Positions 1 to 47,391 of a stretch of 47,391 nucleotides of DNA are shown one piece after another. The translations under genes were made by a program, and so were the position numbers. The notes beneath the pieces were generated by a model. The model did not search any database. It saw only the letters and a list, made by a program, of their open reading frames with translations, and was not told the DNA's origin. This DNA comes from Amanita rubescens (Eukaryota > Basidiomycota > Agaricomycetes > Agaricales > Amanitaceae), in assembly GCA_015039365.1 (NCBI GenBank), contig WION01000407.1:1-47391 (forward strand). Reading direction: 5' to 3'. The stretch's first letter is position 1. Every line of letters begins with the position of its first letter.

Positions 1-597
1 TGTCCTGGAATCAGACTCTCGCAACCGCCGGTTCTTGGCGTTCCGTGATCACATTGTTTGGCGTGAACAACGGACAGTGCGCATATATCCAGCAAATATG
101 GCTTGGGGTATATCCCTCTTCAGTTCAGGGAGTTCACCATCTCTCGACTGTTGTGTCCACCTGCGACCCTGATTGTGGTACTAGGGATGCTTAGAGGGGG
201 CATAACCACCCGTTACGCACAGTCCCCCCTGAAATCCCTCTTGTGCATCGTAATTGTTGAAGTCAGATCATAAATCACCTCAACGCAGTCGGCACCGAAT
301 GAATAAGAAACACTGAAACGGTATCATTGCACTTGCGCTGACACTGTCCAAGCGAAATGCTATTTGCGCTTCTTGACAGGAGAAAAAAACCACCAAGTTT
401 CGGTGCTCGCTGCGGCTGTGGTGAAGCCGTCCAGGCAGTGATTGTTACGATCGATGAGTGACCGGATATCGAACCTCAGATGTATCACAATCATCTTTAT
501 CTTTGTTGTTCCGTGGCTGAGGTACATCCCCACTCGATTTTACCTATTCTAACTACCTGGAGCTATATTTAGAGTTCCTACACTCCATGGTCTAAAC
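1..597 (+). other. Left-edge region; possible 3' end of an unrecognised gene, then promoter of the kinase-like gene
   Basis: Two frames are open from the window edge. One ends at a TAG near 196 and the other at a TGA near 168. Both give protein-like text of about 55-62 residues, but I recognise neither, so this may be the tail of a gene lying to the left. From about 200 to 597 I see no coding signal. That stretch would hold the promoter and leader of the gene starting at 598. Confidence 0.3.
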
Positions 598-3325
598 ATG
601 TCGTCATCAAGCGCATCAGACCCGTTGTCTGGAATTCCCCAGGAGCTCAACGACTTATTCTCCTGGAACCCGCCTATGCTGAACCCGTTCTCGTTTCCTG
701 GCAAGAAAATGTCGACCAAAACTCGTCCACCGGCGTTTTTCGATAAGCACTTTAGCGAAAAACTTAAGCTTCTCCGCGTGACGCGTCTTCCATCTCTTGC
801 TCACGATATTGCCGCCATTGTTGACAAAACAATCATGGATTCCTTCAACGATAATGTCCAATTTCCACCATGTGATACATTACTGTCGGCGCGGCAACGT
901 AATTCTGCTGTAAGCAGCATTGGTCGGGATATGGCAGATGAGAAAGCCGTGGCCAGCTTTTATGAGAGAACCACTGCCACGTTCTGCGCACCCGTGGCGT
1001 CGACTCTCGCTCTTCGAGTCTCGGATTGGGATAGTCTGCTCGTGTGGACTCAGTCAGCCAATGTCTCTGGCTATGCCATCGCTGACGGATTCCTGACATT
1101 TGCCGGCCCAACAAGCTTAGTCGAAAGGGAGGCGGAGCTTAGGAAGGCCATGGATGAAGAAACGTTCAGGCTTTTTGGATTGCTTTCAACCCGTCGTACG
1201 TCCCTGGTGACAAATGGATTCAAGCATATGGCCGCTGGTGGTCCCGAAATATTGCTTGCGATCCCTAACCTCTCAAATTCGCCGAGCTTTGATTGGACTA
1301 GTTGTAACGCTCCGGAGTGTGCTTCGATGACAAACTACAAGAAGGAGCGCGACAAAGTAAAGGAAGTGTTTGTGGAACCCGACGCCAAAAAAACCCCATG
1401 GACTTTCCCAAACAACCCAATGTCTCCCTCGGGCTCAGAGACAGTTCGACCACAACCCCCGACGCTTCCAGTTGGGGAGATTGCCCCTGCTTCAGCGTTT
1501 CCATCGCTATCAACAGGGAGCTCCAGCGTCCAAGGTTCTTCAGAAGACGTGAGAACTAGCAAGGCCGTAAAACGAAAGCGGAATGATGGCAGTAGTAACA
1601 AAAGCAGGGCAAGCTCATCGTCATCCACTCTAGGAATGCTACTCGTCTCACGACGCCACAGGCTAATTCTCCCCTTGCTCCCGAAACCTCGAGCGGTTCT
1701 AAACTCCGGAAGAGTAGTTGGATAGCTGCTAAGAGACGGAAGCCGGATGATCCTCTCAATGTCTGTTCATCCGTCTGTAGTGTAATAATGATCGCTCATG
1801 AAGGTCACGCAGTCTACGGGTTCGATGCTACCACCATCGCTACCAGTAGGAGGTGTAAGAGTGGAAACCGCTTTTCCAAGGGGGAAGGGGAAGGCCGTAC
1901 AAGGTGGAGACGATGACGAAGCTGTCGATGACCCATTCTGGAAAGATAGCCACGACCTGTCCGCGCAGTACATCGTTCAACAGGCAAGCTAACATTCCAT
2001 ACTTCCCGAGATCCATAGCGCTAATTTGAGATTTTACTAAGGCATGGGCACAGGCCACGCGGGTAGATGGTTCCATCATTGTTCTCCAGTCTGGCAATTA
2101 TGAGTTCATTGGCATTCGTCATCGAGCTACTCGAACTCTCTATATCTCAGATCTCATTAATCCGCATGCCTGCAAGGAGCCATCATATGGAAAACTCCAT
2201 GTTGGCTTATATATTGCAGGACTTAAGGATGCCCTCGATCGGGAAAGACAGGTTCACTCCGCCCAGCCACCCGGTGGTGGCAATGGTCCATCTGGGCTGA
2301 GTGGCGGCAATGGTCCATCTGGGCTGAGTGGCGGCAATGGTCCATCTGGGAGTGGCGGCAACGGTTCATCCGGGAGTGGTGGCAACAGTCCATCTGGGAA
2401 TGGCGGCAATGGCTGCGACAAGCAGGATGGTCCGAGCGGCGGTGGCCCAGGCAGTGGGCACAGGAACAAGATGGCCATAGCTGCGCATGAAATGGCAGCA
2501 AAGGTGTGTTTCATCTGATGTTGCGATATTATTCGCCTAACCCTACATATTAGAGCACCCTGGAACTAGCCAGCGGTCGTAATGTAATCCTGCTCTACCT
2601 CCAATATGGCATTTATGATTCATCAGCCCCCTCCACATTTGTTCGCTCCGGTCCGATCGGCCGCCCTACCTCGCTCCCTTCACAGGAAACTGTCCGAAAC
2701 TATCAGCTCGAAGAATGTCTTACCATTGTCTTGAAGTCTGAGATTGGACATGGCGCAACTGGCCAGGTGCTTCGTGGCACACTGGAGGTCGAGGCATCGG
2801 AATGTGCATTGTTGGATGTTGCTGTCAAGCTTGCATTAGCTAGTGGACAGCGCGAAGCCCTGAGGGATGAGTACGAAATTTATCATCAGCTGAGGTCAAA
2901 AGGGGTTACGGCCGGAATCACGACACCTCTGGGTTTGTTTGACGATGTGGAGGGTGGGGCATGTATACTTGTCATGCCATATGTAGGCGCTCCGCTCGCT
3001 GCAATGCCTGAGCTTGTCTTGCCTATTTCATATCGGTGAATTGCTATTTTGTATTGTTCTTACCCACATTTTCTGACAAGTTTGGGACAGAGAAACAGTT
3101 CTTGCAACTTTGGCAGAAATACATCATGCCGACATACTCCACGGCGATCTTAGTTTGGACAACATACTTGTGGCTGATTCGGGTCTGACAATCATAGACT
3201 TTAGTCATTCGCAAGTGTGCGTTGACCAAGACGCAAAAAATAGCGAATGTTTACAGCTTCAATCTCTCCTCGATCGACGTGAAAAGTGGAAGAAGTCGAG
3301 TGTTATGAAAAGGACTCGTCGTTAA
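598..3325 (+). CDS. Kinase-like protein with long N-terminal region (Agaricomycete type), six exons, intact
   Basis: I can join six exons in frame: 598-1548, 1608-1760, 1804-1983, 2042-2503, 2554-3035 and 3091-3325, giving about 820 residues without a stop. The C-terminal third is protein-kinase-like. A glycine-rich loop GHGATGQVLRG lies near 2746, the lysine of VAVKLA near 2827, the catalytic loop HGDLSLDNIL near 3140, and IIDFSHS stands where DFG is expected. The usual HRD is HGD, as in many fungal kinase-like proteins, so activity is uncertain. The N-terminal ~500 residues are Ser/Pro-rich with a globular stretch (VDGSIIVLQSGNYEFIGIRH) seen ahead of kinase domains in Agaricomycete families. 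A Gly-Asn-Ser-Pro repeat (about 2272-2412) links the two halves. The third intron (1984-2041) is GC-AG; the others are GT-AG. The kinase ends soon after the DFS region, so the C-lobe is short. Substrate and pathway are unknown. Confidence 0.75.
2272..2412 (+). repeat. 24/27-bp coding minisatellite (Gly-Asn-Gly-Pro-Ser-Gly repeats)
   Basis: About five tandem units of GGCGGCAATGGTCCATCTGG, followed by GCTGAGT in the first two or GAGT/GAAT in later ones. All lengths are multiples of three, so the kinase-like gene stays in frame. The repeat encodes a flexible Gly/Asn/Ser linker between the N-terminal region and the kinase part. Confidence 0.85.
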
Positions 3326-3699
3326 CTTGAAATCACAGCGAGCACATTTCTTGGTATTTTCGAACAACTATAAACAATACAAGATGGTCAATGTGCCTAT
3401 CCATGCTTACCATAGGCGCATCCGATCCTTGGCGTCAAGGCCGCAAAAACTTCTTCAAAGATAGCATTATTCAATCAATCAATCAGAAACAAGAGCTCGT
3501 TCTGCGAGTGGTTCTGGCTCAACTCTACAAGCGCTAGCAATGAACTTACACTATACTATTCACTACGTTATGCGGCCCCTACAAATGCATTCTGTTTTAT
3601 GATTAAACCAGCATATTGAGCAAAGGCGTGCAATTTCCGGTTGAGGCTGTCGTGGATCGATAGTAGGACTAATATTACTATTATGTAACGCGGACCTGA
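3326..3699. other. Intergenic, nothing recognised
   Basis: No frame here is open for a useful length and I see no RNA gene. It would hold the 3' untranslated region of the kinase-like gene and the promoter of anything expressed from the coding-like segments that follow. Confidence 0.5.
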
Positions 3700-4590
3700 G
3701 TCAACTCCACCATGGCCACTACTCCCCATCCGTAACAGTCACGGCAGATGGACTAGCCCATGCACTCGATAAAATGGGACTTACCGAGTCGGTATCAGCG
3801 GCATCGTTATATGACACAATTCTGCGACTGCAGTCCCCAGGCCCCGGTAATGCCATCCCTCAGAGTAAGTTAAATTACGACGTTCTTATGCAGATAAATA
3901 ATATATTCTTCAGCCGCTAAGGAGGGTTCCCCTGTTGATCACCGTCGTCCGCCGCGGGTAATGATGAGGGCTTACCCCGGGTAGGTTCTTGTTTAGGTCG
4001 TCGAAACTCAATCACAAAAACATCTGACGTGTTATCAGGCCGATATCCCTTGCAACCGCTTCAGCAGGTCAAGCTACCCCAGGCCCTGGTGATGCCATCC
4101 TTCAGAGTAAGTCAAATTATGATATTGTTATACCGACGAATAATATATAACTATTTCTTCAGTCGCCAAGGAAGGTTTCTCTAACCAACCAAGTCGCTTC
4201 GGTGACACGACGAGACCAGGCCCCGATTTTTTCGACCCAGTTCGTGTCGAGTATCGCCGTAAGGTGCGGGAAATGAGGAAGGTAGATTTCCCCAATGGCG
4301 TTCCATAAGCGCAAGAAACTCCGAAAACAAGTTAGGAGTAAGTGTCCCCATGGGTAGCCCGTTATTACTTAACGACTAGATCATGGCGTTCCAAATCCAG
4401 ATCCAACGTTATATCTGCAGTAAGCGGCTACGCATCCACGTGTTTTATGCGTCTTCACCGATTGATTTGTCGTTTAGACCTCAACCGAGTCGCGAGAGAC
4501 GCCGATGCTGGGGATAGCCCGCTCATCTTTGGCGGTATGCAAGTTGTTCGTATTTTCTTGAGGATGTTGAAGCCCTTTGGCTAGAATGGT
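3700..4590 (+). pseudogene. Coding-like fragments of an unrecognised gene containing a duplicated exon-intron unit
   Basis: Short plus-strand stretches read as protein with plausible introns between them. The first (about 3706-3873) ends in SPGPGNAIPQ. The others include an exon with AKEGSPVDHRRPP after 3916, a second copy with TPGPGDAILQ (about 4070-4110) and an exon with SRFGDTTRPGPDFFDPVRVE (about 4190-4280). The two PGPG/AKEG pieces, with the intron between them, form an imperfect direct repeat (about 3833-3935 and 4072-4180). I could not connect them into one gene with a clear start, and downstream ORFs to 4584 are weak. This may be a small lineage-specific gene or a relic. Confidence 0.35.
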
Positions 4591-4986
4591 CTTTAAGCAC
4601 CCGATTCTTTCCTTAAACAGTATGCCGATGCGTAGAAGCCAACAACGGTCGCGGTTGGGCCTCGTGTTCTTATAGAATCCACCTATTTATTTGAACGACA
4701 ACTCTGGAACTTCCAAGTTAAATGTGCCTGGTCCGCTACTTAGGTCGTACCTCGGAGGCCCTTCTCGTGGATTTTTATCAAAGATCCAACCTTTCTCAAC
4801 GATCCCAATGTTCGCAAAGGTGGAAAACATCAATCTCAGCCAGAAATGCGTATTGTGATCCACTCATGTCATGAAATTCAAGCATGAGCTTGAAGCCAAC
4901 GGCCAAAAGTCAGGCAGGGACATTAGATGATGAAAACAAAAATACGAGATACAGTATACAAATGTCCGATACCGTAATGCCAAATT
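4591..4986. other. Intergenic, nothing recognised
   Basis: About 400 bases with no supported reading frame or RNA gene. It lies 3' of VPS26 and would contain its 3' untranslated region. Confidence 0.5.
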
Positions 4987-6299
4987 CTAATTCTGAATAA
5001 CGCCATTGTCAATGGCGAGCATATCGGCGAGGAAAACGACTTACTTCCGGTATCCTGAACACGGTAATTTCCTAATTCAAGAGACGTTAATGTAAAGGTC
5101 CGAAGAAAACAAAACTTCCTTACCTGCTGCTTGAAATACCGCCGATTTTCTTCATCAATCAAAACAAGGTTCAGGTAATACCTAGTACTGAACCTTTTAT
5201 TAACGTCTCGGAAGGTTGGTGTCAAATCGAAGCCTCCAAGGAATAGACGGATTGGTATTGTCTCCCCTGGAATGATATCCTCAGCAGGTGTCATCCAAGT
5301 CATTTAGCCAAAGCGACGCACCTCGCACTGGCGCTCCGTCCATAATCTCGAATTTGGTTATAGTTTCACTCTCGTTGTACTGATTTGGCGGTGAGCCCGT
5401 CGTTTCTCGTCTGATGATGGAGAGCTCCATATGCTTAATCTTTATTCGAACGAGCAGAAAGTATATCTTGCCGACTATAACGTCTTTCAAATGATATCTA
5501 GTTGCTTTGTTAGTATTTCGTCTTCCTTTCCAATACACCAGAACTTACTTCGACTTGTTGTACTCAAACTCGATATGCAAACAGTCCTCGATACCAACTT
5601 CCATCTTTATCGAGTTATTGCTGTCTGGTGGCATGCGGAACGAATGCACCCAGATATCCCGCTCTTTCACCACATCTGCCATTCGGCGCGATATTGTGAC
5701 GCGGACGAAGTATCTACACGCCATGGGTAAGAAGGGTAGAAGAACAGCAGGAGCTTCACGTAAAAATAATTTCTTAATGTCACAAGTAAGTGTCCACAGA
5801 CTGCTTACCTTAGTTTCACGTTGATACCTTGGTAACTCTCGTATTGCTTCTCGACGCTTTTGAAGTTGAAGTCAAACGTCTGGGCTTGCCGCATCTCGCC
5901 AGGTGCAGCAAGCTCTTGGGAAATGGAGAGAAACTCGTGGTGGTGTCCTCTATCATAGAATAGCTCTATAGAGTACGTTGGTTAGCTAAAGAGAATAGAG
6001 AGAGAGCGCCAATCAAACTACACACCAATGCTACCGACAAATTCAACCTTGATACCTTCATGCTGCAATTTCTTGCCATCGCGCACACGAATTGCCGCCT
6101 ACGGTATACTTAATCATGTTATTTCATAAAAGAGACTAACCGAAGCAACAAACCTGGCCCGTAACCGAGTCACCGTCATAATATACAGGACATGAAATAG
6201 CCTTGTCCTTCTCCCCTTCATTTCAACCTGCTTCCGCAAGTCTTCGCCCTCCAATTTGATGTCAACATCAATAGGAGAGGCGAAGAAATATGCTGCCAT
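4987..6299 (-). CDS. VPS26: Retromer subunit Vps26
   Basis: Vps26 is the arrestin-like subunit of the retromer cargo-recognition core (Vps26-Vps29-Vps35), which returns receptors from endosomes to the Golgi. Recognition is firm. The N-terminus at 6299 reads MAAYFFASPIDVDIKLEGED, and later exons carry YHLKDVIVGKIYFLLVRIKI (about 5420-5480), MELSIIRRETTGSPPNQYNE, ITKFEIMDGAPVRG (about 5330-5350) and IPIRLFLGGFDLTPTFRDVN (about 5200-5270). The gene has at least six short introns. An earlier in-frame ATG at 6362 would add 21 residues, but the family begins near the MAAYFF methionine. The last exon is uncertain: after EITVFRIPE either the frame runs to a stop at 5009 or a good intron leads to a stop at 4987. 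It starts 81 bp after the stop of VWA8 on the same strand. Confidence 0.92.
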
Positions 6300-6380
6300 G
6301 AATGCCGGGTTGGATTGTAGTAGATGAGATAACCGAGGGTGTTGTGCTACGGCGTGACGCAACTTGTCACACGCATCTAT

Positions 6381-9300
6381 TCAGCGACGCTCTACCATCG
6401 TCGATAATATACTACGCAACACTATTGGTACATCAGCCGTGTTCGCAACCCGGAATCCACGTCCAGGGAATCTCTCAGTAATCCTGAACAAGTGTAAGGA
6501 TTATTCGCATCTCCGTAAAGTCCTTCGCGCTTACCATTTCGGCTCTGCTCCCTCTCCAATACATATTAAAGCAGTATTCACTTTTGGATCACGTTTCATA
6601 ACTCTTGTTAAGTGATCTGGAGTCACCCCGTATCGCTGGAAGTTTGCGTCCTGGACGAGCGTTAGGGCAGTCGGATATACAAAGCGTTCTTGCACTTACA
6701 GTGATGGCAATGACGAACCAGTCATCCGCATCGTATTTGCCGACTTCTGTCACGGCCTTCTCGATGGCTTCAACTACCACATAGTTCAGGCCTTTCAAGT
6801 ACTTCTCCCGTATTATGAAGTCTGGCTCACCAGTGAAATCGCCTGCAAATGCATACTGCGGGATCATGTGCATCTTCTCCACCAACTTCCATCGTTCTTT
6901 AAGCTCCGTTGGTGGCTTATTCGCTTCGACAAGATGTAATGTCCTGGTCCATCTCCAGACTGCAGAGTGACATGATGGGACATTTTCAGGCCATAGATTT
7001 ATATGACTTACATGGCCAGTAATCTATGGAGTGCCAGTTAGCCTTTCATCAAGAATAATTGTAGGACCTATACGCACGTCCCAAACATACTTGTCCTTCC
7101 TCGTCAACCGGTCGAAAGTTTCCATCAGCATAACGGCTGACAAGTTGATTGAGCCATCACCGAGTTAGATGTCCATTCTGCTTACCGGTCTCCAAACTCC
7201 TGTCCAGCCGTCCATCGTATTGGAAACGATACCTAGGGATGATTATGATGTGTGCCTCGTGGTTAAGAGGGATAAAACTCACATCGAAGCGCTCAAGTCG
7301 AACACGAAACGGATACGTTTCGGCCTATGAACAAGTGAACTGTTAATGGGATAGCTCGGCGTAAAGTGACAGAATGGTCTGACTTGACCTGCGGTCGTCC
7401 AAGCTCTGGCTTATCCAAACCTCTGCGTTTATAGACTGTCGCCTCGCCAGTAAGACCTTCTGTTAATCGGCTGTCATCTAGCTCTCCATCCGTCTGCCTC
7501 TTCACCCAGACTCGTTCTTCCTCTCTTGGCTGCAAGATCTTTACCTATCGTTAGCTCCACGTTCATGTGCCCAACTTGCATTTGCTTACTCTCCAAAAGG
7601 TCGTGAAGTGAAAGCATGTGCGCTTGCGTTCTCTTCAATAGTGCGCCATAACTCCTGGCCTCTACATCGGACATGTCCAGCTCTTCCAACCTTCGCTGTA
7701 GCTCTTGTCGTGCCATCTCTCTTGCCTTCTCCCTGATTTCGTCAGGCACGTTCTTCTTCAGCTCATCCGATACCTAGAAGTAATTGGCCCCTCATGGCGA
7801 TGATTCATTCCTAACTGACTCACTTGCTTGATATCACCTCCCTTGTAGAAGCGCTTGTACCCACCTCGGCCGCCTAAACCTGCTGTGTCCCTGCCACCTG
7901 TCTTTATATTAGATTAGATTCTTGTCCCAACAATGTTAAATCAAAAACGTACCCCACCAGCCCACTTATTTCCGCCGAAATGCTCTTTATCATCGTGCTC
8001 GCCTTCCTTAGGGCCATTCAAGTCGGTTTTGTCAGGTTCAAAGTGCGCGTCCTCAATCTTCTTGGCCGCGCCACGCGCAGCATCAATGCCTAGATGCTTG
8101 ACTTGAAGTCTTCGGGAAGAATGAATGTTAGCCCTCGAAAAAGCCACAATTGTCCTTACTCACCCGTGTTTTTCCAAGATCTCTGCCAGCTTATCGATTG
8201 TTTCGGGCTTGTAGATATCATAGTCAAATATGTTGCGCAAGGCTATCTCGAGAGGGTCATTTGGAAATGCCTGGATATGTCGGACTAGGTTGATCAACTC
8301 TGAAATATTTTTTTCAGCAGGATGTTACTAATTGTGATCCAAAAACTCGCCTCTTAGGGAATAGGGATATGTCAATGTGCCCGCAACGTAACCTGCGCGA
8401 AGATCCTGGAAAGCGGAGACAAGACGGCCTAAAATGTCTTGACTCAATTCTGGCGCAAGCTGGGATAACAATTTCCGTTCTGAATCTTGATCTGGATTTG
8501 AAACCGAGTGAGCGCTGAAGTGTTCCCCTAGTACTTGTAAAAAGTGGTTGCCAAGGAAAGCTACGACAACATGAATTGACTTTCACTATGGACGCTCACA
8601 AAAATGTCACTTACGATAGCCGGGACGGTTTGCCAATAAAACGAGCCGGAAATCAGGGATGAACAGGCGATGTCGCCTTCACGCTCCTTCAGTGGATCGG
8701 AATGCGGCGGCCATCTGAAAGCGTCATTTCCCCTTGACTAGCCAGACTTCGGAATATGGCAACGACATGTTCTGGTGCTTTATCGGCTTCGTCAATGATG
8801 ATGACACGTCCAAACTTGATAGCTCGAAGTAGAGGAGAGTCTCTGTAATTGATGTATCCGCCTTCAAGTGACGTCGTGAACATCAACTGGTTGACAGTAG
8901 TATCCCTGTGTAGCTGGATGTATTCTCTTGGCCGTCCCAGTAACTGAATATCGGTTAGTATCAGTATCACAAACGCAGGGTAACTCCGCTTGCCTGGCAT
9001 AGCCTGTAAAGGCGTTGACGGTTTACGCACAGTACTCATCATCAAAGGCAATTATGACATACCTATCGACAATCTTATTCTTTCCAACGCCTTGGTTTCC
9101 TAAAAGAACAACGTGTTCGCCCAACAGCTCTAGATCGATGGCTAGATCGCGCATCAGTCCCGTTTGTAGACTGTTATCGTAAAAATGGTCCATGTGCGGA
9201 ACATGGGACGCGGCACCGTCTGGATCTCGAGAAGGGTCGAATAGTGGAATGGACGTTATTTCTCCAATTTCTCCCGGAACAGTTGGTCCAGGGAGGACCA

Positions 9301-11730
9301 GATATCTTCCCTCCACGGATGGGCTGGGATTAAACTCGAAAAATTCGGCTGAATAAACCACTGCAACAATGGGTAATGAGCGACTTACAACGGGTGGCCC
9401 CTTATGTATATCACAATCCCTCAGCATATCCTCAAGATCCATCCTCTCTGTGACTGGGAGGAATTCTGCGAGTAGCAAACGACTGATAATATCATACAAA
9501 TTACTTGAGTGAGGGTATTTTGAAATTCTCCTCGCAATCCTGACTAAGCTTCGAGTTCCTAGCTTTCTGTTCTTGGTGATGTTCTCCGCTGACATGGACA
9601 TTCTATATTTTTCGGCGAAATTAAAAAGGACCGTTGTAACGGAAGGAGGACATCCATGGGATTTCAACACGGTTTCTTCCTCTTCTCTGTCCATTGGTTG
9701 ACTAGGTATAGGGAAGAACATATTCGCATGTTCGTCGGCGAGCCAATCTTTCAATGGGAGAGACTTGCTTGCTGTACTGATAATACGGAAGGAAGGGTGA
9801 GCCACGGAAAGCTCTCCTGACGAAATCTTGACAGATGTCAATACAATTACTTATGGACGTTGTTTAAGTAGAACCCACTTCGTTGTGTGACGCATCAATA
9901 ACGATTCTTCTTCCCATCCATAATTCAATCTCCCTGTCATGTAGTAAGCGAGATATTGAACCAGCGGTCGCGCCAACAACGTCCAGTCCAGAAAGATGCA
10001 GTAACCGTCCGGCCCACGCTGCATCAACCAAAGGGCTTGGCTCCCATGAGGTTGCACCTCCATCTGCGACTTTCCGCCGCATCACGAGCTCTCGACCTCC
10101 CATTTCTTTGTACATATGAAGCACCTCCATTTCATATCCCAGGATCTCGCCGAACACTTTCACAAGCGTGGATGACGAGGTAGTTGCAGTAGAAGGCAAT
10201 GCAGATGGTATTAGCGAAATATCCCAGCCTAAAGCATGTGCTTGCAGAAAGCAGGTTAATAATCCCAAAAACCTCGGAGATGGGTTAAACCCTAAGGCGC
10301 CAGTAAACGGAAACGGACGCAAAGGCCTCGAACCGACAGGGACAGAGACCACCACTGGTTTAACCGAGGGCGCTTCGAACGTTACTTGTGCCAACTTTTC
10401 ATTCAAGCGCTTTATTTCTGTCACTTGGTAACCAAAGATTCCAATAGAATCCTTTGCTGACGACATTGACGGGCTGCCTAATTCACCGAGGCCTGCCTCT
10501 TCACTCTGCCTCCCGAGAATGGCCCATGCCTGCAAGGGTGCATATACGAGCGCTGGGTGGATCACAAGTAAAAGGCGTGCAAGCTGACCGGGAGATAATC
10601 CTTGTGGTGGTGGGAACATAGACATCAAGCTACTGAGCTTCGCCAATGCTGTTTGCGGGAAAGGAGGTAAACTCGATCTCGAAGTAGCCTCGAGCGCATG
10701 ACGCCATTCACTTGCAAGTTGAGTGGAAAAGATCAAGTCACGAAGTTTCCCGAACATCGGGTCTCCTTTGCTGCCAGTTGTGCCTGCTAAAGCAACCAGG
10801 GAACCAACTGGATCAATGAAGCGCGCTTGAAAACGACTTCGGAAAGGCGGATCGAGCGGGTAGCCAGGGTATGGTGGTACCGGCGCGGCAATGGCAACAA
10901 CTCTGAAATTCTTGTGAGCGGGTATGAAAGACTTCCCGGTATCGTCCTTGAGTGTCCCGTTTGCCTCTAATTGCGCAAATCGGTGGTGATGAATGATATG
11001 TGTTCCGTCATCCAAATTCCTATTGCATAGGTAAATCAGTACTCCGGGGCGAGAGTCTCACAACTTACATCTCACGGTTCTCTAATAGATTATTTAGAAT
11101 CTTCACGAAAGTTGCGGTAAGAATGATATGAAAAGTGTGCATAATGGATGCATTCTTACAGGCATTATGCCTCGTTCCGCCTTTTCTATGCCCTCCAGGA
11201 TAAGTAAACGACCGTGTTTGACAGCTCCAACGGCAGGGCTATCCACATAGACTAAATTACCACCTCTTCGAATTTCCCTTCCCTACCTTTATTAATAAAT
11301 TCTAAACCAGATGAACACACTACTCACCTGCTTCAGCTCCGTCTCTCCAACATCTCTATGAAGCGCGATATATTCGTACTCGGCATTAATCAAGCTATTC
11401 AATATTCGTCAGCCAACGAGCACCAGTACAAATATACAGAATTACTTACCTAGCAAACGACATAGCCAGTCTCCTGGCATATAGTCCCGGTTGACTGACC
11501 AAAAAGATATCTTGGCCAAGGACATGCTTTTGCAACATCCAATGCAAATTATCCAGGTTAAATGAATCTTTAACGTCCAGAAGTTCCCCCGCGCGCGCCA
11601 GCCGAGATGGGCAGAGGGACGACGGTATTGGATATGTTATAGATCCAACCTTGAGGGTACCAATGGTCGAGCGGGACAGCGAAGTGTCCAACGTGTGCAG
11701 GAGTTGCTTCAGGCGGCCTTCAGGTGCCAT
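6381..11730 (-). CDS. VWA8: VWA8-like protein: three dynein-type AAA ATPase modules plus C-terminal von Willebrand A domain
   Basis: VWA8 is a mitochondrial, dynein-related AAA+ ATPase. The start at 11730 (MAPEGRLKQL) leads into the first AAA module, whose P-loop is degenerate (LVSQPGLYARR, no Gly-Lys). It continues with LDPPFRSRFQARFIDPVGSL (about 10800-10860). The second module spans about 10000-10250. The third has a real Walker A, GNQGVGKNK (about 9090-9115), and a Walker B, IIIDEADKAP (about 8770-8800). Further on come TWAGG-type and GGRGGYKRFYKG sequence, a helical stretch VPDEIREKAREMARQELQRR (about 7680-7745), then the VWA MIDAS motif DLSASM (about 7285) and DANFQRYGVTPDHLTR (about 6600). 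The last exon ends LRSILSTMVERR, stop at 6381. There are many 45-60 nt introns. The long spacer found in animal VWA8 between the third AAA and the VWA appears short or missing. I did not resolve every exon border. Confidence 0.88.
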
Positions 11731-11974
11731 ATTGGCGCATACGTTGAGCGGTGAATCGAAGCGGCGCCCGTTGCAGAGAAAACTGGCGTATGTTCGACAG
11801 ACCGAGAACTTGCGCCGCGGCAGATTTTTTTACTTCGTCGACACAGCGAAGGGCCTGATTCTAGTGGTGAGGCCTGAGGCACGAAGTAAATGGGTAGTCT
11901 GGCATCGCTAGATATAACATGCATCCGGCAGGACCGGCAATTGAACCACGAATGTGCCGGGCTGGCCCGCACTA
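11731..11974. other. Intergenic region between VWA8 (leftward) and the A repeat
   Basis: This is the promoter side of VWA8. Small ORFs on both strands are not supported as genes. The first copy of the A repeat starts near 11975. Confidence 0.4.
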
Positions 11975-12520
11975 GGTAATGTATGGGCTATCCATTATTA
12001 CTGCTCTACGCTAATCGACACCGAGGCAGAGCAACCACCTAGTTGGATTGCCTGTCTAGAGTTCCTCCAACATCAAACCCACTGCCTGCAGGTAGACAGT
12101 TGAACGGTACTAGTTTTAATATTTGCATCTAGAAATAACCCATGATCTGATTCCAATATTTTTCTGTCCAGCCGCCGTTCAGCCAGCCTCCGGGAAATGT
12201 GCCAATCACCACTGTCCTCTCTTATCTGATTGAGGCAAATTCAGGCGTCAAGGACGATCACGGGCTGTTTATATCGGGCAACACGACTTTGATTGAAAAA
12301 CAACTTGAACCCCGTAAGGTCATCACATGTCGTTGGTTTCTATCGTTGACGCAGAGAGCCCAGATTTGAAACCGTTATACACCCTATGGATGGAGCACAA
12401 GGAATACAACATTACAACTTGTGTGTTATCGTAGTGAAGCGTCACTAAAAGGCACGTTCAAGACCAAACAATGTTGGTGCGATTTTCACTGGACATGGCA
12501 CGGTTTTTGTCTCTTCCGAA
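11975..12520 (+). repeat. A repeat, copy 1: duplicated upstream region of the Crinkler-type gene
   Basis: Non-coding segment starting GGGCTATCCATTATTACTGC, closely matched by 13790-14490. Shared blocks include CTACGCTAATCGACACCGAG, GGTCATCACATGTCGTTGG, CACTAAAAGGCACGTTCAAG and TTTTCACTGGACAT. It lies immediately 5' of the PB1 coding start at 12596, so it is probably the promoter and leader of the Crinkler-type gene. Confidence 0.8.
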
Positions 12521-12595
12521 ACTCGGTGTCACCTATCTGGTTACCTGACGCGCCGTTAAGACTTCCCCTATTGAAACACCCATCTCCTAACGGTC

Positions 12596-13775
12596 ATGCC
12601 TTTCATTGTCAAACTCAAGAAGGCCAACACCCTAACACTTGCACGTTTTGATGCACGGCCAAGCTGGGGAGATCTCGCCTCGGAAATCGCCGACCTGTTT
12701 CGCATTTCATCGAACCACGTCGGTGTTGTTTTCATCGACGAAGCCAAGAACGCTATTATTCTCACCAAAGAGCAAGAGCTTCAGTCTTTCTACAAGGCCT
12801 TTGATCCATTTTCTGGAAAACTCAAGTTTGTCGTGCAGGATCTGCAGAATCCTGATTGTGAGTCCGCTTCCAATTGATTGTCCCTGCTACCTATAATTCA
12901 TCACTCCTCAATCAGCCCCAACCACAATCGCTTCCACTTGGTCCGGTGAGCAATCAGCACCCAGACCGACTAAAATGGCTCAATAAATGGCTCAGATAAT
13001 AAGCTCACACTTTTCTGTTGGGTTCTCAATGTGTCCAACAGCCCTTTCGCCGTCGACATCAGAAAAAGTAAGACGGTGGATGACCTGAAGAAAGCGATCA
13101 AGAAGGAGAAGAAACATACGTTTAGTGACATCGACGCCGACACCCTCCAACTCTGGAAGGTGAGCGAAATCTTCTCCGTGCGGGTCGATGACATCTAATT
13201 TTCGGGAAGTTATCTCCACTTATTCCTTCTGTGGAAATTGACAAGCTTAGAGACGTTCAAAGCCCGCAGCAGATCCCAGGCTGCGACAAATTAAACGTTT
13301 TTGACAAATTATCGGAATATTTCTCCTTGGCTCCTCGCGGGCACCTCCATATCATTGTGGAAACCCCGTTTACACGTAACTATTCTCGTGATCTCTTTAT
13401 TTTTACCTAATTTCGTTACTCTTTTGTTTCCTCCAATCTTGTCACGATTTCGAATCCAACGACCCATTCATGTTCAATCTGTGCCGAATGACGATCGTCA
13501 ATCCCAGGGCCGCCCAACGCCCCTAAATATGAATATGTTCTCACGCCCATGTAATCCTTATATCCTACCACACATTATTCTCCTGTTCCTGTACATGTTC
13601 TCCACTATCACATTTTTTTCTAGGCTTCCATCCCTGATTTGGAGAAATGTAAGTACTTCGCGATCGAACCGGTAGCCTATTCATTTTGCAGAACATGCAG
13701 ATCAGTGGGATATTCGCCCTTACACCATGGTGCGAGGGTTTCTCACTTCAGGCATGAGCAAAAAAAGTTATGAGG
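12596..13775 (+). pseudogene. Crinkler-type gene copy 1: PB1 domain and Crinkler N-terminal header, 3' kinase part lost
   Basis: An ORF at 12596-12877 starts MPFIVKLKKANTLTLARFDA and continues with WGDLASEIADLFRI, VVFIDEAKNAIILTKEQELQ and KLKFVVQDLQ. This is a PB1-like ubiquitin fold with its acidic OPCA-type stretch. About 130 bases on, 13010-13160 reads TLFCWVLNVSNSPFAVDIRK, then DLKKAIKKEKKHTF and DIDADTLQLWKV, which is the Crinkler (CRN) N-terminal ubiquitin-like header. The header then meets an in-frame TAA near 13196 and a frame change. A tail, GHLHIIVETP, resumes in another frame (about 13345). Homology to copy 2 stops near 13775 and no kinase follows. No clean ATG or splice joins PB1 to the header. 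Crinklers are host-targeting or conflict-related proteins in oomycetes and fungi. Best read as a truncated, inactive copy. Confidence 0.7.
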
Positions 13776-13789
13776 CCCGGACAACTCTG

Positions 13790-14490
13790 CTCTGGGCTAT
13801 CCGTTACTACTGCTCTACGCTAATCGACACCGAGATAGAGCAACCACATGTCGCCTGGTTGCAGTACAATTAGCTGTCTAGAGTTCCTCCAACGTATGAA
13901 GAGCCAGAGAAACCCACTGCCAGCAGGTGGACACGTTAAGACAATGCTCTTTCCTTCCCCGCGTCACTAGCAGAGGCCAAAGTGAAGTAGGAATGTCCAC
14001 GTAAACGGTGCTTGAGAATAGCTGCATTCGTGCCGCCCGTGACAACGTTGAACATTGAACGGTAGTACTATGTTCCACTTCTGAAATGTCTAGTTTTAAC
14101 ATTTGCATCTAGAAGTAACCCGTGATATTTTTCTATCTAGTTGCCGTTCAGCTAGTCTCCGGGAAAGGTGCCAATCATCACTGCGCTCTCTTGGCATGTG
14201 CAAGTTCAGGTATTAGGGAAACGGTGAACGATTACGGGCCATTTACATAGGGCAACATGGCTTTGATAGGAAAACAACCAATAAGGTCATCACATGTCGT
14301 TGGTTTCTATCGTTGACGATGAGCTCAGATTTGAACTCGTTATGGATGGAGCACATGGAATACAGCAATACACCTAGTGTGTTATCTCAGCGCCCTGTCA
14401 CTAAAAGGCACGTTCAAGGCCAAACAATGTTGGTGTAGAGAGACCCGCGATTTTCACTGGACATCGCACGGTTTCTGTCTCAGCGATGAG
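13790..14490 (+). repeat. A repeat, copy 2
   Basis: Imperfect direct repeat of 11975-12520, starting GGGCTATCCGTTACTACTGC directly where the homology of Crinkler copy 1 to copy 2 ends. It carries an insertion of about 100-150 bp relative to the first copy (about 13900-14080). It has no coding gene after it. The order A, Crinkler head, A suggests an old tandem duplication of promoter plus gene whose second gene body has been deleted. Confidence 0.8.
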
Positions 14491-15561
14491 CTTGACGTCT
14501 GATCTCCCCCTTTCGTATCTATATTGAATTGCCAGATATTCACGTCAGGCGCTGTCTCCCAATTCAAGTCTCGGGCACAACTTGATTGTCATTACTCCAT
14601 TACACTTGAAATATACTTTATGATCGTCGCATCTATGTGCCAGTTGTTTGTTCTTCATTTCCGTCTCCGCTTCCCTCGCGCACATGGTACGTACAGGCAA
14701 GTCCATGCCATTGACGTGACTGATGTGCAGATGGAAGTCGATGGCAACGCAGATCAAGTGGGCGGCAGCGTAGTGCCCATGGCATTGTATAATGTCTGCA
14801 TGCAACGCATTAACGTTTGAAACATTGCTCCATGTTTAAAACGCACCCGTTAACAAACTCGACACCGAACCTGTTTCCACTACAACACTGACCGCCATCA
14901 ACTACTCCACTGCTCTCCCGTACTGTAGCCTTAATCTGGTACAACTCTTACACCAATGTCATTGGTCGCAGGCTGGTGTACATTGCCCATCCATCTTGAT
15001 CGTCACATCAATGAAAGGACGCAGGAACTATTCATTACGCATTGCAGTCCTCGCTCAAAATCTTCAGGGCGCTCGTCCACGGGATCGAGGAAGCCAGCAT
15101 GGGGGTAGAACCAGAGACGAATGGAAGGAATGAGTCTTGGAGTGGTTGGTGCTAGCCTTGTACCGGTACACTGGCACCCCAATATTTTAGTGAATTTGGT
15201 CTGTCATGGCGAGTTAGTAATAGTCACATCGACGCAGGTTACCCAACGGAGAAGTTATTATCCAAATACGTACAACTGGGCCTGAGTGCAACCTGGTTCC
15301 TGGGGGTCAGTGTCACCAGGTGCCACCTCGTGAACTTACAGTCCCTCAAGCCACGTCATAACTTGCTGTTGCCTGCTCTCTTAATCCAGAGTCCGGACAC
15401 ATCACTGCCTGTTGCCTCCAGTACACAATTCTTCTTGATTCACACTGTACCCATTGCATTTTCCTGTCATCTTTGGTGTACTTTTCTGTGGAACTGGCAG
15501 TATTTCCTTTTCAGCACCATCAAACAATCTCATTGTGATTCTAGCACAAGGGCCACCAACC
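14491..15561. other. Intergenic, nothing recognised
   Basis: About 1.07 kb without a supported gene. Small ORFs on both strands (for example 14524-14820 and 15330-15614) have no family resemblance and are not split by plausible introns. The right end would be the promoter of the GTPase gene. Confidence 0.5.
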
Positions 15562-18500
15562 ATGGCAGCTACAACTGGTGCACTATGTGTCTTAGCACTG
15601 CTAATCCTCAATGACTGACACATATCAGATCCAATGGATGAGACATGTCTTCAAATGCTCAGGGAACGCTATCTATGCCCACACTTTCGCATCCTTATCA
15701 TTGGGAGGGCTAATGCAGGCAAGACAACCATCCTTGAGAAGGTTTGTGGTGTAGCAAAGGGGACAAAACCCATTGTGGTATATGGCAAGGATGGTAAGTT
15801 AGTCTGAAATTTGTGCTTCCTTTGACTATTGAGTTTCTTGCAGGTAATCGGCTTGAACAGTCTGTGATTCATTTGATGCCATCACTTGAAGTGAGTGACA
15901 TAATGATGTGTGGATGTACCAAAAGTTCACATTATACATACAATGATGACAGAGAGGCCTGCATGATATTGAGCATCAAATTACATACCCTGGAAGTAAC
16001 TTTATCTTCCATGACTCTCAGGGTTTTGAGTCTGGTTCAACTGAGGAATTGGAGATTGCTTGGAAGTTCATTGAAAAGAAGTCTGCAGAAACTGAGCTGA
16101 AAAACCAGCTGCATGCAATTTGGTATCTTGCTTTATCCCTTTCCAATACTGACTGACCTGGCTTCATCTAGGTACTGTATACCAATGGACAGCCCTCGAC
16201 CCATTCTACCTGCAGAACTTGAATTCTTCAATAAAGGGACAGGCAGAGGTATGTCCTAATGAATTCATATCTCATCTTGTAACTTGTTGGTTTTGGAGAG
16301 ATTGTTTACCCTTAACTATGATTGTCACCTCCTTTCCATTGGCCAACTTACCACAGAATCTACTAGTACTGATTAGTAAACATCCCCTCTTCCACAGTTC
16401 CTTTGGTGGTTATATTCACTAAATTTGATGGTCAAATGGCCAGTGAATTTGTCAACTTGACTGATGCAAAGGATGAAGATAAGTGGGAGAGAGCCAGGGA
16501 AATTGCTGATATCACTTTCCAGAAAGTTTATCTTCCTAAAGTTTTGGATGCCAAATATCCTCCCAAGGCATATGTGCGTTTGGAAGGTGAGAATGATAGC
16601 ATTGATAGGATTTCTTCCTAAAAAATGGGAGTAATGTTGTTTCATAGACATGGACTTGCCAGAGAAGAATTGTGCTCAATTAACTCAGCAAACTGCTGAT
16701 GCAATAGATGATGACACCATACATCAATTGTTTGTTTCAACACAGATGAACAATCTTGACCTTTGTGTTAAATCTGCACTTCAGTGAGGGTTACATTCAA
16801 ATGTCACTTACTGACATTGACATTATTCAGACATGTTCTGAAACATCCAGATATGATCTGGGATGATGTCATTATCATAGTTTTTTCAAAATTTCCACAT
16901 TTCTGGGTATGAATTTGGGTCAAATTGCAAATCAGAATAGCAAAAATTGATGGCAACAGGTGGACAGGGAGGTAGGTGACCTTCAATGGGGTGATAAATA
17001 TTTAAAGTTCATCAGGAGGTAAGTCACACTCCAATGCCTCCACATAAAAAACAAGTTTAGTCATGCTTCAGATGGCAAATAAAAAACTGAGTGAAACACA
17101 AGTTAGTTGCCACAATCATTATCCAGGTTGGTGGTGCCAAGGTGTGATATTATTGATACCAGTGGGTAAGTGACATTTAACTAGCATAAATCTGATATAT
17201 GTATTGTCTTATGACCTGAACAGTTTGTGAGTAGTGCTTCCTTTTGTGAAGCAGGAGTCTCACCTCATAATCTACAGGAAGTGAGTGACATAGCTCAATT
17301 TTGATTTTGGTAAATGGTCTAATGTTGCATCATATGACCAATAGCAAGTGAGTTCAATAATCTATCATTGTAAGCATACTTGTCAATCCAGTCACTTGTG
17401 GACAGGGAGTGAGTGGCACAGCACTGTCTCACACCACATCTGACCTGCTTAAAGAAAGTAAGTATGTTGGTGCAGTTTATTGAACATAACTCAATGAACA
17501 ATGGAAAGTTGGTGACATACTGTTATCTGAAAGAGTCTCAACAAATTTCATTGGATTAATAACAGGAAGTAAGTGAGATTGAGTCCTTTCTGTCTGCTTA
17601 TAAACATGACATCTTGTCACAAAACAACAGACAGTAAATATCTCTCCTTTTCAAAGCCTCTTGATAAGCTATTGCAAACAAACAGGATGTATGTGATCCT
17701 TTGGTTCAGAGAAGTGAATTCATGATATGAAATACTATGGCAAAAGAGAGTCAGTGGCATTGTTCTCTTGGTTCCCAACTCATGATGCTAATTCCATGCT
17801 AAAAGGAAGTGTGTGATCCTGGCCACTCCACCAAAGGATAATTTGGATGCATTCTTTTTTTCTACAGATTGTGAGCAATATTGCAAATATTGTGAAATCA
17901 CATCCTTTTCTGTGAACATAGGAGGTTAGCGGCATGTCATGCTGGTGTAGTGGTTCAAAGATGACATTATCAATTTTTTGCCTATGGACAACAGTATGTG
18001 AGTAACATTGCAAACATTTCTAAAAAGCTATAAATTCAATGTATTTTTTCCCTATGACTGACAGGATGTGAGCAACATTGAAGATCTTAGTGGAAGGTAG
18101 TCTCACCAAATCTTTTCCTATGACCAACAGGGAGTGAGTGATTGCACATTGTGTGAAAGGCACTGGTTCATCACATCTTTTTCTATGACCAACAGGAAGT
18201 GAGTGACATTGCACATTTTGTGAAAATCATCCCATCTTCTTTTATGACCATCAGGTTGTGAGTAACATTGTACATTTTGTGAAAGGCAATCTCATCACAT
18301 CTTTTCCTATGCACAATAGGATGTGAGTGACACAGTTGTATGTCTTGTGAAAGGCAGTCTCATCACATATTTTCCTATGACCAATGGCAGTTTGTGAGTG
18401 ACATTACATGTTTTGTAAAAGGCAGTCTCATCATATCTTTCCTATGACCAACAGTTTGTGGGTGACATAAATGTTTGAAAGGCAGTCTCATCATGTCTTT

Positions 18501-21500
18501 TCCTATGGCCATTGAACAGGAAGTGAGTGACATTGCACATTTTGTGAAAGGCAGCCCCATCACATGTTTTTCTATGACCAACAGGAAGTGAGTGACATTG
18601 CATTTTTGTGAAAGGCAGTCTCATCACATCCTTTCCTATGATCAACAGGAAGTGGGTGACATTGCATTTTTGTGAAAGGCAGTCTCATCTCATCCTTTCC
18701 TATGACAAACAGAAAGTGAGTGACTAGTAGTGACAATGCCCATTTTGTGAAAGGCAGTCTCATGACATCTGTTCCTATGACCAACAGTTTGTGAATGACA
18801 TTGCACTGTTGTGAAAGAGGTCTCACTGTCACACCTTTCCATATGACCAACAGAAAGTGAGTGACATTGCATGTTTTGTGAAAGGAAATCTCATCACATC
18901 TTTTCCTGTGACCAACAGTTAGTGAGTGCCATTGCATGTTTTGTGAAAGGGTTGATTGCATATTTTCCTATGACCAACAGGATGTGTGTGACATTGCAGA
19001 TTTGGTGAAAGACAACCACATCACATTATTTCTTATAACCAACAGTCTGTGAGTGACATGGCACATTGTGAAGGCAGGCTCATGACATCTATTCCTGTGA
19101 CCAACAGGATGTGAGTTACTAGTGACATTGAACATTTTGTGAAAGGCAGTCTTACTAATCACATCTGTTCCTTGGACCAATAGGGAGTGAGTGAAATTTC
19201 ACATTTTTGAAAAGGCATTCTCATCACATTTTTTCCTATGACCAACAGGAAGTGAGTGACATTGGACATTTTGTGAAAGGCAGTCATCACAACTTTTCCT
19301 GTGACCAAAAGGAAGTGAGTGATATTGCACATTTTGTGAAAAGCAGTCATATCACTTCTTTTCCAATCACCAACAGGGAGTGAGTGACATTGCACATTTT
19401 GTGATAAGCAGTCTCATCACTTCTTTTCCAATGAACAGGGAGTGAGTGACATTGCACATTTTGCAAATGACAGTCTTGTCACATCTTTTCCTATGACCAA
19501 CAGGTTGTGAGTGACATTGCACATGTTGTGAAAGGCATTCTTGTCACATCTTTTCCTGACAAACAGGTTGTGAGTGACATTGTGCATTTTGTGAAACATG
19601 GTCTTACTGATCACATTATTTCCTATGACCATTGAACAGGAAGTGAGTGACATTACACATTTTGTGAACAGCAGTCTCATTACATCTTCTGACCAACAGG
19701 GTGTGAGTGACATTGCACATTTTGTGAAAGACAATCTCATCACATGCTGTCCTATGTATGACCAATAGAAAGTGAGTGACATTGGACATTTTGTGAAAGG
19801 GAGTTTCATCACTTCTTTTCCTATGACCAATAGGGAGTGAGTGATATTGCACATTTTGTAAATGCATCATCATCACATCTTTTCCTATGACTAACAGCAA
19901 GTGAGTGACATTGGACATTTTGTGAATTGCAGTCTGATCACATCTTTTTCCCATGACCAACTTCTACAGCGAGTAGGTGACATTGCACATCTTGTGAAAT
20001 GCAGTCTGATCACCTCTTTTCCTATGACCAACAGCGAGTGAGGGACATTGCACATTTTGTGAAAGGCAGTCTGATCCTATGACCAACAGAAAGTGAGTGA
20101 CATTGCACATGTTGTGAAAGGTAGTCTAATCACAATTGTTTCCTATAACCAACAGGACAAGTCAGTGAGTGACATACAAGTTGGACATTTTGTGAAAGGC
20201 AGTCTGCCAAAACTTTGAGTTCTATCACCAACAGTTTGTGAGTGACATTCCACATATTGTGAAATGTAGTCTAATCACATTGTTTCCTATCACCAACAGC
20301 AAGTGAGTGGCATTTCATCTTTTTGAAAGGCAGTCTGACCACATCTTTTCATCACCAACAGGAAGTGAGTAACATTGCCCATTTGTGAAAAATCTTTTCC
20401 TACCACGAACAGTATGTGAGTGACATTGCACATGATGTTGTGAAAGGTAGTATAATCACAACTTTTCCTATGACCAACAGCTTGTGAGTGACATTTCATC
20501 TTTTGTGAAAAGTAGTCTGATCACTTTTCCTATGACCAACAGGAAGTGAGCAACATTACCCATTTGTGAAAGGCAGTCTAGTCTGATCACATCTTTTCCT
20601 ATCAATGACAGTTTGTGAGTGACATTGCAAATTTTGTGAAAAGGCAGCTCATCACATCTTTTCCTATGACCAACAGGGAGTGAGTGAAATTGCACATTTT
20701 GTGAAAGGCAGTCTCATCTTTTTCTATGACAAAACAGAAAGTGAGTTCAAGTTGGACATTGTACATTTTGTGAAAGACAAACACATCTTTTCCTATGACC
20801 AACAGGAAGTGAGTGACATGATTGCACATTTTGTGAAAGACAGTTTCAACATCACATCTTTTCCTATGAACAACAGCAAGTGAGTGATATTGCAAATTTT
20901 GTGAAAGGCAGTCTCATCAAATCTTTTCCTACAATGACAAACAGAAAGTGAGTGACATTCGTACATTTTGTGAAAGACAATTTCATCACACCAAGTTTTC
21001 CTATGAACAACAGCAGGTGAGTAACATAATTTTGTGAAGGCAGTCTCATCATATCTTTTCCTATGACAAACAGAAAGTGAGTGACAAAGTTGTACATTTC
21101 AAGTTTGTGAAAGACAGTTTCATCCCATCTTTCCCTATGACCAACAGCAAGTGAGTGACATTGCACATTTGCAAAATGCAGCTCATCACATCTTTTCCTA
21201 TGAACAACAGCGAGTGAGCAACATTGCAAATTTTTTGAAAGGCAGTCTCATCACATCTTTTCCTATGACCAACAGAGAGTGAGTGACATTGCACATTTTG
21301 TGAAAGGCAGTCTCATCACATCTTTTCCTATGATCAACAGTTTGTGAGATCATTGCACATTTTGTGGAATTCAGTATTAATAATTATTATATATTTTCCT
21401 ATGACCAACAGCGAGTGAGTGAGATTGTACATTTTGTGAAAAGCAGTCTCATCACATCTTTTCCTATGACCAACAGAAAGTGAGTGCCACCATTGTACAT

Positions 21501-22898
21501 TTTGTACATTGTGTGAAAGGCAATCTCATCACATCTTTTCCTATGACCAATAGTTTGTGAGTGACATTGCAAGTTTTGTGGCAGTCTCATTATATATGAG
21601 TCAATTCCTATGACTAACAGGATGTGAGTGGTATTGCAAATTTTGTGAAAGGCAGTCTCATCACACCTTTTCCTATGGCCAACAATAGCGAGTGAGTGAC
21701 ATTGCATATTTTGTGAAAGGCAGTCTTGTCACATCTTTTCCTATGAACAACAGCGAGTGAGTGACATTTCACATTTGTGATAAGCAGTCTCATCACATAT
21801 TATCCTATGACCAACAGCTTGTGAGTGACATTGCAAATCTTCTGAAAGCCTTATTACATCTTTCCCCATGACCAACAGCGAGTGAGTGACCTTGCACATT
21901 TTGTGAGCAGTAGTCTCATCATATCTTTTCCTATGATCAACAGGTTGTGAGTGACATTATACATTTTGTGAAAGGCAGTCTCATCACATCTTTTCCTGTG
22001 ACCAACTGGCAACAGCTTGTGAGTGTGACATTGTGCAATTTGTGAAAGGCAACATCACATCTTTTCCTATTATCAACAGCTTGTGAGTGACATTGCACAT
22101 TTTGTGAAAATGCAGTCACATCACATTTTTGTTTGACCAACAGCCTGTGAGTAACATTGCAAATTTTCTGACCTGTATTCTAAGCACACCTCAACTAATG
22201 AATGTTTGCTATATCATTACATCTTATGCATTAATATCAGAAAGTGAGCAGGTTACTACATCCTTTCCATGTCCTCATTTCATATTATAATTATTATTTT
22301 CATAGATTGTAAGATTTTATTTCAGCTCACTCACTCCCACCTTGTTTGATTATTCCTTTCACTTATACAAACCACTTTCCTTCATTTCCAGGTGAGTGAT
22401 GCTGGTTCATGAGGTATTTATTTTCACATAGTTGCCTGCTACATAGTGTGTAGGTCTGACGATACTTGGATTGGATGTTTTATTTTATCTCATAACTAGC
22501 ATGAACTTTTCTCCATGTTTGGAGACAAGCAAAGGAACTTTACAGTGAAGGTATTTTTGTTCTTTTTTGGGGGGTACTAGTAACTGACACAACTAATGCC
22601 ATTGCAACAAGCCTAGTGATTGCCAAGTCTTAGTTTGTAAAGTACTCCTTTTTATTTACTGTATTCATGCTTAAACCATTAAGCAATTATTGTCATTGCC
22701 AAGCTATCCTTTTGGATCAATGAACCATTCCTGCCATCAGTCACAAAAGCCTTGCATCAATACAAGCAAAAAGGCTATGTTCAAAAACTGAAGACTTTGG
22801 ACATTATTCCTGACTTTGCTCCTCACTTTGTGCACTCTGGTCATCAAGATTTGGTCACAATCCTCTATAAGCAGGTGACTCACATTGATGGTATGTAG
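15562..22898 (+). CDS. AIG1/GIMAP-like small GTPase whose central part is split into single-codon exons
   Basis: Exons I can join: 15562-15586, 15630-15793, 15844-15890, 15953-16122, 16172-16248, 16398-16586, 16648-16783, 16831-16906, then 16960-16971 or beyond. The G1 motif GRANAGKTT is at 15703-15729, G3 DSQG at 16012-16023 and G4 TKFD at 16418-16429. TIHQLFVSTQMNNLDLCVKS follows, then VIIIVFSKFPHFW ending at 16906 in phase 0. This resembles the Agaricomycete G-domain family related to AIG1. Next comes the triplet-exon array (17163-22308). Coding resumes at 22500-22550 (HELFSMFGDKQRNFTVK) and 22704-22898 (LSFWINEPFLPSVTKALHQY to THIDGM, stop). The joins between 16972 and 17162 are unresolved. 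An alternative start is the ATG at 15634. Expected activity is GTP binding and hydrolysis; the biological role is unknown. Confidence 0.7.
17163..17924 (+). repeat. Triplet-exon array, diverged 5' units (13 clear, 1-2 candidates)
   Basis: Each unit is AG, three bases, GT, with intron bodies that share little sequence beyond splice signals. Triplet and first base: TGG 17163, TTT 17224, GAA 17278, CAA 17345, GGA 17406, AAA 17455, GAA 17566, ACA 17631, GAT 17686, AGA 17747, GAA 17806, ATT 17868, GAG 17922. A further candidate is TTG at 17509, which would split an otherwise 108 nt intron into 51 and 54 nt. GAG at 17016 (acceptor TTCATCAG, donor GTAAGTCA) may be another. Acceptors are CAG, TAG or AAG. 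Donors include GTGAGT, GTAAGT, GTATGT, GTCAGT, GTGTGT and GTTAGC. Introns are mostly 45-70 nt. Confidence 0.75.
17995..22146 (+). repeat. Triplet-exon array, homogeneous core (64 units, ~65 bp period)
   Basis: The consensus intron is 62 nt: GTGAGTGACATTGCACATTT at the 5' end, a middle TTGTGAAAGGCAGTCTCATC, and CTTTTCCTATGACCAACAG at the 3' end. Triplets with first base: TAT 17995, GAT 18065, GGA 18131, GAA 18196, GTT 18255, GAT 18320, TTT 18391, TTT 18455, GAA 18520, GAA 18585, GAA 18649, AAA 18713, TTT 18788, AAA 18854, TTA 18919, GAT 18981, TCT 19046, GAT 19108, GGA 19184, GAA 19249, GAA 19312, GGA 19377, GGA 19439, GTT 19504, GTT 19567, GAA 19640, GGT 19700, AAA 19769, GGA 19834, CAA 19898, CGA 19970, CGA 20035, AAA 20090, nine bases GACAAGTCA 20156, TTT 20235, CAA 20300, GAA 20362, TAT 20413, CTT 20481, GAA 20543, TTT 20612, GGA 20677, AAA 20738, GAA 20806, CAA 20877, AAA 20945, CAG 21014, AAA 21074, CAA 21148, CGA 21211, AGA 21276, TTT 21341, CGA 21412, AAA 21477, TTT 21554, GAT 21621, CGA 21689, CGA 21754, CTT 21818, CGA 21879, GTT 21944, CTT 22016, CTT 22080, CCT 22144. 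Third bases are A or T except CAG. Confidence 0.9.
22241..22308 (+). repeat. Triplet-exon array, diverged 3' units
   Basis: Two last units with bodies unlike the core: AAA at 22241 (acceptor TTAATATCAG, donor GTGAGC) and ATT at 22306 (acceptor TTTTCATAG, donor GTAAGA). Further on, CAG ends at 22391 and GTGAGT begins at 22392 with no base between, a zero-length unit. The next ordinary exon starts at 22500 after CTCATAACTAG. Confidence 0.7.
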
Positions 22899-23706
22899 AC
22901 GGTACTTTGTCTAGCCTTCATGCACTGCTTATGAAGAAATATCAGTGCAGGGTGAAACACCCAACATGATATTCAGGTGATTTATCGGCTGCAATGCCTT
23001 TGTTACAACATGGTACAGACTCCTGCATAGTTGTCATTTTTCTTTATGCCACCTACCCTATCCATTCTTACCCTTATGCTTGATTCATATGGACAACCTC
23101 ATTCCCTTATACAATACCAATCCACTTCCCCTATGACTGGGCCCAGGTCCTTGTTCCACTTATGTGTTACTTTATACCTTGTTCTAATTACACACTATAT
23201 CTTTGTCGCTTCATTTGATATGCCTTTGTTCTTACATGTATATAAAGGCCTGTACAGTCTTGATACAATAGTGACTTGACAAAGGGATGTGAAATCAATG
23301 GTCACACAAGTGTCAAACTGGTGAGAAATGTTTACTACAGGGATAAAATTGGTTCAAATTTTGGGGAGTGGCTGCACTGAAGGCAGTTGGTAGTAGGTAC
23401 CACTGTCCAATTGGCTTGAGAAAAAAATGGGAACGAGCACATAATACCACAGAACATGGAAACTAGTACACAAGCTTACTACATTCGAGTCCTATATATA
23501 TCCAGTGTCACGTCTCTCAATCTCTCTCAAGTCATGTGTCTGATTTAGACGCCTTCCACGATCACATCAAAGGGTGGCCGGATTCTGTTTTCGTCGAAGA
23601 TTGGCCTGTCGACAGGATTATCGATGAGCAAAAAAAATCATGCAATCGTAGCATGCGCTACCTGGTCTGCTTTGTTGTCCAACCGAAATTTTGGCTCTTC
23701 AGTAAT
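22899..23706. other. Intergenic, nothing recognised
   Basis: 3' flanks of two converging genes (GTPase on plus, Tup1-like on minus). The region is AT-rich on the left. Small ORFs such as 23031-23279 and 23536-23721 show no family signature. Confidence 0.5.
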
Positions 23707-25490
23707 TCACTGAGGCTGTGACCCGGTCATGAAGTTCTGGATCGCTAGATCGTTTCCAAAAAACGGACCATAGCTCCCTGTGTAATATGTATAGTAAAGG
23801 AAGCTTAGCGTTAGCATTAGTCGGGGAGAAACGACGTACATATTCTTGCTCCACAGTCCCCGTTGCCCGTAGCGAGCAGTCCTCCCATCGGACTCAGATC
23901 AATGGAAGTAATCCAATTCATGTGGCCCCGAAGCTGAAGCACACACTGCACCGCTGCCGATCTAGCATCCCAGAACCGGACTCCGCCGTCTGAGGAACCT
24001 GAGGCGATCCATTGTCCGTCGTGCGAAACGGCAACCGAGAAGACACAGTCCTGCAATCAGATCAGTTACTTGGCCTAATGAAGGAAAATATCAAGGTGGG
24101 AGATACCATGTATCCAATGAAGTTCGTCGTCCACGGGCCACTGTTTTCCCCATCCTCCATGATTGCTCTTTTGCCTGCAGACATTTTCGCATTGGATACG
24201 CTCAACCCACTCACATCCCAGAGCTTCAAAGTATTGTCCAAGCTGCCACTAACGAGCCCTTTCCCGTCAGGGGTGAACGCGATACTGTACACACTGTCTA
24301 TGTGCCCCCGCAGCCGCTCAACGAGAACACCCGTCGCCACGTCCCATATCCGGATGACATTGTCTAGAGAGCCGGCAGCAACAAATTGACCATTGGGGGA
24401 GATGGCGAGATCGGTAATTCCAGCGTCAATGTTGAGAGGGTCGAAGTCATTAACGATTAGGACCTTAACGTATCGATGGTTACCACACTGCAAAAGACAG
24501 GAATAAGCAACCTACTTTGGGCGGAGCTTCCGCATTGGCTATGTCCCATATCCTGACTGTCTCGTCAGCCGATCCGGATACGATCAGACATCCATCAAGG
24601 GAAAAGTCCAATGAATTAATCTCCTGTTGGTGTCCGTTGAACACGTGGAGGATCCGTTTCTTTGCGATGTCCCATATCTGCGCGATTCCAAGTTGAGCAT
24701 TTATTCGTGGCCCATATTAACTATGCATACCCTGATTTGCTTATCCTCCGCACCAGTAGCCAGCAGTTTGCCATCTGGGCTGAAACATATGCTCCGGATA
24801 TACAGGTCTCCGGCTTTTCCTGCCGATTCGCCTGCCAGAACGCTGCGAGATGATTCAGCTGAAATCGAACAATGCGAGCATGTGGCTCACCAAGTCTTGG
24901 CGCCCGTCTTGGTATCATAGATCTGCGCGGTCCTGTTACATCCCGTGGCGAGATACTTGCCATCAGACGAGAAGCTAACGCAACACACGATGCTGCAATG
25001 CCATCAAACTTCCACTTCTCGTAAGGAAGCTCTGAACACGCACCTGTCGTGCATTAAGTTGTACACCAATTGGACATCCAGTACTCTCTTAACCTCTGGA
25101 TTGAAAATGGCATACCAATCGGAACCCTCCCTCTTGTATTCGGGTGGTGTCATATGGATATCCAAATTTTCAGGGAATGCGGCCACAACAGCTATGTGTC
25201 TTCGTTGAGTACGAGATACGGGAGTCATTGTCGTCTGTACCTTGTGAAGGTGGAGGGCCAGAAACACTAGCAGGACTGACCATCATATCCTCGCCGTTCC
25301 TCCATCGTGCACCTTTGGCTTTGCGTTCATGACCTCTTTCCCTCTCAAGCTTCCTATCCACCGGAGCAGTGGCCCGTTCTCGTGCCAATTTTCTCCCCCT
25401 TTTTCGTACTTTGAGAGGTGTCGACATTACTGGACTAGGTGGCTCTATCGCATTGCTCGTCGGCTCCTTTGATGGTACGCAGGGAAAATG
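23707..25490 (-). CDS. Tup1-like WD40 co-repressor paralogue without the N-terminal tetramerisation domain
   Basis: Tup1 with Cyc8/Ssn6 is a general transcriptional co-repressor in fungi. Seven WD40 blades are visible from right to left: [20 protein letters not shown] (about 24960), [20 protein letters not shown] (about 24760), [20 protein letters not shown] (about 24600), [20 protein letters not shown] (about 24400), [20 protein letters not shown] (about 24270), [20 protein letters not shown] (about 24040) and [19 protein letters not shown] (about 23900). A last intron restores ARIW plus [13 protein letters not shown], stop at 23707. The linker [20 protein letters not shown] (about 25070-25110) is Tup1-specific. 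Ahead of it lie only about 90 basic or Pro-rich residues (ATG at 25427), not the coiled-coil that binds Cyc8. The frame stays open rightward to 25490, where a single TAA ends the kinase gene in the same frame. Likely a partial duplicate. Confidence 0.85.
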
Positions 25491-26996
25491 TTAGGTTAGG
25501 AAAGTATTGTTCACAGAAGAATTTAGTCTGCGCACTGTGGTGCTAGATGTTAACGGTAGCAATGATAATTTTCGTAGCATTTCGTAGTAGAATGGATTCC
25601 GAACATTGGTTGGGGTAAACGCGGATTGGTATAGAGCCATCATTCTTTGCACGACACCTTTTATTCTGAGTCGTTCCGACGGTTTCCTTATCCAGCAGCG
25701 CTGAATCATATCCCACGCTCCATCACTCAAAGGGGGTTCATTTAGTCGGGGAGGGAGTATGCCTCGAAAGATGAGTGCCCAAATTTGAGTGTCCTGTTTA
25801 CCAACAAAAGGTATACTATCGAAATGTATCTAGGCAATTTAGCAAGAACATGTAAGCCCATTTATTGCTACTCACTTCATAGTAAACACATCCAAATGCA
25901 TAGACGTCCGACATTTGTGTTCTTGGGGGAGTATCACTAGAGGAGTCGTCATCGTTCTCCGAGAATCCAAATAACTCTGGTGCTGCAAAATTGAGATGTA
26001 GTGCTCCTGATTGGGTATTTGTAGCTTCAGAGAGTCGCGTTAATCCAAAGTCCGCGATTTGAACATGAAGCTCGTCATCCAGAAGGATGTTAGCCTAAAA
26101 AAAGGCTGAATAATACGACATATGAGATCAGGGAAAATACCCCGCGTAGGTCGCCATGGACTATGCCTTCTGAATGGATGTATTCGATGCCATGGGCAAG
26201 TTCTAGTATCTTTCATATAGCGTGAGTATCCATAAATAGGCGAAGAAGGGAAGGTCATACACGTTCCTCTATGTGGACTACTGATGGATTTGCTTTCTTC
26301 CGCCATTGTGCTAGGGTACCATTCTTCATGTATGGTGACACGAGGAAGAACTGCGATGCTGATTCATCTTCATGGATTCCTAAAAACGGTAGGACGAGGT
26401 TGTGATCGAGGGATCGCCACATCAGTGCCTCTCTGCAGAAAGCCTGTGGGACTCGAGATCAATGGACGTATATCATCGAAATGAGCAACATACAACATCG
26501 TGATCAGTTTTGTATAATACTTTTAGCGCAACAGCTTTCCCCCTTAGTTCGCCCTTGAGAATGTGCCCGAAACCACCACCGCCGATGTATTCCCGATGGG
26601 CTGGCATAATGACTCCAGTTGCGAATAGAGAATTTGGCATGACGGGCATCTTTGATATGATTTTAATCATCAATCGTCTTGCTCGCTGGTTCACGTCTAT
26701 GGTTGCATCTGGACTTGATAAGTATCGCTCGTGAAGCGAACGAAGCATGAGATCCAGCAGGTTCTTGGCGTCTGAGGCATGTTCCAGCTGTCCAGCTATG
26801 CTAACGTAGTCTTCCTTGGATAGAAGCTTGCACAGAAGATCAACGGTCGTTGCGTTGTGTATGGCAGATGGAATGGAAGATCCGAGCTATGCGATAGGCT
26901 TAGGCCAAGTGTATTCCGCATGAAGCCACGCACCTGTGCAACATTGAGCATAGTGAGCAGCCATGTGAGGGCATTACTGTCAATATCATGCTGCAT
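25491..26996 (-). CDS. TKL-like protein kinase
   Basis: Exon 1 (26934-26996) reads MQHDIDSNALTWLLTMLNVA. The next exon continues SSIPSAIHNATTVDLLCKLL, an N-terminal region common in Agaricomycete TKL-like kinases. The kinase domain has the glycine loop IGGGGFGHILKG (about 26560-26595), the lysine in AVALKVLYK (about 26525) and the catalytic loop HGDLRGANILL (about 26090-26150). It also has a proper DFG in IADFGL (about 26050), an APE-like segment AAPELFG (about 25980) and the C-lobe motif MSDVYAFGCVYYEI (about 25880-25915). RCWIRKPSERL (about 25670-25700) precedes the end NNTFLT and the TAA at 25491. Catalytic residues look intact apart from HGD for HRD, which is usual in this group. Its 5' end lies about 50 bp from the breakpoint of Crinkler copy 2 on the opposite strand. 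Confidence 0.85.
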
Positions 26997-27044
26997 GGAG
27001 TCGTACCTTCAGCGCTTAACCGTGCGAATGATTGATGGGAAACT

Positions 27045-29561
27045 GTTATTTTCATCGACGAAGCCAAGGACGCAAATATTCTCACCAAAGAGCAAGTTAC
27101 AAAACCTTTGATCCATCTCCTGAAAAACTCAAGTTTGTCGTGCAGGATCTGCAGAATCCTGATTGTGAGTCCGCTTCCAATTGATTGTCCCTGCTACCTA
27201 TACTAATTCATCAATCACTCCTCAATTAGCCCCAACCACAATCGCTACCACTTGGTCAGTGGATTATAATCCATCTGATCTATCTAAGGCTGGTGAGCAA
27301 TCAGCAGCCAGACCGATTAAAATGGCTCAATAAATGGCTCAGATAATAAGCTCACACTTTTCTATTGGGTTCTCAATGTGTCCAACAACCCCTTCGCCGT
27401 CGACATCAGAAAAAGTAAGACGGCGGGTCACCTGAAGGATGCGATCAAAAAGGAGAAGGAACTTACGTTTGGTGCCATCGACGCCGACACCCTCCAGCAC
27501 TGGAAGGTGAGAAAAATCTCCCTGTGCGTGTTGATGACTCACTTAATCCTCGGGAAGCTATCTCCACCCATTCCTTCTGCGGAAATCGGCATGAAGCTTA
27601 GAGACGTTCAAAGTCCTCAGCGGGTCCCAGGCTGCGACAAATTAAACGTTTTTGACGAATTATCGGAACATTTCTCCTCGCCCCCCCCCCCCCGTAAGCA
27701 CCTCCATATCATTGTGGAAGCTCCGCCTACCCGTAAGTATTCTCGTGATATCTTTATTTTTACCTAATTCTGATCCTGTCCGTTGCTCTTTTGTTTCCTC
27801 CTTCAATCTTGTCACGATTTCGAATCCAACGACCCACCCATGTTCAATCTGTACCGAATGACGATCGTCCATCCAACGCCCCTAAATATGAATATGTTCT
27901 CACGCCGGGCATGAAATCTCCCTCTCCTTATATCCTACCACACATTCTCCTATTCCTGTACATGTTCTCCACTATCACATTTTTTCTAAGCTGCTAGTTG
28001 TCAAATATCCCACCCAGGCTATCGAGGAGCTCCCTGATTTGGAGAAACGTAAGTACTTCGCGATCTCATAGGAGAACCAGTGGCGAGATCAGTCCAGCAA
28101 GGGACATTCGCCCTTACACCGTCATCTGGTGCGAGAGTTCCTCACTTCAAGCACGAACAAGAGAAAATGCCAGTTATGAATGGACGTCCAGCGGAAAATC
28201 ATGGGCTCCCTGTTCACCTGTTCCACCCAGCTTTTTCTCTTTTTCAGCGCACACTTGCTGACCCCAACATCAACTTGTCCTCCAACGACTATACTAAAGC
28301 ACACATATATATGTCTGCGTCGGCCGCGCTTTATGAAACAGAATCCCTGCGATATGACGAAACTTTGGTCTACTTGGCTGAGGCTATTCAATTTTGTATA
28401 ACCAAGAGGGCCAACAGTGATAGAACGAGCGCGGATGGCTCTTTCCTGGTTATTACTTCCAACTTTCGTGGCGCGATAGCAGGACTTTATAAGTTAAAGA
28501 ATGAGATCGGAGCGGGTAGTTCTGATCCGACAATTCAGGGATCCTTATTGTATAGGGAAGCATGGGTCTCAAGCGAAGTGTGTTCCATACCTTAACTCTT
28601 GCCGCACTCAGCTAATTAACTGAATATCTGCTTTTCAGCTTGACTTCATACATCATTCTTGTTGCTGTCCATCATTTAATCTCTCCATCGCAGGACCATG
28701 GATGTGTTATCGGGAGTTATCTTTATTGAAAATGTTGTGGTTCAACAATTGACGGACTACGTCCGGACGGGGGGCAATCCGTACGACGACAAAGAGTTGG
28801 AGTCTGTTGCACGCCTCTTTAAGGTACTGTCCGTGGGTCTAGAAAACCTCAAGACGTTCTATCGCGAGCTGAAGATTGTTAACAATCCCGATTTGCGACG
28901 CTTGTTCCCTTTCACCCGTTTCTATCTTGATTCGCTTGGACAGCAAGTTAATTTCGATTACTGCAAACAACTCAGCACGACGAAAGCTGTTTTTTTAGCA
29001 AAGAGGACTTCTGATAATAACCTGCTTATCGTCAAATTTGTCCAGCGGTACAATTCTCACGCGCATCGTCATGGTTTGGCTCCGCAGCTTCATTACTCGA
29101 GTCTGGATGATCCCAATTCGAAGACAATGGAAGCTTTGGGTATGGTGGTGATGGATTATGTGGGAGAAACAGATCACTACGAGCTGTATTCGAAGGGACT
29201 GCTTCCTAACATTTATGAAGGAATGAAGCAAGCTATCCATATCCTTCACTCAGAGTCGATCGTTTTTGGCGACCTTCGAGTGCCCAACATTGTAATCACC
29301 GAGCTTGAACACAAACCAATGCTCGTTGATTTCGATTGGTGTGGAAAAGACGGGATCGACAGATATCCTTCGAGTTTGAACGATCTGTCTTCTATTGGTT
29401 GGCATGATGGAGCCGTGCAGAATGGCATCATGCGTATGGAACACGATATTAGAGAAAAGACCGAAATCTTCGGTGCATTTAACGGTGTCACGGCGTTGCT
29501 GGTCAATTCACTAATCTTCCGCCTTATACAGGTGGTTCTGGCAGGAAAGAGAAAGAAGTGA
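27045..29561 (+). pseudogene. Crinkler-type gene copy 2: 5'-truncated PB1, Crinkler header, Crinkler-associated kinase-like domain
   Basis: Homology to copy 1 starts inside the PB1 domain at about 27045 (ATTTTCATCGACGAAGCC), so the PB1 start is missing. The header is complete and open: SNNPFAVDIRKSKT from 27381, AIDADTLQHWKV, and HLHIIVEAPP near 27700. A 13-C run (27681-27693) lies inside it. Exons from about 28080 give SFLVITSNFRGAIAGLYKL and LYREAWVSSE. The domain from 28698 is kinase-like: LIVKFVQRY (about 29025), VFGDLRVPNIVI (about 29265) and LVDFDWCGKDG (about 29320), the Agaricomycete Crinkler-kinase pattern with GD for HRD and DFD for DFG. Between 28660 and 28705, SCCCPSFNLSIAGPWMC runs in one frame and VLSGVIFIENVV in another, so a one-base frameshift is likely. 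This copy may be inactive, although the header and kinase ORFs are individually long and clean. Confidence 0.65.
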
Positions 29562-29832
29562 GCATGTTAATCGACGATTGATGTTTTTTTTATCCACGTG
29601 TACTACCAGTTTGGGTGTCTTGGTTGCGGGTAAAGACATGCGGACGTCGTATGCCTAATCCATTAGGACCCTTCAATATCGCTCCTGGGAGAATCGACTG
29701 TAAGCTCAAGCTCAAGCATGATGCCGGACAAGCTACGTGTATAACAATAAACGGTACTTGGCATACATAACTATCGATAACTCAGGCAGCACAACCTAAC
29801 GCCGGACTACTTGAACTGAACTACAACCCAAG

Positions 29833-32016
29833 CTAGAAGTTTTCTGTAATCACACCTCATCAGTTGATCGAACAAAACTTTGTGGGCAAGATCTTACCCT
29901 TTCCATAAAAGAACCTCGTGCCCTTAGCGGTGGAGTACTTGTTAGACATGGTGTGCAATTGCTTGGAGAGAACGGCAGGTCCACAGAAGAACTACGTGGC
30001 GCAAATTCAGTCGCGTGAAGGCGGTGGAGTAAAAAAGGACTTACCACACCAACGTCAGTCTCCGGGTTTTTGTCAGCGATAGATTTGAACACGCGATCCC
30101 AGTTAGGTCTGCCATAGTGAGTAGGTGCACGCAAAGATGTGACCGCATCCTTTTCGGCACCAACGTCTTGCACCTAATATTGCCAATCAATTACGAATGA
30201 ATATATACAATGCTAGGGAACACACGATGATGTTGTTCATGTCATCCTCTTTGATCTTGGCAGTAAGATAAATATTGATTTCAATCCGGTTTTGTGTGTC
30301 CTGTTCTTCGATCGCGTGAAGGAGGGAGTGGAACCATTCAGCGCTACCAAAGTCTCTGATAACCCAGGTGAAGTAAACCTTTTAACAGCACAAGCTCAGA
30401 TCAATATGTACCTAAGACACAAAACAAACTTACCTTTGAGAGGCGCGTTGGCTTGGAATCGTTGAAATTATTCATACGGTACCAGATAGATTTCAAGATG
30501 CTAGCGTTATCTATAAGTCAACCATAATCAGAAGCTTGAGACAAGGAAACTCACGAAGCGAATGGTGTAACACCAATACCGGCGCCCACCAACAGCACAG
30601 TTTCATAGTTCAAAAAGTCCTCGCTAGCACTGCCAAATGGACCATCGACCATGACACGAGGGAGAGTACGGTTCAGAGGATTGTTAGATCGTCCAACAAC
30701 CTTTCCGCCAGCTTCGCCTTTGTCCTTGGAGTCAAAATCGCACCCAACGGCTTTGGCGAGTGCAGTAGTAAAGTCGCCAACGACACGGATATGCACCGAA
30801 ATATAATCTTCTTCAGGCGCGCTGACGTAGCATTATGTTAGTTCCGTAGAGAGGTAGACACATCGAGTACGCGTACCTAGTCAAGGTAAATGGGTGCCAT
30901 TGAAAGTACGACACTTCCGGACAGGAGATGAAAATGTACTGTCCAGCTCTAGTAGTCGTCTTCTCCTTCTTGATCTGCAGCTCCACAACTTTGGAAGGAT
31001 GTTGAATGACTTTAGATATATACGTCACATGACGAGACCGAACTTCACGCAGAATGCGCTCCGAGACCCATATAATGCCACCACCTATCCAATATTTCTA
31101 GACGACATCAATCCCGGTGCAGCGGCAAACAGAATGTATCTACATACCCAGAAAACACCAATACTTTTCCACGAGCAATATGGTGGCCGATCGGGCTTAA
31201 TCATACAGAACATCCCATGCAACTGCCAACCGATGAAATAGACGATGAACATGTGGTGCGAATACCAGAAGCGCTCAAAGTTGGCACGTCGTTTCTTCTC
31301 CCTAGCGAAAAAGACGATGATAAACAACGCGGCTGTCATGATCCAACCGGTGACACCAGGTCCCGTAGTGAAATTGATGGCGAGGAACGCAGCAATCCGT
31401 TGACCGGCCGTCTTCGCATCAGGGTCGACCATGGCGAGCTCGGCAAAGTTGACCATGTGTGCGAGGATGTGTATGGTCGTTCCAACGACCATAGACCAAC
31501 CGGTTGCCTTGTGGAACGTGATGTTCTTGTCGAAGGGTACGAACGAATTGAGAGAGGTGCGACGAAGAAGAGAGACGAAGTTGCGGCAGACAGGAAAACA
31601 AAATGAATATGACATCAACGTGAAGCATGAGCGCAGCCGCTCGAGCCGTAGCTGAAATACTATCATTACCGCTGGGAAACGCTAAGGATTGATTGGCTGG
31701 ACATACCGAACGTAACGCCAAACGTTTTCCGCGCAATCGTATAATTGTCCGATAATTCGTAGTTGATGAACCCAAAGCCAAGGACAAGAAGGTGGAGGAG
31801 GATCCAAGCAGCGAAGAAGAATTGACGACCGCCCTCATTGATCCTCCAGACGGCGAACTTTTGTCCAAACGAAAGAGGTTCCTGAGGCCCTTGGCGCGCC
31901 GAGGCGGTGGTATCAGAGCGTTGAAGTCCTTGAAGTCTTCTTCTCTCTGATTTGTTACGTTGGAGGTGAGATGGCTGCGCGCCGGTGGTGGAAGCAAGGT
32001 CGGGGTGATATTCCAT
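29833..32016 (-). CDS. noxB: NADPH oxidase, NoxB type
   Basis: Membrane NADPH oxidase producing superoxide; in fungi it acts in differentiation with the regulator NoxR and Rac. The N-terminus has a ~45-residue extension, then [20 protein letters not shown] (about 31850), which is NoxB-like rather than NoxA-like. Membrane helices with paired haem histidines are seen in [20 protein letters not shown] (about 31500) and [20 protein letters not shown] (about 31240). The FAD site is HPFTLT (about 30890). NADPH-binding motifs are DGPFGSAS (about 30640), [13 protein letters not shown] (about 30560) and FFCGPAVLS (about 29980). It ends TRFFYGKENF, with the final short exon stopping at 29833. Introns are numerous and short. 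The ATG at 32016 is the first supported start. The frame stays open upstream to an acceptor near 32079, so an additional 5' exon is possible. Confidence 0.92.
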
Positions 32017-32563
32017 ATTGCGGCTTAGATCACCATCGGAAAAGTCAAGACCGGAGGAGTAATCACGGCGGGGGGCATCTATGAGGAGATAAAAAACGTC
32101 CTGCGTACTGGTGAGGAGGGAAAGAGACCGGCCAGCTGGTCAAGTAAGAAGGGGCGAAGTGGGGGAACCAAGGGGAAGCAGTGGCAGATTGCAGTGCTTT
32201 GAATAATACAAGACCCCTTCAAACGTTCCCATAGCATTGACAGAGTTCCCACTGCCACCGTGCCAAAACTATCAGGTGTCTTCATCCTTGTCTGTAGACC
32301 TTTTTGTTTTCCCGGCAGCACGTTACTGCGCGCGTTTTAATATGCAAGCTGCGCTCATCTACCTTCAAGTTCACAGAAAAGCTCAAGGTCAATCGGATCC
32401 GTACCACTAACCAGCACAGCCTCAAAGATGTCGTTGATCAACGTGAGAACGTGGATGATCTTCATTATTTACATGACAAGTCATTGATGTGTAAGTATGT
32501 ATGTGGATGGATGTAAACTATGCCGTGTGCTTTTGCAAGAAACGAAAACAGAACATACAACGC

Positions 32564-34780
32564 TCAGCTTCGAAGCCCAACCGCAGTCTTTGCCAAGGGA
32601 CTGGTCCGTATGGTTGTCATTATCACAGGCCCATTGCCATGTGACGGCACTGCCGGAGGTTGCCTTCTCTTTTTCGGTGCAGGGGGTGGTGGTCGTCTTA
32701 TCTTCAACTTGCCTACCGCGCCTTCTGACAATGTAGGTGAGATCGGTGGATGTGGCGACGGCGGAGGCTGGTGGAGCGCCGAAAATTGTTGGGTGTGTTC
32801 TGGATCAGAATACTGGTGACGATGGCCGCCATTGAGAGCTTCCGTGTTACCGTTCAGTCCTCTCCATTTGGAAGACGGCAACGGCGGCACAGGAGGGATG
32901 CCTGCGGCCGCAGCTCCTGATGGTAGACTGGCAACGCTTCCGTTACTCATCCGCCGGATGTCGTCCGCGGGTATCCGGAGAGTGTGATCGATCCGTCCAG
33001 TCAAGTTTTCCACGCTCCTGCTCAGCTTCAAGGCCTTTGCCTTCGCCGAAGGAGTTCGTTGCAAGTGTACCGAGGCCGCGGTGATCACCGTTTCGCCGAC
33101 GGTTGGGCTTAAGGTAGAAGATGACTCGCTCGTGGGACTCGCTCTCCCTGGATCATTATCGCGCGATTTCCTGAATTGCAAACACCAATCCCCGCTGAGG
33201 CACCTATCTACGAGTCTCTTTGTCGTCGGATTGACGTCTCGTATTCGTGAGTTGCCTAGCAAAGATTCAAGTGCACAAACGAGCTGCGATCTTTTATAGG
33301 GTATATTCCGAAGCTGAGTTTTCGCTAAGAGGGGGTGAAGGACCCGCAGATAAGTATGTCGCAACTATTGAAATGCGTTAATAGAATGCTCAGACAATGT
33401 AGGGATTCGCCCATACCGACTCTTTCTCCTCATCGAGATCGACTAATTCCCGCAAAAAGACATCCACCAACACGCGAAGGTCGTTGGTGTAGAAATATTC
33501 TGATGTGCCTGCCGTCGTGAACAGTATGTATAAGATCTTCAAGATCAGATGCTGCATGCAGAGATCTTCCGGGGTATGTTCTGAACGAGGCGGTCGTGTT
33601 ATTTTACAATTGATCATGCAATGACGTATGGGAACATACTAGCGCGGTTAAGCATGAAGATCATGTTCTCCCCAAGGGTTTTACTCGAATTGAGACGTAG
33701 CATTAAAACCCTTAGAATACGGTTTTTTGACTCCTTTTCCTGCTGTGTGGCGGCAGGGTTTAGAGAGGCGACCATGAACTGCTCATTCAGGGCAGCCTAC
33801 TTCACATCAATCATCTAGTCAATGAGTAATACCGCATTACGACTCACGATAAACTTGATAACGGAATAGTTGAACGTCTCATCCTGCATATGTCTTGTCT
33901 GCTCCACCAAGTCAAACAAGTAATCAATGAAATTATCATCAAAAACCCCTGAAAGGAAAAATATATATTGGTGTGTGAAGACACTTCAGACGCGTGTTAC
34001 TTACTTAAATCTGCCAAAGAAAGTTTCTGCACCCTGCACACCTCGTAGAGTATTTTGATGCTTAAACTCCGCAGCTTTGCCTCTATAGGTACGGGAACGA
34101 CAGAGCCTGAGCTAGAACCGCCAGCGGCACCAAAATAGGTATCCTCTACATCGGGATCAATGTCCACGAGGACGTGATCCATCAGAAGAGGCAGTAACGG
34201 CTGCCAACGCTTCTGGTTGCGTAAGAACGGTGCCCGGCGTTGGCCATAACTTAGGAGGACATGGAAGAATATGAATTGTGTATGGGGATCTGTAGTCTTT
34301 AGCTCAGATGAGCACAGTGCACATGGAACGCCAAAGCGGCAGCAGCGCACGCACCATTTGAATATCGGTCATGATTATACTACACATTCGTTCCGAGTGA
34401 AACTGGAACAGTTCAGAATCCAACAACAGGGTACACGCGTGGTCCAACTGCAGCGGCGTCTGGAGATATTGTTCTAGAAAGTGGTGTGAGTGGCCTACAT
34501 GAGGGCAAAGAATGGAACACACCATGATACGCGGCACTAAGCGACAAAAACCTTCTAAGAGCGGAATCCAAGATGGACAAAGTAGCGGAGTTGTCTGTAG
34601 GCAGTTGCAACGAGTCTTCCAGCTCTACTCCGAAAGATGTGAAATGAATAGCCTCGTTGCCACTTGACATGAAGCATACGAACCTGACCAGAACTGTTGA
34701 GGAGTTTCGATAAGATAGATGATTCCGAGCTCATCCTCCATTGGGAGAGCGGAGATCAAGGACTCGTTAATGTCTGCCAT
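32564..34780 (-). CDS. LDB17: Ldb17/SPIN90-like actin regulator
   Basis: Fungal Ldb17 / Dip1 / SPIN90 proteins activate Arp2/3 at endocytic actin patches through a leucine-rich domain. The start at 34780 reads [20 protein letters not shown], with later exons [31 protein letters not shown] (about 34530), [19 protein letters not shown] (about 34370), [20 protein letters not shown] (about 34160) and [11 protein letters not shown] (about 34000). It continues through [18 protein letters not shown] (about 33460) and [20 protein letters not shown] (about 33300). The C-terminal ~200 residues (to 32564) are Pro-rich, with [10 protein letters not shown] and [18 protein letters not shown] stretches suited to SH3 binding. 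There are about eight short introns. The next minus-strand gene (PNP) ends 159 bp upstream of its ATG. Confidence 0.85.
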
Positions 34781-34939
34781 GGCAGCAAAGAGCCCATACA
34801 GGAGTAGAGGAGAGCAGTGAAAGTGGCGGGGGCACCGCTGTGTGGAGCTGATCGTTGACCCTAACCCCAGCGCTCCTCCTCATGCAACTGTCGGCGTTGC
34901 GAAAGTTACGTTATTACTAAGATTCCGGCATCCGGCCCG

Positions 34940-36184
34940 CTATGCCCGCTGCTCATCCGCTAAATCCACAATCCGAGCCACCAATCGCTTCATCACGTCC
35001 GCCTTTTCTTTGCCCTTTGCAATCACCTCTTCATGCGACACAACAGGCGTAACGGGAAGCTCAACCCGTTTGCCAGCAAGCTGCGGCGTGATCGGCGTCA
35101 ACGTGTATGAATCCCGTGGTCTTCGCAAGTACATACCTCAGCTGCGACTTCTTCTTTCATACTTCGGTACTTGTCTGGTATAACCACAAAATTCGTCACC
35201 AAGCTCAGCACCAACACGTTCATCCCTTCTTCGCGTGCTGCCAGGACCTCGGGAATGGTGCTCATTCCCACCACGTCCGCGCCCACTGACCTCAGAAATC
35301 TTCCCTCCGCCGGTGTTTCGTAGGTTGGGCCGCTAACCCAGGCGTACGTCCCCTCCGCGAGTGCGTCGTCGTCCAGAGACAGTTCGTGGGCTGCAAGAAA
35401 CGCGTATCGCCGTAAGCCGTGAGAGTACGCGTCAGACAAAGGCAGAAACCGCAGATGTGAGGGAGAGACTTGGGGTCCGATAAGCGGATTCCTTCCGGAC
35501 AGATTCGGGAAACCTATATGATCCTGTATCACCACAACTGGTCATGCAGCGTTCGTTTCAATTGGAAGCCCCATATAACTTTCCCGACGTACTGGTTCCA
35601 ACCGGGATCTTGGGGTTGACTGAGCCAGAGGCATTTGTAACTGTCAGCGAGGTTAGACGGCTTTTGTCCAGATTAATTGTCCATGTGGGTGCGCTCACTG
35701 ATGATGCTCTTCACACCTAAACGTGCCATAACCCGAATCGGATACATGATGGCATGGAAATCATGTCCTTCGTAAAAATGGAACTTGTGCGCAATTCAAC
35801 AATCTCAACTCAATTGGCAGGAACGTAAGACTCACTCTGCCAAGCATGGCCACGACAGGAACACCTACGCCTTCCCCCATCAGTCCAAACGCTAGTGCAC
35901 TTTTGTGTCCCGCCACTGATAATGACACCGACGTTAACCACCCCAGATCAACATCGGAAGACAATAAACCTACCTGTGCTCTTCGCGAAGCCCGGTAGGG
36001 TCTCGTATGGAATCAACACTGTCTCACGTAGGCTTTCCATCAATCCGCTCAGCCCCGATCCACATACGATGCCCACGCGCGGCCCCCTCAATAACTCTGG
36101 TAAACGAGGTTCGATAGATTCAATCGTCGCCCCAAACGGCAAATTCGAGCTATGTGCTCCTTGGTGAGTTGATGGTATCTCCAT
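34940..36184 (-). CDS. PNP1: Purine nucleoside phosphorylase (inosine/guanosine type)
   Basis: Cleaves inosine and guanosine with phosphate in purine salvage. Visible signatures: PRVGIVCGSGLSGLMESLRE (about 36060, phosphate-site glycine loop), LMGEGVGVPVVAMLGR (about 35850), and VVIQDHIGFPNLSGRNPLIG (about 35500-35530, the DHINL-type loop). Further on are WVSGPTYETPAEGRFLRSVG (about 35290-35340, the GPxxET..E.R purine-site signature) and GMSTIPEVLAAREEGMNVLV, then SLVTNF where other PNPs have an Asn before Lys/Val. The C-terminus is KADVMKRLVARIVDL, stop at 34940. The start is placed at 36184 (MEIPSTHQG). An in-frame ATG at 36214 would add ten residues. Four or more introns. Confidence 0.9.
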
Positions 36185-36214
36185 TCCCGTCCTGGACTTT
36201 GGAATGAAACACAA

Positions 36215-37756
36215 TCTGATGGTATCAGGTGTAGCCTATGAAATGAGTACGAGATGAACGGTATAATTCGGTGCTGTCAGATGTCCGTCGTTTAGTCTGT
36301 AACGTGGTATAGCAACTATCACTAGAGATTAATTAGTTGAAAGGACAAGAGGGGTAACTGACCGTATTGAATGGGTGGACGCGAGAGTCGTACCGGCAAT
36401 TCCCATCTATTATCTAATCTGATACTTCCGTATTGCTTACGTGTACACCGTCCTAACCGTTCTCGTCTTGTGTCTCGAGGATCTGTTGCCTTAAACGTAC
36501 ATTCTGACGTTCATTTCGCTAACCCCCTCTATTGCAAAAGAATGATACCAATGCGGTTTTTTACATTCTTGACAGATCTCCGATTCTCCATGGACCTCCC
36601 AAACATAACCACGATTGAACAAGGCGAATAACGACTATTCTGACATCGAGTGGGACTCGATTCAATAAGTCTCCAGGACGTAAGTTACTCTCCAGGGGTT
36701 ATGACGGTCGTTAGTTTGAGAGTATTAAACAGTAATTAATAACATAGGCACTTGACGTGATATTCGGCAGTACTAACCTTTGTGCCAGATCTGGTGGGAT
36801 CTGAACTCGAGCGCTGGGAAATAACCCTATTACACCGAAGTTACTAACCTCTTTACGAAACTCAATACTTAGGGTCGAATAAAGTTAGTTTTCATGTCGG
36901 GCGAACTTCCGAAAAGGTAAATAGCCGCTGTAACCACGATTTGTACAGCGACTTAATATTCGGTCGTCATACATTTCTGACCTGGTGTGGGATGTAGTCA
37001 AGCTATGGGCAGCTGTATACCGTAGGAGAAAACGGCAGAGCTATCGGCTATGTCAAAGTCGTAGGTCCCTGCTACTAACTCTTCGGACTCCCATACCGAC
37101 TCATCGGTTCAAAGTCAAATTCTCACCTTCATTTGATTTTTCTGCCAGATGGAACCACTGCTTTGTTATTTCCAAATTGAACTTGGATCCTGGACTCTTC
37201 GGACGTTGGTATGTCACTACCTGTGCTCGTCTCCTTTCGATTGTGGCAGATGGACTAGTAGTAGTAGTCAACGACTTGCGTTTAAGGTTCCAATTCATGG
37301 TTCAGTTAAATTTTCTCGCGCGAGGCGAACAGCTGTGATTAGAATGTAATCTAATCACCGATTAGATAGACATCAGATTTAGGCTCGTCAATCATAATGG
37401 TAGCTTTGCATGCTGGCCTCTATATACGTAGTGCCACGGTAGAACTCCGAGTCAAAGTTTGATCAGCCCGAGTCGTATCAATCCAGTTCTCAGTTTTCTT
37501 ATCGCCTGTAGGAGCTGAATTCCTCGTGCTGCAACTGGGACTGATGATCTTGCAATCGGCACTGACCACGGCTAATTGAGTTAAGAATAGGCCTGTAATA
37601 GTATCAAAACAGTCGTAGTCCGTAAAAGCATGCTATGTACCCAGTATGATAAATACATAAAATGTAAGAAGCGTATAGCACATGTTATTGTAATTAACTG
37701 TCGTCCTGGTGGCGATATCACAGATAGTGTACCCATTACATAATTATCTAACCTAT
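36215..37756. other. 1.5 kb gap without a recognisable gene
   Basis: No ORF longer than about 120 residues and none with family resemblance. Stops are frequent in all frames. I looked for tRNA A/B boxes by eye and found none convincing. It could be old mobile-element debris or long regulatory DNA of PNP1 or the zinc-cluster gene, but I see no terminal repeats. Confidence 0.5.
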
Positions 37757-39502
37757 TTATTTATAAATTGTCAAGGCAGGAGCCATCTGGGGAACCGTCC
37801 AGTATTGTGGAGGCTGCGGGGTAGAGGTAGAGGCGGGTGCAGACTGTGAACAAGCAGCGTCAAGGCCACCGTACAAGAAATCATTCCCATTCTCTAATCT
37901 TCGCCGTTGCCTTTGCCTAGGTGAATCATCATCATTGATCGAATTTTGTAATCGTGTGCCATGCGGCTGCTGGTCAACGCGCAGATTTTGCTTTTGGTCG
38001 GGAAAGTGGACATCTGATGTCTGTTGTCCTAATGCGGATGCAGTATCTGATGCATGCGGTTGCCCAGCAGCTATCGCGAGGAGTATTTCGCCGACTTTAT
38101 CCTGCCACTCATTCGATGGGCTAGACGGTCTAAGTAACTGGGCGTCTTTGTAACGAACGATACTCACTGCATCGAAGTTAAATCAATCTTTGGGCTGTCC
38201 GGTTTATTGCCACCATCGCCGTCCGAGTCGTTAGACAATGTTAAATGACTGAAACGCGTCTTGGACCCTGAGTTGCTGCCATTCCCGCGTTTACGACCCT
38301 TTGCACCGTAGGGCGAGTTATCGACACGATTGATGATTTCCTTGGCCAAGGGATCCTGGAAATTCAGGTTTGCATGTCAGTAAACCTGCTGCCAACGTGC
38401 GTGAATTCACGTCGTGATGAAATTTCAAATAACGTTCCGTGATTCAATTTAATCGGATCCCGTAGGGATGGGGGTGATGTAGCATACCGCCGGCAGTTCA
38501 GCGGAGAGCGGGCCGGATAAACTCACCTGTGCAAGGTCTCTCAACAGGGTCTGAGCCCGGCTATCGTTCGACGAAATGAGAATACCCAGTAAAGCCTCGG
38601 TTTGGTGTAACCTGGCCTCAATGGCATCAATATAGCCTTTCGGCGGTCCGCGTTTGCGTGATGGGCCTAGAAATGTACAAGCTATTTTCGGGCGTGTCAG
38701 TCGGTTATTCAACCCAATACAATAAACAGCCAAGAGTTGCCAATAAAAGCCACATAAACGACACAACAAAAAGGCCTTCATGGGGGCGAGTGTAAAGATA
38801 AAGGAACGCAATAGACAAAATTTACAAAAGTTGAGAATAATATAATAACTCACGGACTGAGAGCATAACGCAGCTCTTGCATGCTTCGCCAGGGTCACTA
38901 CGCTCGCATTTGCATTTGGACTTGCGACACTGATCACAAGCTGTGAGGTGCCAGGGTCAGGAACATGTGGAGTCGAGTTGAAGTGACAGCCAACCTTTGG
39001 AGCTGCGGCGCCTCACAGCCTTCTCTGCTCCCGACGATGATGCCGAACATGAAACATCGGTCAGGGAGGACGAGTCGCGACCTGGCATCGGAATTTCCGC
39101 GAAGTCGACATCGACATCGTCGTAGTCGTCGAAGTACTGAAAGGGCTGAGACGCAGAGTCCAAGTCGTATCTCGCATACCCATCAACATGGCCAGATACG
39201 CTCGGGGGACTATAGCCAGTTAAATTATTAGGATGATTCGGCCAAGTCGGCACGAAACTATGAGAGGCGTTTGAACCAAAGCGGTAGGCCTGGATAGATT
39301 GCTGTGAGATAGAAGCTAGATGGTCGGCGGACTTCAACCCTTGGAACGATGAGTGCTGCTGATGGAATCCAAATGGATATTGCAACGACGAGGGGGCTGG
39401 CGACAGATCAGGAGAAGCCGAGTCCTCGGTCTTGACAAGAACCTGATGGTCAGCCTGGGTATAGTCGAGGATAGCTTGTCGAGACTCGAAGTAGGTCCTC
39501 AT
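37757..39502 (-). CDS. Zn2Cys6 (zinc cluster) transcription factor
   Basis: The start at 39502 reads MRTYFESRQAILDYTQADHQ and leads into ~170 residues rich in Ser, Pro and Gln. Across an intron, about 38870-38945 encodes CDQCRKSKCKCERSDPGEAC followed by KSCVM, a zinc cluster with six spaced cysteines. After another intron comes CTFLGPSRKRGPPKGYIDAI (about 38640-38690), a linker, and a heptad-like segment (ARLHQTEALLGILI). Then DLAQ and later PLAKEIINRVDNSPYG (about 38300-38345) follow, and a polar tail (DDDSPRQRQRRRLENG) ends at 37757. The linker plus helix is typical of a conserved Agaricomycete family. No fungal-specific middle homology domain is seen. DNA binding is expected; targets are unknown. 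Confidence 0.88.
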
Positions 39503-40110
39503 CTGTGGGTGGAGAAGAAAAAGACACGGCGGCCAACATCTGTACCTGCAGAGTATCTACATACAAATAGTACTACGTGAGGCGAAATCCCCGAAGGAAA
39601 TGGCTCAGCCACACTGCGGAAGTCGGCCACCCGGCGTCCCGTTAGTGTGCGGGCGCCGGTTTGTTCATGGGATACGGACGGGCCGGCCATGCTCGCTACC
39701 CTAGTGTGCTTTGTGCTGCCGATCCTATTGATCGAGATTCACACTTAATCACGCTTCTCACGCCTCCATCCAACCAAAAAATTTCTAAATGTAAGAAAAT
39801 TCTGATCCTGTTCGATCGATCGTACAGTTTTTGCTTCCCGCTTGTGCCTCTCCGGCCTCCTTCCCCTCATGTATTACTAACGTCTTCCATAACCAATCGT
39901 GACTGACTTTGACCTAACCATTTCAAGCAATTGCATCACCTTTTGTTGCCGCTCTCGATAGCAATCGATAAAACAAAGATGTAGTCAAATAAGCAAAGTC
40001 GCAATATTAAGTTTCTCGCGGGGCGTACGTTACCAAGGCGTCGCTAAGTAACTACTCGAACGACGAAATATTGAATTAGCACAAGCGTATGAACATACAT
40101 GGGTAAATTA
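39503..40110. other. Intergenic: promoter of the zinc-cluster gene and 3' flank of the Sds3-domain gene
   Basis: About 600 bp with no supported gene. The part next to 39503 is the promoter of the leftward zinc-cluster gene. Small ORFs on plus (39661-39906) are not convincing. Confidence 0.5.
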
Positions 40111-43100
40111 TTATTCCTTCCCATCCAACATCTGTGGCAAGCTCATTTTGGTCGACGCTGATGACGTATTCACCCCAGAATTAGGTGTAGGAGGTACTGG
40201 TGATAACGAGGCTGGAGTAGTTGCCGTTACAGGTGTTGGCGAGGCTTCTCGCTCTCGTTCCCTCTCACGTTCCAAAAATACGGGTCCAGATCTCGTAATG
40301 TTGGATGTCCCTGGCATAGTCGAAATCGAAGGTAGAGGTGTGATTAAGGATGTTGGAGAACCTCCAAACTTGCGACTGTCCCTCGGTGACAAGGGTCTAG
40401 AACCCACGTTGGCTGCTCTCGGTGAATACACACTTGGACTTCCATGACCGGTCAACGGAGGTGGTGAGAAAGCTGTGATTCCTGCTCCTTTGGGAGACCC
40501 CGTCGTAGAAGATGGTAAAGATGGCCCTCCGAGTTGTTTATTAACAAGATGAACCAAAGGAGACGATGGACGGATCTTAGTGTTGACTGTAGGCGACCGT
40601 AATGGTGGAGGTGGCTGACCTGGTCCCGTGATGCTGCCAGTATTGACAGGTGATGCTGATCCAGGTGTAACGGACGACATGTGTGATGGGCCGGGTGGCG
40701 GGCCATATCTTGTCGGTGAAGGATATACCTGAGCTAGGTACAAAATCAGAATGAATCAATCGGAGCGCGAGAAATAATTTTTTAACTTACTCAGTGGAAC
40801 TTGCCTTGATCGCGGCGGCGAGTGTGGCATGGCGGGATTGGGTAAAGATCCTTGTTGGGGCGTCGGAGGTAGCGGCGCGCTACGAGAGAGGAGGGAAGAG
40901 TTGCTTCCGCTTGGTCCAGCATAGCGGTGGCCATCCAGAGGACCATGGTATCCGGGAGGCGCAGATGAGGCTGGAGGTGGCCCTCCCATACGGTATGAGG
41001 GATCACGTTCTCTTTCTTTCTCCCTTTCCCTCCCCCTCTCTCGGTCTCCCTCTCTTTCCATTTCCCTATCTCTCTCCCACTCCCTTTCCTTCTCCCTGAT
41101 TCTGTCGAACTCCCTTTCGCGTTCAATGTCTCTTTCGCGTCCCATCCCTCGCTCTCTGTCAAGATCTTCTGGCCGAAGCCATCCAGACCTCGGCGATGCT
41201 CCCCCACTGCCGTGGATTCCTGGTGACGGACCCGTATGAACACTTGGACCGGACGCCGATGATGCATGCGAAGAAGCCACGACAAAAGGGATTGCCAATG
41301 GCCTTTCACGCTCATCCGGGGGCACTCCAGGATGTCCGTGCTTCGACTGCATCTCCCTTTCTCGTTCTCGTTCCCGCTCGCGGTGTTCCACGTGTTTGTC
41401 AGCCTTCCAGTGCGTAGGTACATTCGACTTGTTCGTCGGTAGTTGAACAACTTCAGTGGATAGTTGACCCGGGCCTGGAAGTGGCCTCCCAACATCGTAT
41501 TCTCGTGGCTGAGGACTGAGGAGTGCGCCGTTCGAGCCAGGCGGCGAAGAGGACGTCCCGTGACCGGCTGGCCCAGTAGACGTTGGCCTCTGTCCGTGAT
41601 GACGATGTAGAACGTGGTGGTGGTGATGATGGTGGGATCCAGTAGAATGATGGTGGCCGTGGTGACCTGATGTCATGGGATGCATATGTTGGTGCTGGGA
41701 GGACGGTCCATGCCGATGCTGGTGTTGCGCCGTTGGTTGAATGTGATATTCGCGCTTCCCCATCTCTTGTTGATACTCGCGATCCGCGTCCCTTTCCCGT
41801 TCTCTGTCTCGGTCGGTTTCTCGGTCGTTTCGCTCCCTCTCGCGTCTCTCCCGTTCCTTGAATAGCCTCTCTTCGTCATCCACATCCATTACCTCACTGC
41901 GCCCTTCATTGCGACCACCATACCATACGCCATGGTCCGTCCAGGGTTGATTCGGTGGTCCACCCACATTGACAGGTGAGATAGACCTTCTGCCTTCTTC
42001 TCTCACATCGCGTGCTTCCCTCACGTCTCGTAAATCCTTCGCGTCCCTGTCCCTACCCTCCAACACCTCTCTTCCATCCCGCCGTCCTGATGTCTCGCCA
42101 GGTACGTTGTGAGGGTACCCATGTATTTCGCCGGAATCTCTTGTGCCTCGAGGAATTCCGTAATATGGAGATTGGACCATCATGATTCCACCAGGTCCAG
42201 GCGGTAGTGTGCCAGTCTGTTGTTGAGCATGATGCGGTAATGGATGCGGCGCTTGAGGCGGCGGCGGCGGCTCTACCTCATCTCGCCGCTGCGATTCTCT
42301 CTCTCTCTCTCTCTCCCTCTCTCGCTGTTGTTGCTCAAACTCGTATTCGGCATCACGATATCCATGCGCCCGCCCATACCCGGATGGACCATGTGCGCTT
42401 GGACGCGCGCCACCGCCACCTGTTAGTGGCCCTCCTGGTCCGCTAGGAACCGCAGGGCCGTTGGATGCGCCATAAGAATTTGCAAACGGAGACATGTCTC
42501 CAGGATGCTCCCTCTCCCTATCTCTCTCCCTCTCCCTGTTCCTGTCTCTATCCCTTGGGTTATGTCCACTGTGAACATGTTGCTGATATCCCGGAGCAGA
42601 GGCTGACTGAGATATAGGTGGGGGTAACGATGCACCCCCCATTCCTCGCCCCCCTGACGCAGGACCTGCCCCGGGACCGGCGGATCCATACAGACCCGGT
42701 CCACCCTCAGGATAATCTCCATAAGGCGGCGGCCCCGGGGGTAGAGAGGCTGATTGATGTTGAAGTGGATGTGAATAATGATTATTTTGGTGGGGACGGG
42801 AATGGGTGTGTTGGTGAGGATGGATTGGGATCTGTTGTTGATGTTGATGCATTGAATGAGGCGGAGGGGGTCCGTGAGGCGGAGGTGGCCCATGAGAGTG
42901 TTGATGCGGTGCTCCCATCGCAGGTGGCGCGGTGTTAGGCAACCCAATCCCAACGCCGCCTATTCCTCCCATGTGGTTTGGACCAACGGGCATCCCAGCA
43001 CCTAAAACCGGGGGTAAAGTGCTCATGCCCCCTGGGCCAATAATTCCCACACCAGCTCCTGGCCTCCCCGGCCCCAGGATATGATGACCGCCGTAAAGGG

Positions 43101-46100
43101 GAGCGGGCACGTCATATAATGTTGGTGTCAATTGAGAGGTGGGAGCCAATTGTGATTGATTAGTTTGTAGTCCTGCGTTCATAATTTGTCTTCTTTGTTG
43201 AAATATCAAGTCTATGTCGTTGGCGACATCCATCGTTGAGAGTGGCGTAACTTCAGGGTATGACGTTTGTCTCGAGTGGGAATGTCTCTTGCTATTGGGC
43301 CCTTCGTGAATATTATCGCTGAACGGAAAAGATTTGAGAATTTTGCGGAGCGGGGGAGCGGGACCAAGAGGGGCGTCAAATAATTGTTGAGGGATTCGCC
43401 GAACTGCATTACGATATCAACAACGAATGTTATCAAACGCACATTCTGACTTACCTGGTTGTGGTCTTTCGAAGGCCCTTCTCTCCCTCTCCAGCCTTCT
43501 TCTTTTCCTGTTCGTCTCGGCAATCATGTCTGTTTGCAGCTCGTCCCTGGCATTCTAACCAACCGTCGACTTTCATCTCCTCGCTATGAAACGAAGCACC
43601 TACCATCCACCAGCTCCAAACGGCATCTTCGTCAACTCTCCTCCGCTTCTTCGCATTTGCAATCTCGTAATCGCGCTTTTTGAACGCTAATTCGAGCCGT
43701 TTCGCCTTCCTTTTCGTAAGTTCCTTTTGCAAATGAAGTAGCTCGGGATGGATTCCTAATCGTCGTGATTACCAACCATTAACAGCAAAAGATCTTCAAT
43801 TACATACCTTCAATGACCAGTTCTTCCTCCCATGCCAATCCCTCCATCTTCTCGACATATACCCTCTCTCTTAGCAACGCAAACTTCAGTTCAACGCTTG
43901 CCAAGACATCCAACGCCTCTGCTCGATGCGCAGGCTGCAAGTCACTCTCGAGCATGTCGACTTCGAGATCCTCATCTTTTTCCTGATCTGGATCTTGGTC
44001 CTGGTCTTGTTCGCCGTCTTGGTCTTGATCAGGTTCCTGTTCCTGTTCCTGTTCCTGCTCAGGTTCAGCCTCCTGGTCGTTCTCCTGGTCAGGCTCCGGT
44101 TCTTGTTCGTCCACCTCTTGCTCCTGCTCCTGTTCCTGCACCAGTTCCGCCTCCTGTTCCTGGTCTTCGTATTCGTCTGCGTCCCTTTCGTTATTTGTGG
44201 GGTTCTCCTCGACACCGGAACCATCTTGATGCTCGCCGACCGGAATATCCGGGTCCATTGGCTCCTCTATGATTGGCACAGCTGCGAATTTGCTTTTACC
44301 AGGGGAGCCGCTGGTCTTGCGCGTTGGACTACCCTCCTGAGCTAACACTCCCAACGCCTCCGCCGCTTGCCTCCTGGCAGATGATGGGCTTATATCTAAT
44401 GAACCCGTCAACTTCGCGGGAGAAACCCCGGAGGCCGTTTGTAGAGTTACGGGCGACCTGATCTGTTCGCTGGAAGCATGTAAAGATTGCGACGTTATTC
44501 TGTTGGACACCAGCGGAGACTTGTGCACAGCGGCAAGCGACGCGTTATGATTGGTGCCTTTTCTGGGTGGCGTTACTGACCCGGACGTGTCAGAATCAGA
44601 CGACGGAGGAGCGGTAAAGGTAGGTGCTCCAGCCATGATACTAGAAACGGTTGCAGAGGTGGCGATATAACCTATCTCTCTCCCGCTAGGAGCCGTCGCG
44701 TCCAGAGACGCGGACTTCAGGTCGTCAGCGTAGTCGATGTCACTTAGAGGTGACTCTATAATGTAGCGCACACCATTAGTCATTCGTATACGGGTCCACA
44801 AATGAAAAATACTTTACCTCTCGATTCCTCAGCGTCCTGCGTATTGGGAGGTCTTTTCTTCTTGGCGGTCACCCAATCACCCTTGGCTATCCGTCTATCC
44901 CTCCGTGTGATCTCTTCAGTCGTCATCCTCCGTATCCTCTTCAGGACGGGATAACCAGTCGATGGCGAGGCAGGACGATCCCAGTGCCAGACGTAGTCGT
45001 CGTCGCTGTCCGTGCTTTGGCCTGGTACGATAAATCGGTAATCCCCGCGGTACTTGGAATGTCTCGTTTTCCGTGTAGCCTGCTCGTCATCGTTGGAATC
45101 ATTGTAGGCGTGAGCACCGCCCATGTCTCTAGCCTTGGGATCTCTCTTGGAAGAGGAACTGGCACCAGACCTACGTGCCGCCTTTTTTGGCTTCCTCGTT
45201 CCAGGTTCACTGTCGTTCCCTTCAGCAACGTAATCGTCATCTCCGTCCTCCCTAGTCCGGTCTTTCTTGCGGAAACCGCCGCCGCCGCCTCTGTGCATTC
45301 TCCTCCCAGACCTCTTTGGCGCGCTCTCTTCTACCTCTTCAGAAGCAGAAAGAGGATCGGCGTCACTTGCAACAGGGTCAACGTCGGCCCCGAGGCCCGT
45401 GATAGTTCCATTCGAAGAGCCGCTTCCGCCCTTCTGACGCGTCGACTTGGAATGCAGGCCCCTCGGCGCCCTTGGACGTCGTCCCGAGCTTGCCTTTTCT
45501 CCATCGCCCCCAAAACCAGCAGCGCCGTGTCCACTACCATTGGCAGTCCCACCCACACCCGTCACTCCCATGTCGTCATCTTCCTCTTCTTCTTCCATAG
45601 CCTTAGGTGGCCCCCGCACTTCTTCTTCCTCTTCTTCTTCCTCCTCAACCACGCTCCCCGCGCCACCTGAATGCGTCGACGAAGTGTGGTTCCCACTACT
45701 AGTGCTAGTACTCGCACTCGCGCTTCCTGTCCCACCATTCCCGTTCCCATGATGTCCATTACCGCTACCCCCGGCAGCATGAACACCCGTCGCGTTCTTG
45801 ACCCCTGCCCACCCCCACATCGGGGCCGGCACGATACTGTTGCGTTTGCGCCTGGAAGAAGTGGTTTTGCTGCCACCGCTAGCACCCGTCGCGCCAGTCA
45901 GAGGGACGTCAAGCTGGATTTTCCTACCCGCGGTGGCCAAGGTGGCAGATGCGGATGAACCCTTCGCTGCAGGATGGCGGTCGTCCTTCCCGGCGACCTG
46001 GGCAGACAGTGTATTCTTGTTTCCCGATTCGTCGGCGTCGCCCTCGTCCTCGGTCAGAGCGGAAAGCTCCGAATCAGAGTCGCCTAGTTCGTTGTTGTAA

Positions 46101-46180
46101 GCGCTACTGGACATGAGCTGGGGCAACGGAGGAGGCGAGAGAGAGCTGGATGGAAAGTTGCTGAGAGGCGAGTCTGGCAT
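40111..46180 (-). CDS. Sds3-domain (Dep1-like) protein, likely subunit of an Rpd3L-type histone deacetylase complex
   Basis: One large gene joined over introns. The N-terminus at 46180 (MPDSPLSNFPSSSLSPPPLP) is acidic and Ser/Gly-rich with DSELSALTEDEGD. It is followed by RRIAKGDWVTAKKKRPPNTQ (about 44880) and, after an intron, ESPLSDIDYADDLKSASLD (about 44750). A Glu-Gln run lies at about 43980-44170. The diagnostic Sds3-like segment then reads ALDVLASVELKFALLRERVY (about 43860-43910) and HPELLHLQKELTKRKAKRLE (about 43700-43750). It continues through KKRDYEIANAKKRRRVDEDA and NARDELQTDMIAETNRKRRR (about 43500-43550). The remainder to 40111 is very low complexity: His/Pro/Gly-rich, Arg-Glu/Arg-Asp dipeptide runs and Ser/Pro. 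This tail (about 1,000 residues) is unusually long for the family. Sds3/Dep1 proteins bridge Sin3 and Rpd3. Choice between Sds3 and Dep1 is open. Confidence 0.82.
42296..42326 (-). repeat. (TC/GA)n microsatellite in the Sds3-domain gene
   Basis: A run of TC dinucleotides on plus encodes alternating Arg-Glu on minus. Similar but less pure tracts occur at about 41015-41100, 41340-41385, 41790-41860 and 42505-42560. Together they give the protein RE/RD-rich segments like those of splicing and chromatin factors. Confidence 0.8.
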
Positions 46181-46696
46181 GTGGCGGGTGGCAAACTCCG
46201 CTCCTTTTTCCTTTTCTTGTCACTTTCCCATTTCGGAAATCTCTTCTTTACGTTGTTCTGAACCCACTAGAAATCTCTTCTTTACTCCAGAGAAGCTCTC
46301 TTCACCGTTATGTCGTTGGATCAAAATAAGATGAATATGACTCTGGTATACCTATCCTCGCAAACGCACCCCAGATCGTATAGTTACCCGTTTTGGATTA
46401 TCTCATCTGGTAATCTTATCTCCCACTGTGGGAGTTCAGCTTTTCGACGGGTGGGCTTCTCAGACCTCAGACTGAGGAGTTGTATTAAGGAAATCTAATG
46501 AGGGCGAACTTCGTGCCAACAGCCTACATATCCATTATTTGATATCTCCGTTCTGCTTGGTACAGTGTAGTATCTACATAGATGTTCGTGGGGCAGGCGG
46601 TGAGCTGGGATAAGGCCGATGGCAAGAGGCGCCGGGCCTGTGTGCGTTTCGCCGATGTTGGGCCCAAATTGGGTGCATCATCGGCAACGATAAGAG
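46181..46696. other. Intergenic, nothing recognised
   Basis: Promoter region of the Sds3-domain gene and 3' flank of the HNH fragment. I looked for the missing C-terminal part of the HNH protein here and did not find it. Confidence 0.5.
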
Positions 46697-47377
46697 TTAC
46701 GGTCCTTGATGTATGACCGAGTTTGCAAAGACGCCATTGCGAATATCATTAATATTATCCAGTCCCGCCACACTCTCTGTGTATTTTGGTCGATTCGCTA
46801 TGATCAGGCGAAGCCACTGAAATATTAGCCGAAGGAACAGAGAAGATGAGACATATTCCGAGCAGAAGATTATGGAACGTACATCGGAACCCTGCTTGAA
46901 TGGAATGATATGTATGCCAGCTCCATAGGTATATCCTGACCACACGCAACAAACATCACGTTCTAGCAAACGGGTGCGAAAGTCGTCACGCGTCGCCGAA
47001 GTTTCTGAAGGCACATTCGTCCTGGCCTTAATGACCTCGAGGTCGATAACACGGGTGGGATCTTCGTTGAACCGATAGCATGCCGTTAGTAATGGCATCA
47101 TGCAAAAAACGTACCCACTACATCATTTAGAACATAGTAATATATCTCCTGGTCCAGGATGTTCTCCGTCGGTATCAATCCCATCACCACTTGAATTCAA
47201 GAGCCAGTACGCCTTCAGCGCCGAGGATGCACCAAGCAAGGAAGTGGAGATACTTGAGGGGCCTCAAACATAAATCATTAATGGTATCCAAAGGCATCTG
47301 CAGATAGAAGGCCGCATTCGTATTTTTGCCCGCAGGAGGACCAACGCAATATAACCTTCGGGAACGTTCAGGTCCAT
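46697..47377 (-). pseudogene. HNH_2-type endonuclease domain protein, N-terminal part, frameshifted and truncated
   Basis: Agaricomycete HNH_2 proteins have a conserved N-terminal region and an HNH core. Here AAFYLQMPLDTINDLCLRPL and KYLHFLAWCILGAEGVLALE (about 47210-47310) are in a different frame from the candidate ATG at 47377, and ENILDQEIYYYVLNDV (about 47115-47165) is in another. The core is clean: LLERDVCCVWSGYTYGAGIH plus IIPFKQGSD (about 46890-46960), then WLRLIIANRPKYTESVAGLD and NINDIRNGVFANSVIH (about 46710-46820), ending at a stop at 46697. The family normally runs well beyond this asparagine-rich point. Frame changes plus the early stop suggest a decayed copy. Alternatively, a few unusual introns could repair the N-terminal frames. 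Confidence 0.55.
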
Positions 47378-47391
47378 GGTTACACGTTACT

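Follow-up and report, generated by a model that had tools for sequence, protein, structure and literature searches.

We have analyzed a stretch of 47,391 nt of the Amanita rubescens genome (contig WION01000407.1, assembly GCA_015039365.1, read on the + strand), which we call here the window. It contains a GTPase-family gene whose deposited model, F5887DRAFT_1066597, stops upstream of a long array of predicted micro-exons (Table 1). The protein P0001, which the first exons match, reached 23.7 bits for the P-loop GTPase domain PF01926 (MMR_HSR1; cut-off 21.9), and the domain starts at residue 12, which argues against a secreted product with a signal peptide. P0002 and P0084 stayed below the same cut-off (16.1 and 18.3 bits), and the best Foldseek matches of the P0084 model, to dynamin-like and immunity-related GTPases, had low TM-scores (about 0.2–0.4). 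A Pfam scan of the tail of the gene found no domain. At the junction between array and tail, P0121 reads LKIC-DELFSMFG, matching the K I C exons and the exon that follows them. The array segment is likely a variable linker that joins the GTPase domain to a helical tail.

Table 1. Exons and array features of the GTPase gene in the window.
Feature	Position	Strand	Remarks
GTPase exon with P-loop (GRANAGKTT), start of annotated protein F5887DRAFT_1066597	15655..15801	+	identical to P0001 residues 1-49
GTPase exon RGLHDIEHQ..HAIWY	15953..16126	+	identical to P0001 residues 50-107
GTPase exon YCIPMDSPRP..KGTGR	16173..16247 (borders approximate)	+	matches P0001 residues 107-131
GTPase exon VPLVVIFTKFDG..YVRLE	16397..16585	+	matches P0001 residues 132-194
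Exon DMDLPEKNC..VKSALQ, final one in the deposited model	16647..16783	+	matches P0001 residues 195-240
Exon HVLKHPDMIWDDVIIIVFSKFPHFW, absent from the deposited model	16831..16908	+	counterpart residues in P0002 and P0027; read in 14/14 aligned copies
12-nt exon VDRE	16960..16971	+	AG..GT in 14/14 aligned copies; counterpart residues in P0027
First single-codon exon GAG (E), outside 17163-22308	17016..17018	+	AG..GT in 14/14 aligned copies
30-nt exon MANKKLSETQ (24-33 nt in other copies)	17072..17101	+	AG..GT in 14/14 aligned copies; P0027 has EMANKQLSEAQ
Predicted micro-exon array, 80 exons (79 x 3 nt + 1 x 9 nt)	17163..22449	+	introns 46-138 nt; decoded WFEQGKETDREIEYDGEVDFFEEEKFKLDSDGEEGGVVEGKGQRRKDKSFQEYLEFGKEQKQKQRRFRKFDRRLRVLLPKIC
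Conserved array start W F E Q G K E T D R E I, one residue per exon	17163..17870	+	second K lost in the window
Nine-base exon GACAAGTCA (DKS)	20156..20164	+	part of the curated chain
Last three single-codon exons AAA (22241), ATT (22306), TGT (22447) = K I C	22241..22449	+	aligned in 11 copies
Exon HELFSMFGDKQRNFTVK	22500..22550	+	corresponding stretch in P0121
25-nt exon PSDCQVLV(S)	22612..22636	+	P0121 has PTDCQVLVS
Tail exon IIVIAKLSFWINEPFLPS..THID	22684..22891	+	P0121 has 150 scored matches in the genome, almost all of them here

All 80 micro-exons of the window, read as a hand-curated chain with relaxed splice sites, are preceded by AG and followed by GT, and all have lengths that are multiples of three, as in MEG-like architectures. 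The acceptors are CAG in 66, TAG in 10 and AAG in 4 cases, and the donor is GTGAGT at 58 of the 80. Joined in frame, these predicted exons give a peptide of 82 residues. The stricter pattern YAG-NNN-GTRAG appears 66 times between 17101 and 22320, versus 3 times in the remaining 42,171 bases of the + strand and twice on the - strand over the entire window. In 200 mononucleotide shuffles of the array stretch the mean was 0.3 and the maximum 4, and the same acceptor and donor at any other spacing between 0 and 12 bases gave 0–2 sites each. The repeat period is 65 bases, with Tandem Repeats Finder in agreement. No stop was found among the 79 triplets, against 6.1 expected from the positional composition. 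The original prediction had seen an array of three-base exons in 17163–22308, with one unit of nine bases. The pattern is indeed at the place given and far in excess of chance. Within these limits there are 78 three-base exons and the nine-base exon; the end had been set too early, since the TGT exon extends the array to 22449. Close to position 17503 an AAA unit that is present in the other aligned copies has lost its acceptor AG in the window.

The same layout is found in other copies of the gene. In fourteen aligned copies the first ~13 single-codon exons lie at homologous positions, and the tail is conserved too (L011, L012, L014, L017 and L026 were left out of these exon and tail alignments). 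The triplets of the conserved start are mostly the same codon in the 14 copies, and the start is also present in P0002 and P0027 with an identical order of residues. There were no gaps in the 14 triplets tested in this part versus 21% in the introns, and triplet identity was above intron identity by only about two standard deviations. Downstream of the array the copies re-enter the identical tail frame, in an alignment from which off-length units (five of them in L016) and a single alignment-shifted codon of L009 were omitted. As decoded, 13 of the 14 copies are in frame, L016 being the exception. P0122 and P0129 follow the same succession of conserved start, variable part and tail.

The array had been described as a trait of one gene, and in this respect the claim was too narrow, as it proves to be a feature of a gene family with many arrays genome-wide. 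The exact unit CAACAG-NNN-GTGAGTGA was found 2177 times, a count that includes duplicated contigs. Among these units 334 have T as first base and 1128 end in RA, so that about 173 TAA or TGA triplets would be expected; we found one TGA, and not a single TAG. This is at odds with a non-coding satellite, where the variable triplet would be free of coding constraint. Using no length prior, we have also read 724 units in the window and in 18 further regions, two of which, L011 and L012, have 3 kb in common. Of these, 697 were 3 nt long, 7 were 6 nt and 3 were 9 nt (707 of 724 in total), and no stop appeared among the 697 three-base triplets. This reading and the motif spacing statistics are the length-unbiased checks; the decoder behind the stop count of L017 (2 stops in 34 units) favours lengths of 3 and 3n, and the alignments of P0121 and P0134 described below, with their restrictions on the exons, are likewise biased towards the result. 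One TGA was detected in L045. The third base of most triplets is A or T; random insertion gives no account of this preference nor of the strict three-base, phase-0 spacing.

Units with lengths that are not multiples of three amount to 8 of the 880 decoded. Five of them, of 2 or 4 bases, belong to L016, the freshest array, whose decoded frame is off by 2, and L011, L012 and L017 have one each. The off-length units of L016, where introns are nearly identical, together with the near-identical duplicate contigs in the assembly, could suggest a repeat collapsed or expanded during assembly. We give this possibility practically no weight, as arrays of many different lengths and codon strings are located on dozens of contigs, with flanks about 72–87% identical to those of the window, and one of these codon strings is matched by a sequence obtained independently, that of a relative (see below). 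Three of the loci, L039, L040 and L041, are 99.6–99.9% copies of others, and these duplicates were uninformative as a source of polymorphism.

The independent sequence is P0121, an intron-free protein from a relative (the best genome exon was 90% identical). In a spliced alignment to the sister gene L044 (2435–6213) that allowed three-base exons only, 58 of the 59 decoded single-codon exons were matched in order and 56 of the 58 residues were identical, against 15–25 identities with six shuffled peptides. The contigs that encode the intron-free proteins are short ones from JGI, and the source of P0121 may be an intron-free genomic homolog rather than RNA. Since this sequence carries the single-codon residues of a sister gene in order, splicing of the array into one protein is likely. 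We consider it highly probable that the 82-residue segment of this GTPase-family gene corresponds to the 80 predicted micro-exons, with diverged copies of one 62-nt intron removed one by one and the codons joined into one frame. The proposal that about 80 residues are written as single-codon exons has thus stood up, still as a prediction at the window locus, through the avoidance of stops (1 in 2177), the layout kept in 14 copies and the agreement of P0121 with L044.

Two other ways of reading the transcript have to be weighed. The first is that the array is a single long intron or an untranslated satellite, the AG-NNN-GT pattern being a by-product of the repeat unit. The deposited model ends upstream of the array, and a few arrays contain stops or off-length units, as this would have it. 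However, the stop triplets are avoided and the triplet string of L044 is found in order within P0121, because of which we reject it as very improbable; besides, the copies resume a common tail frame past the array. The second, which seems rather unlikely to us, is that the codons are spliced mostly as optional cassettes, with many exons skipped in each mRNA and a family of variants from every gene. Nearly all exons are 3n and phase 0, which makes skipping safe for the frame, and single-codon gains and losses are seen between P0121 and L044. Yet 58 of the 63 aligned residues of P0121 map to exons and just one decoded L044 exon is left out, and as P0121 belongs to a relative the differences may be genomic.

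The introns of the arrays are diverged copies of one 62-nt master. For 14 of 16 loci, the consensus of the locus coincides with that of the others at all 62 bases, i.e., there are many near-identical introns from one source, as in introners. For this test, and for those on nearest introns and codon 3-mers below, three loci (L012, L014, L017) were dropped, as was the initial sixth of each array, and the consensus and nearest-intron tests used introns of 50–75 nt only. Exact copies of the master make up 35 of the 40 introns in L016 and 35 of the 59 in L026 (in this analysis L013 was out of the correlation, and L011 and L026 were taken without flank). The triplets differ at 38% of positions in L016 and at 62% in L026, where the introns differ by 2% (L014 and L017 dropped from this comparison). 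Partial (L046), old (L011) and fresh (L016, L026) arrays coexist in one genome. P0134 aligned to L046 through 18 exons of 3–69 nt, with only phase-0 exons allowed, and scored 270 versus at most 94 in five shuffles; this distant paralog is an intermediate state.

Two ideas about the origin had been put forward, saturating insertion of introns and tandem growth of an intron-codon unit. Most of the data fit an insertion of copies of one intron between codons that were already there, but gain and loss of units also happens, as seen in the single-codon differences, the L013 variant and the repeats of codon blocks. It is possible, although we hold it as somewhat doubtful, that the arrays grew by tandem duplication of the unit, with gene conversion keeping the introns alike, selection keeping or diversifying the codons, and the same expression. 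Phase 0 and a length in multiples of three would follow automatically if whole units were copied. In L013 there is a 53-nt intron variant, with a locus-specific consensus over 45 introns, 22 of 120 introns had their nearest relative within their own locus versus 7.8 expected, and repeated codon 3-mers were above shuffles in L013, L016 and L019 (48 over 16 loci versus 26.3). The gains and losses of single codons that separate P0121 from L044 also speak for it. On the other hand, local homogenisation predicts one consensus per locus, yet the 62 bases are common to 14 of the 16. Within-locus intron distances were not below the between-locus ones in 11 of 16 loci, no repeated codon 3-mer was found in the tested part of the window array, and the contrast between introns and triplets in L026 also speaks against it. 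A targeted hypermutation of the triplets was considered too; the agreement of P0121 with L044 at 56 of 58 aligned codons makes it less likely, given that 57 introns of L044 are on average 8.8% away from the master.

Returning to insertion, copies of the master intron would have spread, in the manner of introners, between the pre-existing codons of a variable segment. Recombination would afterwards have gained and lost single intron-codon units, while selection on the protein probably held the codons and the introns drifted. The ordinary spliceosome would remove the introns singly, leaving the codons in a single open frame. Dozens of consecutive three-base exons leave scant room for exon recognition, so splicing would need to proceed intron by intron, each short intron being presumably recognised alone (intron definition). 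Removal is probably 5' to 3', in which case the upstream exon would already be long when the next donor is used. As the exons are 3n and phase 0, skipping one would cost a residue only. The wider reading, to which we assign about even chances, is that copies of one 62-nt intron have come to separate nearly all codons of dozens of genes, forming a genome-wide family with one codon per exon in which each residue is a cassette of its own, open to loss, gain or exchange with no harm to the frame. If true, the architecture of these genes would be of a new kind, and so would the way in which introns were gained, saturating and phase-specific.

The array tests the limits of the spliceosome, both in minimum exon size and in intron density, and for research on intron gain it offers an unusually clean case, in which almost all codon boundaries are occupied by copies of the same intron. 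Occasional skipping of single-codon exons, if it takes place, would let a gene give many protein variants with no frame shift. The deposited model at the window locus ends before the array, so that a class of proteins may have escaped automatic annotation.

A full-text literature search found no architecture like these arrays of single-codon exons. The exons of the aphid bicycle and megacycle genes are far longer than one codon. These aphid genes resemble the arrays in being a fast-evolving family rich in unusually small exons that share a phase, more than 100 microexons in a megacycle gene; their exons are nearly all phase 2, and the portions of text available for that paper make no mention of introns as copies of one sequence (PMC9168663). 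Schistosome micro-exon genes also have runs of short exons, mostly 3n, in a multigene family overlooked by automatic annotation. In the sections available for that source, their exons measure 3–81 bp (abstract) or 6–81 bp (text), mostly 15 bp, their introns range from 100 bp to nearly 5000 bp, and their products are secreted (PMC10526429), whereas here there are 79 one-codon exons among copies of a single 62-nt intron, in a GTPase family. Introners are likewise near-identical introns multiplied within a genome, but the published copies, as far as the consulted text of these papers goes, sit in many or unrelated genes (PMC9860276, PMC4457414), and in A. rubescens there is about one per codon within one gene family; the word Amanita is absent from the main texts of both. 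Among basidiomycetes, the P450 genes of Phanerochaete have small introns (45–55 bp) and microexons; these encode 2–10 residues, with 6 bp as the minimum exon length, and the part of that report available mentions no array (PMC1184071).

Other intron-free array peptides, compared with the decoded arrays, recovered chiefly the common start motif. For P0002 no locus of its own was matched, the genome exons among the matches listed being at most 89% identical. Searching with a single joined C-terminal part gave no protein at E 1e-3, and with the 14-row alignment 43 proteins appeared at E up to 1. Isolated matches to the unit, among those listed, are located at C1:764511 and C2:194002.

The chain predicted in the window, about 79 three-base exons of the form AG-NNN-GT, is there. 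The full, hand-curated chain runs from 17163 to 22449 and contains 80 micro-exons, one nine bases long and the other 79 three, all with AG before and GT after; the start originally predicted was correct, but the end, placed at 22308, fell short. The strict motif YAG-NNN-GTRAG was found at 66 sites in 17101-22320, at three in the remaining plus strand and at two on the minus strand, and sites of this motif at alternative spacings of 0-12 bases numbered only 0-2 each. A protein search with the GTPase exons of the window retrieved the annotated Amanita rubescens protein F5887DRAFT_1066597 (P0001), above the PF01926 cut-off in a domain scan, whose deposited model stops at ..CVKSALQ, upstream of the array. 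The exons HVLK..FPHFW, VDRE, E and MANKKLSETQ precede the array in that order, and HELFSMFGDKQRNFTVK, PSDCQVLV(S) and IIVIAKLSFW.. follow it. Read as spliced micro-exons, everything from FPHFW to the tail forms a single open frame, in which the array is in phase 0.

The arrays are a genome-wide family. Over the whole 75.7 Mb assembly, of which the window is contig C340, the pattern CCTATGACCAACAG-NNN-GTGAGTGACATT, at most three mismatches being allowed, gave 2824 matches (1416 and 1408 per strand) and its reversed control none. We fetched 18 regions. Without any length prior, 697 of 724 units in the window and these regions were three bases long, seven were six and three were nine (some of these are counted twice, owing to a 3-kb overlap between regions L011 and L012), and TAA, TAG and TGA were absent from the 697 triplets. 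Among the 2177 exact units genome-wide, 334 had T as first base and 1128 ended in RA; T[AG]A was observed once against about 173 expected and TAG never, the sole stop being a TGA in a 36-unit array on contig C537 (L045). All the genome-wide counts are inflated because the assembly holds near-identical duplicate contigs (L039/L025, L040/L026 and L041/L024). One degenerate array, L017, has stops in two of its 34 units. Lengths that are not multiples of three affected 8 of 880 decoded units; locus L016 has five of them, and L011, L012 and L017 have a single one apiece. As assembled, L016 is two bases off frame, and its off-length units (Table) are either real indels, the array being in decay or tolerant of skipping, or errors of assembly among near-identical repeats.

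Table. Coordinates and exon lengths of individual features
Feature	Location	Detail
CAG abutting GTGAGT	window 22385-22400	zero-length exon between the ATT and TGT exons
Lost acceptor of second lysine exon	window ~17503	ATGG
Tandem repeat	window 2274-2412	24-base unit, codes GGNGPSGLS-like residues
L016 off-length units (2 or 4 bases)	4045, 4112, 4696, 5152, 5216	AATT, CA, CATT, CA, CA
L046 exons 1-9 of 18		12, 3, 3, 15, 3, 3, 3, 3, 69 nt
L046 exons 10-18		15, 18, 3, 18, 33, 3, 3, 3, 66 nt (last clipped by end of scanned stretch)
P0121 tail, best genome fits	C207:22895-23095; C278:210382-210582	both 90 percent
Lone unit-motif matches outside arrays	C1:764511; C2:194002	single hits

When the window and 13 other copies were aligned, the codons W F E Q G K (K) E T D R E I occupied homologous positions in all 14, one exon per codon, with AG..GT borders in nearly all cells. 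In L010 GC replaces GT after one of these codons, and the second K lacks its acceptor in the window alone, the other copies keeping AG before AAA; this loss would cost one residue only. Over 14 of these exons pairwise identity was 0.865 for the triplets versus 0.798 for the intron bodies, an excess of about two standard deviations over random intron triplets, and the gap rate was 0.000 versus 0.212, the stronger sign. The codons that follow vary between copies and number from 16 to 63 decoded per copy, after which the same tail is reached again in 14 of 14, with a first exon of 51-93 nt, always a multiple of three, a second of 25 nt and a third of 187-208 nt, always 3n+1. The single codon preceding the tail exon is absent from L016 and L018 in this alignment. 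Joined from array into tail, with off-length units excluded (five in L016), the peptides of the 14 copies contain no stop. The deposited relatives P0008, P0069 and P0099, from A. brunnescens, A. polypyramis and Hebeloma, stop at or just past FPHFW, FPFFW or FPNFW, close to the start of the arrays in A. rubescens, and these fungi may have hidden arrays too.

Intron-free proteins that cross the segment do exist, encoded on short JGI contigs. P0002 (..FPHLWVDR..LSETKWFEKGKKESDREIEYDG..) and P0027 (..FPHFWVGRDEMANKQLSEAQWFEHGKKDTDKQIVYDGE..) have the layout of the window, and the 14-row alignment used as query retrieved 43 proteins at E <=1, of which P0122, P0129 and P0134 run from start through variable part to tail. 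Some of the remaining hits, P0136 (ENA) and P0130 (JGI) among them, look genomic, since ordinary tail introns are translated through. P0121, which ends in ..QQFCLKIC-DELFSMFGDGQRNFAVK-PTDCQVLVS-IIIIAKLSFW.., fits places on contigs C207 and C278 equally well by its tail, and in the region fetched from C207 (L044) 73 three-base exons were decoded. When a protein-guided alignment was restricted to three-base exons, residues 1-63 of P0121 matched 58 of 59 decoded exons in order along L044 2435-6213, with 56 of 58 residues identical against 15-25 in six shuffled-peptide controls; the gaps were all of single codons (five residues without exon, one genomic codon without residue). A more distant paralog, L046, aligned to P0134 through 18 exons, with identity in 56 of 96 columns and a score of 270 against 74-94 for five shuffles; only phase-0 exons were allowed, so that multiples of three are built in. 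L046 resembles a half-way stage, in which part of the residues already have an exon each and others still lie in blocks.

Together, the sequence features, the frame, the avoidance of stops and the P0121-L044 match show that triplets of this kind are exons and that their codons turn up in one continuous product. The prediction of residues written as single-codon exons is supported through sister loci, from which we infer the same joining for the array of the window. Removal of the introns one by one, joining the codons into one protein, is very probably the right explanation, our confidence being slightly reduced by the off-length units of L016. Small fungal introns are typically as long as those of the array, and because donors in the window array are mainly GTGAGT and acceptors mainly YAG, each intron would be removed by ordinary splicing through intron definition. 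Codon choice fits this: triplets NCA and NTA, which would make CAG and TAG, are rare (except CTA, mainly from L016), as are those giving a new GT at the junction, and in the few longer array exons internal codons end in C or G. The AG|GT juncture of the zero-length exon is aligned in 11 of 11 copies, P0121 reads I-C over the matching place, and it is possibly a recursive splice site.

The majority sequence of 588 array introns from 16 loci is a single 62-mer, the master, and in each of 14 loci the consensus is identical to that of all other loci at 62/62 bases; L018 has one mismatch and L013 a 53-nt variant. Mean distance of copies to the master ranges from 0.2 percent (L016) to 12.6 percent (L011), with exact copies in L016 (35 of 40 introns) and L026 (35 of 59) and none in the remaining 14 loci; in L046, 8 of 17 introns are master-like (z >3 against shuffles). 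Introns were closer within than between loci in only 5 of 16 (L013, L016, L018, L023, L026). In 22 of 120 cases, versus 7.8 expected, the nearest intron came from within the locus itself, and therefore there is some local kinship. Regardless of intron divergence, 38-68 percent of triplet positions differ: 62 percent versus 2 percent for introns in L026, and 38 versus 5 percent over all units of L016, where nearly all codons are C[A/T/G]A and variation is thus mainly at the middle base. The array introns of L016 (0.2 percent) look younger than the ordinary introns of that gene (4.3 percent). Of the two origins originally proposed, we lean towards insertion, in which copies of the master would have spread between codons already present, because most loci share one master and fresh arrays have diverse codons, and because orthologous-looking codons of P0121 and L044 are conserved with L044 introns 8.8 percent off the master. 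Growth of the arrays by intron-codon units is a less likely origin; the even three-base spacing, A/T at the third base of triplets, the own intron variant of L013 and codon-block repeats speak for it, and on these grounds duplication and loss of units were probably also involved. Beside its own intron variant, L013 shows a heptad-like run of codons (QKLQKLQK.., YLEREQYLERYKEYQRERD) that may encode a coiled coil.

Within a full-text search covering few subscription journals and preprints, no paper was described by its title or abstract start as dealing with single-codon exon arrays, and "Amanita" and "microexon" never occurred in the same paper. The model of an intron-free relative, P0084, is confident for the GTPase domain and a helical tail and of low confidence at residues 278-312, within the variable segment. 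A variable linker is thus the likely product of the array. Foldseek placed dynamin-like, IniA and immunity-related GTPases on top, with TM-scores near 0.2-0.4, too weak for family assignment. The lone unit matches outside arrays are possibly single intron copies, or chance, and the window also carries a short coding tandem repeat (Table).
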